A DNA stretch of 64,000 nucleotides, taken from NCBI GenBank assembly GCA_902727935.1, contig CACVAX010000039.1, positions 1 through 64,000 of the forward strand, in the 5' to 3' direction. Shown here in pieces: positions 1 to 64,000 of this stretch (position 1 is the first letter of the stretch; each line of letters begins with the position of its first letter). Source of the stretch: an uncultured Sulfurovum sp. (GTDB lineage Bacteria > Campylobacterota > Campylobacteria > Campylobacterales > Sulfurovaceae). A program made the translations under genes and the position numbers. Under the pieces are notes generated by a model that was not told where the DNA came from, made no database searches, and worked only from the letters and a program-made list of their open reading frames with translations.

Positions 1-206
1 GTGAGGGTTATATTATTTAGAAAGTCTCCATAGAAAGTAGAGATGGTGAGTAGTTCTTCTTTTATTTCATATTTAAAACACTCTGTTACTTTTTTAGGTA
101 TATTATTGTGACTTAAGACCACATCGTCTATTTTGATTTTGTCAATATGTTTAGTTTCAATGGCATTGTTTTTGAGTGTATAGACTAAGGCATCTTTTGT
201 TAAACA
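1..206 (-). mobile_element. N-terminal part of an intein inserted in DnaE after GPGRG
   Basis: From codon 206-204 the dnaE frame reads CLTKDALVYTLKNN and continues to ...NNITLT at the window edge. A cysteine at position 1 followed by a short T/D-rich strand is the splicing block A pattern of inteins, and ITLT near residue 65-68 fits the start of block B (TxxH), whose histidine would fall just outside the window. The insertion point is the conserved GPGRG|S motif of the polymerase active site, a serine-preceding position of the kind inteins favour. The frame is intact, so this is not a frameshift. Whether it carries a homing endonuclease, is a mini-intein or is a split intein cannot be seen. 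Confidence 0.88.
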
Positions 207-1400
207 ACCTCTACCTGGACCTACAGGAATATCCATCTTCTTAGCTTGAATAACAAACTCCCAAACAATGAGCATGTACCCCGGGAATTTCATGTTATTG
301 ATAATGTCCATTTCAACTTGAAGTCGGTCACGGTATTCTTGATGACGCTCTTCAGGGACAATTTCTAAACGTTTCTCTAAACCTTTTTCACAAAGATGGT
401 TAAAGATAACGATGTCATTTTCCAAAGAGTATTCTGCCTCTTCAGGAAGCGTTACGCCTTCATCGGCTGCTGTTTGCAATGCAAATTTAAAGTTAGGAGG
501 AGTAGGGTTTCCAAGTTTGATTTCTAGGTTACATTTCTCAGCTATCTCTTGGGTGTTGGCAATGGCTTCTGGCATGTCAGCAAAAAGTTCAGCCATTTGG
601 TCGGGTGACTTTACGTAAAACTCATGCACCGAGTGACGCATACGGTTTGGATCATCGTAGAGTTTGTTCATCGCGATACACATAAACGCCTCATGTGCAT
701 CAGCATCTTCTTGTAAGGTGTAGTGGGTGTCATTGGTTGCAATGATTTTTACCCCTGTTTCTTTCGAGATTCGCATGATGTCTTTGTCAATGTTAAACTG
801 ATGGTCAATCCCATGACGCATAAGCTCCATGTAGTAGTCATCACCAAAAACTTCTTTGTAACGCAGGGCTACTTTTTTGGCTTCATCATAACCTAAAGCG
901 CCATTTTTAACATTACGCTCTGACAAGTTCAAGTGCCAATTCACTTCCCCTTGAAGACAAGCAGAAGAACAGATAAGCCCTTCTGAATGCTCTTTTAACA
1001 TTGACCAGTTGATACGTGGATAGTAATAGAAACCGTGCATGTAAGCTTGTGAACTTAGGTACATAAGGTTCTTGTATCCCACATCATTTTTAGCATAAAG
1101 ACAGAGGTGAAAACGCTTACGGGTAGATTTGTCACCGATTTCATCTTCATTATGAATGTAGGCTTCCATACCTATAATAGGTTTGATTCCATTCTTTTTC
1201 ATGGTGTTATAAAAGGTAATGGTTCCAAACATATTTCCATGGTCAGTCATGGCAACAGAGTCCATGCCGAGTTCTTTTATTTTCTTTGCAAGAACGTCTA
1301 TTTTATTCGCACCATCGAGCATAGAGTATTCGGTATGTAGGTGTAGGTGGGTGAATTTTGTTTTACTTAAAGCTGGTAAATCTTCTGGTTCTTGTGACAT
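1..1400 (-). CDS. dnaE: DNA polymerase III alpha subunit, N-terminal part, interrupted by an intein (partial)
   Basis: The minus-strand frame is open from an ATG at 1400 down to base 1 and is absent from the ORF track only because it runs off the window. It is the replicative polymerase catalytic subunit. The N-terminus carries the PHP-domain motif FTHLHLHTEYSMLDGA, then MTDHGNMFG, and further on ATNDTHY, all typical of bacterial DnaE. The polymerase part then reaches KMDIPVGPGRG, where other DnaE proteins continue with SAAGSLVAY. Here a cysteine follows instead and the sequence becomes unrelated to DnaE; see the intein entry. About 398 residues precede the insertion. The downstream extein lies outside the window. 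The identity of the N-extein is secure. Confidence 0.95.
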   Translation of the reverse strand, partial: MSQEPEDLPALSKTKFTHLHLHTEYSMLDGANKIDVLAKKIKELGMDSVAMTDHGNMFGTITFYNTMKKNGIKPIIGMEAYIHNEDEIGDKSTRKRFHLCLYAKNDVGYKNLMYLSSQAYMHGFYYYPRINWSMLKEHSEGLICSSACLQGEVNWHLNLSERNVKNGALGYDEAKKVALRYKEVFGDDYYMELMRHGIDHQFNIDKDIMRISKETGVKIIATNDTHYTLQEDADAHEAFMCIAMNKLYDDPNRMRHSVHEFYVKSPDQMAELFADMPEAIANTQEIAEKCNLEIKLGNPTPPNFKFALQTAADEGVTLPEEAEYSLENDIVIFNHLCEKGLEKRLEIVPEERHQEYRDRLQVEMDIINNMKFPGYMLIVWEFVIQAKKMDIPVGPGRGCLTKDALVYTLKNNAIETKHIDKIKIDDVVLSHNNIPKKVTECFKYEIKEELLTISTFYGDFLNNITL

Positions 1401-1477
1401 GGGTTTGCCTTAAAAAATATGGTTGTTTTATTTGGTTGAATATAGCATATTTTTTTTTAGGGGTGGGTGAAAGGTTC

Positions 1478-2284
1478 TTAGATTTTTTCTTTACAAATTT
1501 TGCAAGTTATATAGGAAGGTTTATTTCTTAATCGTTCTCTTTTTATATCCATTGTATAAGATTCTGTTTTTTCTAAGTATTTTTCTAATTCATTCATATA
1601 TAGATTGTATTTTTCGGTAAAACCTTTTGATTGAGATTCAATAAGTTTTCTGATAATTTTTCCTAGTGTTGTATGCACTTCAAACTCTCTCATTATTGAA
1701 ATTGGATTTAACTCATTTAGCTTCTTTTTTAAATTTATATCTTCTTTTAGGGTGGCATTGGGTAAACCATTTTTAATTTCAGAGTCATCTAAAGGGTGAA
1801 TCCATTGTCCATGAGCAATTTTATTTCTAATTCTAGACGGTTCTTCTATGTATTTTTGTAATAACAAAAGGAGTTTATTTTTCTTTTCTTGAATTAGGAG
1901 TTTTTCTTCTTTAAATTCTTGACATAGACGTCCAACTTGATTTGTTTGATTATTGTCTTTTAATAGTTGTATAGATTTTTCTTTTTCTATAAAATTATAT
2001 CTTTCTATCTTATCAAAAGAATAGTTAATTAACTTTTTCCATTTGTCAAATATTCCTTTTACCTTCAACATACTATTAATCTCATTTGTAGTAAATGCAT
2101 TGGGAGTATATATGATTTGAATAAATTGAGCTTCTGACCAAGCACTATAGGCTAAAGCTAACAAATTTACTCTCATGTCTTCTTTCAGTGTATTTGATTT
2201 TTGTATGGATTCGTTAATATCTTGGTTTAATTGTTTAATTACTTTTCTAAGATGCTGTACATTTTTAGTTTGTTTTTGAAACAA
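1478..2284 (-). CDS. HEPN-domain-like protein with C-terminal CxxC, unknown function
   Basis: This 268-residue, lysine-rich, mainly helical protein contains RNKIAH at about residues 153-158, which matches the R-x4-H signature of HEPN ribonuclease domains, followed by GQWIHP. The C-terminus ends in a short CKICKEKI that could bind metal with a partner. HEPN proteins are often RNases in toxin-antitoxin or phage-defence systems, but no partner minimal nucleotidyltransferase is adjacent. It lies alone between dnaE and a tRNA-like element, next to toxin-antitoxin genes, and its base composition is more AT-rich than that of dnaE, which suggests an acquired gene. The function is not established. Confidence 0.6.
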   Translation of the reverse strand: MFQKQTKNVQHLRKVIKQLNQDINESIQKSNTLKEDMRVNLLALAYSAWSEAQFIQIIYTPNAFTTNEINSMLKVKGIFDKWKKLINYSFDKIERYNFIEKEKSIQLLKDNNQTNQVGRLCQEFKEEKLLIQEKKNKLLLLLQKYIEEPSRIRNKIAHGQWIHPLDDSEIKNGLPNATLKEDINLKKKLNELNPISIMREFEVHTTLGKIIRKLIESQSKGFTEKYNLYMNELEKYLEKTESYTMDIKRERLRNKPSYITCKICKEKI

Positions 2285-2309
2285 CTTTTAATCCTGAGTA
2301 GTTACATGA

Positions 2310-2401
2310 TGGGTCTATAGTGGGGGGGGACGGAATTGAACCGTCTTCACAAAATTGTGTTTTATCCTTGTCTACCCCATAAAGTTACCTTTATAGACCC
2401 A
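2310..2401 (-). ncRNA. tRNA-like structured element (degenerate tRNA or small structured RNA)
   Basis: On the minus strand a 92-nt segment is closed by a perfect 10-bp inverted repeat (TGGGTCTATA / TATAGACCCA). Inside are a tRNA T-arm of consensus form (GACGG TTCAATT CCGTC, plus 2329-2345), a CACAA-AA-TTGTG hairpin (2348-2359), a run of C followed by A like a tRNA 3' end, and a GGGG that could pair with the C run. The spacing from GGGG to the terminal A is only about 58 nt and no D-arm can be drawn, so it is not a standard tRNA. It may be a decayed tRNA, a tRNA-like RNA or the trace of an integration site. Confidence 0.4.
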
Positions 2402-2502
2402 AGTGATTATACTCTAAAAGATTTAAGGTACATGAATTCTTGATAAATTAAAAAAACATAGCTAAAATAGTACTAAATAATCTACTAAAAAGGATATTCA
2501 AT

Positions 2503-2751
2503 ATGACACGAATTTTAGCAAACTACACAACAACTATTTCAGAACTTAAAAAAAGTCCTTCATCTGTTATAGAAAATGCGAATGGAGAGAGCATCGCTAT
2601 TTTAAATCATAATAAAGCGAGTGCTTACCTTGTGCCTAGTGATGTGTATGAGAACATGATGGAGATGTTAGACGAGTACTATTTGATACAACAAGTTAAA
2701 GAGAGATTGGACTATAAAGAGAGTGATTTAATAGAAGAGAATATAAAGTAA
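2503..2751 (+). CDS. Phd/YefM-type antitoxin, apparently orphan
   Basis: The 82-residue product has the Phd/YefM antitoxin pattern: N-terminal ILANYTTTISELKKSPSSVIE, then ESIAILNHNKASAYLVPSDVYENMME. Such proteins bind their operator through the N-terminal fold and neutralise a RelE/Doc-type toxin with the C-terminal tail. The ATG at 2503 follows AAAAAGGATATTCAAT, a good ribosome-binding site. No toxin gene follows; the next 250 bases hold only a short palindrome before an unrelated RelB/YafQ pair. It is therefore an orphan antitoxin or the remnant of a broken toxin-antitoxin module. Confidence 0.8.
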   Translation: MTRILANYTTTISELKKSPSSVIENANGESIAILNHNKASAYLVPSDVYENMMEMLDEYYLIQQVKERLDYKESDLIEENIK

Positions 2752-2805
2752 AATCTTTTTTAAGCCTTTCGGCGAATTTTTGAAGGTTTATCAGTTTTTA
2801 TTAAT

Positions 2806-2822
2806 GGTGGATAAAATCCACC
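2806..2822. repeat. short palindrome GGTGGAT-AAA-ATCCACC
   Basis: A perfect 7-bp inverted repeat with a 3-nt loop lies in the 260-base gap between the orphan antitoxin and the RelB/YafQ pair, followed by CTAC. The form (GGTGG...CCACCCTAC) resembles short palindromic repeats dispersed in many bacterial genomes, but only one copy was noticed here. The rest of this gap shows no gene. Confidence 0.5.
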
Positions 2823-3014
2823 CTACAAACAACCATTTAGCTCTCATTGTATTATTTTTTATAGAATTTATTCCAGCTATAACTCCTAAAAAGTGTTATT
2901 TTTACTAAGTATACTTCGTAAAAATCATCTTTAGAATTGGAGTTTTCGACTTCAAATACATTTAAGTGATATTGTAGCTCAAAAAGGCTACAATAAAAAT
3001 AAAAAGGATTGACT

Positions 3015-3284
3015 GTGACATTAGATACAACGGTTAGAGCAAGAGTTGATAGTAATCTAAAAAAAGAAGTTGAAGAGATTTTACAAGAAGTTGGACTTAG
3101 TACTTCACAAGCTATCACACTATTTTTAAAGCGTATTAAGTATGAGAAAGGAATTCCTTTTGAGTTAAAGGTTCCTAATGCAATAACTATTCAAGCAATG
3201 GAAGAGGCAGAACAAAATGATGGAGAGACAATTAGTTTTGAGGAGTTTCTAGAAGAAAGTCAAGCTGATGCTAAAACTCTTTAG
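3015..3284 (+). CDS. RelB/DinJ family antitoxin
   Basis: The protein has the ribbon-helix-helix pattern of RelB/DinJ antitoxins: TVRARVDSNLKKEVEEILQEVGLSTSQAITLFLKRI, followed by an acidic C-terminal tail. It would repress its own operon and neutralise the YafQ-type toxin encoded next. The ORF track starts at TTG 3009, but AAAAAGGA lies immediately before it, so GTG 3015 gives a better spacing of six bases and is preferred. The end overlaps the toxin gene by 17 bases, the usual coupling of such pairs. Confidence 0.85.
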   Translation: MTLDTTVRARVDSNLKKEVEEILQEVGLSTSQAITLFLKRIKYEKGIPFELKVPNAITIQAMEEAEQNDGETISFEEFLEESQADAKTL

Positions 3285-3561
3285 GGCGAAAACATTTTTA
3301 AAAGATTATCGAAAAATTAAATTTACGGATAAAACCTATTTAAAATATGTAGTTTCTATAACAACTCTGTTAAAAGAAGAGCATTTACCTAAAGAAGCTT
3401 TAGACCATCCATTAAAAGGTAACTATAGCCAATTTAGAGAGTTTCATGTTAGTGGAGACTTACTTGTTATTTACTATATAGAAGATGAAACTTTGAAGCT
3501 TGTTCGTATTGGCTCCCATTCAGATCAGAGTTGTTTGATTAATGTTGATGAAGAAGAGTAA
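3268..3561 (+). CDS. YafQ/RelE-type mRNA interferase toxin
   Basis: The 97-residue protein matches the YafQ branch of the RelE toxin superfamily: FRAKTFLKDYRKIK at the start, then DHPLKGNYSQFREFHVSGDLLVIYYIED and a C-terminal VRIGSHSD, which corresponds to the catalytic-histidine segment of YafQ (G[ST]HSD). YafQ toxins cleave mRNA on the ribosome. All core motifs are present, so the toxin is probably active. It overlaps the RelB-type antitoxin gene. The last residues (QSCLINVDEEE) extend slightly beyond the usual end. Confidence 0.87.
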   Translation: MLKLFRAKTFLKDYRKIKFTDKTYLKYVVSITTLLKEEHLPKEALDHPLKGNYSQFREFHVSGDLLVIYYIEDETLKLVRIGSHSDQSCLINVDEEE

Positions 3562-3574
3562 AAAAGGATAAATT

Positions 3575-3859
3575 ATGAAACAAACATTTGAAGTAAAAAA
3601 TGTAAAGTGTGGTGGTTGTGCTAATACTTTGAAAAAATCTCTTTTAGATGAGTTTGGTGAAGTAGAGGTAGACCTTGAAGTTGAACCTCGAAAAATTACG
3701 CTTGATGTAGAAGAGACCCAAATAGAAGCTTTAAAACTAAAACTTCGTTCTTTGGGTTATCCTTTAACTACGGATGAATTGAATACATTTCAAACAGTTG
3801 GCACAACAGCGAAGAGTTTTGTTTCTTGTGCCATTGGTAAAATGGATGAAAACAAGTAG
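3575..3859 (+). CDS. heavy-metal-associated (HMA) domain protein
   Basis: The 94-residue protein carries the HMA fold with the metal-binding motif KCGGC at about residues 11-15, as in copper chaperones of the CopZ/Atx1 type and the N-termini of metal-pumping ATPases. Residues after about 65 do not belong to the standard domain and include a further cysteine (FVSCAIGK). It is preceded by AAAAAGGATAAATT. No P-type ATPase or copper regulator is adjacent, so the metal and partner are unknown; copper is the likeliest. Confidence 0.75.
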   Translation: MKQTFEVKNVKCGGCANTLKKSLLDEFGEVEVDLEVEPRKITLDVEETQIEALKLKLRSLGYPLTTDELNTFQTVGTTAKSFVSCAIGKMDENK

Positions 3860-3863
3860 GGGA

Positions 3864-4433
3864 TTAGTCACAAAACTCTAAAAGCATTCCATCTTTAACA
3901 GCTTGATAGGTCTCAACACCGGAGAAATGTTTAACGATTTCAAGTCCAAAACATAAAGCAGTTCCCGGTCCTCGTGAAGTCATGATATTTCCATTCACTA
4001 CTACAGCTTGGTCTTCTCTATAGCCAGGGTGGTTTACTTCATCTTTTGCACCAGGATAACAAGTGTAGTTATTGCCTAAAACACCAGCTGTTTTGAGGGC
4101 AAAGGCTGCTGCACAAATAGAACCTATCATTTTATCTTTAGCTTGAAACTCTTTTAAAAGTCTTTGAACAGTTTCATTTTCGGCTAAGATGTACGTTCCA
4201 TCCCAACCACCAGGTAAGAGAATCATGTCAAAATCTTCTTCGATGACATTGGTAATGGAGGTGTCAGCTTGAATGGTAATGCCATTTGCTCCCAATACCA
4301 AGTCAGGGTCATCATCTTCTCCATCCATATGAGCAACACGTACGTCTATACCTGCACGTCTTAGTACATCAATGAGGGAAACTGCTTCTACTTCTTCAAA
4401 TCCTTGGGCTAGGGGTAATAATATTGTTGCCAT
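3864..4433 (-). CDS. DJ-1/PfpI family protein (YajL-like)
   Basis: The 189-residue protein has the DJ-1/ThiJ/PfpI architecture: ATILLPLAQGFEEVEAVSLIDVLRRAG at the start, the LLPGGWDGT loop, and the nucleophile-elbow cysteine in GSICAAA near residue 107, corresponding to AICAAP in YajL/DJ-1. Family members act as covalent chaperones or glyoxalase/deglycase-like enzymes under oxidative or electrophile stress; the exact reaction is disputed. The gene converges on the HMA gene with only four bases between the stops. Confidence 0.88.
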   Translation of the reverse strand: MATILLPLAQGFEEVEAVSLIDVLRRAGIDVRVAHMDGEDDDPDLVLGANGITIQADTSITNVIEEDFDMILLPGGWDGTYILAENETVQRLLKEFQAKDKMIGSICAAAFALKTAGVLGNNYTCYPGAKDEVNHPGYREDQAVVVNGNIMTSRGPGTALCFGLEIVKHFSGVETYQAVKDGMLLEFCD

Positions 4434-4517
4434 GTTTTAACCTTTATGCTTTTTAGGAATTATAACGCAGTTTTTTACTAAAAAATATTATAAAAAATTG
4501 AATTAAAATACTTATGA

Positions 4518-4523
4518 TATAAT
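4518..4523 (+). promoter_or_regulatory. putative -10 box for the PilU-like gene
   Basis: TATAAT preceded by TG one base upstream (TGATATAAT), 27 bases before the ATG at 4551. Extended -10 boxes without a clear -35 are typical of housekeeping promoters in Campylobacterota. No strong Shine-Dalgarno follows. Confidence 0.5.
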
Positions 4524-4550
4524 TTAATAAATTCTTAATAAAGTATACTA

Positions 4551-5696
4551 ATGGAAAAAAAATTACAGTTCTATCTTAAAAATTTGCTACATAATGGTGG
4601 AAGTGACTTACATCTTAAGTCTGGTGCAATTGTACGTCTTCGTGTTCGAGGAGACCTACTTAAATTGGGTGATAAAAGGGTTTCTCATGAAGAGTTGGAT
4701 GGTATTGCACAAGAAATTTTAACTACAGAACAATATGAACAATTAGTAAGTACAAAAGAGTTGGACTGTACTTATGTATTAGATGAGCATAATCGTTTTC
4801 GTGTAAACTTTTTTTATCAGTTGGATGGGCTTTCAGCTGTGATGAGAGTCATTCCTGTGAAAATCTTAACGTTAGAAGAGTTAAAATTACCAGCTGTTAT
4901 TGCTGAACTCTCTTTAATGCATCGAGGGCTTATATTGGTTACAGGCGTGACTGGATCAGGTAAGTCAACAACGTTGGCAGCGATGCTTAATCATATTAAT
5001 TCCACAAGTAAAAAACACATTATCACGGTTGAAGACCCTGTTGAATTTGTGCATCCTGATAAAGAGTCCTTGGTTTCTCAACGAAGTGTGGGGCAAGATA
5101 CCCTCTCTTTTGCCAATGCACTAAAAGGTGCTTTACGTGAAGACCCAGATATTATTTTGGTAGGGGAAATGCGTGATTTAGAGACCATTGAAATTGCCTT
5201 ACATGCTGCGAATACAGGTCACTTGGTCTTCTCAACTTTACATACTTTGGATGCGAAAGAGACGATTAACCGAATTATTGGAATGTTTCCCCAAGAGGAA
5301 CAAAATAGAATTCGTATTACTTTGGCTTCGGTACTTTCGGGGGTTGTTTGTCAAAGATTGGTCAAAACAGTAGATGGAAAAAGGGCTGCTGCTTTAGAGG
5401 TTATGATACAGACACCTCGAATTGTCGATTTAATTATTCAAAATAGAGACAGTGAACTGCTTGATACCATTGAAGATGGCAGTGAAATTTATGGTTCTCA
5501 ATCTTTCGATCAAGCATTGATAGCTTTATATCGTGATGAAAAAATTTCAAAAGAGGTTGTTTTTGAACATGCCACAAATCCTTCGGATATGAAATTAAAG
5601 TTAGATGAGGTGAATGCGACTCAAAAAGTGAAGAGTGAAGGTGCTGATGTTACACCAGATGTCTTTGAGTTAAAAAATCCTGAGGATGAGGAGTAA
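4551..5696 (+). CDS. PilT/PilU-family type IV pilus retraction ATPase, PilU-like
   Basis: The 381-residue cytoplasmic ATPase has the secretion-ATPase layout: N-terminal GGSDLHLKSG, Walker A GVTGSGKST near residue 130, ITVEDPVEFVH, the Walker B region DPDIILVGEMRD, and the HLVFSTLHT histidine box. The C-terminal segment TPRIVDLII...SQSFDQALIALYRD resembles PilU more than PilT, whose AIRNLIRE motif is instead present in the paralogue at 61284-62345. It would power or assist pilus retraction. The last ~40 residues are an acidic tail. Two small membrane/coiled-coil genes follow on the same strand. The PilT-family assignment is firm; PilU is inferred. Confidence 0.88.
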   Translation: MEKKLQFYLKNLLHNGGSDLHLKSGAIVRLRVRGDLLKLGDKRVSHEELDGIAQEILTTEQYEQLVSTKELDCTYVLDEHNRFRVNFFYQLDGLSAVMRVIPVKILTLEELKLPAVIAELSLMHRGLILVTGVTGSGKSTTLAAMLNHINSTSKKHIITVEDPVEFVHPDKESLVSQRSVGQDTLSFANALKGALREDPDIILVGEMRDLETIEIALHAANTGHLVFSTLHTLDAKETINRIIGMFPQEEQNRIRITLASVLSGVVCQRLVKTVDGKRAAALEVMIQTPRIVDLIIQNRDSELLDTIEDGSEIYGSQSFDQALIALYRDEKISKEVVFEHATNPSDMKLKLDEVNATQKVKSEGADVTPDVFELKNPEDEE

Positions 5697-5718
5697 TTAT
5701 AGTTATTTTTAAACTTTT

Positions 5719-5729
5719 TATAATATAAT
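5719..5729 (+). promoter_or_regulatory. overlapping TATAAT -10 boxes
   Basis: The sequence TATAATATAAT contains two overlapping TATAAT hexamers 29 to 40 bases before the ATG at 5758, so the two downstream small genes may have their own promoter. Confidence 0.4.
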
Positions 5730-5757
5730 TAAACAATTATAAATTTTAAGGCGTCTT

Positions 5758-5946
5758 ATGCATCGTAGTTCAATTATTATTTTTGGAATGGTTTCAAGTG
5801 TTTGGTTGATTATTTCATGTATCTCTTTAAATGTGTCAAAGTTTTACAATGAATTAGAAGTAAACTTGGGTACAGATTTAGATACAAAACCGACTACAGT
5901 TTTACGTGATAGAAATATCTATGATACAATAGAACACTTAAATTAA
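5758..5946 (+). CDS. small single-pass membrane protein, unknown function
   Basis: The 62-residue product has one hydrophobic segment (about residues 6-24, IIIFGMVSSVWLIISCI) followed by a polar tail. It starts at ATG 5758 after TTTTAAGGCGTCTT, which contains AAGG. It sits between the PilU-like ATPase and a membrane-anchored coiled-coil protein 12 bases downstream, so the two probably form an operon. No family is recognised. It may be a small accessory protein of the envelope or pilus machinery, which is inference from context only. Confidence 0.55.
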   Translation: MHRSSIIIFGMVSSVWLIISCISLNVSKFYNELEVNLGTDLDTKPTTVLRDRNIYDTIEHLN

Positions 5947-5957
5947 AAAGAGAGAAG

Positions 5958-6815
5958 ATGGCAGAACTAATTATAAAAATGACATCTTGGCTTTTGGCTG
6001 CAATGGCATTGGGCTTTATTGTGGCATGGCTTTTATCAAAGGTAATTTACCAAAAGAGGCATAAAGTTAAAGAAGATGGACTCTTAGCGATTATACTTGA
6101 ACGTAACAATATGGTTGAGAAGTTAGAAAAAAATTTTCGTAGTGAAAAGCTTATGTCTGAAAAAACTTCTAACAATTTAAAGCTGTTAAAAAAAGCCTAT
6201 GCTCAAAAAACTTCTGAATTAACCATTTTAAAAAATAACTTAGACAATGTTAACAGTACTGAAGATGAAAATTTAAAACTCAAAGAAAAATATCGTTCCT
6301 TGGTGAGTGATAATGCGAAACTTAAAGATATGGACATAAGAAGAGTAGAAGAGCTTCAAGGTTTTGAACACGTCTTAATGATGGCAGAAGATAGAGTTGA
6401 AAAAAATGAAAAACATTACAGCACAAGGCTAAGGCATTTAGAGGAAAATATTGAACAATTAATGACTCAAAATAAAGAGTATGAAGTGCATCACAAAAAT
6501 AATGACAAAAAAATGATAGAATTAAAAGAGGCTTTAAAGCTATGTGAAGCTGATAGTACAGAAGATGAATTTATTATATCAAGAGATCAGTTTACTAAGA
6601 TAGAAGAGCAGTTAGAAGCCTATCAAGATGAGATAAGTTTGTTGAAAAAAGAGAACAGTAATTTGCGTTTAAACCGTAATAGGACAGCTGTTTTAAAGGA
6701 CAACGGTGAACAAAGTTTAGAACTTAAAACCATAGAGGCACTAAAACAAGAAGAAGATGATAGCTCCATGCTTAAAACTTTTAAGGAAACGTATAAAAAA
6801 ATTACGAACTCTTAA
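5958..6815 (+). CDS. membrane-anchored coiled-coil protein, unknown function
   Basis: The 285-residue protein has an N-terminal transmembrane segment (about residues 8-29, MTSWLLAAMALGFIVAWLLSKV) and then a long, highly charged heptad-rich region (roughly 45-245) predicted as coiled coil. The start follows AAAGAGAGAAG. It is the third gene of a same-strand group after the PilU-like ATPase, and the conserved rplY block follows. Such architecture is common in scaffolds of envelope machines, but no family could be named. Confidence 0.7.
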   Translation: MAELIIKMTSWLLAAMALGFIVAWLLSKVIYQKRHKVKEDGLLAIILERNNMVEKLEKNFRSEKLMSEKTSNNLKLLKKAYAQKTSELTILKNNLDNVNSTEDENLKLKEKYRSLVSDNAKLKDMDIRRVEELQGFEHVLMMAEDRVEKNEKHYSTRLRHLEENIEQLMTQNKEYEVHHKNNDKKMIELKEALKLCEADSTEDEFIISRDQFTKIEEQLEAYQDEISLLKKENSNLRLNRNRTAVLKDNGEQSLELKTIEALKQEEDDSSMLKTFKETYKKITNS

Positions 6816-6863
6816 TGAATATTTGGCTAGAATTCGCCCCTATTTTTAATTTAAGGAATTATA

Positions 6864-7400
6864 ATGTTAGAAGGTATTACTAGAGAGAGTATCGGATCAG
6901 CTTCTGCTAAGAAGTTAAGAAGAGATGGTTATCTAACAGCTAACATCTATGCTAATGGTGTAGAGAATGTACAGGCTGCGTTTAAAAGAGGTGACTTTGT
7001 AAAAGCTGTAAGAGCTAAAGAGGGATTAACTTTAGTTTCAAAAGTTGGAGACACTGAGTTTAACACAGTTATTCAAGAGTATCAACTACATCCTGTAAAT
7101 GGTGACGTTATGCATGTAGATTTAAGAGTGGCTGTACCAGGTCAAGTGACGAACTTTCTTATTCCAGTAGAGACTACAGGAACACCAATTGGTCTTAAGA
7201 ACAAAGGGGTACTTATGTTACAAAAGAAGAGATTAAAAGTAAGAGGTGCTATTGAAAATATGCCTAATGCTTTTGTTCTTGATGTAAGTGAACTTGACAG
7301 AGATGATTCTATTCTTATTAGAGATATGGAAGCACCTGCTAATTGTAGACTAATGGACAGACTAGACGTTGCTGTTGTTGGTGTCATCAAATCTAAATAA
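6864..7400 (+). CDS. rplY: 50S ribosomal protein L25/general stress protein Ctc
   Basis: The 178-residue protein begins LEGITRESIGSASAKKLRRDGYLTANIYANG, the L25 domain that binds 5S rRNA, and continues into a C-terminal TL5/CTC beta domain (QEYQLHPVNGDVMHVDLRVAVPG ... KNKGVL). The longer two-domain form is usual in Campylobacterota. ATG 6864 follows TAAGGAATTATA. It heads the conserved order rplY-pth-permease-lysA, the same order as in C. jejuni. Confidence 0.95.
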   Translation: MLEGITRESIGSASAKKLRRDGYLTANIYANGVENVQAAFKRGDFVKAVRAKEGLTLVSKVGDTEFNTVIQEYQLHPVNGDVMHVDLRVAVPGQVTNFLIPVETTGTPIGLKNKGVLMLQKKRLKVRGAIENMPNAFVLDVSELDRDDSILIRDMEAPANCRLMDRLDVAVVGVIKSK

Positions 7401-7415
7401 GTTTAGTCCTAAATT

Positions 7416-7991
7416 ATGTTGTTAATTGTAGGACTTGGTAATCCAGGCAAACAATATGAAAATACACGGCATAATATCGGTTTCAAAGTCATAGACAAAC
7501 TGGTCGCTGACTTTGGAGCTAATGACATCTCCAAAAATGCTTTTCGAGGTGAACTTTTTAAATCTCCCAATCTTTTACTTTTAAAACCCACAACCTATAT
7601 GAATTTATCAGGTGAGTCTGTACAAGCTGTCAAAAATTTTTATAAAATTGAATTAGAAGATATTATTGTGATTCATGATGACATAGATTTACCTTTTTCG
7701 GCACTGCGTTTCAAAACAGGTGGGGGTCACGGTGGTCACAATGGTTTACGTTCTATAGATGCTATGGTTGGTAAAGAATATACGCGTGTGCGTATGGGTG
7801 TTGATAAACCGATACATAAATCACAAGTAGCTGACTATGTGTTACATGATTTTTCAGAAGATGAATATAAAGTGTTAACAGCATGGATTAGCCACACAAC
7901 AGAGGCTATTAAAGAGCTTAAAAAAAGTACTTTAGAGTTAGTAAAATCAAAATATTCACTTAAATTTTTTCAGCCCAAAACAATGGAATAG
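7416..7991 (+). CDS. pth: peptidyl-tRNA hydrolase
   Basis: The 191-residue enzyme releases tRNA from peptidyl-tRNA that has dropped off ribosomes. It shows all the diagnostic motifs: LIVGLGNPGKQYENTRHNIGF with the catalytic histidine in RHN, KPTTYMNLSG, VIHDDIDLP and GGGHGGHNGL. Length is normal for the family. It follows rplY after 15 bases and precedes the permease gene by 5 bases, so the three are probably cotranscribed. Confidence 0.97.
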   Translation: MLLIVGLGNPGKQYENTRHNIGFKVIDKLVADFGANDISKNAFRGELFKSPNLLLLKPTTYMNLSGESVQAVKNFYKIELEDIIVIHDDIDLPFSALRFKTGGGHGGHNGLRSIDAMVGKEYTRVRMGVDKPIHKSQVADYVLHDFSEDEYKVLTAWISHTTEAIKELKKSTLELVKSKYSLKFFQPKTME

Positions 7992-7996
7992 TTCAG

Positions 7997-9052
7997 ATGC
8001 TTTTTAAATATGTTGCTTATCACTATTTAAAAAATATGTTAATTATTCTTTTTGGTCTTTCAGGACTTTTTGCAGGGTTAGATTTTCTGATGAATGCCTC
8101 TTCTTTACCTTCTTTTAATATACGTGTTTTATATGCTTTTTTTAAGTGGCAAGAAGCATTGGCTTTACTCTTTCCCCTTGCCATAGTATTTGGTGGAATT
8201 TGGACAAAAATTTCGTTTATTAAATTAAATGCACTTTCAGCCATGTATGCTTTAGGTGTTACAAGAAAAGAACTTTTTAAACCTTTTCTTGCCATTGGCT
8301 TATTAACGTATATGCTCTTTGTGGGACTGTTTTTTAGCTCTTTTGCTACAGCTAGAGATTCAGCGAGTCAACTTTTTTCTAACTCTTATGATGTGAGTAA
8401 AACCAATGATTTATTTTTTAAATATAATGACAGCTTTGTTTATATAGGGGCCTTGATTCCTAATAAATATAAGATGGAAAACGTAACAATTTTTAAAATG
8501 AAAAACAATGAAGTGCTAGAGACCTTTTCTTCTAAAGAAGCATGGTACAATATTCATGAATGGGTGGCTACGAATGCTGTTAAAAAAACAATTGTTAAGG
8601 ATGAAAATGGGCATAGACGTTTAAAAGTAGAAAATTTGATATTACTTAAAACTTTACAGGAGTATCAACCCGAAATATTAAAATCGATTTATGATGGTAA
8701 AGCTTTGACCTTATACGAAAATGTAAAAGCTTTGAATTTATTGGCACATCAAGAGATAGAGACCCATGCTATACGTGCTGAAATATATGGAAAAGTTATT
8801 ATGCCACTCTTTTCCATTGCTTTGTTGATGATTTTGTTGTTTACTTTTCCTTTCCATGCTCGATACATGAATATTGCCATGACAACGACCAAAGCCATTG
8901 GGGGTACTTTGTTTGTATGGGGTATTTTATTCTCTTTACAAAGTATGGGAAAGAATGGTACACTCAATCCAGAACTTGCCATTATTTTACCCATTGTACT
9001 GCTATGGGTCTATGCTCTTTATTCACTTGGTAAATCACAACAAAGAATATAA
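7997..9052 (+). CDS. LptF/LptG (YjgP/YjgQ) family permease
   Basis: The 351-residue inner-membrane protein has two N-terminal membrane segments, a third around residues 95-115, a periplasmic domain from about 120 to 255, and three C-terminal membrane segments, which is the LptF/LptG layout. These permeases form the LptB2FG transporter that extracts lipopolysaccharide from the inner membrane. C. jejuni has an orthologous permease at the same position between pth and lysA. Which of LptF or LptG it represents cannot be decided from this sequence alone. Confidence 0.88.
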   Translation: MLFKYVAYHYLKNMLIILFGLSGLFAGLDFLMNASSLPSFNIRVLYAFFKWQEALALLFPLAIVFGGIWTKISFIKLNALSAMYALGVTRKELFKPFLAIGLLTYMLFVGLFFSSFATARDSASQLFSNSYDVSKTNDLFFKYNDSFVYIGALIPNKYKMENVTIFKMKNNEVLETFSSKEAWYNIHEWVATNAVKKTIVKDENGHRRLKVENLILLKTLQEYQPEILKSIYDGKALTLYENVKALNLLAHQEIETHAIRAEIYGKVIMPLFSIALLMILLFTFPFHARYMNIAMTTTKAIGGTLFVWGILFSLQSMGKNGTLNPELAIILPIVLLWVYALYSLGKSQQRI

Positions 9053-9086
9053 AGTACGCATCATCCATCTATAACATATTTTTAGA

Positions 9087-9092
9087 TAAAAT
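9087..9092 (+). promoter_or_regulatory. putative -10 box for lysA operon
   Basis: TAAAAT in the context TTTAGATAAAATCGCC, 29 bases before lysA. This matches the -10 form common in Campylobacterota, and a 69-base gap separates the permease stop from lysA. Confidence 0.45.
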
Positions 9093-9121
9093 CGCCACAA
9101 TTATAATAATGGGATTTACTT

Positions 9122-10342
9122 ATGAGCGTAGATATTCAAACTTTAGTAGAAAAATATAATACACCACTTTATGTGTATGATTTTAATAATATTACAAACC
9201 GATATGATGAGTTAAAAGATGCTTTTGGTGGCAAAAAATCTTTGGTAGCCTATGCTGTTAAGTCAAACTCAAACTTGGCTGTTATTCGGCATTTAGCCAA
9301 TCTTGGTGCTGGTGCTGACTGTGTAAGCATTGGAGAAGTAAGACGGGCTTTACAAGCTGGGGTTAAAAAATATAAGATTATTTTCTCTGGTGTGGGTAAA
9401 AAAGATTCTGAAATTAGAGAAGCTTTAGAAGAAGAGATTTTATTGATTAATCTGGAAAGTGAAGCAGAGATGAAACGTGTGGAGATGATAGCCAAAGAGC
9501 TAAATATTGAGGCTAGAATTTCCATTAGGGTTAATCCAAATGTTGACCCAAAAACTCATCCGTATATTTCGACTGGTTTACATGAAAATAAGTTTGGGGT
9601 CAGTTTAGATTCGGCAAAACGGATGTATATTTATGCTAAAAAATCTGATAACTTAAGTCCAGTAGGGATTCACTTTCATATTGGTTCTCAATTAACAGAG
9701 TTAGCACCCATTAGAGAAGCTTGTGGAATAGTAGCTGATTTAGTACGTTCTTTGGATGCCATTGGTATTGATATTAAATTTTTTGATGTGGGTGGAGGAA
9801 TTGGGGTTGTTTATGACAATGAAGTAACGATTGCTCCAGCTGATTATGCAGCAGCAATTTTGAGTCAAATTAAAGGGCTTGATGTCACTATCTTATCAGA
9901 ACCTGGACGTTATATGATGGCAAATTCAGGAATTTTTTTGACCAAAGTATTGTATGAAAAAGTAAATGGTGACAAGCGTTTTGTGATTGTTGATGGAGCC
10001 ATGAATGATTTGCTTCGTCCAAGTCTTTACAATGCTTATCATAAAATTGAAGCTGTACAAAAAGAGGGTGAAAAATCAAAAGCTGATATTGTAGGCCCTG
10101 TTTGTGAAAGTGGTGACTTTTTAGGTAAAGATGTACTACTTCCTCTTATGGAACATAATGATATTTTAGTCGTACATTCAGCAGGTGCATATGGTTTTAC
10201 GATGTCTAGTAATTATAATACGCGTGGACGTGCAGCAGAAGTGGCTGTGTTCGATGGCGAAGCCCATTTAATTCGTGAACGTGAAACATTTGAAGACCAA
10301 ATAAGACTTGAAGCATCATGTGATACAAGTTGGCAAAATTAA
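9122..10342 (+). CDS. lysA: diaminopimelate decarboxylase
   Basis: The enzyme decarboxylates meso-diaminopimelate to lysine, the last step of the pathway, using pyridoxal phosphate. The 406-residue sequence has YAVKSNSN, with the PLP-binding lysine, HIGSQ, GGGIGV, the EPGRYM motif and the C-terminal GPVCESGD and GAYGFTMSSNYN that define the active site at the dimer interface. Length is typical. The pheA gene follows after 12 bases, as in other Campylobacterota, so an amino-acid biosynthesis operon is likely. Confidence 0.97.
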   Translation: MSVDIQTLVEKYNTPLYVYDFNNITNRYDELKDAFGGKKSLVAYAVKSNSNLAVIRHLANLGAGADCVSIGEVRRALQAGVKKYKIIFSGVGKKDSEIREALEEEILLINLESEAEMKRVEMIAKELNIEARISIRVNPNVDPKTHPYISTGLHENKFGVSLDSAKRMYIYAKKSDNLSPVGIHFHIGSQLTELAPIREACGIVADLVRSLDAIGIDIKFFDVGGGIGVVYDNEVTIAPADYAAAILSQIKGLDVTILSEPGRYMMANSGIFLTKVLYEKVNGDKRFVIVDGAMNDLLRPSLYNAYHKIEAVQKEGEKSKADIVGPVCESGDFLGKDVLLPLMEHNDILVVHSAGAYGFTMSSNYNTRGRAAEVAVFDGEAHLIRERETFEDQIRLEASCDTSWQN

Positions 10343-10354
10343 AGGATAAAAGAG

Positions 10355-11413
10355 ATGAACTTAGATGAACTGCGTGTTGAAATTGACAGTATTGACAATC
10401 AGCTGTTGGCGTTATACAACAAACGTATGGAATACGTTCATCAAGTCGGTGAACTTAAAAATACCACAGGTGCACCAATTTATCGACCTGAAAGAGAACA
10501 ATCCATTTTAAATCGTTTAAAAAAACAAAATACGGGTAAATTAACAGATAGTGCAATTGATGCATTGTTTTTAGAGATGTTTGCTGTTGCCCGTAATTTA
10601 GAACGACCAGAAGCCATCGCTTATTTAGGACCAGAAGCGACTTTCACACATCAGGCAGCTGAAATGAAATTTGGAGCCATGAGTGCTTATTTGGCGATGG
10701 ATTCGATTACTTCTGTTTTTAGAGAAGTCAATAAAGGCACAGCAAAGTTTGGGGTGATTCCCATTGAAAACTCATCTAATGGTATTGTTTCAGAAACCAT
10801 TAACTGTTTAAAAGAGTATGATTTAAAAATTATTGCAGAAGTTTTTGTGGGCATACATCATACTTTAGCGACTAAATGCAACACTATTTCAGACATAAAA
10901 AAGATTTATTCAAGAGATATCGCTTTTGATCAATGTTCCATATTTTTAAAGTCTTGTGGTTTGGATGAAGTGGAGTATGTTTTTTTAGATTCAACAGCAA
11001 AAGCAGCTAAAATTGCCATGAAAGAAGAGGGAGCTGCTGCTATTTGTGCTGATGTGGCAGCGAAGATGTATAATCTACCCATTCTATTTGAAAACATTGA
11101 AGATTGTACTGATAATAAAACGCGTTTTTTTATTGTGAGTAACTTTGATAATCTTCCTTCTGGAGATGATAAGACCTCTATGTTGGTACGTCTCTCCAAT
11201 ACCCCTGGGGCATTGGTGGAGTTTTTGAATGATTTTGAGCGTTGTGAAGTGAATTTAACCAAAATTAAATCTCATATTGTAGAGGGTGAATCTATTTTCT
11301 TTATTGAATTCAATGGGCATAAAGATGATTTACATATTGTGAATATTATGGAAAGAAATAAAGATGTTATTAAGATTTTAGGGTCTTATGTTAAAGAAAA
11401 TGATGATATTTAG
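10355..11413 (+). CDS. pheA: bifunctional chorismate mutase/prephenate dehydratase
   Basis: The 352-residue protein makes phenylpyruvate from chorismate. Residues 1 to about 85 are an AroQ chorismate mutase (LRVEIDSIDNQLLALYNKRMEYV). The prephenate dehydratase domain begins at IAYLGPEATFTHQAA and includes PIENSSNGIV and the TRFF segment, and an ACT regulatory domain follows from about residue 270 (SMLVRLSNTPGALVEFLNDF). The ACT domain predicts feedback inhibition by phenylalanine. It lies between lysA and hisC with gaps of 12 and 9 bases. Confidence 0.96.
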   Translation: MNLDELRVEIDSIDNQLLALYNKRMEYVHQVGELKNTTGAPIYRPEREQSILNRLKKQNTGKLTDSAIDALFLEMFAVARNLERPEAIAYLGPEATFTHQAAEMKFGAMSAYLAMDSITSVFREVNKGTAKFGVIPIENSSNGIVSETINCLKEYDLKIIAEVFVGIHHTLATKCNTISDIKKIYSRDIAFDQCSIFLKSCGLDEVEYVFLDSTAKAAKIAMKEEGAAAICADVAAKMYNLPILFENIEDCTDNKTRFFIVSNFDNLPSGDDKTSMLVRLSNTPGALVEFLNDFERCEVNLTKIKSHIVEGESIFFIEFNGHKDDLHIVNIMERNKDVIKILGSYVKENDDI

Positions 11414-11422
11414 AGGTAAAAA

Positions 11423-12517
11423 ATGAAATTTAATGAAGCACTAAAAGATATTAAAAGTTATGAAGCAGGTAAACCAATTGAATTGGTGGTAAGAGAATTT
11501 GGAATAAAAGCCCAAGAGGTCGTTAAGTTGGCTTCCAATGAAAACCCCAAAGGCTGTAGCCCTCAAGTAGCCAAAATTATTGCTGATAATGCACATAAAG
11601 CATTTTTATACCCAGATGATTCGATGTATGAACTCAAAAGTGCTTTGGCATCTAAGTTTTTGGTAGAGAGTGAAAATATTATTATTGGTGCAGGGTCTGA
11701 CCAAGTATTAGAATTTATTTCACGTGCATTATTAACAGCCAATGATTCGGTATTGATGTCACAAGTTACCTTTGCCATGTATGAAATCTATGCAAAGCAA
11801 ATGGGGGCTAAAATCATTAGAACAGCTTCTTATGAGCATAAAGCTGATGAATTTATTGAAGCTTATCATGAGCATAAACCAAAAATCATCTATCTTTGTA
11901 CACCCAACAATCCAACAGGTGATGCAACTTCTAAAGTCGATATCCTTAAAATTATAGAAGCTGTTGACAAAGAGACTTTGGTGGTGGTAGATGGAGCTTA
12001 TATGGAGTATGCATCAGCAAAAGATGAAGCTTATAGCATTAAACCTAATGATTTATTAACCTATTCAAATGTTATTTATTTAGGAACTTTTTCTAAGGCT
12101 TATGGTTTAGGAGGAATGCGTGTGGGTTATGGAATAGCTGATAGTAGATTAATTGCTGAACTTTCAAAAGTTCGTCCTCCTTTTAACATTACCACGCTTT
12201 CTTTAGCAGCAGCCATTGAAGCTTGTAAAGATGAAGGATTTGTAAAAGAATCTATTGACTTGTTTACGCAAGAGATTGTGCGTTATGAAGCGTTTGCCAA
12301 AGAGTATGGTTTTGACTATATTGAAAGTTATACCAATTTTATTACTTATCTTTTTAATGATAATATGAATTCTACTAAAATTGCTGATGCCTTGTTAAAA
12401 GAAGGCGTTATTATTAGAAATTTAGCGTCTTATCAAATGAATGCTATACGTATTACCATCGGAACTAAAGAACAAAATGATAGACTCTTTAAAGTTTTAA
12501 GGAAGGTATTAATATGA
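11423..12517 (+). CDS. hisC: histidinol-phosphate aminotransferase
   Basis: This 364-residue PLP-dependent class I/II aminotransferase converts imidazole-acetol phosphate to histidinol phosphate and often also serves aromatic amino acids. Key features are [22 protein letters not shown] and the PLP-binding lysine in [16 protein letters not shown]. Its stop overlaps the dxs start (ATGA). In C. jejuni and Sulfurimonas fliF, fliG and fliH lie between hisC and dxs; here they are absent. Confidence 0.95.
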
Positions 12518-14340
12518 GTAAATTTGGAGATTTAAAGTGTAAAAGCATTGAAGAGTTAGAAGCGATTGCTGATGAGGTTCGAGAAAAAATTTTAGCAACG
12601 GTCAGTAAAAATGGAGGACATTTAAGTTCAACCTTGGGTGCTACGGACATTATTGTTGCGATGCATTCTGTATTTGATGCAAAAGAGAACCCTTTTATTT
12701 TTGATGTTTCACACCAAGCATACGCTCATAAATTGGTGACTAATAGATGGGAAGCGTTCGATACCTTACGTCAGTTTGGAGGAATCTCTGGTTATACAAA
12801 ACCTAAAGAATCGGAGTGTGATTATTATATGGCTGGACACTCTTCAACCTCTATCTCTTTGGCTACAGGGGCTGCTAAAGCCATTGCCTTAAAAGGTGAA
12901 GAGCGTTTTCGTGTTCCTTTAGCTGTCATTGGTGATGGGTCAATGTCGGCTGGAATGGTGTATGAAGCCATGAATGAGTTGGGTGATAGAAAATATCCTG
13001 CGATTATCATTTTAAACGACAATGAGATGAGTATTGCTTCGCCTATTGGGGCTTTGAGTCGTATTTTATCACAAAAGATGGCATCACCTTTTTATCAGAA
13101 ATTTAAAGAAAAAACAAAAGAGATGCTAGAGATGTTACCTGATGGGGCAACTTATTTGGCAAGACGGTTTGAAGAGTCCTTTCATCTTATTACCCCTGGA
13201 ATTTTGTTTGAAGAGTTAGGTTTAGAGTATATTGGCCCAATTGATGGGCATAATATCGAATCACTTGTGGAGACATTAAAGATTGCCAAGCAGATGGAAC
13301 GACCTGTGATTATTCATACCCAAACCACCAAAGGAAAAGGGTATGAAGTGGCAGAAGGTGCTGGTTCTGACAAAGAACATTGGCATGGTGTGGGTGTTTT
13401 TGATGTTGAAACAGGTGTTTCTAAAAAGAAAACAGCCCCTAAAGCCTCAACAGCTATTTTTGCAGAGACTTTAGTAGAGTTGGCTGATAATGATGAGAAG
13501 GTAGTAGGTGTTACAGCAGCCATGCCAAGTGGTACAGGCATGGCTGCTGCTATGGCAAAATATCCTAAGCGTTTTTGGGATGTTGCCATTGCTGAACAAC
13601 ATGCTGTTACCTCCATGGGCCCTTTGGCAAAAGAGGGATTTAAACCTTTTTGTACCCTCTATTCAACTTTTTTACAAAGAGGGTATGACCAACTCATTCA
13701 TGATATCTGTTTAATGAATTTAGGCGTTGCTTTTGCCATTGACAGAGCAGGAATAGTAGGAGAAGATGGGGAGACCCATCAAGGAGTATTTGATATCTCT
13801 TATTTAAGAGCCATTCCTAATATGACCATTTTTGCCCCTTCTTCAAATGCAACCATGAAAGAGGCGATGCTTTTTGCCAAAGATTTTCCAACACCTTGTG
13901 CCTTTAGATATCCAAGAGGAGCATTTAGTTCTGTAGATGAAGATACTACGCCTTTTGAATTAGGTAAATCACGAGAAATCAAACAAGGTGAAGAGATTCT
14001 TTTTATTGGTTATGGAAATGGTGTAGGTAGAGCAGAACAAGTAGCTGAACTTATAGATGCTACTCCTACTATTTTAGATTTAAGGTTTGTAAAGCCTTTA
14101 GATCAGGAAGCGTTATTGAATTTGGCTAAAACACATAAAAAATGGTACATCTTTTCTGATTCGGTAAAAATGGGTGGCGTTGCTTCAGCCATTTTAGAAT
14201 TATTGTCAGAAGAAAAAGTACAAGATATTGAATTGGTTACGTTTGAATATGAAGATAATTTTATTACCCATGGAAATACGAAGTTAGTAGAAGAATCTTT
14301 AGGAATCTTACCTGAGCAAATAGCAGAAAAAATTAATTAA
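12514..14340 (+). CDS. dxs: 1-deoxy-D-xylulose-5-phosphate synthase
   Basis: The thiamine-diphosphate enzyme condenses pyruvate and glyceraldehyde-3-phosphate in the first step of the MEP isoprenoid pathway. The 608-residue sequence has [22 protein letters not shown], the ThDP motif GDGSMSAG...[14 protein letters not shown], the transketolase pyrimidine domain with [16 protein letters not shown], and the C-terminal domain with [10 protein letters not shown]. Some active-site spacing differs slightly from E. coli Dxs, but all landmarks are present. The start overlaps the hisC stop by four bases, implying translational coupling. Confidence 0.95.
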
Positions 14341-14395
14341 AAATATTATTTATTGTGATAAAATTCTACACTAAATTAAAATAAGGAAATGAACA

Positions 14396-15553
14396 ATGGC
14401 AAAAGAGTATATATTTACCTCTGAATCAGTAACAGAAGGTCATCCAGATAAGATGGCAGACCAAGTTTCTGATGCAATTTTAGATTATATTATAGAACGT
14501 GACCCACAAGCGAGAGTGGCTTGTGAGACATTACTCTCTAATGGTTTTTGTATTATAGCTGGTGAGTTAAAAACAAAAGCCTATGCACCCATGCAGGAAA
14601 TAGCACGTGAAGTAGTGCGTGAAATTGGTTATACCAATGCAGCTTTTGGCTTTGATTATCGTGCTGCTGCTGTCCTAAATGGTATTGGGGAGCAGAGTCC
14701 AGACATTAACCAAGGCGTTGATAGGGCTTCTGGTGAAATTGGAGCAGGTGACCAAGGTTTAATGTTTGGTTATGCTTGTAAAGAGACTCCTGAACTGATG
14801 CCTTTACCAATTTCGTTAGCACATAAGATTACAGCTAAATTAGCAGAAGTAAGAAAGAATGGAACAGTCCCTTTTTTAAGACCAGATGGTAAAGCACAAG
14901 TAAGTATTAAATATATTGATGATAAACCAGTTGCTATAGATACCATTGTTGTTTCAACACAACATGATGAAGAGGTATCACAAGAGGTACTAAAAGAAGC
15001 TGTTATGACAGAAGTTATTAAAGCTGTTATCCCTGCTGAACTATTTTCAGATGACATTATTTACCATATTAATCCCACAGGACGCTTTGTTATTGGTGGA
15101 CCTCAAGGAGATGCTGGGTTAACAGGTCGTAAAATTATTGTTGATACGTATGGAGGGTCATGTCCTCATGGTGGAGGTGCTTTTTCTGGAAAAGACCCTA
15201 CCAAAGTGGATCGTTCAGCAGCTTACGCAGCAAGATATGTTGCTAAAAACTTAGTAGCAGCTGGTGTGGCAGAAAAATTGACCATTCAAGTAGCCTATGC
15301 GATTGGTGTGGTGCAACCTGTATCAATTATGGTAGATACGCATGGAACATCTCAATTTGATGAGACAAAAGTTGAAGCCTGTGTAAAAGCTTTGTTTGAC
15401 CTTTCTCCTGCTGGAATCATAAAAGAGCTGGATTTACTTCGTCCAATTTATAGAAAAACAGCAGCTTATGGACATTTTGGTCGTGAAGATCTTGATTTTA
15501 CATGGGAACAAACCAATAGAGTCGAAGATATAAAGAATTATCTGAATGATTAA
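14396..15553 (+). CDS. metK: S-adenosylmethionine synthetase
   Basis: The 385-residue enzyme makes S-adenosylmethionine from methionine and ATP. Signature motifs are [36 protein letters not shown], the [19 protein letters not shown] loop, and [16 protein letters not shown] near the C-terminal half. Length is normal. It has its own likely promoter (GATAAAATTCTA) and an AAGGAAATGAACA ribosome-binding site. It is not part of the ferredoxin-ndk operon that follows 160 bases later. Confidence 0.97.
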
Positions 15554-15717
15554 AAAGCCTTATATCTTGATTATGCAAATGATTATCAATTTATATAATT
15601 GAATAATATGAATATTTGCTACAATTAGTAGCAAGAAAACGACCCAAAAGTCAGTTATTAAAGAATTTTTTAAACTACTTTGGTTATAGTTTGGTAACTT
15701 AAAATTAAGGAATTAAA

Positions 15718-15993
15718 ATGGCAGTAAAAATTTTAGATACTTGTATCAACTGTGCAGCTTGTATTGACGAATGTCCAACAGAAGCAATTGTAGATGAGGA
15801 TGATAATCCACTAGATGAAGATATTTATTACGTATACGAAGATAAATGTGTTGAGTGTGTAGGTCACTTTGACCAACCAGCCTGTGCTGAAGCTTGTCCA
15901 ACGGATGAGTGTATCGTTTGGGATGAACCAAAAGAAGGTTTAACACTTCACCCAGATAGAGGTGAACCAGGTACAGACGCAGTTGAAGACTAA
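15718..15993 (+). CDS. fdx: 2[4Fe-4S] ferredoxin
   Basis: The 91-residue acidic protein has two four-cysteine cluster motifs, CINCAACIDECP and CVECVGHFDQPACAEACP, the second with the longer spacer of the Alvin-type ferredoxins common in Campylobacterota. It probably carries low-potential electrons to or from pyruvate and 2-oxoglutarate oxidoreductases. It starts after TAAGGAATTAAA and is followed by a strong intrinsic terminator, so it may be a single-gene unit even though ndk-fabH follow as in C. jejuni. Confidence 0.93.
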   Translation: MAVKILDTCINCAACIDECPTEAIVDEDDNPLDEDIYYVYEDKCVECVGHFDQPACAEACPTDECIVWDEPKEGLTLHPDRGEPGTDAVED

Positions 15994-16005
15994 GTCTTAA
16001 CCTTG

Positions 16006-16033
16006 TAAATTATGGCTTTAGAGCCATGATTTA
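16006..16033 (+). terminator. intrinsic terminator after ferredoxin
   Basis: A hairpin TAAAT-T-ATGGCT / AGCCAT-G-ATTTA with a TTAG loop (11 paired bases, one mismatch) is followed by the pyrimidine-rich tail CTTCTTCTTATTTTTCTT, 13 bases after the ferredoxin stop. Confidence 0.8.
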
Positions 16034-16097
16034 CTTCTTCTTATTTTTCTTATAACAATCTTCTTTTAAATAAATCTTTTTTTTAAATTATTTCAGA

Positions 16098-16103
16098 TAT
16101 AAT
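16098..16103 (+). promoter_or_regulatory. putative -10 box for ndk operon
   Basis: TATAAT in CAGATATAATTCC, 67 bases upstream of ndk and downstream of the ferredoxin terminator, which suggests that ndk-DUF177-rpmF-plsX has its own promoter. Confidence 0.55.
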
Positions 16104-16169
16104 TCCATCTCAAAATACTTTAGTAGTGATTGACTTTTAATAAATCACTAAGCTTAATGGAGCAAAATC

Positions 16170-16583
16170 GTGGAACAAACATTATCAATTATTAAACCAG
16201 ATGCAGTAGCTAAAAACGTAGTAGGACAAATTCTCGCTCGATTTGAAGCAGCAAATCTTAAAATTGCAGCGACTAAAAAAATTCAATTAACTCAAGCAGA
16301 TGCTGAAGCGTTTTACGCAATTCATGCTGAAAGACCTTTTTTTAAAGATCTGGTAGCGTTTATGATTTCTGGACCAGTTGTTGTAACGGTACTTGAAGGT
16401 GAAAATGCAATGCAAACAAACAGAGACTTAATGGGTGCTACAAATCCTGCAGAAGCAGAAGCTGGTACAATTAGAGCTGACTTTGCAGAGAGCATTGATG
16501 CTAATGCTGTTCATGGTTCTGATTCAGTTGAGAATGCCGTTAATGAAATTAACTTCTTCTTTGCACAAAGAGAGCTTGTATAA
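16170..16583 (+). CDS. ndk: nucleoside diphosphate kinase
   Basis: The 137-residue enzyme equilibrates nucleoside di- and triphosphates by a ping-pong phosphohistidine mechanism. It begins [19 protein letters not shown] and has [18 protein letters not shown] and the catalytic histidine in NAVHGSDS. The start codon is GTG at 16170 after ATGGAGCAAAATC, where GGAG is the ribosome-binding site. The order ndk-DUF177-rpmF-plsX-fabH is conserved in Campylobacterota. Confidence 0.97.
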
Positions 16584-16595
16584 GGTTTAAAGGCT

Positions 16596-16970
16596 ATGAA
16601 AATAGTTTTTGATAAAGTTGGTCAGAGTGAGAAACCTTTTGATTTAACCGTTAATGGTGTTAGATTAGAAGGTACTTTGATAAAAAGTGGTTATCATCGC
16701 CTTGCTTTAAAGGGAAACCTTGCAGGTAAAGTTGAACTTGCTTGTGATAGATGTGCTGATGTGTATCATTATGACATGAAATCACCTCTTCATTTGACCT
16801 TGTCTGATGAAGTGATTGAGACTGAAGATGATTTAGATATAATCGAATTTATTGATGGAATTATTGACCTTGAATTTATTGTTCAAAGTGAAATAGCTTC
16901 TATAGAAAATTCATACCATTACTGTAAAAAATGTGATGGAGATGAGTTAGAATTCGAACAAGAATTTTAA
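16596..16970 (+). CDS. YceD/DUF177 family protein
   Basis: The 124-residue protein has the DUF177 pattern: a central LACDRCADVY with a CxxC, an acidic stretch (DDLDIIEFIDGIIDLE), and a C-terminal YCKKCDGDE with a second CxxC. In bacteria and chloroplasts DUF177 proteins are encoded beside rpmF and have been linked to 23S rRNA accumulation. It sits directly before rpmF, as usual. The four cysteines could bind zinc. Confidence 0.88.
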   Translation: MKIVFDKVGQSEKPFDLTVNGVRLEGTLIKSGYHRLALKGNLAGKVELACDRCADVYHYDMKSPLHLTLSDEVIETEDDLDIIEFIDGIIDLEFIVQSEIASIENSYHYCKKCDGDELEFEQEF

Positions 16971-17005
16971 AAACCTATATTTAAAAAAACACAAAGGAAT
17001 TAATT

Positions 17006-17167
17006 ATGGCAGTACCTAAAAGACGTGTCTCTAAAACAAGAGCAGCAAAGAGAAGAACACACTACAAATTAACATTACCAAGACCTGTAAAAGATGCAGA
17101 TGGTACATGGAGAATGCCTCACCACATGAATATGACAACTGGTGAATATAATACGACAAAAGCTTAA
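17006..17167 (+). CDS. rpmF: 50S ribosomal protein L32
   Basis: This 53-residue ORF is below the ORF-track cut-off. It reads [21 protein letters not shown] and ends with a polar [13 protein letters not shown] tail, the standard L32 sequence of Campylobacterota. ATG 17006 follows AAAGGAATTAATT. It lies between DUF177 and plsX in the conserved order; the gap to plsX is 14 bases. The C-terminal zinc-binding cysteines present in some L32 proteins are absent here. Confidence 0.96.
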
Positions 17168-17181
17168 GTAAGTAGTTCTAT

Positions 17182-18186
17182 ATGATTAGAATTGCTATTG
17201 ATGCAATGGGTGGGGACTTCGGTCCTGAACCTATCATCGAAGGTGTTGTTGATGCACTTGATGAAAAAAAATTCTTACCTATTCTTGTAGGTAATAAAGA
17301 CGCAATACTCTCTTACCTCCCTCAATATTACATTGATAAAGTTGAAATTGTAGAAAGCACTGATGTGATTCAAATGAGTGATTCTGCAACAGATGCACAT
17401 AAGCGAAAAGAATCTTCTATTTATATGGCAGCTGAATTGGTACGTGATAAAAAAGCAGATGCTTTGGTTTCAGCTGGACACTCTGGTGCAACTATGGCTG
17501 TATCACTTTTACGTATTGGTCGTATTAAAGGTATTGCAAGACCAGCCTTAGCAACACTTATGCCTAGTACTACAGATTCAAAAACTTTAGTCTTAGATGT
17601 AGGTGCTGTAACCGATTGTAAACCTCAAAACCTTTTTGAATTTGGAGCTATGGGTGAAGTTTATGCCAAGTATGTTTTAGGAATTAATAACCCAAGAGTG
17701 GGATTATTGGCGAACGGTTCAGAAGATAATAAAGGTAATGAACTGACAAAAGCTACTTTTCCTTTGTTACAAGTACTCAATGGATTTATTGGCAATATTG
17801 AAGGAAAAGATATTTTCAATGGAAAAGTCGATGTGGTTGTTTGTGATGGTTTTACAGGAAACATTTTACTTAAAACAAGTGAAGGGGTTGTTTCGGCTGT
17901 TTTTGATTTGATGAAACAGCATATCCGTAAATCATTACCAGCAAAAATTGGGGCTTTAATGATGAAAAAGAAAGTTTTTATCAAAATGAAAAAACAAGTT
18001 GATAAAGATGAGTATGGTGGAGCACCTTTACTTGGAATCAATGGTTGTTCTATTATTTCACATGGTGCTTCTAATGCTAAAGCCATTAAAAACGCGATTT
18101 TTCAAGCCATTAGATACAGTGAATCTGATATTAATGAAACCATTGCAAAAGTACTTAAAGAAAAAAGTTCTGAGTCAACCCTTTAA
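17182..18186 (+). CDS. plsX: phosphate acyltransferase PlsX
   Basis: The 334-residue peripheral membrane enzyme converts acyl-ACP to acyl-phosphate for phospholipid synthesis. It begins [20 protein letters not shown] and contains [38 protein letters not shown], and [17 protein letters not shown], all PlsX landmarks. It stands between rpmF and fabH as expected. Its stop codon lies inside a hairpin that may terminate the operon. Confidence 0.97.
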
Positions 18187-18199
18187 AGTTTTAAAGGGT
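18178..18199 (+). terminator. hairpin overlapping the plsX stop, possible terminator
   Basis: ACCCTTTAAA and TTTAAAGGGT form a 10-bp inverted repeat with a minimal loop, followed by CTTCCATTTTATATTT. The tail is only moderately T-rich, so attenuation rather than full termination is possible. Confidence 0.55.
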
Positions 18200-18297
18200 C
18201 TTCCATTTTATATTTACAACTGTAGTCATTAGTTATTATTCTTTTTACATTTTTCCTAACTTTCCTTAACTACTAGAATTCACAATAGGTTTTATGG

Positions 18298-18303
18298 TAG
18301 AAT
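18298..18303 (+). promoter_or_regulatory. putative -10 box for fabH
   Basis: TAGAAT in TTTATGGTAGAATCATT, 30 bases before the preferred fabH start and downstream of the hairpin at the plsX stop. Confidence 0.4.
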
Positions 18304-18333
18304 CATTTATTAAATTATTTGCTAAGGAAAGTT

Positions 18334-19350
18334 ATGGCAAGAACCGAACCTGTTTATGCTTCATTTAGAGCGATTGGGGCGTATGTGCCTTCAAAAGTAT
18401 TAAGCAATGCTGATCTTGAAAAAATGGTTGACACCAGTGATGAATGGATCTTGAAGCGTACAGGAATTTCTGAACGTAGAATTGCAGCTGAAGATGAGTA
18501 TACCAGTGACATGGCTACAAAAGCCTCTAAGATTGCCATTGAAAGAGCAGGTTTAGAAATATCTGATATTGATTTGCTTGTCTGTGCTACCGTGACGCCA
18601 GACTATTTTAATATGCCCGCTACTTCATGTATTATTTCGGACAAATTGGGCATTAAAAATGTTCAAGCTTTTGATATTTCAGCAGCTTGTTCAGGCTTTG
18701 TGTATGCTTTGTCGGTAGCTAAGGCTTTTATTGAATCTGGAATGAAAAAAAATGTTCTGATCGTTGGTGCAGAAAAGTTCTCTTCCATTGTTGATTATAC
18801 AGATAGAACAACTTGTATTTTATTTGGTGATGGTGCAGGAGCAGCTGTTATTTCAGCTACTAATAATCAGTCTGAAGCATTTATAGACTTACATGCATCA
18901 GCAGATGGTTCTTATGCTGATTTCTTAGTTACTCCAGCACCAGGTTGTGTTCATCCTGTTTCACAAAAAGTGATTGATGAAGGACTTAATTTTGTTCAGA
19001 TGAAAGGAAATGAAACTTTTAAATTGGCTGTTAAAACATTAACCAAAGATGTCAAAGATATTTTGGCAAAAAATGAAATTGCTTCTGAAGATATTCCTCA
19101 TTTTGTGCCTCATCAAGCAAATTATAGAATCATTAAAGCTGTTGGAGATGCTTTAAAAATGAAAGAAGAGCAGGTAGTATTAACCGTAGGAAAATATGGA
19201 AATACTTCGGCAGCTTCTATTCCTATGGCTATTAATGATATTTGGGAATCGGGTCGTCTTAAAAAAGGTGAGTTGATGTTACTAGATACTTTTGGTGGTG
19301 GTCTGACTTGGGCAAGTGCTTTACTTCCTTTTTCAGGAGAAAGCAAATAA
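18334..19350 (+). CDS. fabH: beta-ketoacyl-ACP synthase III
   Basis: The enzyme starts fatty-acid synthesis by condensing acetyl-CoA with malonyl-ACP. The catalytic triad is visible as Cys in DISAACSGFVYAL, His in VPHQANYRI and Asn in GKYGNTSAAS. The ORF track begins at TTG 18319, but ATG 18334 is preceded by CTAAGGAAAGTT and gives the normal N-terminus (ARTEPVYASFRAIGAYVPSKVL), so it is preferred, giving 338 residues. A 130-base gap with its own promoter separates it from plsX. Confidence 0.96.
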   Translation: MARTEPVYASFRAIGAYVPSKVLSNADLEKMVDTSDEWILKRTGISERRIAAEDEYTSDMATKASKIAIERAGLEISDIDLLVCATVTPDYFNMPATSCIISDKLGIKNVQAFDISAACSGFVYALSVAKAFIESGMKKNVLIVGAEKFSSIVDYTDRTTCILFGDGAGAAVISATNNQSEAFIDLHASADGSYADFLVTPAPGCVHPVSQKVIDEGLNFVQMKGNETFKLAVKTLTKDVKDILAKNEIASEDIPHFVPHQANYRIIKAVGDALKMKEEQVVLTVGKYGNTSAASIPMAINDIWESGRLKKGELMLLDTFGGGLTWASALLPFSGESK

Positions 19351-19353
19351 GCC

Positions 19354-19380
19354 TATGGGTTCGATTTTATTGAACTCATA
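19354..19380. terminator. bidirectional terminator between fabH and the DUF309 gene
   Basis: TATGGGTTC and GAACTCATA form a 9-bp stem with one G-T pair and a 9-nt loop between the convergent fabH and DUF309 genes; T-rich sequence (CATTTTTTT) follows on the plus strand a few bases later. Confidence 0.5.
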
Positions 19381-19717
19381 AGTTATGCCATTTTTTTAAA
19401 TGCTCTATTTTGTCACAGCTTTCTTTAAAAAGTTCAAAATGTTCAATCTCTTCTACACATAAATGTTTATGTCGTTCAAAAGATTTAAGTACTGTGGTAG
19501 CTTTTCGTAGAGCATCTTGCCGATTACGTTTTAGATGTTCAAAGCAGATAGCACCATTAATAAGACCTTTTGCCAAATTTTTTAATGGATGGTTTTTTTT
19601 TCGAAGTGGATGCCATGCCTCTTCTAATACTTCATGTGCATCAAAATACTTTTTTTCTTCTAATAAGTTTAAATAATCTTTTAAAGCAGCTTCTAAGTCA
19701 TGGTTTTCTGTGAGCAA
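19376..19717 (-). CDS. DUF309 family protein
   Basis: The 113-residue protein matches DUF309: a helical repeat with EKKYFDAHEVLEEAWHPLRK and a second helix pair LAKGLINGAICFEHLKRN. The H-x-x-L-E-x-x-W motif is the family hallmark and may form a binding pocket, but no function is established. It is transcribed convergently with fabH, and its start follows the motif AAAGGTATACTTTGCTC on the minus strand. Confidence 0.82.
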   Translation of the reverse strand: MLTENHDLEAALKDYLNLLEEKKYFDAHEVLEEAWHPLRKKNHPLKNLAKGLINGAICFEHLKRNRQDALRKATTVLKSFERHKHLCVEEIEHFELFKESCDKIEHLKKWHNL

Positions 19718-19910
19718 AGTATACCTTTATATAGGGGTTAAATCTCAATAAATCACAACTCATCACTTTTTTTGATGAATGAAATTGGTATTATTAATGA
19801 GCAATATTTGTTTAAAAAATAGTGAGTATAAAGTGCGTTAAAATGCTATAGGCATAAAGATAATATGCTTAAAAACATTTTTTTTAATGTCAAAATTTTG
19901 TAAAAAATGA

Positions 19911-19916
19911 TATTAT
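19911..19916 (+). promoter_or_regulatory. putative promoter region of the Psr-like operon
   Basis: TATTAT preceded by TG (TGATATTATACTTCG), 77 bases before the first gene, in a 275-base intergenic stretch. Between it and the gene lies AATAATCATTATTATAAATAAATAGGAG, containing the operon's ribosome-binding site (AGGAG). No clear regulator site is seen in the rest of the gap. Confidence 0.4.
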
Positions 19917-19992
19917 ACTTCGACTAGTTTAAATTATTATTTAGCTATTAAAGTATAGCAATAATCATTATTATAAATAAATAGGAGAAAAC

Positions 19993-20757
19993 ATGAAGTT
20001 AGGTTTTTTGGTCGATCTGAATCTTTGCATGGGTTGTAAAGGTTGTGAGATTGCCTGTAAAGTTGAAAATGAAGTACCACTTAGTTCGTGGCGTTTACGT
20101 GTAAAATATATTGATATTGGGTCGTTCCCTGATACCTCTCGTTCGTTTACACCACTAAGATGTAATCATTGTGAAAATGCTCCATGTGAGAGAATTTGTC
20201 CTGTATCTGCATTACATTATCTTGATAATGGTATTGTTAATATTGATTCTGAGCGATGTATTGGTTGTGCTGGTTGTATGATGGCTTGTCCATACGGTGC
20301 TATCTACATGGATCCAGAGTCAAACACAGCTGATAAATGTACTTATTGTGCGCATAGAATCGAAGGTGGGTTAATGCCATCTTGTGTGGTTGCTTGTCCT
20401 GTTGAAGCCAATATCTTTGGAGATGTTGAAGATGAAACTTCACAAATTTCAAGATACATTATGGAACATCAAGGTGATGTACAAGTACGTAAACCTGAAA
20501 AACATACAAATCCAAGACATTATTATGTAGGTGGGGGTAACAATACGCTTAATCCTCAAGCACATGAGAGAATTGAAGGATATGGATTGTTTAACAACAT
20601 TACAACACTTGACCATCCAGGTAACCCTAATCGTTCAATTTTAGATAGATTCTTAGAACCTATTTTGGGTCATCCTAATGATGATTTAGGTAATGAGTCG
20701 TTCTTAGATATGCCTAATGCTAATGGTGGACATGCAGAAGATAAAGGAGGTCACTAA
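19993..20757 (+). CDS. 4[4Fe-4S] electron-transfer subunit of a polysulfide/thiosulfate-reductase-like complex (PsrB/PhsB type)
   Basis: The 254-residue subunit has four [4Fe-4S] cysteine motifs: CMGCKGCEIACK, CNHCENAPCERICP, CIGCAGCMMACP, and CTYCAHRIEGGLMPSCVVACP. This is the DMSO-reductase family Fe-S subunit that links the membrane anchor to the molybdenum subunit. It has no signal peptide, as usual when the complex is exported as a hitchhiker with the Tat-bearing large subunit. After about residue 165 there is a long C-terminal extension ending in a His/Gly-rich GGHAEDKGGH. Its stop overlaps the next gene's ATG. Confidence 0.92.
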   Translation: MKLGFLVDLNLCMGCKGCEIACKVENEVPLSSWRLRVKYIDIGSFPDTSRSFTPLRCNHCENAPCERICPVSALHYLDNGIVNIDSERCIGCAGCMMACPYGAIYMDPESNTADKCTYCAHRIEGGLMPSCVVACPVEANIFGDVEDETSQISRYIMEHQGDVQVRKPEKHTNPRHYYVGGGNNTLNPQAHERIEGYGLFNNITTLDHPGNPNRSILDRFLEPILGHPNDDLGNESFLDMPNANGGHAEDKGGH

Positions 20758-21701
20758 TGGATCATGTTAGTACGATAGAAGCAACTAAAGCCATTGTAAG
20801 TATGGATGTTGCCCATACTGGAATTATCTGGGGTTGGATGATTACCTTGAATATGTGGGCTAAAAGTATTGGTACAGGAGTTATTCTTGTGGGTGCTTTT
20901 TTACTTTATAGACACAAGCATGAAGATATGCCAAGCCTAAGATGGTTAATGCCTCTTATCTCATTTATTGCTTTAAATGCTTTCTTATTTTTTACTTTAA
21001 TTGATTTACATCAACCCTTAAGAATGATTCATATCTTTACGCATCCACATTGGACATCGTCTATTACGGTTGGTGCATGGATGGCTTCATTATTTTTAGT
21101 GTTGGTATCGATTATGATGTTTACTTCTTTGTTCACACACTTCTCTGAATTTAGAAAAGATTGTGCTGTGGCAAAAGCTGTAAGAGCTAAAGATGGACTT
21201 TACGAAAAAGTATTTCCATTTACTGTATTTCTTGCATTTCCTGTTACGATGTATACAGCCATTATTATGTCACAATCAGCAGCCAGAGAACTTTGGGTGC
21301 CAGGTGCTGAATTAATTCAAATGTTATTAGCAGCCTTCATGGTTGGTTCAGCAACATTTATTTTGATTGGTGGAAAATGGGCTGAAGCAGTTAAAAAAGA
21401 TTTAGCAATGATTCTAGCAATTTCTGTTTTATTTTCATTTATTATGTATATGGGTGAATACTTCTTCTCATACAAAGCAGCAGAAGTTGAAGCGACATTG
21501 GCTTACGTTCATTCTGGTGGTCCATACTTTGTTCAATTTTGGGCTGGAATGATTCTTGGTTATATTATTCCATTCTTTATTGCTACAAAAATGAACGACA
21601 ATCGAACTATGATGAAATTCGCAGCAATAACGACTTTTATAGGTCTTTATTTCGCAAAAAGTACGTGGTTAGAAATACCACAGTTGTTACCGTTAAGTTA
21701 A
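20757..21701 (+). CDS. NrfD/PsrC-family membrane anchor
   Basis: The 314-residue protein has about eight hydrophobic segments and the NrfD/PsrC pattern: an early conserved W (IIWGWMITLNMWAKSIGTGVILVGAFLL), then FIALNAFLFFTLIDLHQPLRMIHIFTHPHWTSSITVGAW. It would exchange electrons between the menaquinone pool and the Fe-S subunit. The ATG overlaps the preceding stop by one base (TAATGG), which indicates translational coupling, and the large subunit follows after 12 bases. Confidence 0.92.
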   Translation: MDHVSTIEATKAIVSMDVAHTGIIWGWMITLNMWAKSIGTGVILVGAFLLYRHKHEDMPSLRWLMPLISFIALNAFLFFTLIDLHQPLRMIHIFTHPHWTSSITVGAWMASLFLVLVSIMMFTSLFTHFSEFRKDCAVAKAVRAKDGLYEKVFPFTVFLAFPVTMYTAIIMSQSAARELWVPGAELIQMLLAAFMVGSATFILIGGKWAEAVKKDLAMILAISVLFSFIMYMGEYFFSYKAAEVEATLAYVHSGGPYFVQFWAGMILGYIIPFFIATKMNDNRTMMKFAAITTFIGLYFAKSTWLEIPQLLPLS

Positions 21702-21713
21702 GGAGAATAATAG

Positions 21714-24700
21714 ATGGTTAAGAAAATGAATAATAACGAATCTTCTTTCTTTGAAAGCAGACGTACGTTCCTTAAAGGAACAAGTTATGTAGTAGCTGGT
21801 GCAGTTGTTGCAAAGGGTGTATTTTCAAGTGTAATTGCTTCAGATGATCCTGCAGCGACTAAAGAGCTAGGTTTTGATGTTGTACCAATGTCAAATGGTA
21901 CACCAGAACATTATCCACCTCATGATAAGTGGGACTCTTTTGTTGAGTTAAGTGGTGATGACTGGAAACGTGGTGGCATTGGTCGAAAAGGTGTAAAGTC
22001 TGAAGATAACCCTGAGGGAATTAAAGCAACAGAATACATGTTAGTACCAACTTCATGTTCAAACTGTGAAGCATCTTGTGGTTTAACAGCATGGGTAAAC
22101 ATTGGTGACTTTAAAAAATCTGGTGAACCAAAAGATTTACGTGTTATTAAGTACATGGGGAACAATTTACATGCAGGTTCACGTGGACGTAATTGTGCTA
22201 AAGGTTATGCAACACAATCACAAATGTATGATCCAGATAGAATTCCTTTCCCTTTAAAAAGAGCACCTGGTTCTAAAAGAGGTGAAGGTAAATGGATAAG
22301 AACGTCATGGGATGATGCCATGAAAGAGATTGGTGTAAAGATGCACAACATCCTTAAAACGGGTGATGAAATGTCTAAGAAACTTTTCATGCATCAAGTT
22401 GGTCGTCCAAATGAAAATGGGTTTGGTCACCGTGTTCCTCATTCATTAGGTTGTGATGGTTATAACTCACACACAAATATTTGTTCAGCAGGTGCTAGAC
22501 AAGGAACAATTCAGTGGTTTAATGATGATAGAAATTCACCAGATTGGTCGAATGCTGACTTGATTTTTCTTCAGTCTTCTCACGCTGCTGATGCTGGTCA
22601 CTATTTCCAACAAGCTGCTGGTAGAATTGCTGATGCAAGAAAAAGAGGGGCTAAACTGGTTGTTATGGATCCTCGTATGTCGAACTCTGCTGGTATGGCT
22701 GATCTTTGGGTTCCATGTTGGCCAGGAACAGAGACAGCGTTATATCTTTACCTTGCAAATAGAATTCTGAATGAAAAAGGAATCAACGGTAAAGATCTGG
22801 TTAACCATGCATGGGTTAAAAACTGGATGAACTGGGACAGACTTATGGCAAATAAGAAGCAGGTAAATCTTCTTCTTGAAAAAGGCTACATTGACGAATT
22901 ACCAAAAGGTGATACTTACGAAGATTTCATTGAAATGATTTCTGGAATGTACTCTAAATATACGCTTGATTTTGTGACTAAAGAGTGTCGTATTGAAGCG
23001 AGAATTGTTGAAAAATTATTTGACATGTTCATTGATGCTGGTACAAGAGTAGCAACTTACATTTGGAGAGCAGGACCAATTGCTAACCGTGGTGGTTGGA
23101 TGATTGCACGTTCAGCATTCTTACCATTTGCTCTTCGTGGAGCAATGGCTGGAGACAAAGGTGGGGTAGGAATGCACCACTGGCATGTTATCTCGGTCAA
23201 TGGTAAAGGGCATAAAGCAACTGTTTCTGGTGAAAAACCTGGAAAAGTTGATGTTTGGAATGAATTGGCTTGGCCACCAGAGTATCCATTGAGTTCTTAT
23301 GAGATGAGTCATATTTTGCCACACTTATTAGTAGATGAAGAGTGGAGAAATAAATGGAATGCTAAAGGGCTTAATATTCCTGAAAAAATTGGTGTTTATG
23401 TTCCAAGAATGTATAACCCAGTATGGATTAACCCAGATGGGTTTAGATGGATTGAAGCACTTAAGCGTGAAGATAAAATTGAGCTAAGTCTTAACCTTTC
23501 TCCAACTTGGTCTGAAACCAACTGGTATTGTGATTATATTTTACCAACTGGTTTGGCTGGTGAGCGTCACGATCAACATTCAGAAGCAACACAACCTTCA
23601 CGATGGTTATCATTTAGACAACCAGCACTAAGAGTTGCGTTAGAAAAACTCGGTTGGAAAGCGAAACGTCCAGAGAGAGCGACACTTGAAGCACACATGG
23701 CTGCTGGTCTTGGTGAAATTTGGGAAGAAGTTGAATTTTGGGCAAACATTATGGTTGATTACGTTGATCCAGATGGAACACTTGGTGTCCGTGATTACTG
23801 GGCTTCAAAAGAAGATCCAACAAGAGCTGTAACCATTCCAGAGTGGTATCAAGCTGCTTTTGATAACTTACCAAATCTTAAGGCGATTGCTAAGAACCAT
23901 TATCCTAAGGCTAAGTACCCGAACTATGAGATGATGAGAGACATGGGAACATGGCTTGAAGAGGACAATATTTACAGACCTCAAGAGAGAGCTGTTAAAA
24001 AAGTTGGTGATGTTTATCATGTTCATGGTCATGAGTATAAAGCTGAAGAAGTAACCAAAGATGAATATGGTGCGTTGATGGTAGATGGTCATCATGGTGA
24101 AAAACATGCTATTGGTGTTGAAATTGATGGTGAAATAGTACAAGGCTTCCACTCATTAAGTCGAAAAGCAGAGTTCTTTTCTGAGTGGCTTTCTGAATGG
24201 AAATGGCCTGAATATGCGATTCCAATTTATCCAACCACCAAAGAAGGTCGTAAACAAATGGTGCATGTTGTGAGTCATATTCACCATGACCATATTGATA
24301 TTGAGAAAAATGAGTTTGCATTAAATACAGTATTTAGATTGTCTTATAATATTCATACCCGTTCGGTGAATTCAAAACATCTTATGGAGATTTCTCAAAA
24401 CCATAATCCAGTTTGGATTAATCCAGATGATGCAAAAAGAATGAGCATTAAACAAGGTGACGCGATTAGAGTTACCATTACCGATACGGTTTCTGGACTT
24501 GAGTCGGGTTATTTTGTAGCAATGGCTGTACCAACTGAAGGTACGATGCCAGGTGTTTTAGCGAACTCTCATCATGCTGGTCGATGGAAGCTTAAAAATG
24601 CTGTTGATATTCCAGGGTTTGACCATGCATTGGGTGTCATGGGTGTGGGTGCACCACTTTATGACTTAACTATGGATGGCAAGATTGGTACATTGAAGCC

Positions 24701-25076
24701 AACACAAGGTTTAGATAAAGGTATGTTTGAACGTAAAGACTCTTGGCAGTTTAAAGAGTACAACAAAGATCTTGATAATATTTGGTGGGATGGATTAAGT
24801 GGTTCATGGCAAAATGCTGTTGCTCCTTCACATCCAGATCCAATTGCAGGTAACCATGCATGGCACCAAAAAGTAATTATTGAGGCAGCACATAAAGGTG
24901 ATCAAATTGGTGACATTTATGTGAACTATGCAAACAACTTAAAAGTAACTCAAGCATGGAGAGATAAGTTGACACGTCCTCTTGATTCTACAGATACTTT
25001 AAGAAGACCAAAACACATTAAGAGACCAGCAGTGCCTCTTTCTCATAAAGCTTATTCAGTTAAAATCACTGACTAG
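21714..25076 (+). CDS. molybdopterin catalytic subunit, polysulfide/thiosulfate-reductase-like (PsrA/PhsA group)
   Basis: The 1120-residue protein belongs to the DMSO-reductase family. A Tat signal SRRTFLKG lies near residue 16, directing it to the periplasmic face. The N-terminal [4Fe-4S] motif begins SCSNCEASCG and is completed by RGRNCAKG. The likely molybdenum ligand is the cysteine in SHTNICSAGARQG. The MGD-binding segments (DPRMSNSAG ... WVPCWPGTE) and the C-terminal molydopterin dinucleotide domain (NPVWINPDDAKRMSIKQGD) are intact. It is longer than PsrA and PhsA (about 760), nearer to tetrathionate reductase and SoeA sizes. The substrate may be polysulfide, thiosulfate, tetrathionate or sulfite; the sequence does not decide. 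Confidence 0.88.
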   Translation: MVKKMNNNESSFFESRRTFLKGTSYVVAGAVVAKGVFSSVIASDDPAATKELGFDVVPMSNGTPEHYPPHDKWDSFVELSGDDWKRGGIGRKGVKSEDNPEGIKATEYMLVPTSCSNCEASCGLTAWVNIGDFKKSGEPKDLRVIKYMGNNLHAGSRGRNCAKGYATQSQMYDPDRIPFPLKRAPGSKRGEGKWIRTSWDDAMKEIGVKMHNILKTGDEMSKKLFMHQVGRPNENGFGHRVPHSLGCDGYNSHTNICSAGARQGTIQWFNDDRNSPDWSNADLIFLQSSHAADAGHYFQQAAGRIADARKRGAKLVVMDPRMSNSAGMADLWVPCWPGTETALYLYLANRILNEKGINGKDLVNHAWVKNWMNWDRLMANKKQVNLLLEKGYIDELPKGDTYEDFIEMISGMYSKYTLDFVTKECRIEARIVEKLFDMFIDAGTRVATYIWRAGPIANRGGWMIARSAFLPFALRGAMAGDKGGVGMHHWHVISVNGKGHKATVSGEKPGKVDVWNELAWPPEYPLSSYEMSHILPHLLVDEEWRNKWNAKGLNIPEKIGVYVPRMYNPVWINPDGFRWIEALKREDKIELSLNLSPTWSETNWYCDYILPTGLAGERHDQHSEATQPSRWLSFRQPALRVALEKLGWKAKRPERATLEAHMAAGLGEIWEEVEFWANIMVDYVDPDGTLGVRDYWASKEDPTRAVTIPEWYQAAFDNLPNLKAIAKNHYPKAKYPNYEMMRDMGTWLEEDNIYRPQERAVKKVGDVYHVHGHEYKAEEVTKDEYGALMVDGHHGEKHAIGVEIDGEIVQGFHSLSRKAEFFSEWLSEWKWPEYAIPIYPTTKEGRKQMVHVVSHIHHDHIDIEKNEFALNTVFRLSYNIHTRSVNSKHLMEISQNHNPVWINPDDAKRMSIKQGDAIRVTITDTVSGLESGYFVAMAVPTEGTMPGVLANSHHAGRWKLKNAVDIPGFDHALGVMGVGAPLYDLTMDGKIGTLKPTQGLDKGMFERKDSWQFKEYNKDLDNIWWDGLSGSWQNAVAPSHPDPIAGNHAWHQKVIIEAAHKGDQIGDIYVNYANNLKVTQAWRDKLTRPLDSTDTLRRPKHIKRPAVPLSHKAYSVKITD

Positions 25077-25090
25077 TTTTACTTTATAAT

Positions 25091-25113
25091 AGCCATAGAT
25101 ATACTCTATGGCT
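25091..25113 (+). terminator. intrinsic terminator of the Psr-like operon
   Basis: AGCCATAGA-TATAC-TCTATGGCT forms a perfect 9-bp stem, followed by ACTCTTCTGAACTATTATTTTCTATTTTTTT, 14 bases after the large-subunit stop. The remaining 180 bases to the next gene are very AT-rich with no other gene. Confidence 0.82.
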
Positions 25114-25297
25114 ACTCTTCTGAACTATTATTTTCTATTTTTTTCTTCTCTTTTTTAATTAATAATTAACATTTAATCATAATTCATGAATATATATTTA
25201 ATATAATTAATTAATTAATTTAATTTATATATATTTAAAGTTAAGTGTTAAAAAAAAATACTAAAATATAGTATTAATACCAATATAAAGGTTTCTT

Positions 25298-25711
25298 ATG
25301 GCAGAGATGACAGAGAAAAAAATATTTGTTGTAGATGATTATCCTTATGCTGCTTATATTACAAAAAAAACCATTAGTGCGTTATCGAAACATGATTGCA
25401 CTGTTGTTGATTTTGAAAGCCCAGTTCTTTTATTAGATAGATTTAAGTTGGAGTTTGAAGATATTTTAATGGTGATAACAGATTATGAAATGCCTAATCT
25501 TCGTGGTGATGAATTGATTGAAGAACTCAGAAAAATAAAGCCTGATATTAAAATTGTTGTGATGTCTGCTTGGTTAGATACTTCAAAAGAAGAAGACGAA
25601 ATGTTAATTGGTAAACAGGTTAAAGCACAGCATCCTGACTTAATTTTAGAGAAACCTTTTCCAGAAAATTGGGTAGGAAAGATAGATACTCTTTTAGAAC
25701 AAGTAGCTTAG
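25298..25711 (+). CDS. single-domain response regulator (REC)
   Basis: The 137-residue protein is a stand-alone receiver domain: acidic pocket FVVDDYP at the start, the phosphoacceptor aspartate in VITDYEMPNLRG near residue 65, the switch serine in VVMSAW and the conserved lysine in ILEKPFP. There is no output domain, so it probably acts through protein contact or phosphotransfer. It lies 7 bases before a histidine kinase gene and begins a seven-gene same-strand string with SiaC, SiaB and SiaA homologues. Confidence 0.93.
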   Translation: MAEMTEKKIFVVDDYPYAAYITKKTISALSKHDCTVVDFESPVLLLDRFKLEFEDILMVITDYEMPNLRGDELIEELRKIKPDIKIVVMSAWLDTSKEEDEMLIGKQVKAQHPDLILEKPFPENWVGKIDTLLEQVA

Positions 25712-25718
25712 TGTTCGA

Positions 25719-26603
25719 ATGCATAGATTATTAAAACGTCAAATTAAACATACGTATGGTAAAGAGTTTAATATCTCTGACCTTGATGAAAAAACATTGC
25801 TTTTAATGGCAAGTATTACAGAGACGTATCAAAACTTTGATGAGGAAAAAGCCTTTCTAAATCAAACGGTTAAAGAGAATAAAAAAGCCATTCAAGAAGC
25901 TTATAAGAGTTTATTAACCTCTTCACGCTTGGCAGTGATTGGTGAGATGATGGAAAATATTACCCATCAGTGGAAACAGCCCTTAAGTATTATTTTAAAT
26001 CTTGTAACTTTACTTAAGCTAGAGATAAAAGATAACAAAGAGATAGAAATTATTGAAGAACAGACACAATATCTTAATAAAACGATTGTTGACTTTACCA
26101 ATTTTTCTTCACATTCTGATACAGAAAAGAAGTCCTTTAAAATCAATAAGTCGATTGATGAGACCATTCATATTTTTAATTTTCAAGCCACAGCCCATAA
26201 AATTACGATTCATCAAGATTTAGAGGAGGATTTGACGGTTGAAGGTGATATTGGGCAGTTTAATCAGGCATTGCTGGTTATTTTTTCAAATGCGAAAGAT
26301 GCTTTTATTAGTAAAGAAACAACAAAGAGACTGATTAGTATTAAGTCAGAAAGTGTTGATAATACAACGGTTATTAAGATAAGAGATAATGCTGGTGGTA
26401 TACCAGAAAATGTTATTGATAGAATTTTTGAACCTTATTTTACAACAAAATTTAAAGATAAGGGAACAGGTATTGGCTTAAGCATGACGTATAACATTAT
26501 TAATAAAATGAGTGGTAATATTGAAGTAAACAACTGTGAGAATGGTGCAGAGTTTACAATTGTCATTCCGAGTAAGTTTTTAAGAGAGGATAAGCATGGA
26601 TAA
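25719..26603 (+). CDS. soluble histidine kinase
   Basis: The 294-residue kinase has no membrane segment. A helical N-terminal region (about 1-70) precedes the H-box IGEMMENITHQWKQPLSIILN, with the phosphoaccepting histidine at about residue 86. The HATPase domain shows the N-box LLVIFSNAKDAF, the G1 box IRDNAGGIP, the F-box IFEPYFTT and the G2 box GTGIGLSM. Such a HQWKQPL H-box is common in Campylobacterota kinases. It probably phosphorylates the preceding receiver. Its end overlaps the SiaC-like gene by 8 bases. Confidence 0.92.
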   Translation: MHRLLKRQIKHTYGKEFNISDLDEKTLLLMASITETYQNFDEEKAFLNQTVKENKKAIQEAYKSLLTSSRLAVIGEMMENITHQWKQPLSIILNLVTLLKLEIKDNKEIEIIEEQTQYLNKTIVDFTNFSSHSDTEKKSFKINKSIDETIHIFNFQATAHKITIHQDLEEDLTVEGDIGQFNQALLVIFSNAKDAFISKETTKRLISIKSESVDNTTVIKIRDNAGGIPENVIDRIFEPYFTTKFKDKGTGIGLSMTYNIINKMSGNIEVNNCENGAEFTIVIPSKFLREDKHG

Positions 26604-26982
26604 TATTTTATTGGAAGCGACAGATAATAGTCCAAAGGTGATTATGGACAAAGACAAAGGGTTAATAGAGTTTGAAGGTAAATCTTACCCTGAAAATACT
26701 TTTGCTTTTTATCGACCAATTACTGAGTGGTTAAAAGGTTATTTGTTAGCATATAGTGATGAAAGTGCCAATGTTTGTATTAATTTTAAATTTTTATATT
26801 TCAATTCAGCCACCACCCAAATTATCTTTGAAATACTGGATATTGTGGCTGAATCTAAAGTCAAAGAGATAAAAATTTATTGGTATTATGACCAAGAGAG
26901 TCAGAGTGGATTTGAAGACTATGAGGATTACTCTGAAGAGTTTCCAGAGTTAAATATAGAAGCTGTGACGTACGTATCATGA
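26596..26982 (+). CDS. siaC: SiaC-like (DUF1987) partner-switch protein
   Basis: The 128-residue protein has the DUF1987 pattern: NSPKVIMDKDKGLIEFEGKSYPENTFAFYRPITEWLKGYL, then the conserved NFKFLYFNSATTQIIFEILD, whose hydroxyl residues correspond to the segment phosphorylated in Pseudomonas SiaC. In that system unphosphorylated SiaC activates the diguanylate cyclase SiaD, while SiaB phosphorylates and SiaA dephosphorylates it. Here SiaB and SiaA homologues are present downstream but no GGDEF protein is encoded in the window. Confidence 0.85.
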   Translation: MDNILLEATDNSPKVIMDKDKGLIEFEGKSYPENTFAFYRPITEWLKGYLLAYSDESANVCINFKFLYFNSATTQIIFEILDIVAESKVKEIKIYWYYDQESQSGFEDYEDYSEEFPELNIEAVTYVS

Positions 26983-27521
26983 AAGAAAGTTTAAAAATAT
27001 GCATTAAGGTTGATAACAGGATTATTTATGAGTTTGCAGGAAAAATTAATAAACCCTTAATGATTGAAGCAGCCAATGATATTGAAGGATTACTTTTAGA
27101 AAAATGTTTGAATAAAGACAAAGTTAAAAATGTATTTGAACTGTTTGTTGAAACAGCACAAAATATTCTCAATTATGCCTATAGAGATATCTTAGTACAA
27201 GATAATCGAGAAGCAACTTTTTGTAATTTCTCTTTGTCTTATTTTACCAATACTGATACCTATGTGTTGGAGAGTTGTAATCTCATTAAAGAAGAACAGC
27301 AAAAGGTCATAGAAGAGAAGCTTGAAGTGATTAAAGGTTTAGATCAAAAAGCACTTAGAAGGTTGGTGCGTAAAAAAAGTCGTTCAGCTGAAGATAGACA
27401 TGAAAAAGGGGCTGGACTGGGGTACATCATGATGGCACGTAAAAGTTGTGCTCCCATAGAAGTGAACTTTCTACCTTATAAAGATAAGGTTCTTTTATAC
27501 AAACAAAAATTATTTATATAA
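26979..27521 (+). CDS. siaB: SiaB-like protein kinase
   Basis: The 180-residue protein fits the SiaB/DUF6272 family: VFELFVETAQNILNYAYRD is the N-box-like helix of a GHKL ATP-binding fold, and KGAGLGYIMMARKS is the glycine-rich ATP lid. SiaB kinases phosphorylate SiaC. Its ATG overlaps the SiaC stop (ATGA), which supports cotranslation. A positively charged stretch (LRRLVRKKSRSAEDRHEK) precedes the ATP lid. The function is inferred from the Pseudomonas SiaABCD system. Confidence 0.85.
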   Translation: MKESLKICIKVDNRIIYEFAGKINKPLMIEAANDIEGLLLEKCLNKDKVKNVFELFVETAQNILNYAYRDILVQDNREATFCNFSLSYFTNTDTYVLESCNLIKEEQQKVIEEKLEVIKGLDQKALRRLVRKKSRSAEDRHEKGAGLGYIMMARKSCAPIEVNFLPYKDKVLLYKQKLFI

Positions 27522-27532
27522 AGGAGCTAAGC

Positions 27533-28735
27533 TTGAAAAATAATATCTTAAAAATCATACTTATTTTTAGTCTATGTCAAACAGCACTCTTTTCAGATGA
27601 CTGGGATTTTTTATCTGTTAATGGATATGGAACAGTGGGGGTTGCCTTTCAAGACAATAAAGAGGTGCTTTTTAGAAATTCATTTTTTACAGATGAAGGA
27701 AGTAAAGGAAAAGCATCATTTGCAAACTATAGTCTTTTAGGATTACAGTTAGATGCCCAAGTAACGGAAAAGTTAAGTTTTACTTTACAAGCTATAGCGA
27801 GTAAAAATAATGCAAATGGAAAAGATTTAGATTTAGAGTGGGCTAATGCAAAGTATCAAGTGACGGATGCTTTTGATATTAAGGTGGGGTTAATGAGACT
27901 TCCAATCTTTATGCATTCAGATATTTTAAATGTAGGATACTCTTATGACATGCTACGGTTACCTGATATGTATGCTTTGATTTCTATCAATAAGTATCAA
28001 GGTGCAGAGATTGCTCATCGTCTTGAATTTGATGATTTTTCTTTGTCTTCAACATTTTTAGCTGGTCAAACAGACAGTCACTTTCAATCTGTTAATAATA
28101 CGGGACAAGCAATAGAATCTAAGATACATGCAGAAAATATCTATGGTTTAGCACTAAAGGTATTATATAAAGACTTAACGTTAAGAAGTGCCTATATGGT
28201 GACTACTCTTGATATTAATAACCCACAAATGAATGCCCTCTTAGGACAGTTTAATGCGATGAATATTCCTCTTATTTCAAATACCATTAAGAAGTATAAA
28301 AATGAGAATCAAAAGGTGAGTTATTTTAGTATGGGTGCTAAATATGATTTTGAAGATGCTTATCTATTAGGTGAATATATTGTTGCTGATTCTGATAGTT
28401 TTATGGTTGATCTAAACTCTTGGTATGTCGGTGGTGGATATAACTTTGACAACTGGACACCTTATGTGGTTTATTCTGAAACCAAAACCAGTTCAAATTA
28501 TACCCCACTCTCTACGATAGGTATGCCAGTTCAAGTTACTGCTGCTATTATGGGTGCAAACCAAGCTTTCACTCAAATGGCGAATGGTGGTGTTGAGATG
28601 AATGCCAAAACAACTTCCTTGGGTTTTAGATATGATTTAACAGACAGTGCTGTTATTAAATTTCAATTTGATGAACAAAGAAGAGTAAATGAAACTTTAC
28701 ATGTTTTTAGTTCTGGCATTAATTTTGTATTTTAG
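27533..28735 (+). CDS. outer-membrane porin-like protein
   Basis: The 400-residue protein has a signal peptide (NNILKIILIFSLCQTALFS) followed by alternating strands typical of a beta-barrel (VNGYGTVGVAFQDN, LDAQVTEKLSFTLQAIASKN, YWVGGGYNFDNWTPYVVYSETK-like strands) and a terminal aromatic residue in GINFVF. The start is TTG at 27533, chosen because AAAGGAG lies six bases before it. It sits between SiaB and a small periplasmic protein, unlike the usual Sia operons. The substrate is unknown. Confidence 0.78.
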   Translation: MKNNILKIILIFSLCQTALFSDDWDFLSVNGYGTVGVAFQDNKEVLFRNSFFTDEGSKGKASFANYSLLGLQLDAQVTEKLSFTLQAIASKNNANGKDLDLEWANAKYQVTDAFDIKVGLMRLPIFMHSDILNVGYSYDMLRLPDMYALISINKYQGAEIAHRLEFDDFSLSSTFLAGQTDSHFQSVNNTGQAIESKIHAENIYGLALKVLYKDLTLRSAYMVTTLDINNPQMNALLGQFNAMNIPLISNTIKKYKNENQKVSYFSMGAKYDFEDAYLLGEYIVADSDSFMVDLNSWYVGGGYNFDNWTPYVVYSETKTSSNYTPLSTIGMPVQVTAAIMGANQAFTQMANGGVEMNAKTTSLGFRYDLTDSAVIKFQFDEQRRVNETLHVFSSGINFVF

Positions 28736-28744
28736 GAGGATAAG

Positions 28745-29146
28745 ATGAAAAAAATTATAATTGTAACCTTTCTTTTATTGACCTTTTTAACTGCGAATGT
28801 CGAGATAGTTAGCTCAAAATCATGTAAGGTAGAGTCACTTTCTAAAAGTGATATTAAAAAACTTTTTATGCTTAAGAGAAAATCAATTGCCAATGAAAAA
28901 ATAGTGGTTTTAGACAGTTCAAATAAAAAGCTGTATCATAGTTTTATTGCTGATTATCTTAACAAGTCCGTAAGAAAGATTAAAACTTATTGGGTTCGAA
29001 TGCTTTTTACAGGTAAAAAAATACCTCCTAAAAAGCTCTCTTTAGTAGAGTTACATAATTTAGAAGATGAAGAGACTTGTCATATTTCTTATGTGGCAAG
29101 AGAACGAGACATGCCTATAAACTGGAAGATTATACACGTGAAATGA
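28745..29146 (+). CDS. small periplasmic phosphate-binding-protein-like protein
   Basis: The 133-residue protein has an N-terminal signal (IIIVTFLLLTFLTANVEIV) and then SKSDIKKLFMLKRKSIANEKIVVLDSSNKKLYHSFIADYLNKSVRKIKTYWVRMLFTGKK, the pattern of short PstS-like periplasmic domains (KSL..IFLGK....G..I.P.N.....R..F...). Such short proteins are often encoded beside signalling proteins and outer-membrane porins. It overlaps siaA by four bases, so it may feed a periplasmic signal to SiaA; the ligand is unknown. Confidence 0.72.
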   Translation: MKKIIIVTFLLLTFLTANVEIVSSKSCKVESLSKSDIKKLFMLKRKSIANEKIVVLDSSNKKLYHSFIADYLNKSVRKIKTYWVRMLFTGKKIPPKKLSLVELHNLEDEETCHISYVARERDMPINWKIIHVK

Positions 29147-30609
29147 AAAGTAAAATAGCTTCCTTTTATCAAAAATTATCTTTGGTTCAAAAATTGTCCA
29201 TACCCATGCTTGTGGCAACAATTTTTGGCTTTATATTAACGGTGGTTATTTTTAATCAAGTACAGCTTATTGATAAGAATACGGTTTTTTTAAAAGATGA
29301 ACTTATTCCAACACTTGAAAGGTCTAATAATAACTTAGCATTACTCAAAAATATTTCTGAGAACCTTACTTTTGCGACATTGGCAGGAGAAGAGGATATG
29401 GTTTTAGAAATTAATGATCATAAAGCAATAGAAAAAAATTTAGAAATAATTATTAAGAATAAAAATTTACATTTTACAGAGGCAGAAGGCTATTTGATGC
29501 TTTTTAAAGCTTATTTTAAAATAGCTAAATCTTATGCTTTAAATATTATTGAAAGTTCTTCTTTAAGTGAAAAAGATGGCGAAAGTGCTGAAGCTTTACT
29601 GCTGAAACATAATAAAGTCAGAGAACAATTTAGAGCATTGAAAGTAGAAGTAGAACGTGAGATAACCCAAAGAACAGGGCTTATTCATAGCTTATTATTG
29701 GAAGTGATTTATTTTATTGTTATTTTTATTATTGTTTTTGCTGTTGTGCTTTTTTTTACTTCATATATTAATTATAAAGATTTTAATGATTATGATGTGA
29801 TTGAAGCCCAAAGAAAAGAACTTGCAAAGGTGAATGACAATATTCAATCATCCATCGAGTATGCCTTTTTGATTCAAGAGGCCATTTTGCCATTGAATAA
29901 AGTTTTGAATGGCTATACAGAAGATAATTTTGTGTTTTGGAAACAAAAAGATGCCGTGGGAGGTGATATCTATTTGGTGGCAGAACTGGAAAGTAAAAAT
30001 GAAATCTTAGTGATGGTTATAGATGGTGTAGGACATGGTGTTTCGGGAGCATTTTTAACCATATTGGTCAAAGCCATTGAAACACAAATTGTGGATAATA
30101 TTGCAAAAGGTTTATTGGAAGCGAGTCCTGCAAAAGTATTAGAATATTTTAATCAAACCATTAAAACCATGTTAAAACAAGAGAAAGGCTCAAAGTCAAA
30201 TGCAGGGTTTGATGGAGGTATTTTATATTATAATCAAGATACCCATGTCTGTAAATACGCAGGGGCAAAAACACCTTTATATATTTTGAATGACGATGAA
30301 TTAGAAGTTATTAGAAGTGATAGGGCAAGTGTGGGTTTTGTAAGAACAAAAATGAATCAAATCTATACGGAATATGAGATAAAGATTCAAAAAGGTACAA
30401 AGCTTTATATAACTACCGATGGTGTTTCTGACCAAGAAGGCAAAGAGAATACTCGTTATGGTCAAGAGCGATTTAAAGCGTGGATACTTGCCAATAAAGA
30501 TAAACCATTTTACGAACAAAAAGAGCATCTTATCGACAGTGTGATGACCTTTCAATCTAGCTGTGAACAAAGTGATGATATGACGGTGATGGGAATGCAG
30601 TTTATCTAA
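29143..30609 (+). CDS. siaA: SiaA-like membrane PP2C/SpoIIE-type phosphatase
   Basis: The 488-residue protein has two transmembrane segments (about 18-38 and 187-210) enclosing a periplasmic helical sensor, then a PPM/SpoIIE phosphatase domain: FWKQKDAVGGDIYLVAEL, VMVIDGVGHGVSGAFLT, ITTDGVSDQEG, and QSDDMTVMGMQF provide the metal-binding aspartates. SiaA removes phosphate from SiaC. The ORF track starts at 29077, but ATG 29143 overlaps the preceding stop (ATGA) and gives a normal N-terminus, so it is preferred. It closes the signalling string. Confidence 0.87.
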   Translation: MKSKIASFYQKLSLVQKLSIPMLVATIFGFILTVVIFNQVQLIDKNTVFLKDELIPTLERSNNNLALLKNISENLTFATLAGEEDMVLEINDHKAIEKNLEIIIKNKNLHFTEAEGYLMLFKAYFKIAKSYALNIIESSSLSEKDGESAEALLLKHNKVREQFRALKVEVEREITQRTGLIHSLLLEVIYFIVIFIIVFAVVLFFTSYINYKDFNDYDVIEAQRKELAKVNDNIQSSIEYAFLIQEAILPLNKVLNGYTEDNFVFWKQKDAVGGDIYLVAELESKNEILVMVIDGVGHGVSGAFLTILVKAIETQIVDNIAKGLLEASPAKVLEYFNQTIKTMLKQEKGSKSNAGFDGGILYYNQDTHVCKYAGAKTPLYILNDDELEVIRSDRASVGFVRTKMNQIYTEYEIKIQKGTKLYITTDGVSDQEGKENTRYGQERFKAWILANKDKPFYEQKEHLIDSVMTFQSSCEQSDDMTVMGMQFI

Positions 30610-30758
30610 CTTTTTATTGTCATTAAATATCCACACTTACTAAAGCTTTTTCACAATGCATAACCCTTTTTAGCTATATTTATTTTGAAAGTGGTATTAT
30701 TTCCCTATAATCATTTTGGGGTAATTTTAGCATTATCTTCAAAAAGCAAGAGGTAAAA

Positions 30759-31391
30759 ATGACCGTAACACTAGAAGAGATAGAAAATCGTATTTCACTT
30801 TATGCATTGGTTTCAAGATTAATGATTACAGAAGTTGATGCCGAATTTATTAAGTCGATTGAATCTAATGAAGAGATTTTAAACTTATTTCCGAACTATA
30901 AAGATTGGGGAAAAAGAAAAGAGTTTTCTAATAGCATTTTAAAAGAGCGTTACTTAGATGTAGACTTTACCAACCTTTCACTGCTTCACCTTGTTCCTTA
31001 TGAAAGTTTTTATACTCGTGATGACCAAATGATTGAGTCGGGTGGAGAGAATCCTATTTTAGAGATTTATGACATTTTAGATTTCAAAGTAGATTTACAA
31101 GAAGCCAGAGTAGTTAGTCCTGACCATATTGGGGTGGAATTAGAATTTATGTATGTACTTTGTGATGCCATGAAAAAAGCTTATAAAGCAGAAGATAAAG
31201 AAGCCATTGAAGAGTTTTTACTGGTACAAAAAGGTTTTTTAAAAGACCACCTTTTAAATTGGGCTCCTTTGTATTTAATAAACATGAAAAAAGAGTCAAG
31301 AACCCCTCTTTATCATGATGGGGCAGAGTTAACTTTAGAGTTTATGTTAAGTGATTACGAATACATTAATGAACAATTAGAAGCAAAGTAG
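30759..31391 (+). CDS. TorD/DmsD-family molybdoenzyme chaperone
   Basis: The 210-residue all-helical protein matches the TorD family: RISLYALVSRLMITEVDAEFI at the start, the LVPYESFYTRDDQM segment corresponding to the conserved Y-x-S-x-[FY] motif, and VELEFMYVLCDAMKKAY followed by the F-L-x-x-H segment (GFLKDHLLNWAP). Such chaperones bind the Tat signal of molybdoenzymes until cofactor insertion is complete. The likely client is the Psr-like large subunit about 6 kb upstream, but a molybdoenzyme outside the window is possible. Confidence 0.88.
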   Translation: MTVTLEEIENRISLYALVSRLMITEVDAEFIKSIESNEEILNLFPNYKDWGKRKEFSNSILKERYLDVDFTNLSLLHLVPYESFYTRDDQMIESGGENPILEIYDILDFKVDLQEARVVSPDHIGVELEFMYVLCDAMKKAYKAEDKEAIEEFLLVQKGFLKDHLLNWAPLYLINMKKESRTPLYHDGAELTLEFMLSDYEYINEQLEAK

Positions 31392-31397
31392 GGTTTT

Positions 31398-32498
31398 ATG
31401 AATTTACTATTTGATGTTGCTTCTTGTGTGAGAGCCACTTCTAAGTTTTCAGAGTGTACCAAATGTGTGGATATTTGTCCTGTAAATACCATTGAAATTG
31501 TTGACAATATTCCAGCCTTTACGCCTTCAGATTGTACGACTTGTGGGGGTTGTGTGGGTTCTTGTCCTACCGAAGCTTTTTCTCTTTCAGGTTTTTCAAG
31601 CATTGAGTTTTTCTTTAAATTTTTAGAAGAAGAGAGTAATGAGCTTGTTTGTCAAAAAGACCTTTATTGTTGTTTGACGGTTTTAAGTGTGGAACATCTT
31701 ATGTCGATGGCAATTGCTTCTGAAGAACCTGTGATTATGGATGTGGATGCCTGTGCTTGTGGTGGTGACTCGGACAACTTACAAGAGCAATTAAAAGCAA
31801 ATATTGAAGAGGCTAATTTTATTCTTTCGTCGTTTTGCGACAAAGAGATTTTAACCAAGTCATCACAAAGTGAGTTTATTAAAAAAGAAGAGGAAGTTAC
31901 AGCTTCGAGCAGACGTTCTCTTTTTACTTTAAAAGGGGCTATTAAAAGTAAACAGGCTTTTGATGACGCCATGGATGCTGATGAGTTAAAAGAGTTTGGT
32001 ATTGATCTTAGTGATATTTCTAAAATAAAAAATAAAGTCATACCAGATAAAAGAAAGTTACTTTTTTCTGTGCTAAAACGGGTTGAAAAGCAAGCATCTT
32101 ATGAAATTATTCCTACAGAGGAGATTTCATTTTCATCTCAAAAGTTTGTGGATGACTCCTGTACAAATTGTCAAATTTGTTACCGTATTTGTCCGACAGG
32201 TGCTTTGAGTTCAAACATGAAATTTTCACTTATTAACTTTGACTCTATGCTTTGTGTTAAGTGTCATCTGTGTCATGATGTTTGTGAACCCAATGCCATT
32301 CAGTTACAACCAGGCTTCGAGATAAAAGAGTTTTTTGAACCAACCCAAAGAACTTTGGCCACTTTTGATATACAACGTTGTAATGAATGTGGAAATTATT
32401 TTACTTACACAGGTGGAGAAAAAGAGTGTTTCCGTTGTAAACTTGAAGAAGAAGAAGCCAGAGAGCTTCATGCTTTGGCACGTAAGAGGAACAAGTAA
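31398..32498 (+). CDS. multi-[4Fe-4S] cluster protein with C-terminal zinc ribbon
   Basis: The 366-residue cytoplasmic protein has N-terminal ferredoxin motifs (CTKCVDICP, CTTCGGCVGSCP), a central pair of cysteine clusters including DACACGGD, a linker, then a second 2[4Fe-4S] module (CTNCQICYRICP, CVKCHLCHDVCEP) and a C-terminal zinc-ribbon pair (CNECGNYF ... CFRCK). It follows the TorD-type gene by 6 bases. Proteins of this kind accompany formate dehydrogenase and other molybdoenzyme loci in Campylobacterota, probably in electron transfer or cofactor assembly. The exact role is unknown. Confidence 0.82.
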   Translation: MNLLFDVASCVRATSKFSECTKCVDICPVNTIEIVDNIPAFTPSDCTTCGGCVGSCPTEAFSLSGFSSIEFFFKFLEEESNELVCQKDLYCCLTVLSVEHLMSMAIASEEPVIMDVDACACGGDSDNLQEQLKANIEEANFILSSFCDKEILTKSSQSEFIKKEEEVTASSRRSLFTLKGAIKSKQAFDDAMDADELKEFGIDLSDISKIKNKVIPDKRKLLFSVLKRVEKQASYEIIPTEEISFSSQKFVDDSCTNCQICYRICPTGALSSNMKFSLINFDSMLCVKCHLCHDVCEPNAIQLQPGFEIKEFFEPTQRTLATFDIQRCNECGNYFTYTGGEKECFRCKLEEEEARELHALARKRNK

Positions 32499-32499
32499 T

Positions 32500-32583
32500 A
32501 TGAAATATTCTAAGATGATAGTAGAAGCTTTAGTGAGAGGAATTTTACAAGAGCTTTGCTCATGTGGAAGGAGAGTTTTTTAA
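32500..32583 (+). CDS. possible 27-residue small protein
   Basis: A short ORF starts at ATG 32500, one base after the ferredoxin stop, and ends exactly where the next ATG (32583) begins (TAATG). The product is MKYSKMIVEALVRGILQELCSCGRRVF-like, amphipathic with a CSC near the end. GAGGAACA upstream could serve as ribosome-binding site. Its tight fit between two stops and starts suggests a real small gene or a translational coupling leader. Confidence 0.35.
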   Translation: MKYSKMIVEALVRGILQELCSCGRRVF

Positions 32584-33047
32584 TGAAGCCAGAAGAGATA
32601 AAGCCTGATACGGAGTTATGCACCATTTTAGGGTTCAATGCCCAAACAGGAAATTGTAGACGTTATTTTAATGGATGTTTGAAGACCAATAAACTCAATG
32701 CCACAGCCATTGCTTTAAATATTAAAGATGAACATTTTCATTACACCATGGAAAATCTTGCAAATTCTAAAGTCAATAGAATGATTTTAGAGCATGAATT
32801 TTGCCAAAATGTTATTGGCTATTGTGATGAATTGGATGACTGTGCTACGACTAAAAAGTTTGTAGATTTCGTGGAAGTTGTTGAGGGAAAAATCATCGGC
32901 TATTGTCTTGATGATGCCATAGATGCATATATAGAAAACCCTGATTTTGTGGATGAACGTATACGTCTTGCAATGAAGATGATGTTGTTGAGTAACCGTT
33001 GGTATAAAGCAAAAATAGATATGGATTTAATTCCAACCATGATATAG
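32583..33047 (+). CDS. conserved-looking hypothetical protein of the TorD/ferredoxin cluster
   Basis: The 154-residue product begins KPEEIKPDTELCTILGFNAQTGNC. The ORF track starts nine codons earlier, but ATG 32583 follows GGAAGGAGAGTTTTTTA, an excellent ribosome-binding site, so it is preferred. Cysteines are scattered (LCTILG, GNCRRYFNGC, EFCQNVIGYCDELDDC), enough to bind a metal or cluster. It sits between the multi-cluster protein and another unknown gene (gap 10 bases). No family is recognised. Confidence 0.65.
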   Translation: MKPEEIKPDTELCTILGFNAQTGNCRRYFNGCLKTNKLNATAIALNIKDEHFHYTMENLANSKVNRMILEHEFCQNVIGYCDELDDCATTKKFVDFVEVVEGKIIGYCLDDAIDAYIENPDFVDERIRLAMKMMLLSNRWYKAKIDMDLIPTMI

Positions 33048-33057
33048 AGGAAAGAAA

Positions 33058-33528
33058 ATGAAAAATTTTGATGATTTACAAGAGTTAAGAGCTGAATTTG
33101 ATGCTATGACCAATAAGGCAGAAGAGTATTGTGGTGATGGTTCTTGTCCAACAGATGAAGAGGAAGGCGTAGATTTAAGAGATTACCCTTCCTATACAGA
33201 AGCACTCTATGCCAGACTGATTGCCCCTCATGTTTCAGGGATTTATCTTTCACGTTGGGACATTAAAGACATTGCAGGAGTGGCTGGAGACTCTATGTCC
33301 ATTCATCCAAGAAAACGTATGTTTGAAATGCTGATGAAGTTTGCCGTGAGTCAAGAACGTATGCAGTTGGTGTTAGATTCACTAGAAGAGCATATGCAAG
33401 AAAAAATTGATATCTATAAGGAGATAGCTGAAAGCTTTCCTCATTCTGCTTCAATTTTTGAAGAGAAGATTGAAAAAGCAGAACGTACCATAAAGTTCTT
33501 TCCTCAAATCATGAAAGAGTATTTCTAG
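33058..33528 (+). CDS. hypothetical protein of the TorD/ferredoxin cluster
   Basis: The 156-residue acidic, helical protein has an early CGDGSCP motif, then RDYPSYTEALYARLIAPHVSGIYLSRWDIKDIAGVAGDSMSIHPRKRMFEMLMKFA. ATG 33058 follows GAGGAAAGAAA. Its size, helical character and neighbourhood with a TorD-type chaperone suggest an accessory factor in molybdoenzyme maturation, but no family was recognised and the function is unknown. Confidence 0.65.
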   Translation: MKNFDDLQELRAEFDAMTNKAEEYCGDGSCPTDEEEGVDLRDYPSYTEALYARLIAPHVSGIYLSRWDIKDIAGVAGDSMSIHPRKRMFEMLMKFAVSQERMQLVLDSLEEHMQEKIDIYKEIAESFPHSASIFEEKIEKAERTIKFFPQIMKEYF

Positions 33529-33533
33529 TCATC

Positions 33534-34031
33534 ATGCAAAGTTCTCTTTTTTGGTTAATTGTTATCAGCATTATTTGGCTTGTTAGCATAAAGCCAAAAG
33601 AGAAGGAAATAATTCAAAAAGAGCCAATCCCTCCAAAATCTATTACTAGCACTTCTAAAAATATTATTGACGTAGCCAAAGAAAATTTGGGAAAACCATA
33701 TGTCTATGGCAAGGAAGGACCTGACAGTTTTGATTGTTCTGGCTTTGTTTATGCCATGCACAAAGAGCTTGGTATTCAGCTTCCACGTACTTCACTCAAT
33801 CAGTCTAAAATTAAAGGAGAAAAAATTCCTAAAAATCTTTTAAAAGAAGGTGATTTGGTTTTTTTTGATACAGCTAAAGAGGGACATGTAAATCATTCAG
33901 GTATTTACTTAGGAGAGGGCAAGTTTATTCATGCCACTTCAGGTAAAGCCTATTCAGTGACCATCTCTAGTTTAGAGGCATGGTACAAAGACAAATTCAA
34001 ATGGGGTAAACGACTCAATGCAAACAAATGA
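33534..34031 (+). CDS. NlpC/P60 family cell-wall peptidase
   Basis: The 165-residue protein has an N-terminal signal-anchor (FWLIVISIIWLVSI) and an NlpC/P60 domain: the catalytic cysteine in DSFDCSGFVYAMH, the GDLVFFDT segment, the catalytic histidine in NHSGIYLGEGKFIHAT. Such enzymes cleave bonds in the peptidoglycan stem peptide. It overlaps the next gene by 14 bases. A second NlpC/P60 protein with a long linker is encoded at 44662-45495. Confidence 0.92.
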   Translation: MQSSLFWLIVISIIWLVSIKPKEKEIIQKEPIPPKSITSTSKNIIDVAKENLGKPYVYGKEGPDSFDCSGFVYAMHKELGIQLPRTSLNQSKIKGEKIPKNLLKEGDLVFFDTAKEGHVNHSGIYLGEGKFIHATSGKAYSVTISSLEAWYKDKFKWGKRLNANK

Positions 34032-34491
34032 TATATTATTTAAATTAAAGAAAGCACTCTCTTTAGAGAATAAAGAAATAATCGAAGCTTATAAATTAGC
34101 TAACTATGAAATGCTAGAAGAAAGATTAGAAAGTATTTTAAAGCGTCGACAAGACAAAGGATTTGAAGAAGCGACTTTTGAAGAACTTGGGGTATTTTTA
34201 GATGGTTTGGTTCTCTTAAAAAGAGGTCCAAGTGATAAAGTAGCCAATGATGATGAGGTAGTTGAGTTAAGTAATAATCTTATTCTTAAAAAAATACGTG
34301 TAGCCATGGAGTTAAAAGAAGCAGAACTGCTCATAGTGTTTGCTTTAGCTGAAGTGACTTTAACCAAACGTCAAATAGGCTCATTGTTTAGAAAAGAAGG
34401 TGCTAAAAATTTTAAAGCGTGTTCAGATGAATTATTAATGGTATTTTTAGAAGGTTTAGATGAGTTTTATTATGATGGGGAAGAGATTTAA
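34018..34491 (+). CDS. DUF1456 family protein (YehS-like)
   Basis: The 157-residue protein consists of two similar helical repeats, each starting with a NDILFKLKKALSL-like segment (residues 4-16) or NLILKKIRVAMELKEAEL (about 90-107), followed by an F-x-x-A/F helix and a K-[RQ]-x-x-x-L-F-R-K-E-G turn. This is the DUF1456 repeat. The function of the family is unknown. The ATG at 34018 overlaps the NlpC gene end. Confidence 0.82.
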   Translation: MQTNDILFKLKKALSLENKEIIEAYKLANYEMLEERLESILKRRQDKGFEEATFEELGVFLDGLVLLKRGPSDKVANDDEVVELSNNLILKKIRVAMELKEAELLIVFALAEVTLTKRQIGSLFRKEGAKNFKACSDELLMVFLEGLDEFYYDGEEI

Positions 34492-34568
34492 AACTTATTG
34501 ATTGACCCTATTAATAATCTATTTACAATAGCATGGTAAAATAATTATTATTTAAGTTTTAGGGGGAA

Positions 34569-37373
34569 ATGGTTTTGTTGATAGCTGAAAAAGAGTATTT
34601 ATTTCGACTACAAGTTTTTCAACAAACAATTTCTACCCTTTCCATGTATCCTTTAAGACTTTACAAAAACTCCTGTTATGAGACTTTCATTAATGATGAT
34701 GGCTTTCAAAGTACACTTAAAAATATTCATAATCAATTTATTAAAGAGAAAGCTTTTGATTCTTCTCGTGTTTTGAAATTTTTAAAAGAAAAAATGAAAA
34801 AGAAGCCTAGAGAAATTGAAAAAGAAATTTTTGTAGAATTAGGTTTATTTGGGGATAAGCTCAATAAAAGTATGTGGGCTACAAAACCAAGTAACTCTCT
34901 TGCTTTTACCCGAGACATTAAAGAAAATAAAAAACTATGGTTCTCTTTAATGTTTTATGATATTTTTTCAGTTGATGAAATTGAAAAGTTTGAACAGCCT
35001 TTTGAACGAGAATGTCTTGTAGGTATGTATAATGTTTATGTCAAAATAAATAAAGAATATACACTCTCTATAGGAAGATTTTTAACCAAAGAACAAGATA
35101 GCGACAAGGTTGTTAGTAGTATTTTTAAAAACTATGATTTTGATAATATTAATATTTTTGAACTTACAAAAGTTTCAAGGCGTAGAAAAATTTTTAATCA
35201 AAAAATGATTAAAGATGAAGCATTTAAATTACAAAAAATTTTTAGAATATTTTTAGATATTATTGAAAATCTTCCAGATGAAATAGCTAAAAATGAAATA
35301 GAAAAAGTTGCGATTTTTATTTATATGATAGTGCAAGATGATATTAAAGAAAAAACAATTGAAACACTGAAGTATCAATTAATATATAACAATACTCAAT
35401 TTATAATTAAAGCCAATACGATTAATCGTCATAAAAAAGATGCTGATTTTGGAAAATATTTTCGTAAATTTGAAAACTATCGAGACCTTTTTTTGGCTGA
35501 ATATACATCAAGAATTAAAACTTCTTTTAATAAAAAATATTCTGGTGTACGACATGAAGACAATGGGTTTAATCCAATTAATGATTTAATTGGTAGAATT
35601 TGTAGTCGATTAAATGCTGATATAGGTTGTTATATTAAGTACAGTCTTCATAATGAAAAATTAAAACTCATCACAAGTTATGGAGATAAAAAATATGGAG
35701 AAGGCATACAGAACCTCATTGAAAGAATTAATTTAGAAGAGAAAGGAATAATAGAAAAGAGTAGGGTATTAAAGATTATTAATAACTATTATAATGTAGA
35801 TTATCAGAACGATATTAATAAACTTATTCTTCAAGACATAGAAGATAATGATGGATTTTTTTTACCCATAGTCAATAAATATATTCGTTCTAATATTGCT
35901 ATTCCTGTAACCTTTCGCTATAAATTATTAGGAGTATTACTTATTGATAGTTTTAGAAAAGATTCTTTTACAAGAGATGATATCAATTTAACTCTCTCCA
36001 TTACTTCAGCATTATCCGTGCAAATTTTTGACCAAATTATTGAACAGAATCTTTTTAATATTATCAAGTCTGTACCCAACCAAGCTGTCTTAAAAGATGA
36101 AAAATTATTGCGTGAGCATTTTTCAGATTTGACACGATATGTTAATAGAATATTTTTTAGTTATGGGGTGGCGATTTGGAAATATGATGAAAAGGATTCA
36201 AGTTTCATATTAAAGTCGACGACATTGCCTATTGAAGCTGATTATGTAAAAATAACACAAGGAAGTAATGACCTTATACTTGATTTGTTAAATTATAAAA
36301 ATAATGAACTTAGACCTTTAAGTGAATACAATATTGGAACAAGTAATCGTTTTACTTGTTGTAATCCTAAAAAATATGATGAGAGAATCAATACGGTCAA
36401 AATTTATCCAATTGTTGAAGATGGAATACTGTTGGGAGCTTTTTCCATTTATAATAAAAGAGAAGCTGATTATAAAGCCATAGACTCACAAAGCTTAGTG
36501 AGTGTGAGTGCACATTTAAAAGTTTTTTTTAATATCGTTTCAACTTTTCGTGAGCAAAGAGCATTAATTGCAAATAATGCTTTGCATGAAATTAGTAAGA
36601 AATTGGTCATGGTTCAAAATAAGACAGCTCAATTAGAAGAGTTATTGTATAAAAATTTTCGTTATCTTGATGGCTATACAAGACATAGGTTTAATGTGAA
36701 GTTAGATGACATTAATAATTTTATATCTGATGTGAAGCAGTCCTTTGATTTTATAGCCAATCAATCAGATGCTTACATGGGGCAAGATTTTGTTGATGAG
36801 GAAATAGAAAAAAAGTATTTACCTGCTCAGAAACAAGTACATAGGAAAACTTTATGTGTTCGAGACATGATTAACCAATTAATTAACTCTATTCCAGCAC
36901 CTTTATGCAATAAAAGAATAAATATTAAAAATAATACGAATAAAGTAGATGTTTACATAGCCCATAATGTCTTGAATGATATCTTTCAAAATTTACTTTT
37001 TAATGCCATGAAATATTCTTTTCAAAGAACAGAGATTATTATTTTGTCTAAATTAAAAGGCAATGCTTTATACATCTCTTTTAAAAATGAGGGTTTGGAT
37101 ATTACACTCGATGAAAGAGATGATATTTTTAAATATGGTTATCGATGTCTTAATGCCAAAAAATTTAAAGAAACCATTGACAATGAAGAAGTTTCTTATA
37201 AAGACGGTGAAGAACAAAATGCAGGAATTGGTCTTTATAAGGTACAGTCACTTTTAAAAAATGTTTTAAGTGGGGAAGTGAGATTAAAAAAAGAGTCCAG
37301 TAACTTTAAAAATGGTGCAAAAATTATATTTGAAGTGGTATTACCAATTAAATTAGTTAAGAAGAGGGGATAA
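34569..37373 (+). CDS. large GAF-domain histidine-kinase-like protein
   Basis: The 934-residue cytoplasmic protein has no membrane segment. Residues 1-300 are helical and unrecognised. A GAF-like domain lies around 330-490 (RICSRLNADIGCYIKYSLHNEKLKLITSYG ... SNIAIPVTFRYKLLGVLLIDS) and a second, weaker one around 520-660. The C-terminal third has a possible H-box (NNALHEISKKLVMVQN) and a GHKL ATPase domain with NLLFNAMKYS, FKNEGLDI and NAGIGLYKVQSLL. The start follows AGGGGGAA. A receiver gene follows after one base. The histidine assignment is tentative; the ATPase domain is clear. Confidence 0.78.
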   Translation: MVLLIAEKEYLFRLQVFQQTISTLSMYPLRLYKNSCYETFINDDGFQSTLKNIHNQFIKEKAFDSSRVLKFLKEKMKKKPREIEKEIFVELGLFGDKLNKSMWATKPSNSLAFTRDIKENKKLWFSLMFYDIFSVDEIEKFEQPFERECLVGMYNVYVKINKEYTLSIGRFLTKEQDSDKVVSSIFKNYDFDNINIFELTKVSRRRKIFNQKMIKDEAFKLQKIFRIFLDIIENLPDEIAKNEIEKVAIFIYMIVQDDIKEKTIETLKYQLIYNNTQFIIKANTINRHKKDADFGKYFRKFENYRDLFLAEYTSRIKTSFNKKYSGVRHEDNGFNPINDLIGRICSRLNADIGCYIKYSLHNEKLKLITSYGDKKYGEGIQNLIERINLEEKGIIEKSRVLKIINNYYNVDYQNDINKLILQDIEDNDGFFLPIVNKYIRSNIAIPVTFRYKLLGVLLIDSFRKDSFTRDDINLTLSITSALSVQIFDQIIEQNLFNIIKSVPNQAVLKDEKLLREHFSDLTRYVNRIFFSYGVAIWKYDEKDSSFILKSTTLPIEADYVKITQGSNDLILDLLNYKNNELRPLSEYNIGTSNRFTCCNPKKYDERINTVKIYPIVEDGILLGAFSIYNKREADYKAIDSQSLVSVSAHLKVFFNIVSTFREQRALIANNALHEISKKLVMVQNKTAQLEELLYKNFRYLDGYTRHRFNVKLDDINNFISDVKQSFDFIANQSDAYMGQDFVDEEIEKKYLPAQKQVHRKTLCVRDMINQLINSIPAPLCNKRINIKNNTNKVDVYIAHNVLNDIFQNLLFNAMKYSFQRTEIIILSKLKGNALYISFKNEGLDITLDERDDIFKYGYRCLNAKKFKETIDNEEVSYKDGEEQNAGIGLYKVQSLLKNVLSGEVRLKKESSNFKNGAKIIFEVVLPIKLVKKRG

Positions 37374-37374
37374 A

Positions 37375-37803
37375 ATGAAAATAGTTTGGTTAGAGGATGA
37401 GCCTGAGACCATAGATGTGGTCAGAAGAAAGTTAGAAATAATTTATAGAGATATTATTATTTGTAAATCTTTTGCTTCTTTTTCAGATGAATTGGATGAG
37501 CTTGAAGATAAAAGTGATGAAGTCCTTATTTTAGACATTCGTATGATTTTTAATACAGATATTGAAGTGACATGTAAAGGAAGTGAAGCATTTACGATTA
37601 TAAAAGAACTTGAAGGTGGGTTTGAATATTATCAGAAGTGTTTAAAGGCACGTTTTAACAATTTAAGAATTTTATTTTTTTCTTCAAAACCTCAAAAGGA
37701 GGCTCAAGAAGAGGCTCATGAGAATGATGTACCCATTGAATGGATTATTTCAAAAGATAACACAATGCAATTACTTGAAAAAATTAAGGAAATCAAATGT
37801 TAA
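37375..37803 (+). CDS. divergent single-domain response regulator
   Basis: The 142-residue protein has receiver features: acidic pocket WLEDEPE at the start, the phosphoacceptor aspartate in ILDIRMIF near residue 54, the switch serine region LFFSSKP and the lysine in WIISKDN. It contains an insertion between the aspartate and the switch residue (about residues 58-95). There is no output domain. Its gene is one base after the 934-residue kinase and overlaps the following membrane-protein gene by 7 bases, so the three form one translational unit. Confidence 0.78.
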   Translation: MKIVWLEDEPETIDVVRRKLEIIYRDIIICKSFASFSDELDELEDKSDEVLILDIRMIFNTDIEVTCKGSEAFTIIKELEGGFEYYQKCLKARFNNLRILFFSSKPQKEAQEEAHENDVPIEWIISKDNTMQLLEKIKEIKC

Positions 37804-38594
37804 GGTTATGGAGCATCTGGATGAGTGTTAGTGTATTTACTCTTGCTGAAGATAATATAAGTGAAATTTTGGACAAAATATCAAATAACGTATATCAAGC
37901 TCCTCAAGCAAATTTGAATATGACAGTTGGAGATTTGGGTAGTTTCTTTGAAGGAACCAGTGCCCATATATCAAACTTAATTACTTTTTATAGCATTTTA
38001 ATATCAGGACTTTTAGCACTTTTTTCCATAATATATTTTCTAAAAAGCTCTGGAATCATTAAAAAAATAGAAAATAATAAAGAATATATTAGAAAAAAAC
38101 ATGAAGATTTAGAAGTGAGTATGAAGGATGAGGTCAAAAGAGAAATTGATAGGCAGTTAATTTACAATGCACAAAATATTATGAAAGAAGTCCAAAATGA
38201 TGCTTATAGAAAAATAGATTCTAATATAGAAGAGATACGTGTTATTGAACAAAAAAAATTATTTGACTATCAGCAATTGGTGTATAAGGTTATTCAAGTA
38301 AAAAAATATGCCATAGAAGAGTTTATCCATAATAAAGAATTAAGTGACCACGATATATTATTGAAGTTTGTTAATATTGAAGGACGCTATAATGAAACAC
38401 TTAATCATGATCTTCCAAATCTTTTCTCCACAGAAATTCAAGACATCGTTATTCCCACAATTAAAAAACTTTCAGAGTTTACAGAGTTAAAAGAGATTAT
38501 TGCTGAGCATGTGAATCAATTATTAGAAAAAGATTTAGCGTATACGGATAAATCTAAGTTGCAACAAGTATTAAAACACTACAAATATCTTTAG
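37797..38594 (+). CDS. membrane protein with long coiled coil, unknown function
   Basis: The 265-residue product has a weak N-terminal hydrophobic stretch, a strong transmembrane segment at about residues 63-85 (FYSILISGLLALFSIIYFLKSS) and then a cytoplasmic charged helical region (about 90-180) suitable for coiled-coil formation. It overlaps the receiver gene by 7 bases. The architecture resembles a membrane anchor or effector driven by the kinase-receiver pair. No family is recognised. Confidence 0.65.
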   Translation: MLRLWSIWMSVSVFTLAEDNISEILDKISNNVYQAPQANLNMTVGDLGSFFEGTSAHISNLITFYSILISGLLALFSIIYFLKSSGIIKKIENNKEYIRKKHEDLEVSMKDEVKREIDRQLIYNAQNIMKEVQNDAYRKIDSNIEEIRVIEQKKLFDYQQLVYKVIQVKKYAIEEFIHNKELSDHDILLKFVNIEGRYNETLNHDLPNLFSTEIQDIVIPTIKKLSEFTELKEIIAEHVNQLLEKDLAYTDKSKLQQVLKHYKYL

Positions 38595-38618
38595 TCTCAT
38601 GAAGAGTTATGGTTTGAC

Positions 38619-39488
38619 TCAACCAGAACTGTTCAAAAATAGATCTTCCATAACTTCGTTAATACTCTCAAACTCAAAATGAAAACTACTCTCTAAAACG
38701 CGTTTGGGTAAAACACTTTGACCATCGGTTAATACTATCGAGCCTTGACCTAAAGCCAGTTTGACAACAAAAGTAGGTAGAGGTAAGATGCTGGGTCGAT
38801 TAAGCACTTTGCCAAGGGCTTTGGTTAAGCCTTTGTTGGTTGTAGGATAAGGGGTGGTCATGTTGTAGATGCCTTCAACTTCTTCGTGGCGAATGGCATG
38901 TAGATAAAAACGTTTTAAATCGTGGATATGAATGAAAGAAACAGCTTGTTGTCCTGTGCCAATAACGCCTCCTAGACCCAGTTTAAAAGGCATAAGCATT
39001 TTTTGCAATGCCCCACCATCTTTAGCTAAAATAATACCAAAACGACAAATAACTGTACGAATATTTAAGGCTTCTGCTTTTTTGGCTTCTGTTTCCCAGT
39101 CTTTACAGAGATTGGCTAAAAAATTGTTTTCGAGTTCCGTGGAGGTTTCATTATAGAGACGGTTATTTTTATAAATACCAATCGCAGAGGTGGAGATAAA
39201 TACCTTTGGAGGGATTTGGGCTTTCGACATTGCTTTGACCAACATTTGTGTGCTGTCAATACGACTGCTATAGAGTACTTTTTTATAGCTTTTTGTCCAA
39301 CGTTGAATAATGTTTGCACCAGCCAAATTGATAAGGGCTTCAACTTTTTCTATTTTGGCTGTAAGCTTGTCTATATTTTTTAAATCATTACGTGTAATTT
39401 TAATAAGTTGATAACCTTGTTGGGTAAGGTATTGAGAAAGGTGTGTGCCGACAAAACCAGACATACCTGAAATGGCGATAGTTTTCAT
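38619..39488 (-). CDS. TIGR01777-type NAD(P)-dependent epimerase (YfcH-like)
   Basis: The 289-residue short-chain dehydrogenase-like protein begins IAISGMSGFVGTHLSQYLTQQGY, a Rossmann GxxGxxG motif, and contains the family-specific NLAGANIIQRWTKSYKKVLYSSRIDSTQMLVKAM, a TSAIGIYKN segment with the catalytic tyrosine, and SFIHIHDLKRFYLHAI. These are landmarks of the YfcH/TIGR01777 sugar-nucleotide epimerase-like family, whose substrate is unknown. It is transcribed toward the kinase-receiver-membrane triad. Confidence 0.9.
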   Translation of the reverse strand: MKTIAISGMSGFVGTHLSQYLTQQGYQLIKITRNDLKNIDKLTAKIEKVEALINLAGANIIQRWTKSYKKVLYSSRIDSTQMLVKAMSKAQIPPKVFISTSAIGIYKNNRLYNETSTELENNFLANLCKDWETEAKKAEALNIRTVICRFGIILAKDGGALQKMLMPFKLGLGGVIGTGQQAVSFIHIHDLKRFYLHAIRHEEVEGIYNMTTPYPTTNKGLTKALGKVLNRPSILPLPTFVVKLALGQGSIVLTDGQSVLPKRVLESSFHFEFESINEVMEDLFLNSSG

Positions 39489-39653
39489 GCTAACTCCTTT
39501 TTATTTTAATAATACTTCTTTAGCCTGTAAGTTGGTAGGGATTTAATGTCTTTTAAAATTTTTTTAGCTACTTCCTAAATTCAAGCTTGTCAAAATGTGT
39601 AGAATAGAGACATAAATAAATAATATTTTTACACTATTTTCACACTACTATGT

Positions 39654-39659
39654 TATGAT
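39654..39659 (+). promoter_or_regulatory. putative -10 box for the sox operon
   Basis: TATGAT preceded by TG (CTATGTTATGATACAGAC), 30 bases before soxX in a 200-base divergent intergenic region. AAGGAG precedes the soxX ATG. No regulator site was recognised. Confidence 0.45.
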
Positions 39660-39688
39660 ACAGACTGAAAAATACTTAAGGAGTTTAA

Positions 39689-40240
39689 ATGAATAAGCGT
39701 ATTAGACGATTTGTTTTTTTTTCGTCTGCATTATTGGCTGTCACAGTTGTAGATGCTACAGACATGACCAAAGCCTATGAGATGCCTGATGCAAGTGAGA
39801 TAGTTAAAGATGATTTAATCCCCAGTGCTACCAAATTTACCTTGCCAAAAACGTGTAAGCTTGATGATTTAGAGAGCATTGCCAGAGGAAAATATATGTT
39901 TCATAACCTCAATTCTAAAAATGATAAAAAAAGCACCCTCCCTAAAGGGATGAAAGTTCCTAAAAAAGGGGAGGTTAAACCCTATGGTAACTGTGTGGCT
40001 TGTCATAACATTGAAGGAGCGATTGGTGGGGGAACTGTTGGTCCTCCTTTGACCAATTATAAACAAAATTTTATAGATACCAAAGTACGAGATGCACAGT
40101 TTGTTTATCAAAAAATTGCTGACCCAAGAGTAGACATGAATGAGACGGCAATGACCGTTAACTTAACCTCTAAGCTCTTTGATGCAGATGAAATTTGTGA
40201 CATTACGGCGTATGTCTTACACGCTAAAAAAGAAAAATAA
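39689..40240 (+). CDS. soxX: sulfur oxidation c-type cytochrome SoxX
   Basis: The 183-residue periplasmic cytochrome has a signal peptide (RFVFFSSALLAVTVVDA) and one heme site, CVACHN, in the context YGNCVACHNIEGAIGGGTVGPPL, typical of SoxX. The axial methionine is probably that in NETAMTVNL. SoxXA joins the sulfane sulfur of thiosulfate to the carrier SoxYZ. It starts the order soxXYZAB found in Sulfurimonas and Sulfurovum. Confidence 0.94.
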   Translation: MNKRIRRFVFFSSALLAVTVVDATDMTKAYEMPDASEIVKDDLIPSATKFTLPKTCKLDDLESIARGKYMFHNLNSKNDKKSTLPKGMKVPKKGEVKPYGNCVACHNIEGAIGGGTVGPPLTNYKQNFIDTKVRDAQFVYQKIADPRVDMNETAMTVNLTSKLFDADEICDITAYVLHAKKEK

Positions 40241-40262
40241 CCCATAAACTTAAGGAAAAAAG

Positions 40263-40760
40263 ATGAAAAGAAGAAGTTTTATTAAACAGATTGTGTCCGT
40301 ATCAGCTACGGCAATAACTGTACCAAGTATGGTTTTAGCTAATGAAGAGGCTAATATTACAAAAGAGCCAAAAAAAGAGGTGCTAAAAGGCCCCAATGAT
40401 TTACCTTTTGAAGAGGCACTCAAAGCCATTGTTGGCGATAAAGAGGTTAAAGATTCGGATAAAGTAAAATTGCGTGTTCCTGAGATTGCAGAAAATGGGG
40501 CTGTTGTACCTGTAAAAGTTTCGGTTGATTATCCCATGGACGAAAACAACTATGTGAAATCAATTCATATTTTAAACACCAAAAATGCCAATGCTCGATG
40601 TGTTGATGTTATGTTAACACCCAAAAATGCAGAGGCTAAATTTGCTTCAAGGGTTAAACTCTCGGAGAGTCAAGAGGTTGTGGCTGTGGTTGGCTTGAGT
40701 GATGGAACATTTATGAAAGCTGGAAAGAGCGTTAAAGTGACCATTGGTGGTTGTGGTTGA
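40263..40760 (+). CDS. soxY: sulfur carrier protein SoxY
   Basis: The 165-residue protein has a Tat signal (KRRSFIKQIVSVSATAIT) and ends in VTIGGCG, the swinging arm whose cysteine carries the thiosulfate-derived intermediates. The tail is one glycine shorter than the GGCGG arm known from Paracoccus. It forms a complex with SoxZ, which follows after 45 bases. Tat export would carry SoxZ, which lacks its own signal, to the periplasm. Confidence 0.95.
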   Translation: MKRRSFIKQIVSVSATAITVPSMVLANEEANITKEPKKEVLKGPNDLPFEEALKAIVGDKEVKDSDKVKLRVPEIAENGAVVPVKVSVDYPMDENNYVKSIHILNTKNANARCVDVMLTPKNAEAKFASRVKLSESQEVVAVVGLSDGTFMKAGKSVKVTIGGCG

Positions 40761-40805
40761 TTTTGGCAAACATTAAAAATATTATAATAACTTAAAGGAT
40801 AAAAA

Positions 40806-41147
40806 ATGGCAGATAAAAAAAGAAGAGCAATTGTAAAGATTAAACCCAAAAAATATGCAGTGGGTGACATTGTAAAAGTGAGCTTTATGGTACAACACCC
40901 CATGGAAACAGGTATGGCAAAAGACAAAGAGACGGGAAAAATTAAACCAGCACATTACATTAATGACATTACTTTTTCGTTTGATGGCGAACCGTTTACC
41001 AAGATGAAAGTTTGGGAATCCATTTCAGCTGACCCATTTTTCTCTGTGCAGTATAAAATTGAAAAAGCAGGTGAGATTACGGTTGACTATGTGGATAACC
41101 TTGGCGAAAAAGAGACTAAACGTAAAAAAGTGAAGCCAAAAGCATGA
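40806..41147 (+). CDS. soxZ: sulfur oxidation protein SoxZ
   Basis: The 113-residue protein has the SoxZ pattern: RAIVKIKPKKYAVGDIVKVSFMVQHPMETGMAKDKETGKIKPAHYINDITFSFDG. It lacks a signal peptide and is exported with SoxY. It is the scaffold partner of SoxY. Its stop overlaps the start of soxA (ATGA). Confidence 0.96.
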   Translation: MADKKRRAIVKIKPKKYAVGDIVKVSFMVQHPMETGMAKDKETGKIKPAHYINDITFSFDGEPFTKMKVWESISADPFFSVQYKIEKAGEITVDYVDNLGEKETKRKKVKPKA

Positions 41148-41914
41148 ATCGCCTTTTATTAAAAAGAGTATGGTTGGGATTTTTATGTGCAAGTACGCTT
41201 CTACTTGCAGGAGAACAGTTCTCCATGTCCCAAGCCGACAAAAAAATGTATGAAGAGTTAAAAGAGAATAACCCAGCAGACATGAATGTGGAAGAGGGAA
41301 TGGAGCTGTTTGAAGAGCTTGGAGAGGAGGGAGCATTGGCTAAGTTTTTAGATGTCAATCAAACGCAATTGCCCTCATATATTGCAGGTTTTCCACGCTA
41401 CATTGCAAAAATGGGCAATGTAGTAGGGCTTGACCAAGTGTTACAAGCGATGCAAGTAGAACAAGGAAAAGCAAAAGATGCCCTAAGTTCTGAATCCATG
41501 TTTAGTATGTTGGCCTATGTCAAATCATTCGCAAATGATGAAGCCATAAACATTGACATTAAAGCGAACAAAGAGATGGAAGCATCTTATGCTTTAGGTG
41601 AAAAGCTCTATAGCCAAGCCAGAGGTTACAGAGGATTGTCTTGTAACAGTTGTCATGCATTAGCAGGAAGCATTCTTAGAACCCAAACCTTACCAGAGTT
41701 AGGAGAACAAAATACAGGAGGAACCTGGCCAGCCTATCGTATGACACTCTCTTCTTTGGTGACCTTGCAGGAGCGTTCTCGTACGTGCATGAGAGACGCA
41801 GGACAAGCCCCTTTACCTCTTGGTTCAAAAGAGATGGTTGCGCTGGAAGTTTACATTAGCAATTTGGCAAAAAACAATAAACATGCCGTTGAAGTTCCAG
41901 GACTTAAACGCTAA
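41144..41914 (+). CDS. soxA: sulfur oxidation c-type cytochrome SoxA
   Basis: The 256-residue periplasmic protein has a signal peptide (LGFLCASTLLLAGEQ), a single heme motif CNSCHA near residue 168, and the active-site cysteine in ERSRTCMRDAGQAPLP, where it serves as a heme ligand that can be modified to persulfide. One heme makes it the short form of SoxA that pairs with SoxX in Campylobacterota. It starts within the end of soxZ. Confidence 0.94.
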   Translation: MNRLLLKRVWLGFLCASTLLLAGEQFSMSQADKKMYEELKENNPADMNVEEGMELFEELGEEGALAKFLDVNQTQLPSYIAGFPRYIAKMGNVVGLDQVLQAMQVEQGKAKDALSSESMFSMLAYVKSFANDEAINIDIKANKEMEASYALGEKLYSQARGYRGLSCNSCHALAGSILRTQTLPELGEQNTGGTWPAYRMTLSSLVTLQERSRTCMRDAGQAPLPLGSKEMVALEVYISNLAKNNKHAVEVPGLKR

Positions 41915-41943
41915 AGCAGCAGCATAAAAAATAGGAAAAGAAT

Positions 41944-43713
41944 ATGGATATTAGTAGAAGAGACTTTTTACAATTTGCAGGAGCATTAGGGTTGCTAAGT
42001 GCCACAGGTACAAACCTTTTTGCAGGAGAAGAAGCCAAAGCGAAGATTGAGGCGTTATCTTTTTCGGATATTGTGGCGTTTGAAGCCAAAGGAGCAGCGA
42101 CCATTCTTCATATTTGTGATTTACATGCACACATTAAACCGTTGTATTGGAGAGAGCCTTCCACGCTTATCTCGGCAAAAAATCTTGTGGGAACACCAGG
42201 GTTTATTTGTGGTGAGGCATTTCAAGCGTATTATGGAACAAAAGAGGGTTCACTGGAGCAGTATTTTGACACCCATAATGATTTTGAACTGTTGGCACAA
42301 AAGTTTGGAAAAATGGGGGGCATCTCCCACATGAAAACTTTGGTTGAGCATATAAGAAAAGAGCGTGGAGCAAAAAATGTGCTTCTACTGGACTCTGGTG
42401 ACACATGGCAAGGAACAGCTGTCGCCTTAAAGACCAAAGGTGAAGCCATTGTGGATGCTCAAAACTATTTGGGTGTGGATGTGATGGTGGGGCATTGGGA
42501 GTTTACGTATGGTAAAGAGCGTGTGGCTGAACTCATTGAGCTGTTTAAGGGAGAGTTTATCTCTCAAAATGTGATTGACAATGAGCCTTTTTCTGATGAA
42601 TTTGAAGAGCTTATTTTTCCTCCTTATACCATTAAAGAGGTTGGTGGCACGAAGATTGGTATTATTGGTCAATCTTTTCCTTTTACCTCTACTGCAAACC
42701 CCAAAAAGTTTACTGAGGGTTGGAGTTTTGCCCTAAGACATGAAACCCTGCAAGAGTATGTGGACAAACTTAGAAAAGAAGATAAAGTAGATGCTGTTGT
42801 GGTGTTGAGTCATGATGGTTTTTCTGTTGACCAAGAGTTGGCTAAAAAAGTCACTGGGGTAGATTTTATTTTAAGTGGTCATACCCATGACCCAAGTCCT
42901 AAGCCCATTGTGGTCAATGATACGGTTATTTTAATTGCAGGGTCACACGGTAAATATGTGGGTAGATTGGACATTGTGGCTGAAAAAGGGAAAGTAAAAG
43001 AGTATGAATTCAAACTCATTCCTGTGGCATCAAAACTTATTCCTGCTGATAAGGCTGGTGATGAGCTAATTGCTAAATGGTATAAGCCTTATGATAACGA
43101 ACTAAATGAAGTGTTGGGGACAACTAAAAATATCTTATATAAAAGAGATACATTTTACTCAACTTTTGATGCCTTGATTGGTCAAGCCATTCAAGAACAT
43201 GCAAAGTCTGACATTGTCTTTACTCCTGGATACCGATGGGGAACAACGGTTCTAGCAGGTGATGAGATTACAAAAGAGAATGTGTATGAGATGACAGCCA
43301 TTACCTATCCAGAGGTTTATACTTTTGATTTAAAAGGTGAAAAAATTGCCAAACTAATGGAAGATATTGCTGATAATGTATTTAATGAAAATCCTCTTTT
43401 ACAACAAGGGGGTGACATGAGTCGTTTAACGGGAGCGAGTTATAGCATTACCATTGATGCAAAAGCAGGTAAAAGAATTTCTGACTTTATGATTTGGGGT
43501 AAACCCATTGATTTAACGAAAACCTACCGTGTCTCTTCATGGGGTGGAAATTTACAAAGTGCAGGAACAAACCAAGACAAAGAGACTCCTGCTGTTTATG
43601 AAGTGGTTTCAGACCATATTCGAAGACAAAAGGTCATTGATATTCCCTTACAATCCAATGTAAAAGTATTGGATTTTGATTGTGGTTGTCCTGCTAAAGG
43701 GGCTAAGTGTTGA
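41944..43713 (+). CDS. soxB: thiosulfohydrolase SoxB
   Basis: The 589-residue dimanganese enzyme hydrolyses the terminal sulfonate from SoxY-bound intermediates, releasing sulfate. It has a Tat signal (SRRDFLQFAGALGLLS), the metal-binding DLHAHI, LLDSGDTWQG, VGHWEFT and SGHTHD motifs, and the C-terminal 5'-nucleotidase domain (EMTAITYPEVYTFDLKGEKI). The length is normal. SoxCD is absent from this cluster, so full oxidation of the sulfane sulfur would need another locus. Confidence 0.96.
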   Translation: MDISRRDFLQFAGALGLLSATGTNLFAGEEAKAKIEALSFSDIVAFEAKGAATILHICDLHAHIKPLYWREPSTLISAKNLVGTPGFICGEAFQAYYGTKEGSLEQYFDTHNDFELLAQKFGKMGGISHMKTLVEHIRKERGAKNVLLLDSGDTWQGTAVALKTKGEAIVDAQNYLGVDVMVGHWEFTYGKERVAELIELFKGEFISQNVIDNEPFSDEFEELIFPPYTIKEVGGTKIGIIGQSFPFTSTANPKKFTEGWSFALRHETLQEYVDKLRKEDKVDAVVVLSHDGFSVDQELAKKVTGVDFILSGHTHDPSPKPIVVNDTVILIAGSHGKYVGRLDIVAEKGKVKEYEFKLIPVASKLIPADKAGDELIAKWYKPYDNELNEVLGTTKNILYKRDTFYSTFDALIGQAIQEHAKSDIVFTPGYRWGTTVLAGDEITKENVYEMTAITYPEVYTFDLKGEKIAKLMEDIADNVFNENPLLQQGGDMSRLTGASYSITIDAKAGKRISDFMIWGKPIDLTKTYRVSSWGGNLQSAGTNQDKETPAVYEVVSDHIRRQKVIDIPLQSNVKVLDFDCGCPAKGAKC

Positions 43714-43744
43714 TGAAAATTATTTAATTTAGGAAAAAGAGATT

Positions 43745-44140
43745 ATGAAACTTATCGTAATTTTTATCTTTTTATTTGTTGGAATTTTATTGATAAAAGA
43801 GCAAACATTTAAGGCTTCAGATAAAATGACCTATGAACAAGCCTTAGTTCTTTCAAAAGAACATAATAAATCCATTATGTTAAAGTTAACGGCTGAGAAT
43901 TGTAAGTATTGTATTAAGATGGATAAAGAAGTTTTGGCTAATCCAGAAGTAGAGCAGTTTTTGTTTAAGCATTTTATATCGGTGACGATTAATGTTGACA
44001 GAGAAGTAGTTCCTTTAGGCATAGAGCATAATATTACCCCAACTTTTATTTTTGTGAATAAAGATGAGGAGATTTTATCGAAGTTACCTGGCTCTTGGAA
44101 TAAAAAAGACTTTATGGATCTGTTGAACAATCGAATTTAA
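43745..44140 (+). CDS. periplasmic thioredoxin-like protein (SoxW-like position)
   Basis: The 131-residue protein has an N-terminal signal-anchor and a thioredoxin fold with the redox motif CKYC in TAENCKYCIKMDKEV and the cis-proline segment ITPTFIF. The wider motif is like that of the SoxW/thioredoxin_2 family. Thioredoxins beside sox genes keep SoxY and SoxA cysteines reduced. It follows soxB after 31 bases. Whether it is a SoxW orthologue is not certain. Confidence 0.82.
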   Translation: MKLIVIFIFLFVGILLIKEQTFKASDKMTYEQALVLSKEHNKSIMLKLTAENCKYCIKMDKEVLANPEVEQFLFKHFISVTINVDREVVPLGIEHNITPTFIFVNKDEEILSKLPGSWNKKDFMDLLNNRI

Positions 44141-44157
44141 AGAAAGGAAATAAAAGG

Positions 44158-44607
44158 ATGAGAAGCGTATTTATTTTACTGTTACTAACAGTTACTTTTA
44201 TGACAGCAGAGACAAAAATGGCTGAACCAAAACCTTCTATGGTTAATCCTAGACAATTTGTTTTCCCCATTAGCAGTGCCAATGAAGAAGAGATTTCTCA
44301 TGTTTTATCATCGGTCAGTAATGTGGTAAAATTTTATGGTGTTGATAAATGTGAAGTCATTATTGTGGTCTATTCAAAGGGTATCAAAGCTGTATTAACT
44401 AACGCATACTTTTTTGATAAAGAGATTCAAAAACGACTTAAATCTTTGATGATGTATGATACTGTAGAGTTTATAGCTTGTAAAAACACCATGGATACTT
44501 ATGAGATTGAAGAGAAAGAGCTTCTAAAGGATGTCAAAATGGTTACAGCTGGGATTGTTGAGATTATTGAACGACAATTGGATGGTTATATTTATGTGCG
44601 GCCTTAA
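44158..44607 (+). CDS. exported DsrE-family protein
   Basis: The 149-residue protein has a signal peptide (SVFILLLLTVTFMTAE) and a DsrE-like fold: the pattern VVKFYGVDKCEVIIVVYSKGIKAVLT and VEFIACKNTMDTY, where the cysteine sits at the usual position of DsrE-type sulfur carriers. It is the last gene of the sox string, 17 bases after the thioredoxin gene. It may handle persulfide sulfur in the periplasm; this is inference. Confidence 0.75.
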   Translation: MRSVFILLLLTVTFMTAETKMAEPKPSMVNPRQFVFPISSANEEEISHVLSSVSNVVKFYGVDKCEVIIVVYSKGIKAVLTNAYFFDKEIQKRLKSLMMYDTVEFIACKNTMDTYEIEEKELLKDVKMVTAGIVEIIERQLDGYIYVRP

Positions 44608-44661
44608 TAGACTTAAATAGACCATTAACTTCTTTAAGAGAATAGCTTTGTAGTTCAAGTT

Positions 44662-45495
44662 TTATGATTTACTTTTAACGACTCTTCTTCCCCATAAAAA
44701 GCGTTTTTTATAAAAAGGTTTTTTCTTAAAATTGGTAATAATAACTTTCTTTCTTGCTGAACTGGCATGAATAAAGTTTCCTTTACTGAGATAAATCCCC
44801 ACATGATTAACCTTCCCTGTATATTTCTTTTCGGTATCAAAAAATACCATATCTCCACGTTTTAACTCTTTATATTTAACATACGTGCCTATCTTTGCTT
44901 GATTTCTCGAAACTCTGGGAATTTTAATACCTGTGGTACAAAGAAAGACATCTCTCGTAAAACCAGAACAGTCAAAAGTATTAGGACCCGTTGCACCCCA
45001 AACATATTTTTGTCCAAGTTTCCCTTTTGCATATTTGGCTACTTTTTTACTAATGGGAATTTTGGGAACGATTTTCTTTTTTTCTTTTTTAGCTACTTTG
45101 ACTTCTACTATTTTCTTCTCTATTTTTTTATGTTTGACTGCTTCTTTAGTTGTTTTATTGACTTTTTCTTGAATCACTGCTTTAGGTACAGATTCTATTT
45201 TAAGTGCTATATTGGGGTTACCCATTGGTTCGACTTGGTTATTAAAATTTTGAATCTCTTTATTGAGCTTGGCAATCATCTCTTTATCCCAAATGGTGTA
45301 TTCTGAAGATTGAGGCAGCTCTTTTGCACCGTCCATGATTTCAGAGATAGAATCTTCTATAAGATTCTCAAAGGTTGTTGGCGTAACTGTACTATACTTG
45401 GGAGTAATATTTTGTTCATAGACCAGTTTTACATATAAAAAAACTAGGAATTGAAACAATAAAATAATAAGAAGAATGTTTCTAATCTTGTCCAT
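44662..45495 (-). CDS. NlpC/P60 family cell-wall peptidase with lysine-rich linker
   Basis: The 277-residue protein has an N-terminal membrane anchor (IRNILLIILLFQFLVFLYVKLVY), a long lysine-rich linker (about 100-155) and an NlpC/P60 domain at the C-terminus with the catalytic cysteine in NTFDCSGFTRD, GDMVFFDTEKK and NHVGIYLSKGNFIHASS. It resembles the shorter protein at 33534-34031. It is convergent with the sox string and 139 bases upstream, divergently, lies purH. Confidence 0.9.
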   Translation of the reverse strand: MDKIRNILLIILLFQFLVFLYVKLVYEQNITPKYSTVTPTTFENLIEDSISEIMDGAKELPQSSEYTIWDKEMIAKLNKEIQNFNNQVEPMGNPNIALKIESVPKAVIQEKVNKTTKEAVKHKKIEKKIVEVKVAKKEKKKIVPKIPISKKVAKYAKGKLGQKYVWGATGPNTFDCSGFTRDVFLCTTGIKIPRVSRNQAKIGTYVKYKELKRGDMVFFDTEKKYTGKVNHVGIYLSKGNFIHASSARKKVIITNFKKKPFYKKRFLWGRRVVKSKS

Positions 45496-45601
45496 AAGTT
45501 TTCCTTAATTTTTATTAATTATAAACATAAATAAACCTTATTTAATAATACTACTATTTTCCTTTTAATTTATTTAAAACAAAACATTTACTAGATTTTG
45601 T

Positions 45602-45607
45602 TATAAT
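45602..45607 (+). promoter_or_regulatory. putative -10 box for purH
   Basis: TATAAT in TTTTGTTATAATTTCC, 27 bases before the purH ATG, in a 139-base gap between divergent genes. Confidence 0.5.
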
Positions 45608-45634
45608 TTCCAAAAATATTTGAAGGTCTAATAG

Positions 45635-47182
45635 ATGAGAGCATTATTGAGCGTGAGTGATAAAAGTGGCATTGTAGAGTTCGCAAAAGGTTTAGAAAAA
45701 ATGGGTTGGGATATCATTTCAACTGGAGGTACTTATAAAAAATTGTCTGAATCGGGTGTTAGGGTTATTGAAATTGATGAAGTAACCAAGTTTCCAGAGT
45801 GTTTTGAAGGGCGTGTTAAAACATTAAATCCTTATGTTCATGGTGGTATTCTACACAAGCGTGGAGACGATGCACATGTAGTACAAGCCAAAGAGCTTGG
45901 TGTAGAAGGAATTGATTTAGTATGTGTGAACCTTTATCCATTTAAAGAGACCATTGAACGTACAGAAGATTTTGATGAGATTATTGAAAATATTGATATT
46001 GGTGGACCAACAATGGTACGTTCAGCTGCTAAAAACTTTAATGATGTTCTTATTGTTACGGATGCTAATGATTATGCTTCGGTAGTTGAAGCTTTAGAAA
46101 ATAAATCAGACGATTTAGCGTTTAGACGTAACTTGATGATTAAAGCATTTGAACATACAGCAGCGTATGACTCAATGATTGCAAACTACATGAACGGTCG
46201 TTTTAACGATGGTTTTGGTGAGTATCAGTTTATTACAGGTAAAAAGTCATTCCAAACACGTTATGGAGAGAACCCACACCAAAAAGGTGCATTGTACGAG
46301 TTTGATACTCACTTCTCTGAAAACTTCCAACAAGTAAAAGGGGAAGCATCTTTTAACAATATTAACGATGTAAATGGTGCATTAAAAATTGCTTCTTCTT
46401 TTGGTGATGAAAATGCAGTATGTATTGTAAAACATGGTAACCCATGTGGTTTTGCCATTAAAGAAGATTTATTGGCATCTTATACTGAAGCACTTAAATG
46501 TGACCCAGTTTCTGCATTTGGTGGGGTTGTGGCTGTAAATGGTATTGTGACTAAAGCAATGGCTGAAAAAATGAATGAAATCTTCTTGGAAGTAGTTATG
46601 GCTGCTGACTTTGAGCCAGAAGCATTGGAAGTATTTGAGAAGAAAAAACGTCTTAAATTATTCTCTCAGGGTGGTACCAAATCAGGTAATAATAGGTTAG
46701 TTATGTCAAAAGACAGCCATGACTTCAAACATGTAGATGGTGGATTTGTGTACCAAAACTCAGACTGTATTTGTGACAACGAAGTACATAACGCACATAA
46801 AAAGTCTGAACTTACAGCCACAGAGCAAGAGATGAAAGATTTAGAAATTGCATGGAAAGTTGCTGGTCTTACGAAGTCTAACTGTGTTGTTTATGTTAAA
46901 GACTCAGCAATGGTAGCCGTAGGTATGGGGATGACAAGCCGTGTGGATGCTGCTCAATGTGCCTTGAAAAAAGCAAAAGAGATGGACTTAGATGTATCTG
47001 GTGCAGCAATGGCTTCAGAAGCATTCTTCCCATTCCGTGACAGTATTGATGCAGCTGCTGAAGCTGGAATTAAAGCCATTATTGAGCCTGGTGGAAGTAT
47101 TAGAGATGAAGAAGTAATCGAAGCTGCTAACGAGCATGGAATTTCCCTTTATTTCACAACCGTAAGACACTTTTTACATTAG
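45635..47182 (+). CDS. purH: bifunctional AICAR transformylase/IMP cyclohydrolase
   Basis: The 515-residue enzyme performs the last two steps of de novo IMP synthesis. The N-terminal cyclohydrolase (MGS-like) domain has [26 protein letters not shown] and [16 protein letters not shown]. The transformylase domain shows [23 protein letters not shown] and [15 protein letters not shown]. The length is normal. It is a single-gene unit with its own promoter. Confidence 0.97.
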
Positions 47183-47254
47183 TAGTCTAAAATACGAATT
47201 ATGCACAATTATTTGTTATTCTAAATACTTAGAATTTAACAAGGATATTTATTA

Positions 47255-47734
47255 ATGAAAAAGACAATACTTAGTATATTGTTGCTGTGTTCTACATTGT
47301 TGGCAGAGGTCAAAAATGTGGAAGTTACACCTGAGTTTGTAAAAGAAAAAAAATTTAAAATAATTGATATTAGAACCGAAGATGAGTGGAGAGAGATGGG
47401 TGTTATTTCAGAGGCATATCTGATTACATTTTTTACTAAAAACAATGAATATAACATTGAATTTTTCTTAAAAGAACTGAATACAGTCATTGAAGAAGAT
47501 GAAGAGTTTGCTATTATCTCAAACAGTTCGAGTAGAACCAAGTTGGTTTCTAATTTTTTAGGACATAAACATAATTATAAGGTTATTAATTTACTTGGTG
47601 GTATGTCAAAGCTTCTAAAAGAAGGTTATGAAGTAGAGGTTTATAAACCTCATAAAAAAAAAGAAGACAACTTTATACATTTAAAAAGTGAGAAATTAGA
47701 ACTAAAGTTTAATGATAATAATATTACAGAATAA
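47255..47734 (+). CDS. periplasmic rhodanese-like protein with substituted active site
   Basis: The 159-residue protein has a signal peptide (KTILSILLLCSTLLAEV) and a rhodanese fold: KFKIIDIRTEDEWREMGVI is the N-terminal half, followed by NLLGGMSKLLKEGY. The active-site loop, where rhodaneses have CxxGxRS, reads SNSSSRT, so the sulfur-carrying cysteine is missing and a sulfurtransferase activity is unlikely. It is convergent with aroE and overlaps it by 11 bases. Confidence 0.78.
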   Translation: MKKTILSILLLCSTLLAEVKNVEVTPEFVKEKKFKIIDIRTEDEWREMGVISEAYLITFFTKNNEYNIEFFLKELNTVIEEDEEFAIISNSSSRTKLVSNFLGHKHNYKVINLLGGMSKLLKEGYEVEVYKPHKKKEDNFIHLKSEKLELKFNDNNITE

Positions 47735-48518
47735 ATGCTTTTTTCATTTGTTCTTTTATCTCATCAAATGTAAATTGATGATCACAAAAGTACTCAAAGG
47801 CGATAATACCTTGGTAAAGTAACATGTCAGACCCATCTTTAGTTGGTTTGTTCTGTTCTTTAGTAAATTTCAAAAAAGGTGTTTCCTTCCCATAGATAAC
47901 ATCAACACAGGCTTTAGCTTTAGAAACAACTTCTTCTAGTATTTCGATAGGACAAGGTAAAGAGTCATCTTCTAAACCAGCAGAAGTCATGTTGACCACC
48001 AAGTCAAAAGCTTCATCCAGTTTAAAAGTTTCAAAAGTAAAAGTTTTAAACCCTTTTTTATTGTAACGCTCTAAACGTCCAGCACTACGGTTTAATATAC
48101 TCACTTCATACCCAGCATCACGAAGTATGACAGAAGTAGATTGTGCTGTTCCTCCAGCTCCTAAAAAAAGAACTCTTTTGATGTTTTCAAATTCTGAAAT
48201 GGCTTTTAAAAATCCTGGTGCATCGGTGTTGTAGCCATAAAGTTTTCCCTCTTTTTTTACAATGGTATTAACAGCCCCAACTTTTTGTGCAAAAATATCC
48301 AACTCATCACAAGCTTTAAAAGCATATTCTTTATGAGGAACGGTGATGTTTGCCCCCTTGATGTTTAAATCAAGAAATTTGTTTCGTAATTCTGAACCAT
48401 TCTCTAGTTTATAACGTGTATAGACTCCGTTATAGCCTAAACCTTGAAAAGAGAGGTTATGCATAAGAGGTGATTTTGAGTGCGATACAGGGTTTCCAAA
48501 GATGCTGAAGAGTTGCAA
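47724..48518 (-). CDS. aroE: shikimate dehydrogenase
   Basis: The 264-residue NADP-dependent enzyme reduces 3-dehydroshikimate in the aromatic pathway. Landmarks are FGNPVSHSKSPLMHN at the start, NITVPHKEYAF with the catalytic lysine, GAVNTIVKK, YNTDAPGFL, and the NADP-binding FLGAGGTAQS. In C. jejuni aroE directly follows the SPOR-domain gene; here a TonB/ABC cluster and trpE separate the two. Confidence 0.96.
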   Translation of the reverse strand: MQLFSIFGNPVSHSKSPLMHNLSFQGLGYNGVYTRYKLENGSELRNKFLDLNIKGANITVPHKEYAFKACDELDIFAQKVGAVNTIVKKEGKLYGYNTDAPGFLKAISEFENIKRVLFLGAGGTAQSTSVILRDAGYEVSILNRSAGRLERYNKKGFKTFTFETFKLDEAFDLVVNMTSAGLEDDSLPCPIEILEEVVSKAKACVDVIYGKETPFLKFTKEQNKPTKDGSDMLLYQGIIAFEYFCDHQFTFDEIKEQMKKAFIL

Positions 48519-48672
48519 GGTAGTTCCTAATATTTTTTTGGATTATAGCCAAATTAAAGTTATGAAAAAAAGTATGAAATTACAATCTCACTTTTAGTAT
48601 AAGGTGCAAGTAAGTTGCATTTAATAACTTTTTATCTAAAATTCGCCATATTTTAACAAAGGGGAACAACAC

Positions 48673-50778
48673 ATGAGAAATCTTACCGTACCATTAACGC
48701 GATTTTATGTGACAACATTTTTTAGCAGTGTCCTTATGACCAATGGTGCTTTAGCAGAGACAAACACAACATCAAGCCTTACACTTGATGACATCGAAGT
48801 AGTCGGAGCATATCAAGCCTATCAAGGAGAATTTACACCACTTGAAACACCTCAGGCAGAACAGAGAATAGATGCTAAAACCATCAAAAACTCAGGAGCA
48901 GTTACGTTAGATCAAGCATTGGACTTGGCATCATCGGTTGGTCGTCAGAACAACTTTGGTGGACTCTGGAACAGTTTTTCAGTAAGAGGTTTTGTTGGCG
49001 ATGAAAACCTTCCAAGTAACTATTTGGTAAATGGTTTTAATGCTGGTCGTGGATTTGGAGGTCCTAGAGATCTTTCAGGTGTTGAGTCTGTTGAAGTACT
49101 AAAAGGCCCTCGTGCAGCCTTGTATGGACGTGGTGAACCGGGAGGAACCATTAACCTTGTAACGAAACGCCCAACTTTTGATGAGCAAGCTGAAATCACA
49201 GTGAAAGCTGGTAGTTTTAATACTTACCGTACTGATTTGGATTGGACTGCTCCTCTATCGGATAATTTTGCTGTTCGTATGGTAGGTTTCTATGAAGATG
49301 CAGAGAGTTATCGTGATACTGTAGAAAGTACTAAATATGGCTTCAATCCTTCAGCAACTTATCTCATTGGGGATAGCAGTGCACTGATGTATGAACTTGA
49401 GTACAGTCATCAAGAAATTCCATTTGACCGAGGGGTTATTGCGATTGATGGAAAATTAGGTGCTATTCCAGAGAGTCGTTTTTTAGGTGAGCCAGGTTAT
49501 GACCCTATTGAGACGGATGTTTTGGGTCATCAACTTGAATTCCAACATGACTTCAACGATGAGTGGAGTGGGTTGGTTGGATTTAACCATCGAAAGACCT
49601 CACTCAATGGTTATGCATCAGAAAATGGTTTTGCTGCACCTGCTGCCAATGGTGACTTTGGTCGCTTTTCGCGTTACCGTGACTACGATGCAACCTATCA
49701 AGTCTTACGTGCAGAGTTAAGTGGCGAGTTTGAAACAGCTGGACTAGAACATCGTCTTACGGTGGGTATAGACAGTGATAAGTTTGAAAATGACCAATAT
49801 GCTACACGTGATAGAACAACGGATCAAACCATTAACATTTACAATCCAGTATATGGAAATTCTCCAATATCGGGTCTTGATTTAGCAACACAAATTGACA
49901 GAGTTGAAACGCAAAAGTCTACAGGTATATATCTTCAAGACCAAATTAGTTTAACGGATAAACTAGATGTTAGATTAGGTGCACGTTTTGATGACTATAA
50001 ACAAGAGCTTACAAATCGTAAGAGCGACTCTAGCTCTAAATACTCAAAATCACAAGTTAGTCCACAATTTGGAGCTGTCTATAAAGCGACAGATGCCGTG
50101 TCCTTATATGCTAGCTACGGTGAAAACTTTCGTCCACTGTCAGGTGCTACGAATGACAATAATTTAAAGCCAAACCAGTCCGAGTCAACAGAGGTTGGGG
50201 TGAACTTTAGTTTAAACGACAATACTATACAAGGAAACTTTGCGTTGTTTAACATAAAGCAGTCTAATATTGCGACCTTTGATGCAGACTTTAATCCTAC
50301 AGCAGTAGGTGAGGCTGAAAGTAAGGGTGTTGAACTTGACCTCTACGGTAATATTACAAATTCACTAAGATTTTTGTTCTCTTATACGTACATAGATGCT
50401 GAGACGAAAAATGACTATTATGATGCAGTTTCCTATGCTGACATCCCAGCTGGTTCAGATATGTTAAATGTTGCTGATCATCAATTAAGTCTACAACTTA
50501 CAAAAGAAACTAAACTTGCTGGTAAAAACCTTGACTTAACAACAGGTTTACTTTACGTGGGTGAAAGAAGTGGAGAATTTGGTCATCCAGATTTCACGCT
50601 ACCAAGCTACACAACGGCTAGGGTTGCAGCCACTTATCAAGTTTCAAAATCTATTGAAGTAAGTGCTGAAATAAACAACTTGTTTGATGAAGAGTATTAC
50701 ACCAACTCTTATGCTCAGGCGTGGGTTCAACCGGGTACACCACGTAATGCTTATGTGTCAGCAACCTACAAGTTCTAA
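48673..50778 (+). CDS. TonB-dependent siderophore receptor
   Basis: The 701-residue protein has a signal peptide (about 1-28, ending GALAET), a plug domain (TIKNSGAVTLDQALDLAS, FSVRGF, GVESVEVLKGPRAALYGRGEPGGTINLVTKRP) and a 22-strand barrel that ends in the terminal YKF. It belongs to the TonB-dependent siderophore receptor group (FhuA/FpvA type). There is no N-terminal signalling (STN) domain. The stop lies 4 bases before the ABC ATPase gene. Codon use seems richer in GC than in the flanking genes, judged by eye only. Confidence 0.92.
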   Translation: MRNLTVPLTRFYVTTFFSSVLMTNGALAETNTTSSLTLDDIEVVGAYQAYQGEFTPLETPQAEQRIDAKTIKNSGAVTLDQALDLASSVGRQNNFGGLWNSFSVRGFVGDENLPSNYLVNGFNAGRGFGGPRDLSGVESVEVLKGPRAALYGRGEPGGTINLVTKRPTFDEQAEITVKAGSFNTYRTDLDWTAPLSDNFAVRMVGFYEDAESYRDTVESTKYGFNPSATYLIGDSSALMYELEYSHQEIPFDRGVIAIDGKLGAIPESRFLGEPGYDPIETDVLGHQLEFQHDFNDEWSGLVGFNHRKTSLNGYASENGFAAPAANGDFGRFSRYRDYDATYQVLRAELSGEFETAGLEHRLTVGIDSDKFENDQYATRDRTTDQTINIYNPVYGNSPISGLDLATQIDRVETQKSTGIYLQDQISLTDKLDVRLGARFDDYKQELTNRKSDSSSKYSKSQVSPQFGAVYKATDAVSLYASYGENFRPLSGATNDNNLKPNQSESTEVGVNFSLNDNTIQGNFALFNIKQSNIATFDADFNPTAVGEAESKGVELDLYGNITNSLRFLFSYTYIDAETKNDYYDAVSYADIPAGSDMLNVADHQLSLQLTKETKLAGKNLDLTTGLLYVGERSGEFGHPDFTLPSYTTARVAATYQVSKSIEVSAEINNLFDEEYYTNSYAQAWVQPGTPRNAYVSATYKF

Positions 50779-50782
50779 TAGC

Positions 50783-51502
50783 ATGAAATTACAAGCAGAC
50801 GCATTACATATTACCCGTTCGGGTAAAAAAGTTCTAGATGGGGTCTCGTTCAGTTTAAAAGCTGGCGAGATATACGCGCTACTTGGTGGTAATGGGGCTG
50901 GAAAATCTACTACCTTACTTAGTTTCCTAGGTTTTATATCCCCTGATGCTGGTAGTGTTCGTGTTAATGAAAAGGATGTCTATTCAGACATCGAAGCTGC
51001 TCGTAAAGCCATTGCTTATTTACCTGAGTCTGCTTCATTGTATGAACATCTGAATGCCTACGAAAACATTGACTACTTTTTACAACTTGCTGGTCTTTCT
51101 CTTAGCAAATCCAGTATTGACGAGGCGCTTGACAGAGTCTCATTAAAGTCAGAAGCTAGAGAGCAAAAATTAGCTGACTACTCGAAGGGAATGTGTCAGA
51201 AAGTCACCATTGCATTAGCAATGTTACGTGATACCGACATCTTACTTTTAGATGAACCGACATCTGGTTTAGACCCTAGTGCCATAGATGAATTCCATCA
51301 ACTTGTTCGGAGTCTTGCCGATGCAGGTAAAGCTATTTTGATGGTAACCCATGATGTGTACGGTGCGTGTAATGTGGCTGATAAAATTGGACTTCTTTAT
51401 AATGGTAAATTAATGCAAGAGTTTAATGCCCAAACTGAAAAAATTAATACAGAAACGGTACATAAAGCATTTTCTACAACAGTAGCTACTCAAAATAGTT
51501 GA
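50783..51502 (+). CDS. ABC transporter ATP-binding protein
   Basis: The 239-residue ATPase has Walker A GGNGAGKST, a signature of variant form (DYSKGMCQKV), Walker B ILLLDEPTSGLDPS, and the H-loop in MVTHDV. The ORF track starts at 50684 inside the receptor gene, but ATG 50783 begins KLQADALHITRSGKKVLDGVSFSLKAG, the normal start of such ATPases. It drives the two ABC-2 type permeases encoded next, resembling the NosF/CcmA group of exporters. Confidence 0.92.
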   Translation: MKLQADALHITRSGKKVLDGVSFSLKAGEIYALLGGNGAGKSTTLLSFLGFISPDAGSVRVNEKDVYSDIEAARKAIAYLPESASLYEHLNAYENIDYFLQLAGLSLSKSSIDEALDRVSLKSEAREQKLADYSKGMCQKVTIALAMLRDTDILLLDEPTSGLDPSAIDEFHQLVRSLADAGKAILMVTHDVYGACNVADKIGLLYNGKLMQEFNAQTEKINTETVHKAFSTTVATQNS

Positions 51503-51515
51503 TGAGGTATAAGAT

Positions 51516-52943
51516 ATGAAAACCATATACCTTATAGCACTCAGTGAATGGCTGTACTGGATTCGCTCACGTCTTGTGATAGGAAGCGTACTGATTTTTT
51601 TAGTGTTGCTTTCTGTTTCTGCGTTCTTTACATCCTTTCATATGGATGCAGAGAGTCATGTGAGAATGCATCAACAAGCTAAAGCTGATAAGACATTTCT
51701 CGCACAACCTGATCGCCATCCACACCGAATGGTTCATTATGGGCACTATGCATTTCGTACACCTGCACCTTTGGCTGGCTTTGACCCTGGGCTTGATAGC
51801 GTGACAGGGAAATCTATTTTTCTTGAAGGTCACCGTCAAAATACCGTTATGTTTCCAGAGTCATCCGTGAGTACCGATTTTGGTGGTTTAGCACGTTTAA
51901 ATCCTGCTTTGATTTATCAGATTTTTGCACCATTGGTTATTATTTTACTGGCGTACAATGCAATTGGACGTGAACGTGAAGCTGCTGTGCTGACACCCAT
52001 GTTGGCACTAGGCATAACGGGTAGAACACTCATCGCTGGTAAAGCTTTAGCCTTAGTCTCTTTTATGGTTTTAATGCTTATACCTCTTCTTATAAGTGCT
52101 GCTTTTGCACTTGTGGAAGGGGAGAGTTTCATGGCTTTACTGATGTTATTTGCTATTTATTTTATCTACCTAGCAATTTGGATTGCCTTAACACTTCTGA
52201 TGTCTATTATCTTAAAAAAAGGGTCGACGGTATTAGCAGCTATGACGGGCTTATGGTTTGTTTTTTCCTTAGTTCTACCATCCATTGCTGTCAATACAGC
52301 AAGTAAAACCTCTGCCGTTCCCGGAAAAATCGAAACGGACTTAGTGATGCTTAAGGATGTTCGTAAACTTGGAGATGGTCATAATGCCAATGACCCAGCT
52401 TTCAAAAAAATGCGACAAAATATACTGGAAAAATATAATGTAGAGCATATTGAAGATTTACCAGTTAACTTTCGTGGGATAGTTGCCATGAAGAGTGAAA
52501 AGAAACTGGCTGAAGTATTGAATCGATACGCTAAGGAACGAATGGTGGCTGAAGCCAAACAAGAGAAAGCCATTGCAGACTATGGTTGGTTTACCCCAAC
52601 GATAGCAATTGCTTTTGCCTCTCGAACCATTGCTGGGACAGATCTTTCAAATTATCATCGTTTTCAAAAAGAGGCTGAAGCCTTACGTTACAAGTTTGTT
52701 CAAGGGCTTAATCAAGCGCATATTAAAGCGTTATCTTACAAGGATGATATGAATCGTAATAAAGATGATAAAAGTGCTCGTATTGATGGGTCAAATTGGC
52801 AAGTACTCGATAAATTTGAATTTCGAACGGAAGATTTATCGCTTAGGATAGGGAATGCTACTTCTTCCATACTGATGTTATTGGCATGGCTAATAGCGAT
52901 TAGTGGATTATTAATTTGGCGAAGTAAGGGAATTAAATCATGA
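51516..52943 (+). CDS. ABC-2 type permease (DUF3526 group)
   Basis: The 475-residue protein has an N-terminal membrane helix (about 18-38), a large periplasmic segment (about 40-135), five central membrane segments (about 145-285), a second periplasmic loop, and a C-terminal helix (near 455-470). This is the ABC-2/DUF3526 layout of proteins paired with TonB receptors. Its stop overlaps the next permease start (ATGA). It presumably moves a metal-chelate, peptide or similar substrate across the inner membrane; the direction and substrate are unknown. Confidence 0.82.
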   Translation: MKTIYLIALSEWLYWIRSRLVIGSVLIFLVLLSVSAFFTSFHMDAESHVRMHQQAKADKTFLAQPDRHPHRMVHYGHYAFRTPAPLAGFDPGLDSVTGKSIFLEGHRQNTVMFPESSVSTDFGGLARLNPALIYQIFAPLVIILLAYNAIGREREAAVLTPMLALGITGRTLIAGKALALVSFMVLMLIPLLISAAFALVEGESFMALLMLFAIYFIYLAIWIALTLLMSIILKKGSTVLAAMTGLWFVFSLVLPSIAVNTASKTSAVPGKIETDLVMLKDVRKLGDGHNANDPAFKKMRQNILEKYNVEHIEDLPVNFRGIVAMKSEKKLAEVLNRYAKERMVAEAKQEKAIADYGWFTPTIAIAFASRTIAGTDLSNYHRFQKEAEALRYKFVQGLNQAHIKALSYKDDMNRNKDDKSARIDGSNWQVLDKFEFRTEDLSLRIGNATSSILMLLAWLIAISGLLIWRSKGIKS

Positions 52944-54193
52944 ACAATATAAATGCATTAATACGTGAAGTAAAGTTCACTGCACGTGACCTTACCGTAT
53001 GGTTTTGGTTGCTTGTTGTTCTTAGCTTATCTACGCTTTCTCTTTGGTCTGGACTGACTGAAGTAGAACGCCAAAATGCTAGCATACAAAGTCTTCTTGC
53101 AGAAAATAAAGAAGAGCGTTTATCTGAGCAAAAAAAGTATGACCATTGGGGATATTTAGCTTACTACAGTTTTCATCTGACTTATGATGCTCCTTCAGGT
53201 TTTGCTTTTGCAGCCATGGGACTTCGTGATAGCCAAGCATGGAAACACCGAGTTAGAATGCTTGCTCTTGAAGGTCAAATTTATGAGCGTGATGTAGGTA
53301 ATCCTAGTATTGCATTGATTGGTCGCTTTGATTTTGCATTTTTTACTGCCTTTATCATTCCAATCATTTTGATTATGCTCTTGTTTGATCTTCGAAGTTC
53401 TGAAAAAGCTGCTGGACGTTACGCACTATTGGAAGTTACGGCTGGAAATAGATTTTCTTTATGGGGTCTTCGGGCTTTAGTACGGTCTGGGGGAGTTTTC
53501 CTTGCACTCATTCTACCATTGGTCGTTGTGGGTATTATAGCTGGTATTCATATGGGTACACTCTTTTTGGCGATACTTGCTGTATTAGCCTACATGATTT
53601 TTTGGACGCTTCTTTCTGTCTATGTTTCAGCATGGCGTAAATCTGGTTCAGTGATACTCATGTCACTGCTTGCTATTTGGATGTTAACGGCTGTCATTCT
53701 TCCAGCTGGTTTACGAATAGCCATCGATAAAACAGTGCATGTACCTTCTGGCACCGACATAGTGATGTTACAAAGGGAAGTAGTGAACGATGCTTGGGAC
53801 ATACCAAGAGAAGAGACCATGAATGACTTCTTTGCAGAACATCCTGAATGGAAAGATTATGAGCCTATAGAAGATTCATTTGAATGGCAGTGGTATTATG
53901 CTTTTCAGCAGATTGGTGATGAACGAACCAAGGAGTTGAGTACGCTTTATCGTGATGGTCGATTAGAACGTGATAAAATAGCATCTTGGTTTTCGCTTTT
54001 AGCACTACCATCATTGCTCGAAAGGTACCTTCAGTCTTTGGCAAAGACAGACTTAAAATCAACTATTGAATATGAAGAGAGAGTTCGTAAGTATCATGCT
54101 TCACTTCGTGCTTTTTACTATCCTAAGTTCTTTAACAATGAACCTTTTGAAAGAGCTGAACTTAAGAAATTACCTATGTACCTATCTCATTAA
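52940..54193 (+). CDS. second ABC-2 type permease (DUF3526 group)
   Basis: The 417-residue protein has an N-terminal helix (FWLLVVLSLSTLSLWSGL), a periplasmic segment, a cluster of membrane segments (about 130-270) and a C-terminal soluble part ending in KKLPMYLSH. It resembles the preceding permease in layout and is coupled to it by an ATGA overlap. The pair with the ATPase forms a complete exporter-like ABC system. A 10-bp hairpin overlaps its end. Confidence 0.82.
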   Translation: MNNINALIREVKFTARDLTVWFWLLVVLSLSTLSLWSGLTEVERQNASIQSLLAENKEERLSEQKKYDHWGYLAYYSFHLTYDAPSGFAFAAMGLRDSQAWKHRVRMLALEGQIYERDVGNPSIALIGRFDFAFFTAFIIPIILIMLLFDLRSSEKAAGRYALLEVTAGNRFSLWGLRALVRSGGVFLALILPLVVVGIIAGIHMGTLFLAILAVLAYMIFWTLLSVYVSAWRKSGSVILMSLLAIWMLTAVILPAGLRIAIDKTVHVPSGTDIVMLQREVVNDAWDIPREETMNDFFAEHPEWKDYEPIEDSFEWQWYYAFQQIGDERTKELSTLYRDGRLERDKIASWFSLLALPSLLERYLQSLAKTDLKSTIEYEERVRKYHASLRAFYYPKFFNNEPFERAELKKLPMYLSH

Positions 54194-54203
54194 GAGATAG
54201 GTA
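54179..54203. other. 10-bp hairpin at the junction of the ABC cluster and trpE
   Basis: TACCTATCTC and GAGATAGGTA pair perfectly around a 5-nt loop and include the permease stop codon. There is no T-tract on either strand after the stem, so it is a weak terminator at best; it may protect the mRNA 3' end. Confidence 0.5.
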
Positions 54204-54217
54204 AAAAATAATTGAAG

Positions 54218-55624
54218 CTACAATTGTTCCATATCTTTGATGGTTGCAAGTAAGGCACCGAGTTTATTTTTAACTTCTAAGTATTCAAGTTCTGGAACAG
54301 AGTCTGCAACAACTCCACCACCAGCTTGTAAAGTAATAGAGTCAGGTTTTATAAGAGAGGTTCTGATAGCAATAGATGAATCCATCTCACCATTAAATGA
54401 GAAGTAACCAACTGAACCAGAATAGAATCCACGTTTTAAACCTTCATATCCTGCAATGAGTTCCATAGCACGAATCTTAGGGGCACCTGTCATTGTTCCT
54501 GCTGTAAAGGTTGCTCTAAAGAGGTCAAACATGTCTTTGTCTTTAGCGATAATGGCTTCTACATCGGAAACCATATGCATAACATGTGAATAGCGTTCTA
54601 CACGCATCATGTCTGTTACTTTTACTGTACCTGTTTTAGCAACACGTCCAACATCATTTCTTCCTAAGTCAATGAGCATAAGGTGTTCAGCACACTCTTT
54701 AGGGTCATTTAACATTTCTATTTCAAGTTCTTTGTCACGTGCTTTGTTCTTACCACGTTTTCTTGTTCCTGCAATAGGGCGTAGTAAAATTTCGTTATTA
54801 GAAAGTCTTACCATGACTTCAGGAGATGACCCTGCAATGGAGAACTCTTCATAGTCCAGTAAAAATAAGTATGGAGAAGGGTTCTTTGAACGTAAAAGTC
54901 TGTAAAAAGAGAGAGGGTCTATTTTTCCTTTTTGTGTATAACGGTTGGCTAATAGAATTTGAAAAACATCACCTGAGCGAATCATCTCTTTGGATTCATC
55001 AACCAGTTTTTTATAACGCTCTTCTTCAATGGAGAAGCTTCCTTCCCCATTGAGTTTGGCAGCTTTTAATTTTTGAGGGGTACAGGGTTCACTTAAAAGC
55101 TTTTCTATTTTTCCTATAGCCAGTTCATATCCCTCATCATTTTGAATAATGGTTAAGATAGAGTTTTTATGGGAGTATGCTAAAATGATAGAGGGACGTA
55201 CCAAGTCCAAGTCAGGAGTATTTAACGGATCATAAAGATTATCCATACTCTCTTTTAGTGTTGGTTCAAAAACTTTAACCATGTCATAGCCTATAAATCC
55301 AATAAAACCGTCTACAAATGAGAAGCCAACTTCATCAACTGTTTTCTGGTATTTTCCTTGATCTAGGTTTTGATAATATGTTTGTAGGAAATTAAAAGGG
55401 TCATTGTTGAGTTTTTCAACTTGACCTTCTTGGTTGCTATAGATGGTTTCATTATCTTTATAAACAAGACGCTCTTGAGCACCTATGGTAATAAAGCTAT
55501 AACTACCTTCAACGGTGGTTACAACGGATTCAAAGAGCATGGTAACTTCATCTTTGAAAAGCTCCTTGATTTTTCCATACATGGAAACAGGGGTGAGTTG
55601 ATCAAAGAGAAGTTTTTTTATCAT
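54218..55624 (-). CDS. trpE: anthranilate synthase component I
   Basis: The 468-residue chorismate-binding enzyme contains QILLANRYTQKG, GSSPEVMVRL, the LRPIAGTRKRG motif (alanine at the position typical of TrpE rather than the lysine of PabB), CAEHLMLIDLGRNDVGR, and SVGYFSFNGEMD. It makes anthranilate with a glutamine amidotransferase partner that is not adjacent here. The gene precedes the SPOR-domain gene by four bases in the opposite reading order, i.e. it is downstream of it in the same operon. Confidence 0.94.
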   Translation of the reverse strand: MIKKLLFDQLTPVSMYGKIKELFKDEVTMLFESVVTTVEGSYSFITIGAQERLVYKDNETIYSNQEGQVEKLNNDPFNFLQTYYQNLDQGKYQKTVDEVGFSFVDGFIGFIGYDMVKVFEPTLKESMDNLYDPLNTPDLDLVRPSIILAYSHKNSILTIIQNDEGYELAIGKIEKLLSEPCTPQKLKAAKLNGEGSFSIEEERYKKLVDESKEMIRSGDVFQILLANRYTQKGKIDPLSFYRLLRSKNPSPYLFLLDYEEFSIAGSSPEVMVRLSNNEILLRPIAGTRKRGKNKARDKELEIEMLNDPKECAEHLMLIDLGRNDVGRVAKTGTVKVTDMMRVERYSHVMHMVSDVEAIIAKDKDMFDLFRATFTAGTMTGAPKIRAMELIAGYEGLKRGFYSGSVGYFSFNGEMDSSIAIRTSLIKPDSITLQAGGGVVADSVPELEYLEVKNKLGALLATIKDMEQL

Positions 55625-55628
55625 GTAT

Positions 55629-56432
55629 CTATTTTGCCTTTGTTATGTATGCACCTTTTAGTATGTTTTCTTGTACGGTATCCAATTGCGTATTTGCTTG
55701 GTTACGGCTAAAGAAAGGTCCTACTAAAACACGTGTTAAAGTTGTATCATTTTCTACCTTAACAAGAGAATAGTTGAAGTTATTATTCTTAATTTTTCTC
55801 ACTACGGTTGAAGTATCTCTATAGGTACCAACTTTGATATAGTAACTGTTAGAAACAGCTTTTTGCTGACCTCCAAAATAAGTAGTTTTCTTTACTACAG
55901 GAGCTGCAACTGCTGTTTGTTTTACTTCTGCTTTAGGAATGTACTCTTTTTTAGGTTGAGTTATCGTTTTTGGTTCAGTATAGGTTCTTTTTACAACAGG
56001 TGCTTTTTCAGTGTTAGTAGTAGTTTCTACTGCTGTGTTATTCTTTTTTGGTGTTTTATATGTTTCAATCTCTTTAGGTTCATGAGAGCTTAAAGGGGTT
56101 TTGATAACTGAAGTTAAATTTCTTTCTGTAATTGTTGGATTTAGTACAGGTATTGTTACTTCACTGTTAGAGGTTTCAGTTTCTTCTTCAGAACTTGTAT
56201 TGGCATCATTTTCAGTACTTGTTAATTCAACTTTGGAGTCATTATTCTCAATTTTTGAACCTTCATCTGTATTTAAAATAAGTTTTGTTATGACAACTGA
56301 AATTACTAATATAATAAATAAGAGAGCTAAAAGGGTAAGAATATTCTTTAAAGGTGTTTTTTTAGGACTATCTAAATCATCAATTTTGATGTCGTGTAAG
56401 TTTTTATCTGCCATTTTGGTTTTGGCCTCCAT
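55629..56432 (-). CDS. SPOR-domain membrane protein
   Basis: The 267-residue protein has a short cytoplasmic N-terminus, one membrane helix (about 27-50, ILTLLALLFIILVISVVITKLIL), a threonine/lysine/glutamate-rich periplasmic linker, and a C-terminal SPOR domain (SYYIKVGTYRDTSTVVRKIKNNNFNYSLVKVE ... RVLVGPFFSRNQANTQLDTV). SPOR domains bind denuded peptidoglycan at division sites. C. jejuni has a comparable SPOR protein after glyA and the DUF1882 gene. Confidence 0.9.
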   Translation of the reverse strand: MEAKTKMADKNLHDIKIDDLDSPKKTPLKNILTLLALLFIILVISVVITKLILNTDEGSKIENNDSKVELTSTENDANTSSEEETETSNSEVTIPVLNPTITERNLTSVIKTPLSSHEPKEIETYKTPKKNNTAVETTTNTEKAPVVKRTYTEPKTITQPKKEYIPKAEVKQTAVAAPVVKKTTYFGGQQKAVSNSYYIKVGTYRDTSTVVRKIKNNNFNYSLVKVENDTTLTRVLVGPFFSRNQANTQLDTVQENILKGAYITKAK

Positions 56433-56479
56433 TTTTTAAACAGAGTATAACACAAAAAACACGGTTTTGTATATAAATA

Positions 56480-56980
56480 TTATGCTTTTTTAGTAGGTAA
56501 GGTAATAATATTAAGGTTTTTAGGTAAATTTTTGTTAGGATAAATTTTGTAACTTTTCTTAGACTTAAGTTCCAATAGATGTTGAATATTTTCAACTTCT
56601 TTATAGACTAATTCTAGTGATGTGTCATTGGTAGGAATAAAGACTTGAAAATGTTCTTTTGCACTGTTTTGATAAGCTTGAAAATTTTGAATATTTAAAG
56701 ACTTTAGAAGATGTTTGATTAAAGAGTAAAAAGCATTCCAATCTTTTTGTTGGTATTCTATGACCATATAGTTAACACAACTATTTTCAACAAGAGAAAC
56801 GGCTAAAGTGATTTCATGCTTAAAGTGTTGTGTTAGTAAGGTAGGGTTGAGAGGTGTTTTGAATTTTTCAAACTTACTATAAAAAGTACGATTGTTGAAA
56901 GTAAGTTTTTCAACAATCGATTTTTGTTCAATATAAAAGTAGTCACTAGTAAATTTTAAGTCAAGTAACTCTATTTTCAA
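56480..56980 (-). CDS. DUF1882-family hypothetical protein
   Basis: The 166-residue protein begins IELLDLKFTSDYFYIEQKSIVEKL and has a C-terminal half with NLNIITLPTKK. It lies between glyA and the SPOR-domain gene, the place occupied in other Campylobacterota by the lineage-restricted DUF1882 protein (Cj0403 in C. jejuni). The family assignment leans on this position. The function is unknown. Confidence 0.6.
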   Translation of the reverse strand: MKIELLDLKFTSDYFYIEQKSIVEKLTFNNRTFYSKFEKFKTPLNPTLLTQHFKHEITLAVSLVENSCVNYMVIEYQQKDWNAFYSLIKHLLKSLNIQNFQAYQNSAKEHFQVFIPTNDTSLELVYKEVENIQHLLELKSKKSYKIYPNKNLPKNLNIITLPTKKA

Positions 56981-56998
56981 TATTAAGTGCTTTAGGTA

Positions 56999-58249
56999 CT
57001 AGTAAATTGCTTTGTCATAGATAACAAATCCAGAAGCCAGTTCTTTCATTTCATCTTTGATTTTTGCATGAAGTTCAGTATCTTCAACATTATCAAGTAC
57101 GTCAGCAATTTTGTTTGAGATAATCTCAAATTCTGCTTCTTTCATCCCTCTACTTGTAAGGGCTGCTGCACCAATACGAATACCTGAAGTCACAAATGGA
57201 CTTCTTGTTTCACCTGGAACCGTGTTTTTGTTTACGGTGATACCAGCTGCACCAAGTGCTGCGTCAGCATCTTTTCCAGAGAAACCTTTGTCTAAGAATG
57301 AAACAAGTACTAAGTGGTTGTCTGTACCATTACTTACAAGGTCAAATCCTCTTTTGATTAATACATCAGCTAATACTTTAGTGTTTGCTTTTACTTGTTT
57401 CGCGTATTCTTTCCACTCGTCTGAAAGGTTGTATTTAAAACCAACAGCTTTAGCAGCAATAACGTGAACCAGTGGACCACCCTGAAGACCAGGGAAGATA
57501 GCAGAATTTACTTTCTTTGCAACAGCTTCATCATTGGTCATAATCATACCACCACGAGGTCCAGCCAATGTTTTGTGCGTTGTTGTTGTAACAACATCAG
57601 CGTAAGGGAATGGACTCATGTGTTCGTTTGCACAAACCAAACCAGCAATGTGTGCGATGTCAGCAAAAAGAATCGCACCTACTTCATCAGCAATCTCTCT
57701 GAATTTTTTAAAGTCAATTTCACGTGCGTAAGCAGAAGCACCACAAACAATGATTTTTGGTTGAACAATTTTTGCAATTTCAAGTACTTTGTCATAGTTG
57801 ATGTAACCATCCATCTCTACACCATACGTGAAGCTTTGGTAGTTTTTACCTGAAAAAGATGGTTTAGAACCATGAGTAAGGTGACCACCGTGAGAAAGAT
57901 CCATTCCTAAGATTTTGTCATATGGCTTAAGTAGTGCAGCGTAAACAGCACCATTTGCTTGGCTTCCCGAGTGTGGTTGAACGTTTACGTAGTTACAGTT
58001 GAAAAGTTTACAAGCTCTGTCGATTGCTAGTTGCTCTACTGTATCTGCATGTTCACATCCACCGTAGTAACGTTTATAAGGGTAACCTTCTGCATATTTG
58101 TTGGTAAAAACTGAGCCCATTGCTTCCATAACAGCAGGGATAGTAAAGTTTTCAGACGCAATCATCTCTAAGTGGTCAGTTTGTCTTTCTCTCTCTTGGT
58201 TGATGGCTTCAAAAATTTCTGGGTCAAATGTTTCCATAGAATAACTCAT
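56999..58249 (-). CDS. glyA: serine hydroxymethyltransferase
   Basis: The 416-residue PLP enzyme interconverts serine and glycine with tetrahydrofolate. It contains [51 protein letters not shown], and the PLP-binding lysine in [18 protein letters not shown]. The length is normal. It lies downstream of lysS, separated by 126 bases with a hairpin, so it probably has its own promoter. Confidence 0.97.
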
Positions 58250-58344
58250 GGGGTCTTTCCTTTTAGCTTTGTAGGATTTAATGATGTATTTATAGCAAAT
58301 TTAAGATAAGAATACCTTAATACTTTTAGATTAAATTAGGCTAT

Positions 58345-58364
58345 GGTACGATTGTCATCGTACC
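58345..58364 (-). terminator. hairpin after lysS, possible terminator
   Basis: GGTACGAT-TGTC-ATCGTACC is a perfect 8-bp stem with a 4-nt loop, 11 bases past the lysS stop. The minus-strand tail (ATAGCCTAATTTAATC) is only weakly T-rich, so termination efficiency may be low. Confidence 0.5.
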
Positions 58365-58375
58365 GATAATAAAAG

Positions 58376-60028
58376 TTACGTTCGTTCAGAACTTCTTTGT
58401 TTACAAGCATTGCCATCTATACAGAACATGCCTTTACCTTTTTTGGCTGGTTTAAGTTCATCTGCGATGTCATGACCACATTTTTTACATTTGCTTTCAT
58501 CAGAGATAATAGGTGCTTCAACCACAGGAGCTTCAGGTCTCATTGCTGGGAAAAGAAGCACGTCACGAATTGTTTGCTGATTAGTAAGCATCATAATTAA
58601 ACGGTCAATACCAATTCCTTCACCAGCTGTTGGTGTCATACCGTAGCTTAGTGCTTTAACAAAGTCGGTATCCATGTGCATTGCTTCATCATCACCGGTT
58701 AACTCTTTAGCATCTACTTGTGCTTGAAATCTTTTATATTGGTCAATAGGGTCGTTAAGTTCAGAGAAACCATTGGCTAATTCTGCACCAGCAACAAAGA
58801 ACTCAAAACGTTCTGCTATTTCAGGGTTTGCATCGCTTCTTCTAGCAAGAGGGGAGATGTCTACTGGATAATCTGTAATGAATGTTGGGTTAATCAGTTT
58901 TGCTTCAACGAACTCGTCAAAAAGTTCAGCTTGAACGTAACCGATTGTCCAGTTGTCATCATTTTTAAGATTGTTCTCTTTTAAGAAAGTCAAACCTTTG
59001 TCTCTGTCTTCTGCTATCTCTCTTGGTATACCACCAATGTCTACAATCGAGTCAATCCATGTTACCCGTGCAAATGGGGTAGAGAAGTCAACTTCTTTAT
59101 CTCCATAAGGAAGTTTTCTGTCTAGGTTTAAAGTGTCAAAAAGGTAATCAAATAGCTCTTCGGTTACTTCCATCAGTTCAATGTAGGTTTTGTAAGCCCA
59201 ATAAAATTCAATAACGGTGAACTCAGGATTGTGCGTTGCATCAATTCCTTCATTTCTAAAGTTTTTACCTATTTCAAAGACAGCATCCATACCACCAGTG
59301 ATAAGTTTTTTCAGGTAAAGCTCTGGTGCAATTCTTAAAAATCTGTCTACACCTAAAGCGTTGTGGTGTGTGGTAAATGGCTTAGCATTTGCTCCACCTA
59401 AAATAGGGTGCATCATTGGTGTTTCAACTTCTAAGAAACCCTTGTCTTCAAAGAACCTTCTAATTCCAGAAACAATTTTAGAACGAAGTTTAAAACGCTT
59501 AGTCACTTCTGCATCCATAATCATGTCTAAGTAACGTTGACGGTATTTAATCTCTTGGTCTTGAATACCATGAAACTTCTCTGGTAGAGGAGAAATAGCT
59601 TTAGTTACTAAGTTAACCTCTAAACAGTGAAGGGTAAGCTCACCTGTACCTGTTACAAAAGGATAACCTTTAACTTCAATAATATCACCAACTTCAAAAA
59701 GTTTTTTCACAACATCGTTATAGTAACCTTCAGGTAAATCATCACGGTTAAAATAGACTTGTACTAATCCATCTTCATCTTCGATTTTTGCGAAAGCTGC
59801 TTTACCCATGATTCTTACAAATTTAAGACGACCTGTTAAACGGTACTCTTTACTTTTGTCTTGTTTCATTTCATCGGTTTGGAGGTCATGTACGTAAGCA
59901 CATTCATTTAAAAATTGAGAAGAGGGTGTTCCTTTGCTTACTTGGTTAGGGTAAGGATTGATTCCTTTTTCTCTTAGTGTTTCGGTTTTTTTGATTCGCT
60001 CTTGAATATATTGGTTGTTAAATATCAA
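58376..60028 (-). CDS. lysS: lysyl-tRNA synthetase with C-terminal zinc-ribbon extension
   Basis: The 550-residue class II synthetase has an OB-fold anticodon domain (KEYRLTGRLKFVRIMGKAAFAKIEDEDG), motif 2 (GKNFRNEGIDATHNPEFTVIEFYWAY) and motif 3 (TAGEGIGIDRLIMMLTN). The catalytic part ends at VLLFPAMRPE near residue 504, where the usual LysS stops. About 45 extra residues follow with four cysteines (C514, C517, C536, C542: KCKKCG ... FCIDGNAC), a probable zinc-binding ribbon. The extension is in frame and directly follows a proline-rich link. Confidence 0.96.
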   Translation of the reverse strand: MIFNNQYIQERIKKTETLREKGINPYPNQVSKGTPSSQFLNECAYVHDLQTDEMKQDKSKEYRLTGRLKFVRIMGKAAFAKIEDEDGLVQVYFNRDDLPEGYYNDVVKKLFEVGDIIEVKGYPFVTGTGELTLHCLEVNLVTKAISPLPEKFHGIQDQEIKYRQRYLDMIMDAEVTKRFKLRSKIVSGIRRFFEDKGFLEVETPMMHPILGGANAKPFTTHHNALGVDRFLRIAPELYLKKLITGGMDAVFEIGKNFRNEGIDATHNPEFTVIEFYWAYKTYIELMEVTEELFDYLFDTLNLDRKLPYGDKEVDFSTPFARVTWIDSIVDIGGIPREIAEDRDKGLTFLKENNLKNDDNWTIGYVQAELFDEFVEAKLINPTFITDYPVDISPLARRSDANPEIAERFEFFVAGAELANGFSELNDPIDQYKRFQAQVDAKELTGDDEAMHMDTDFVKALSYGMTPTAGEGIGIDRLIMMLTNQQTIRDVLLFPAMRPEAPVVEAPIISDESKCKKCGHDIADELKPAKKGKGMFCIDGNACKQRSSERT

Positions 60029-60093
60029 GGTCTCTCCTGAGGTATGTTTTAGTTTTTATTAAGTTGTTATGTTTGTTGATTTTTTTAGGCTTT

Positions 60094-60120
60094 CAAGCCT
60101 TATAAAAGGCTTGTTTTTTT
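60094..60120 (+). terminator. plus-strand-oriented terminator between fur and lysS
   Basis: CAAGCCTT-ATAA-AAGGCTTG forms a perfect 8-bp stem followed by seven T residues on the plus strand. Both flanking genes run on the minus strand, so its orientation would stop transcripts opposite to fur-lysS transcription. Confidence 0.55.
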
Positions 60121-60128
60121 GGGGAGGG

Positions 60129-60584
60129 TTATCGTTTCGCTTGGCAGACTGAACAGATACCCGTAATCTTCATAACATGATTGTGCATTTCAAAGTTAAA
60201 CTTCTTTGCAATCTCTTCTTGCCGTTTTTCAATTGTCTCATCATAGAACTCTTCAATGTTGCCACATTTCATACAAACTAGGTGATCATGATGTTTTTTT
60301 AGTCCAAACTCATACTTTTTACCTTGTGTTCCAAATGAAATTGAACTTACTATCTCTGCATCCTCTAGTAAGGTAAGAGTACGATAAACCGTTGCAATAC
60401 CGAGTTTAACCTCTGGGTAAGATTCTTTAATTAAGTTATAAATATCTTCTGGTGTAAAGTGACCATCGTTATCATAGATGATTTTAAGAATAAGCTCACG
60501 CTGGGTGGTATACTTAAGATTGTTAGATTTTAGTAACTTTTTAAAGTTTTCTAGTACATCATCATAAGCTATGCTATTTGTCAT
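60129..60584 (-). CDS. fur: Fur-family metal-responsive transcriptional regulator
   Basis: The 151-residue protein has a winged-helix domain (KYTTQRELILKIIYDNDGHFTPEDIYNLIK, GIATVYRTLTLLEDAEIVSSI) and a dimerisation domain with the metal-binding KHHDHLVCMKCGNIEEF and the second CxxC in GICSVCQAKR. In the presence of Fe(II) it represses iron-uptake genes, such as probably the TonB receptor in this window. The order cvpA-fur-lysS-glyA is that of C. jejuni. Confidence 0.95.
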   Translation of the reverse strand: MTNSIAYDDVLENFKKLLKSNNLKYTTQRELILKIIYDNDGHFTPEDIYNLIKESYPEVKLGIATVYRTLTLLEDAEIVSSISFGTQGKKYEFGLKKHHDHLVCMKCGNIEEFYDETIEKRQEEIAKKFNFEMHNHVMKITGICSVCQAKR

Positions 60585-60598
60585 CTTTACTTAATCCT

Positions 60599-61207
60599 TT
60601 AGTTTGATGCGTTTTGCTCTACTAAAGCCGTTATAGGTTTTATGCTTAGATTTACTTCAGTTGTATTTATCTCTTTTGTTTGGCTTGTATTGTCATCTTC
60701 TACTATGGTTTGATTTAAATCAATATTGAGGATTTTTGCACCCAGTTGACTCATTGGTTCAAAAAGTTCTGTTTCTGCTTTGAATTTAGTTGCTGATTTT
60801 TTAAAGAAATCAGATTGACTTACTCCAAAAATAATAAGAGAGAAAATAAACACATAACGTGCTGCTGATAACAAATAACCAAGTAATCTACTAATAAAAC
60901 TACTTGCAGGAGAGGTAAGTCTTGAAACAATAGAAGAGATAAATGCTATTACTAACCAAATACCAATAACAATTAAAATGAAACCGATGAGTTTAGCAAA
61001 CTCTTCAGGAATCGCTGGAAAAAGTTTTTGTTCATTAATAAATTCAATAATAAGCATATTGTATCTTGCTGCAAGGATAACTCCGGCGACAATACTAATA
61101 AAACTTAATAATTCTTTTGAAAAGCCATTAAGTAAACCCTTAATGGCTAAAAATGCTACCAATGCAACAATAATAATGTCTATAATGTGAAAACCCATAA
61201 ATTCCAT
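60599..61207 (-). CDS. cvpA: CvpA family membrane protein
   Basis: The 202-residue protein has four membrane segments in the first 150 residues (IIDIIIVALVAFLAIKGLLNGFSKEL, then three more) and a cytoplasmic or periplasmic C-terminal tail. This is the CvpA family, first described in colicin V production and linked to envelope function. It lies directly upstream of fur, as in C. jejuni. Confidence 0.9.
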   Translation of the reverse strand: MEFMGFHIIDIIIVALVAFLAIKGLLNGFSKELLSFISIVAGVILAARYNMLIIEFINEQKLFPAIPEEFAKLIGFILIVIGIWLVIAFISSIVSRLTSPASSFISRLLGYLLSAARYVFIFSLIIFGVSQSDFFKKSATKFKAETELFEPMSQLGAKILNIDLNQTIVEDDNTSQTKEINTTEVNLSIKPITALVEQNASN

Positions 61208-61283
61208 AAAAACTAACTTCCTTTGATTTAATCCATATTATCTAACAGATTAAAATCTTTTTAGAGATTATAGCTTAATTTAT

Positions 61284-62345
61284 TTAAAAATTTATATTTT
61301 TCTTTAATTCATCAGGTTTATTAGAATATTGTAACGCATCTTCTTTTTTGACAACTTTTTTTGCTAAAAGCTTTAAAAGTTCTTGGGTTTGGGTCTGCAT
61401 ACCACTTTGGGCTTGTCCTAATTGCATTTGAGAATAGATTTGGTGAACCTTGTCTTCTCTAATTAAGTTGGCTATGGCATGGTTGGTAACTAAGATTTCA
61501 GGAACAGCTACCCGTCCTCCACCAACTTTAGGTAAGAGTACTTGGGAGATAACAGCCACCAATGAAGTTGATATCATGGTACGAATTTGTGCTTGTTCAT
61601 CCCCATTAAAGACATCGATAATACGGTTAACGGTTCCTGGAGCAGAGTTGGTGTGCAGTGTTCCAAAAACCAAGTGACCTGTTTCAGCAGCAGAGAGAGC
61701 AGCTTCAATGGTCTCTTTGTCTCTCATCTCTCCAATAAAAATAATGTCGGGGTCTTGTCTCATCGCATATTTTAGTGCCATGGAGAAGCTTTTGGTATCA
61801 GAACCTGTTTCTCTATGGGAAAAAACTGATTTTTTGTTTTGATGAATGAATTCAACAGGGTCTTCAATGGTGACAATATGTTTATGTTCAGTTTCATTAA
61901 TTTCATTGAGAATAGAAGCAAGGGTAGTAGACTTTCCTGAACCCGTAGGACCCGTAACAAGTATAAGTCCTTTTTCCCTTTTTATGAGTTCTTTATAAAT
62001 AAGAGGTGAGTTATAATCATCTAGTGAAGGAATTTCTGTAGGAATAATTCTAAAAGCAGCTGCAATATCACCTAAGGTTCGGTAATAATTGGCTCTAAAC
62101 CGACCAATTCCTGGAAGCATAAGGGCAAAGTCAAGTTCTAAATGTTCTTCAAAAATCTTTTTTTGTTTTTCTGTAAGTAGTGCATAGGTCATCTCTTCAA
62201 TGTCTTCACCTGTTAGCACAGGTAAATTAACAGCTTTTAACGTACCATCAATACGAATTTGAGGTTCAGCTCGTGCCACAAGGTGTAAATCTGAAGCACC
62301 ATGAGAAACAACGCTTTGTAGGAGTTTTTTTATATCAATAGCCAT
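61284..62345 (-). CDS. pilT: type IV pilus retraction ATPase PilT
   Basis: The 353-residue hexameric ATPase has HGASDLHLVA, Walker A GPTGSGKST near residue 130, IVTIEDPVEFIH, the Walker B region DPDIIFIGEMRD, HLVFGTLHTNSA, and the PilT hallmark AIANLIREDKVHQIYSQMQLGQ...MQTQTQELLKL, which matches the AIRNLIRE motif needed for retraction. It is a paralogue of the PilU-like protein at 4551-5696. It is located between gatC and cvpA. Confidence 0.95.
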   Translation of the reverse strand: MAIDIKKLLQSVVSHGASDLHLVARAEPQIRIDGTLKAVNLPVLTGEDIEEMTYALLTEKQKKIFEEHLELDFALMLPGIGRFRANYYRTLGDIAAAFRIIPTEIPSLDDYNSPLIYKELIKREKGLILVTGPTGSGKSTTLASILNEINETEHKHIVTIEDPVEFIHQNKKSVFSHRETGSDTKSFSMALKYAMRQDPDIIFIGEMRDKETIEAALSAAETGHLVFGTLHTNSAPGTVNRIIDVFNGDEQAQIRTMISTSLVAVISQVLLPKVGGGRVAVPEILVTNHAIANLIREDKVHQIYSQMQLGQAQSGMQTQTQELLKLLAKKVVKKEDALQYSNKPDELKKNINF

Positions 62346-62407
62346 ATTTAATCTTTATATTAATTTAATGTAACTATATAATAAAAAATCTTTATATTTA
62401 ATTAAGT

Positions 62408-62698
62408 TTATTCTATAATTTTAGGAACAATAAAGAAATCATTTTCTGCATGAGGTGCATGTGAAAAAATATGTTGGGCTATTTCAGGTTGTTTTATACT
62501 GCTATCTTCTCTTAAGGGAGTTCCTCCTTCAAGCGTAGAAAAACTTGCGTTAAGCCCCTCTGTATTGAGTTCAGATAGGTTTTCAACATAGGATAAAATT
62601 TCAGTTAATTGTTTTGCTAATGCTTCTTTTTTTTCATCTTCAATTTTTAACATAGAGAGTTTTTCTAATTTTTCTAATACAGTGTTGTCAATAATCAC
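62408..62698 (-). CDS. gatC: aspartyl/glutamyl-tRNA amidotransferase subunit C
   Basis: The 96-residue protein stabilises the GatAB enzyme that converts misacylated Glu-tRNA(Gln) and Asp-tRNA(Asn) to the amide. The sequence has TVLEKLEKLSMLKIEDEKKEALAKQLTEILSYVENLSEL, then TPLREDSS and the C-terminal ENDFFIVPKII, all GatC features. The two other subunits are not in the window, as is common. Confidence 0.95.
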   Translation of the reverse strand: MIIDNTVLEKLEKLSMLKIEDEKKEALAKQLTEILSYVENLSELNTEGLNASFSTLEGGTPLREDSSIKQPEIAQHIFSHAPHAENDFFIVPKIIE

Positions 62699-62827
62699 AG
62701 TAATCCTTTTGTAAATAATGGGTGTATTATATAGAAAAATAGTTAAAGCATCTATTTCTACAAGTAAATATAATTATTAATAATGTAAACTATAATAAAT
62801 TATTATTTTAAAGGAATTATGTAAAGT

Positions 62828-63175
62828 ATGAGTGAGTTATTAAATAAACCAACCATTACTTCAAGAGAGTTGGAGATGGTGTTACAAGCACGAGAAGAGG
62901 GTAAAGCTGATTTTCTTTTAGTGGATGTTAGAGAGATGATGGAGTATGACGCTGGTCATATAACAGGTGTAGATATACTTAAACCTACTTCTCTGTTTCA
63001 ATCTTGGGCTGAAGAATTTTTAAATACTAACAAAGAAAAAACCGTTATTTTTACCTGTCGTTCAGGAAATCGTTCTGGTCAAGTACAAGAGGTGTTTAGG
63101 CAAAATGGTATGGAGAATGTTTTGAACCATGTTGGTGGAATTATCTCTTATTCTGGTGAAACACAACTGGGGTAA
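62828..63175 (+). CDS. rhodanese-like sulfurtransferase
   Basis: The 115-residue protein is a single rhodanese domain: FLLVDVREMMEYDAGHITGV, then the active-site loop TCRSGNRSGQV with the sulfur-carrying cysteine and the arginine of the CxxGxR motif, and NHVGGI near the end. It has no signal peptide, so it works in the cytoplasm, perhaps delivering sulfane sulfur. The start follows AAAGGAATTATGTAAAGT. Confidence 0.9.
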   Translation: MSELLNKPTITSRELEMVLQAREEGKADFLLVDVREMMEYDAGHITGVDILKPTSLFQSWAEEFLNTNKEKTVIFTCRSGNRSGQVQEVFRQNGMENVLNHVGGIISYSGETQLG

Positions 63176-63204
63176 CTTAGTATCTATTATACGAAGGATA
63201 TGAA

Positions 63205-64000
63205 ATGAAAAAACTATTAATACTATTAACATTGTTAAGCCAAATACTGATATCAGCAGAAATAAGTTCCAAAATAGATAATGGGGTTTTTAAACAAAAA
63301 AGTGCTGTTTATTTAACCCCAAAACAAAAACTAACTATGAGGTTTAATGTCAAAAATGCTAAGAGTATCAAGTGGTATCAGATTATCCCCGACACGTCAA
63401 AGTTTTATAAAAATGCCAATCACCCTTGGGAAAAGAATGCTTATCAATGGACAGGTTACGGTAAGTTAGATTATCAAAGAGTACCCATAAAATCCTTTGA
63501 AAACAAAAAAGAAGTAGAACTCACCCATGATATTTTAGAAAAAAACAGACCCAAAAATACGCCTTATTACAACAGTAAACTAGGAAGCTTTTGGTTTGAA
63601 GCTGAAGTGGTTCTAAGCAATGGAAAAGTAGTTAAAAGTTCAGGTATAAATAACATAGGTAGAAAAGGACTTTCTCCTAAAGTATTACGTGTTTCTTACA
63701 TGGCAGACAAAAGTTATATTGGTTACTTAACAACTTTTTTTAATGTTCCTGGCATCTTTGGTTCTATGCCTTACCAGAGTAGAAATTATATTGGGGTAGA
63801 TTGTGCAGATGTTCTTATAGCTTCTTCAAAGGTAATGAATAAAGCTAAAAATGAAAAAAATTATAATGTTATGATGTTGGTAGATAAGTTTAAAACAAAA
63901 GTAAAAACACAAATCGTTAAAGGAACACCGAGTAAAAAATTAACATGGGGAAAAGAGTTTAAGCAAGGTGATTTTATAGCTGTCAAATATAGAAAAAATG
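63205..64000 (+). CDS. exported protein with a possible papain-like cysteine site, partial
   Basis: The frame is open from ATG 63205 to the window end (265 residues seen). A signal peptide (KKLLILLTLLSQILISAEI) is followed by an N-terminal region of beta-rich character (LTMRFNVKNAKSIKWYQIIPD) and later by RNYIGVDCADVLIASSKVM, where a D-C-A-D segment at the start of a helix resembles the catalytic cysteine of NlpC/DUF1175-type peptidases. The start was preferred because AAGGAT precedes it. The C-terminus and function are unknown. Confidence 0.65.
   Translation, partial: MKKLLILLTLLSQILISAEISSKIDNGVFKQKSAVYLTPKQKLTMRFNVKNAKSIKWYQIIPDTSKFYKNANHPWEKNAYQWTGYGKLDYQRVPIKSFENKKEVELTHDILEKNRPKNTPYYNSKLGSFWFEAEVVLSNGKVVKSSGINNIGRKGLSPKVLRVSYMADKSYIGYLTTFFNVPGIFGSMPYQSRNYIGVDCADVLIASSKVMNKAKNEKNYNVMMLVDKFKTKVKTQIVKGTPSKKLTWGKEFKQGDFIAVKYRKN

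Follow-up and report, generated by a model that had tools for sequence, protein, structure and literature searches.

The tRNA-like element at positions 2310 to 2401 of the window (the whole 64,000-nucleotide stretch of uncultured Sulfurovum DNA analysed here) is the 5′ leader of a gene coding for a HEPN-type protein (1478-2284, minus strand), and a same-strand tRNA-like RNA bearing a T-arm lies directly 5′ of this gene in every intact relative with enough upstream sequence. By analogy with the systems compared below, the pair is probably a toxin-antitoxin module of the AbiF or type III kind, in which the RNA antitoxin would mimic the tRNA elbow. Since the minus strand is the sense strand, the element would be transcribed into the downstream HEPN gene. 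The linked gene, the strand and the D-arm found in most relatives are all additions to the first-pass annotation of the element.

That annotation had described a perfect tRNA T-arm and a C-run followed by A, enclosed in a perfect 10-bp inverted repeat, and all three are confirmed in the minus-strand sense. The T-arm GACGG-TTCAATT-CCGTC (2345-2329) is exact and unique in the genome, and directly after it comes CCCCCCCA (2328-2321), which ends with the acceptor-like 3′ strand CCCCA (2321-2325). The element, 92 nt in length from outer stem to outer stem, is closed by TGGGTCTATA (2401-2392) and TATAGACCCA (2319-2310), which form the 10-bp repeat. Alignment with the type 1 relatives described below places the acceptor-like 5′ strand TGGGG, followed by a TA linker, at 2375-2379, and at the position of the anticodon arm, as in the relatives, folding gives a hairpin CACAATTTTGTG of the CACAA-TT-TTGTG type (2348-2359) without a 7-nt anticodon loop. 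A predicted −10 box TATAAT is located at 2406-2411, with the transcription start predicted at about 2400, and in the window neither a −35 box nor a terminator between the RNA and the gene passed a simple scan.

The assembly containing the window comprises 2.4 Mb in 60 contigs and is 84.6% complete. In the window, ARAGORN made no calls and Rfam gave no matches at the gathering threshold, so these two of the checks proposed in the first-pass annotation yielded no confident standard tRNA or tmRNA. With relaxed thresholds, the minus strand scored 15.1 bits against the tRNA model and 17.3 bits against the tmRNA model. A canonical tRNA was rejected, as the element has no 7-bp acceptor, no 7-nt loop with a constant anticodon and no call by a tRNA finder. 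A tmRNA consists of tRNA-like ends around approximately 300 nt with a tag reading frame; this identity was also rejected, given the score of 17 bits and the presence of the genuine tmRNA of the genome on a different contig (149 bits). A weak match to the snoRNA TtnuHACA25 (19.6 bits against a cutoff of 100) was taken as chance, and the exact 3′ half of the RNA was absent from the viral contigs searched. The folding of the element is modestly unusual (z about −2.4 to −2.6), and it is not on folding alone that a chance origin is excluded but because the arrangement, a cloverleaf in the relatives, recurs 5′ of every intact one and the outer stem carries compensated changes in four Campylobacterota members (the window and loci L042, L043 and L089).

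The protein encoded at 1478-2284 contains 268 aa, has a TTG start and possesses the sequence RIRNKIAHGQW, with RNKIAHGQW at residues 153-161. It could not be placed in any family of Pfam, NCBIfam or PADLOC. A search of 84,980 species genomes returned 46 related stretches, and in an alignment of 35 sequences N8, E51 and R153-NKIAHGQ-W161 are invariant, part of the RNKIAHGQW invariance being selected for because one of the search patterns included NKIAHGQW; members found later have RNKL or RNR and still keep R-N-x3-H. The HEPN ribonuclease signature is Rx4-6H with a polar residue after R (Anantharaman 2013, PMC3710099), and R153-N154-x3-H158, together with an invariant E, agrees with it in all 35 sequences. 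The AlphaFold models of the family are confident and all helical (pLDDT 93.5 for the window protein). Foldseek gave no significant structural match, with one HEPN entry, 4nqf, at E 1.2, so the HEPN assignment is made from the motif and the all-helical model. A PDB profile search found nothing significant, and the Pfam HEPN models were each matched by at most two of the 35 members with E about 0.001. The gene starts with TTG both in the window and in L042, and in the Sulfurovum relative L043 (position 5001) no ATG, GTG or TTG is present at the expected start, the aligned codon being ATT; these start codons suggest that the HEPN gene may be weakly translated.

About 55 intact relatives, some of them near-identical, were found in at least eight phyla: Campylobacterota, Pseudomonadota, Bacteroidota, Cyanobacteriota, Deinococcota, Myxococcota, Bacillota and Actinomycetota. 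The upstream RNA is also present in members found independently by protein search, namely those on plasmids (L116-L118), on viral contigs (L095-L100) and in genomes (L089, L114, L115), three of the viral-contig members having four of the five T-stem pairs. The chance background of the T-arm motif with all five pairs, measured in the same loci, is 0.006 per 200 nt (about 0.6%). The RNA is missing at L077 and L087, where the genes are broken, and at L078, L079 and L083, which start at or near a contig end. The linkage also holds in the reverse direction: the RNA model R1, derived from 18 type 2 RNAs, detected a second RNA in the Olleya locus L054 preceding a second, previously unseen HEPN paralogue, and in 395 genomes from the class of Marinifilum (G306) its top two matches (60 and 53 bits) both precede HEPN genes. 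The other 28 top-ranked loci have no HEPN gene and each contains a tRNA called by ARAGORN, mostly Gln, Glu or Arg-CCT. The window's own element was missed by R1.

The usual form of the RNA is a cloverleaf with an acceptor of 4-7 bp (usually 5), a TA or TC linker, a D-arm of 3-4 bp whose loop contains GG, a hairpin at the anticodon position that varies in both length and loop and is followed by 1-7 linker bases, and a 5-bp T-arm with a TTCRA loop. Some of these RNAs are labelled as tRNAs by ARAGORN, with anticodons that are two- or four-letter or unrelated. The covarying homologues that the first-pass annotation had suggested looking for thus exist: 19 of the 20 modelled pairs are changed on both sides in the relatives' RNAs (43 model-aligned sequences, a minority of which, e.g., L057:4529, L061:9898 and window:15031, are possibly genuine tRNAs or chance hits), and the covariation score is 0.598 compared to 0.191 for shuffled and 0.07-0.22 for slid alignments. 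The best-supported helices are the acceptor (92% paired), D (83%) and T (more than 97%) stems, and the anticodon-like arm is too variable for alignment. Because MAFFT did not align the RNAs by structure, the analysis relied on a covariance model together with a cloverleaf parser; the parser optimises pairing, which inflates its paired fractions and makes shuffles the fair comparison, and 39 out of 50 RNAs exceed the 95% shuffle level. The window element does not pass the parse because it has no D-stem.

Two types of the RNA can be distinguished. Type 1 RNAs, including that of the window, have GGGG/CCCC-like acceptors and no extra hairpin, and their proteins form one clade of the protein tree with 100% SH-aLRT. 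In type 2 RNAs, an additional hairpin of about 15 bp begins at the acceptor 3′ strand, which therefore has two possible partners, the 5′ strand and a downstream strand, the two showing 81% base likeness compared to 35% in crossed controls. For all 33 type 2 RNAs, prediction favours the downstream hairpin over the acceptor stem in stability; the closed form of the cloverleaf may therefore exist only transiently, and, judging from these predictions, the competing pairing looks like a switch. A T-run follows the type 2 hairpin in a few members, mainly from Bacteroidota, and a T-tract terminator between the RNA and the gene is evident in a few relatives only. The RNA architecture changes once on the protein tree, compared to 13.5-13.6 changes after shuffling, and the RNA and the protein have therefore diversified together, on a tree that intermixes phyla.

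A Campylobacterota clade (99%) unites the window with L042, L043 and L089; in its RNAs a clear D-stem is missing, and an outer stem of 8-11 bp closes the structure. The statement of the first-pass annotation that no D-arm fits is thus right for the window and its branch but does not extend to most relatives, in which the D-arm is present. The 5′ strands of the outer stems, TGGGTCTATA, ATGCGTCTATG, TGGTCTAC and GAGGTCTAT, each have their complement, so that all four members keep the stem with several pairs differing on both sides, four being a small number of sequences. From these sequences, the D-stem has apparently been lost in this subtype and the outer stem acquired. In two Bacteroidota members (L081:671-740 and L082:4536-4605) the D-arm is close to that of a canonical tRNA and the protein is extended at its N-terminus (289-329 aa as read from the frame); these members possibly stand near the way a real tRNA gene was recruited.

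In many members the −10 box ends approximately 5-8 nt before the RNA, so the transcript is predicted to begin with the RNA. The box is TATAAT in Campylobacterota, where it precedes the outer stem by 3-7 nt in each of the four members, and TATATTTG-like in Bacteroidota, and the gammaproteobacterial members have good promoters (TTGACA-17-GAAAAT or CAGAAT).

The module is rare, being found in two of 397 genomes of its own phylum and, besides the query, in one of about 400 sampled Pseudomonadota species, and its distribution is patchy, with horizontal spread. In G1439, a genome of the same genus, a different gene lies between dnaE and the DJ-1 gene, and the RNA-HEPN pair is absent along with the neighbouring toxin-antitoxin genes. 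In the window these are a Phd/YefM-type antitoxin gene without a recognisable partner toxin (2503-2751), with the HEPN module on one side and a RelB-YafQ pair (3009-3561) on the other, and the Phd/YefM gene, the HEPN module and the RelB-YafQ block are all missing in G1439. The neighbours of the relatives include genes for integrases, AbiEii, McrBC, Fic, PARIS-like ATPases, restriction enzymes and RelA/SpoT, as recorded in a scan run without a control set. A TBLASTN search of the L067 relative against phages and a distant BLASTN search of the L063 pair against E. coli genomes returned nothing.

The Olleya locus (L054:1791-4290) contains two RNA-HEPN pairs in tandem, organised as separate units, one of type 1 and the other a distant paralogue with RNRIAHGQW, between attC-like repeats (AACACCGTATAA...CATAAACGTTAGG); from this arrangement, the module may be mobilised as an integron gene cassette that brings its own promoter. 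By inspection of repeats, L054 has attC-like flanks with GTTAGG-type cores, L068 and L072 are also flanked by repeats, and none were seen in the window. Loci L058 and L059 share an identical upstream RNA region and aligned protein; they come from bins named Acidovorax and Algiphilus with similar contig and bin naming, and the identity reflects either recent transfer or bin contamination.

In the proposed mechanism, a promoter is followed by a tRNA-mimicking small RNA and a HEPN ribonuclease gene. The protein would be an RNase that blocks translation and is thereby toxic, its likely substrate being tRNA or an RNA handled via the tRNA elbow. The small RNA, which would copy the elbow and the acceptor branch of a tRNA without the decoding loop, may bind the HEPN protein and hold it inactive by substrate mimicry. 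One promoter would serve both the RNA and the mRNA, with the RNA kept in excess by transcription or processing stopping after it and by weak translation of the toxin. Loss of the RNA, for example on shutdown of host transcription by a phage, would then free the nuclease, and we infer a possible role in phage defence. The order of promoter, RNA and HEPN gene is the same as in AbiF-RCd22 and resembles type III modules, which by analogy favours the toxin-antitoxin reading, while the single RNA copy, in place of the repeat array of classical type III, and the terminator, evident in few relatives and not in the window, count against it.

Among other readings, it is conceivable, though rather unlikely, that the RNA acts solely in cis: the tRNA mimic would be an operator, bound or cut in its own leader by a HEPN tRNA-binding RNase that thus limits its own synthesis. 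The E. coli threonyl-tRNA synthetase likewise binds tRNA-like structures in its own mRNA. The location of the RNA at the extreme 5′ end of the message, the switch-like alternative partners of the type 2 acceptor 3′ strand and the weak TTG starts of the window and L042, which suit tight control, all agree with such a leader, but type 1 members, including the window, have no competing hairpin, an operator needs less than a full covarying cloverleaf, and the T-run after the hairpin in some relatives would end the RNA before the gene. It is more doubtful that the RNA serves as a bait for a phage- or stress-induced factor that processes or cuts tRNA, with damage to the bait, not its decay, activating the HEPN effector. 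Cleavage of tRNA is common in phage-host conflict, and the elbow (the T-loop and the GG of the D-loop) is the most conserved part, with the anticodon-like hairpin free to vary; however, it is the anticodon arm that such nucleases usually target, and because this arm is not conserved there is no shared bait loop.

The first-pass annotation had offered three options for the element, a degenerate tRNA, a novel tRNA-mimic RNA and a recombination site. Conservation, covariation and promoter placement all speak strongly for the tRNA mimic, but the other two are not sustained. It is highly improbable that the element is what an integrating element left behind of a tRNA or tmRNA gene, or that it is a recombination or attachment site: the weak tRNA and tmRNA scores and the attC-like repeats adjoining some relatives would fit it, but the T-arm is unique in the genome, the repeats lie outside the RNA-gene pair, and the covarying structure persists in different phyla immediately 5′ of a single gene family, a conservation which refutes this explanation.

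If the toxin-antitoxin reading is true, the module represents a second HEPN-RNA pair, apparently unrelated to AbiF, with an RNase that probably acts on tRNA and is held by a substrate mimic. To our knowledge, RNA antitoxins are known for few protein folds only. No Rfam family matches the RNA, and the family is previously uncatalogued; if it is what it seems, it is now missed by annotation or mislabelled as odd tRNAs. The system is small, consists of two parts, is testable and occurs in cultured bacteria such as Shewanella metallivivens, Oceanospirillum maris and Olleya namhaensis. No matching description was found in the literature covered, which comprised papers available without subscription and a minority of preprints.

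AbiF is a relative of the ancestor of Cas13, and a HEPN-RNA pair of the AbiF kind gave rise to Cas13. Like the present module, AbiF (Abi_2) with its ncRNA antitoxin RF03085/RCd22 combines a HEPN protein having an RN..AH motif with RX4H spacing and a structured ncRNA placed as the 5′ leader, with one promoter, the toxin gene downstream and a patchy mobile distribution (PMC12373285). Most AbiF transcription stops after the RNA, which neutralises the toxin (PMC12373285). The two differ in that hhalign gave a probability of 0.2% against 13 AbiF proteins (99.7% for the positive control) and the AbiF RNA consists of short hairpin motifs, not a tRNA-like fold. RF03085 had no match in the window at the gathering threshold or among the weak matches, Pfam Abi_2 did not match the HEPN-type protein, and an upstream T-arm is absent in 12 of 13 sampled abiF genes. 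The remaining one, L152, has a perfect upstream T-arm motif, which may belong to a real tRNA gene beside an integrated element.

Type III systems (ToxIN, CptIN, TenpIN) share the location of an RNA 5′ of an RNase gene in a single operon; their antitoxin consists of short pseudoknots repeated in tandem and has a terminator (PMC5086642). The ToxN fold is not HEPN, whereas here a single tRNA-like copy precedes an all-helical HEPN-like protein. With tRNAs, of which Gln, Glu and Arg-CCT are the nearest by model score, the RNA shares the order of the cloverleaf, the UA-like linker at positions 8-9, the GG of the D-loop and the TTCRA T-loop, but it differs in the 4-7 bp acceptor, in having no constant anticodon or 7-nt loop and in the encoded CCA, usually missing in the family RNAs. 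The protein resembles HEPN toxins in general (PMC3710099) in its Rx4-6H motif, polar residue after R and all-alpha content. On balance, it is somewhat easier to believe than to doubt that these modules form a widespread and previously undescribed class of RNA-controlled RNase toxins, an uncatalogued HEPN family neutralised by an RNA mimicking the tRNA elbow, which would have evolved separately from AbiF/Cas13 and ToxIN.
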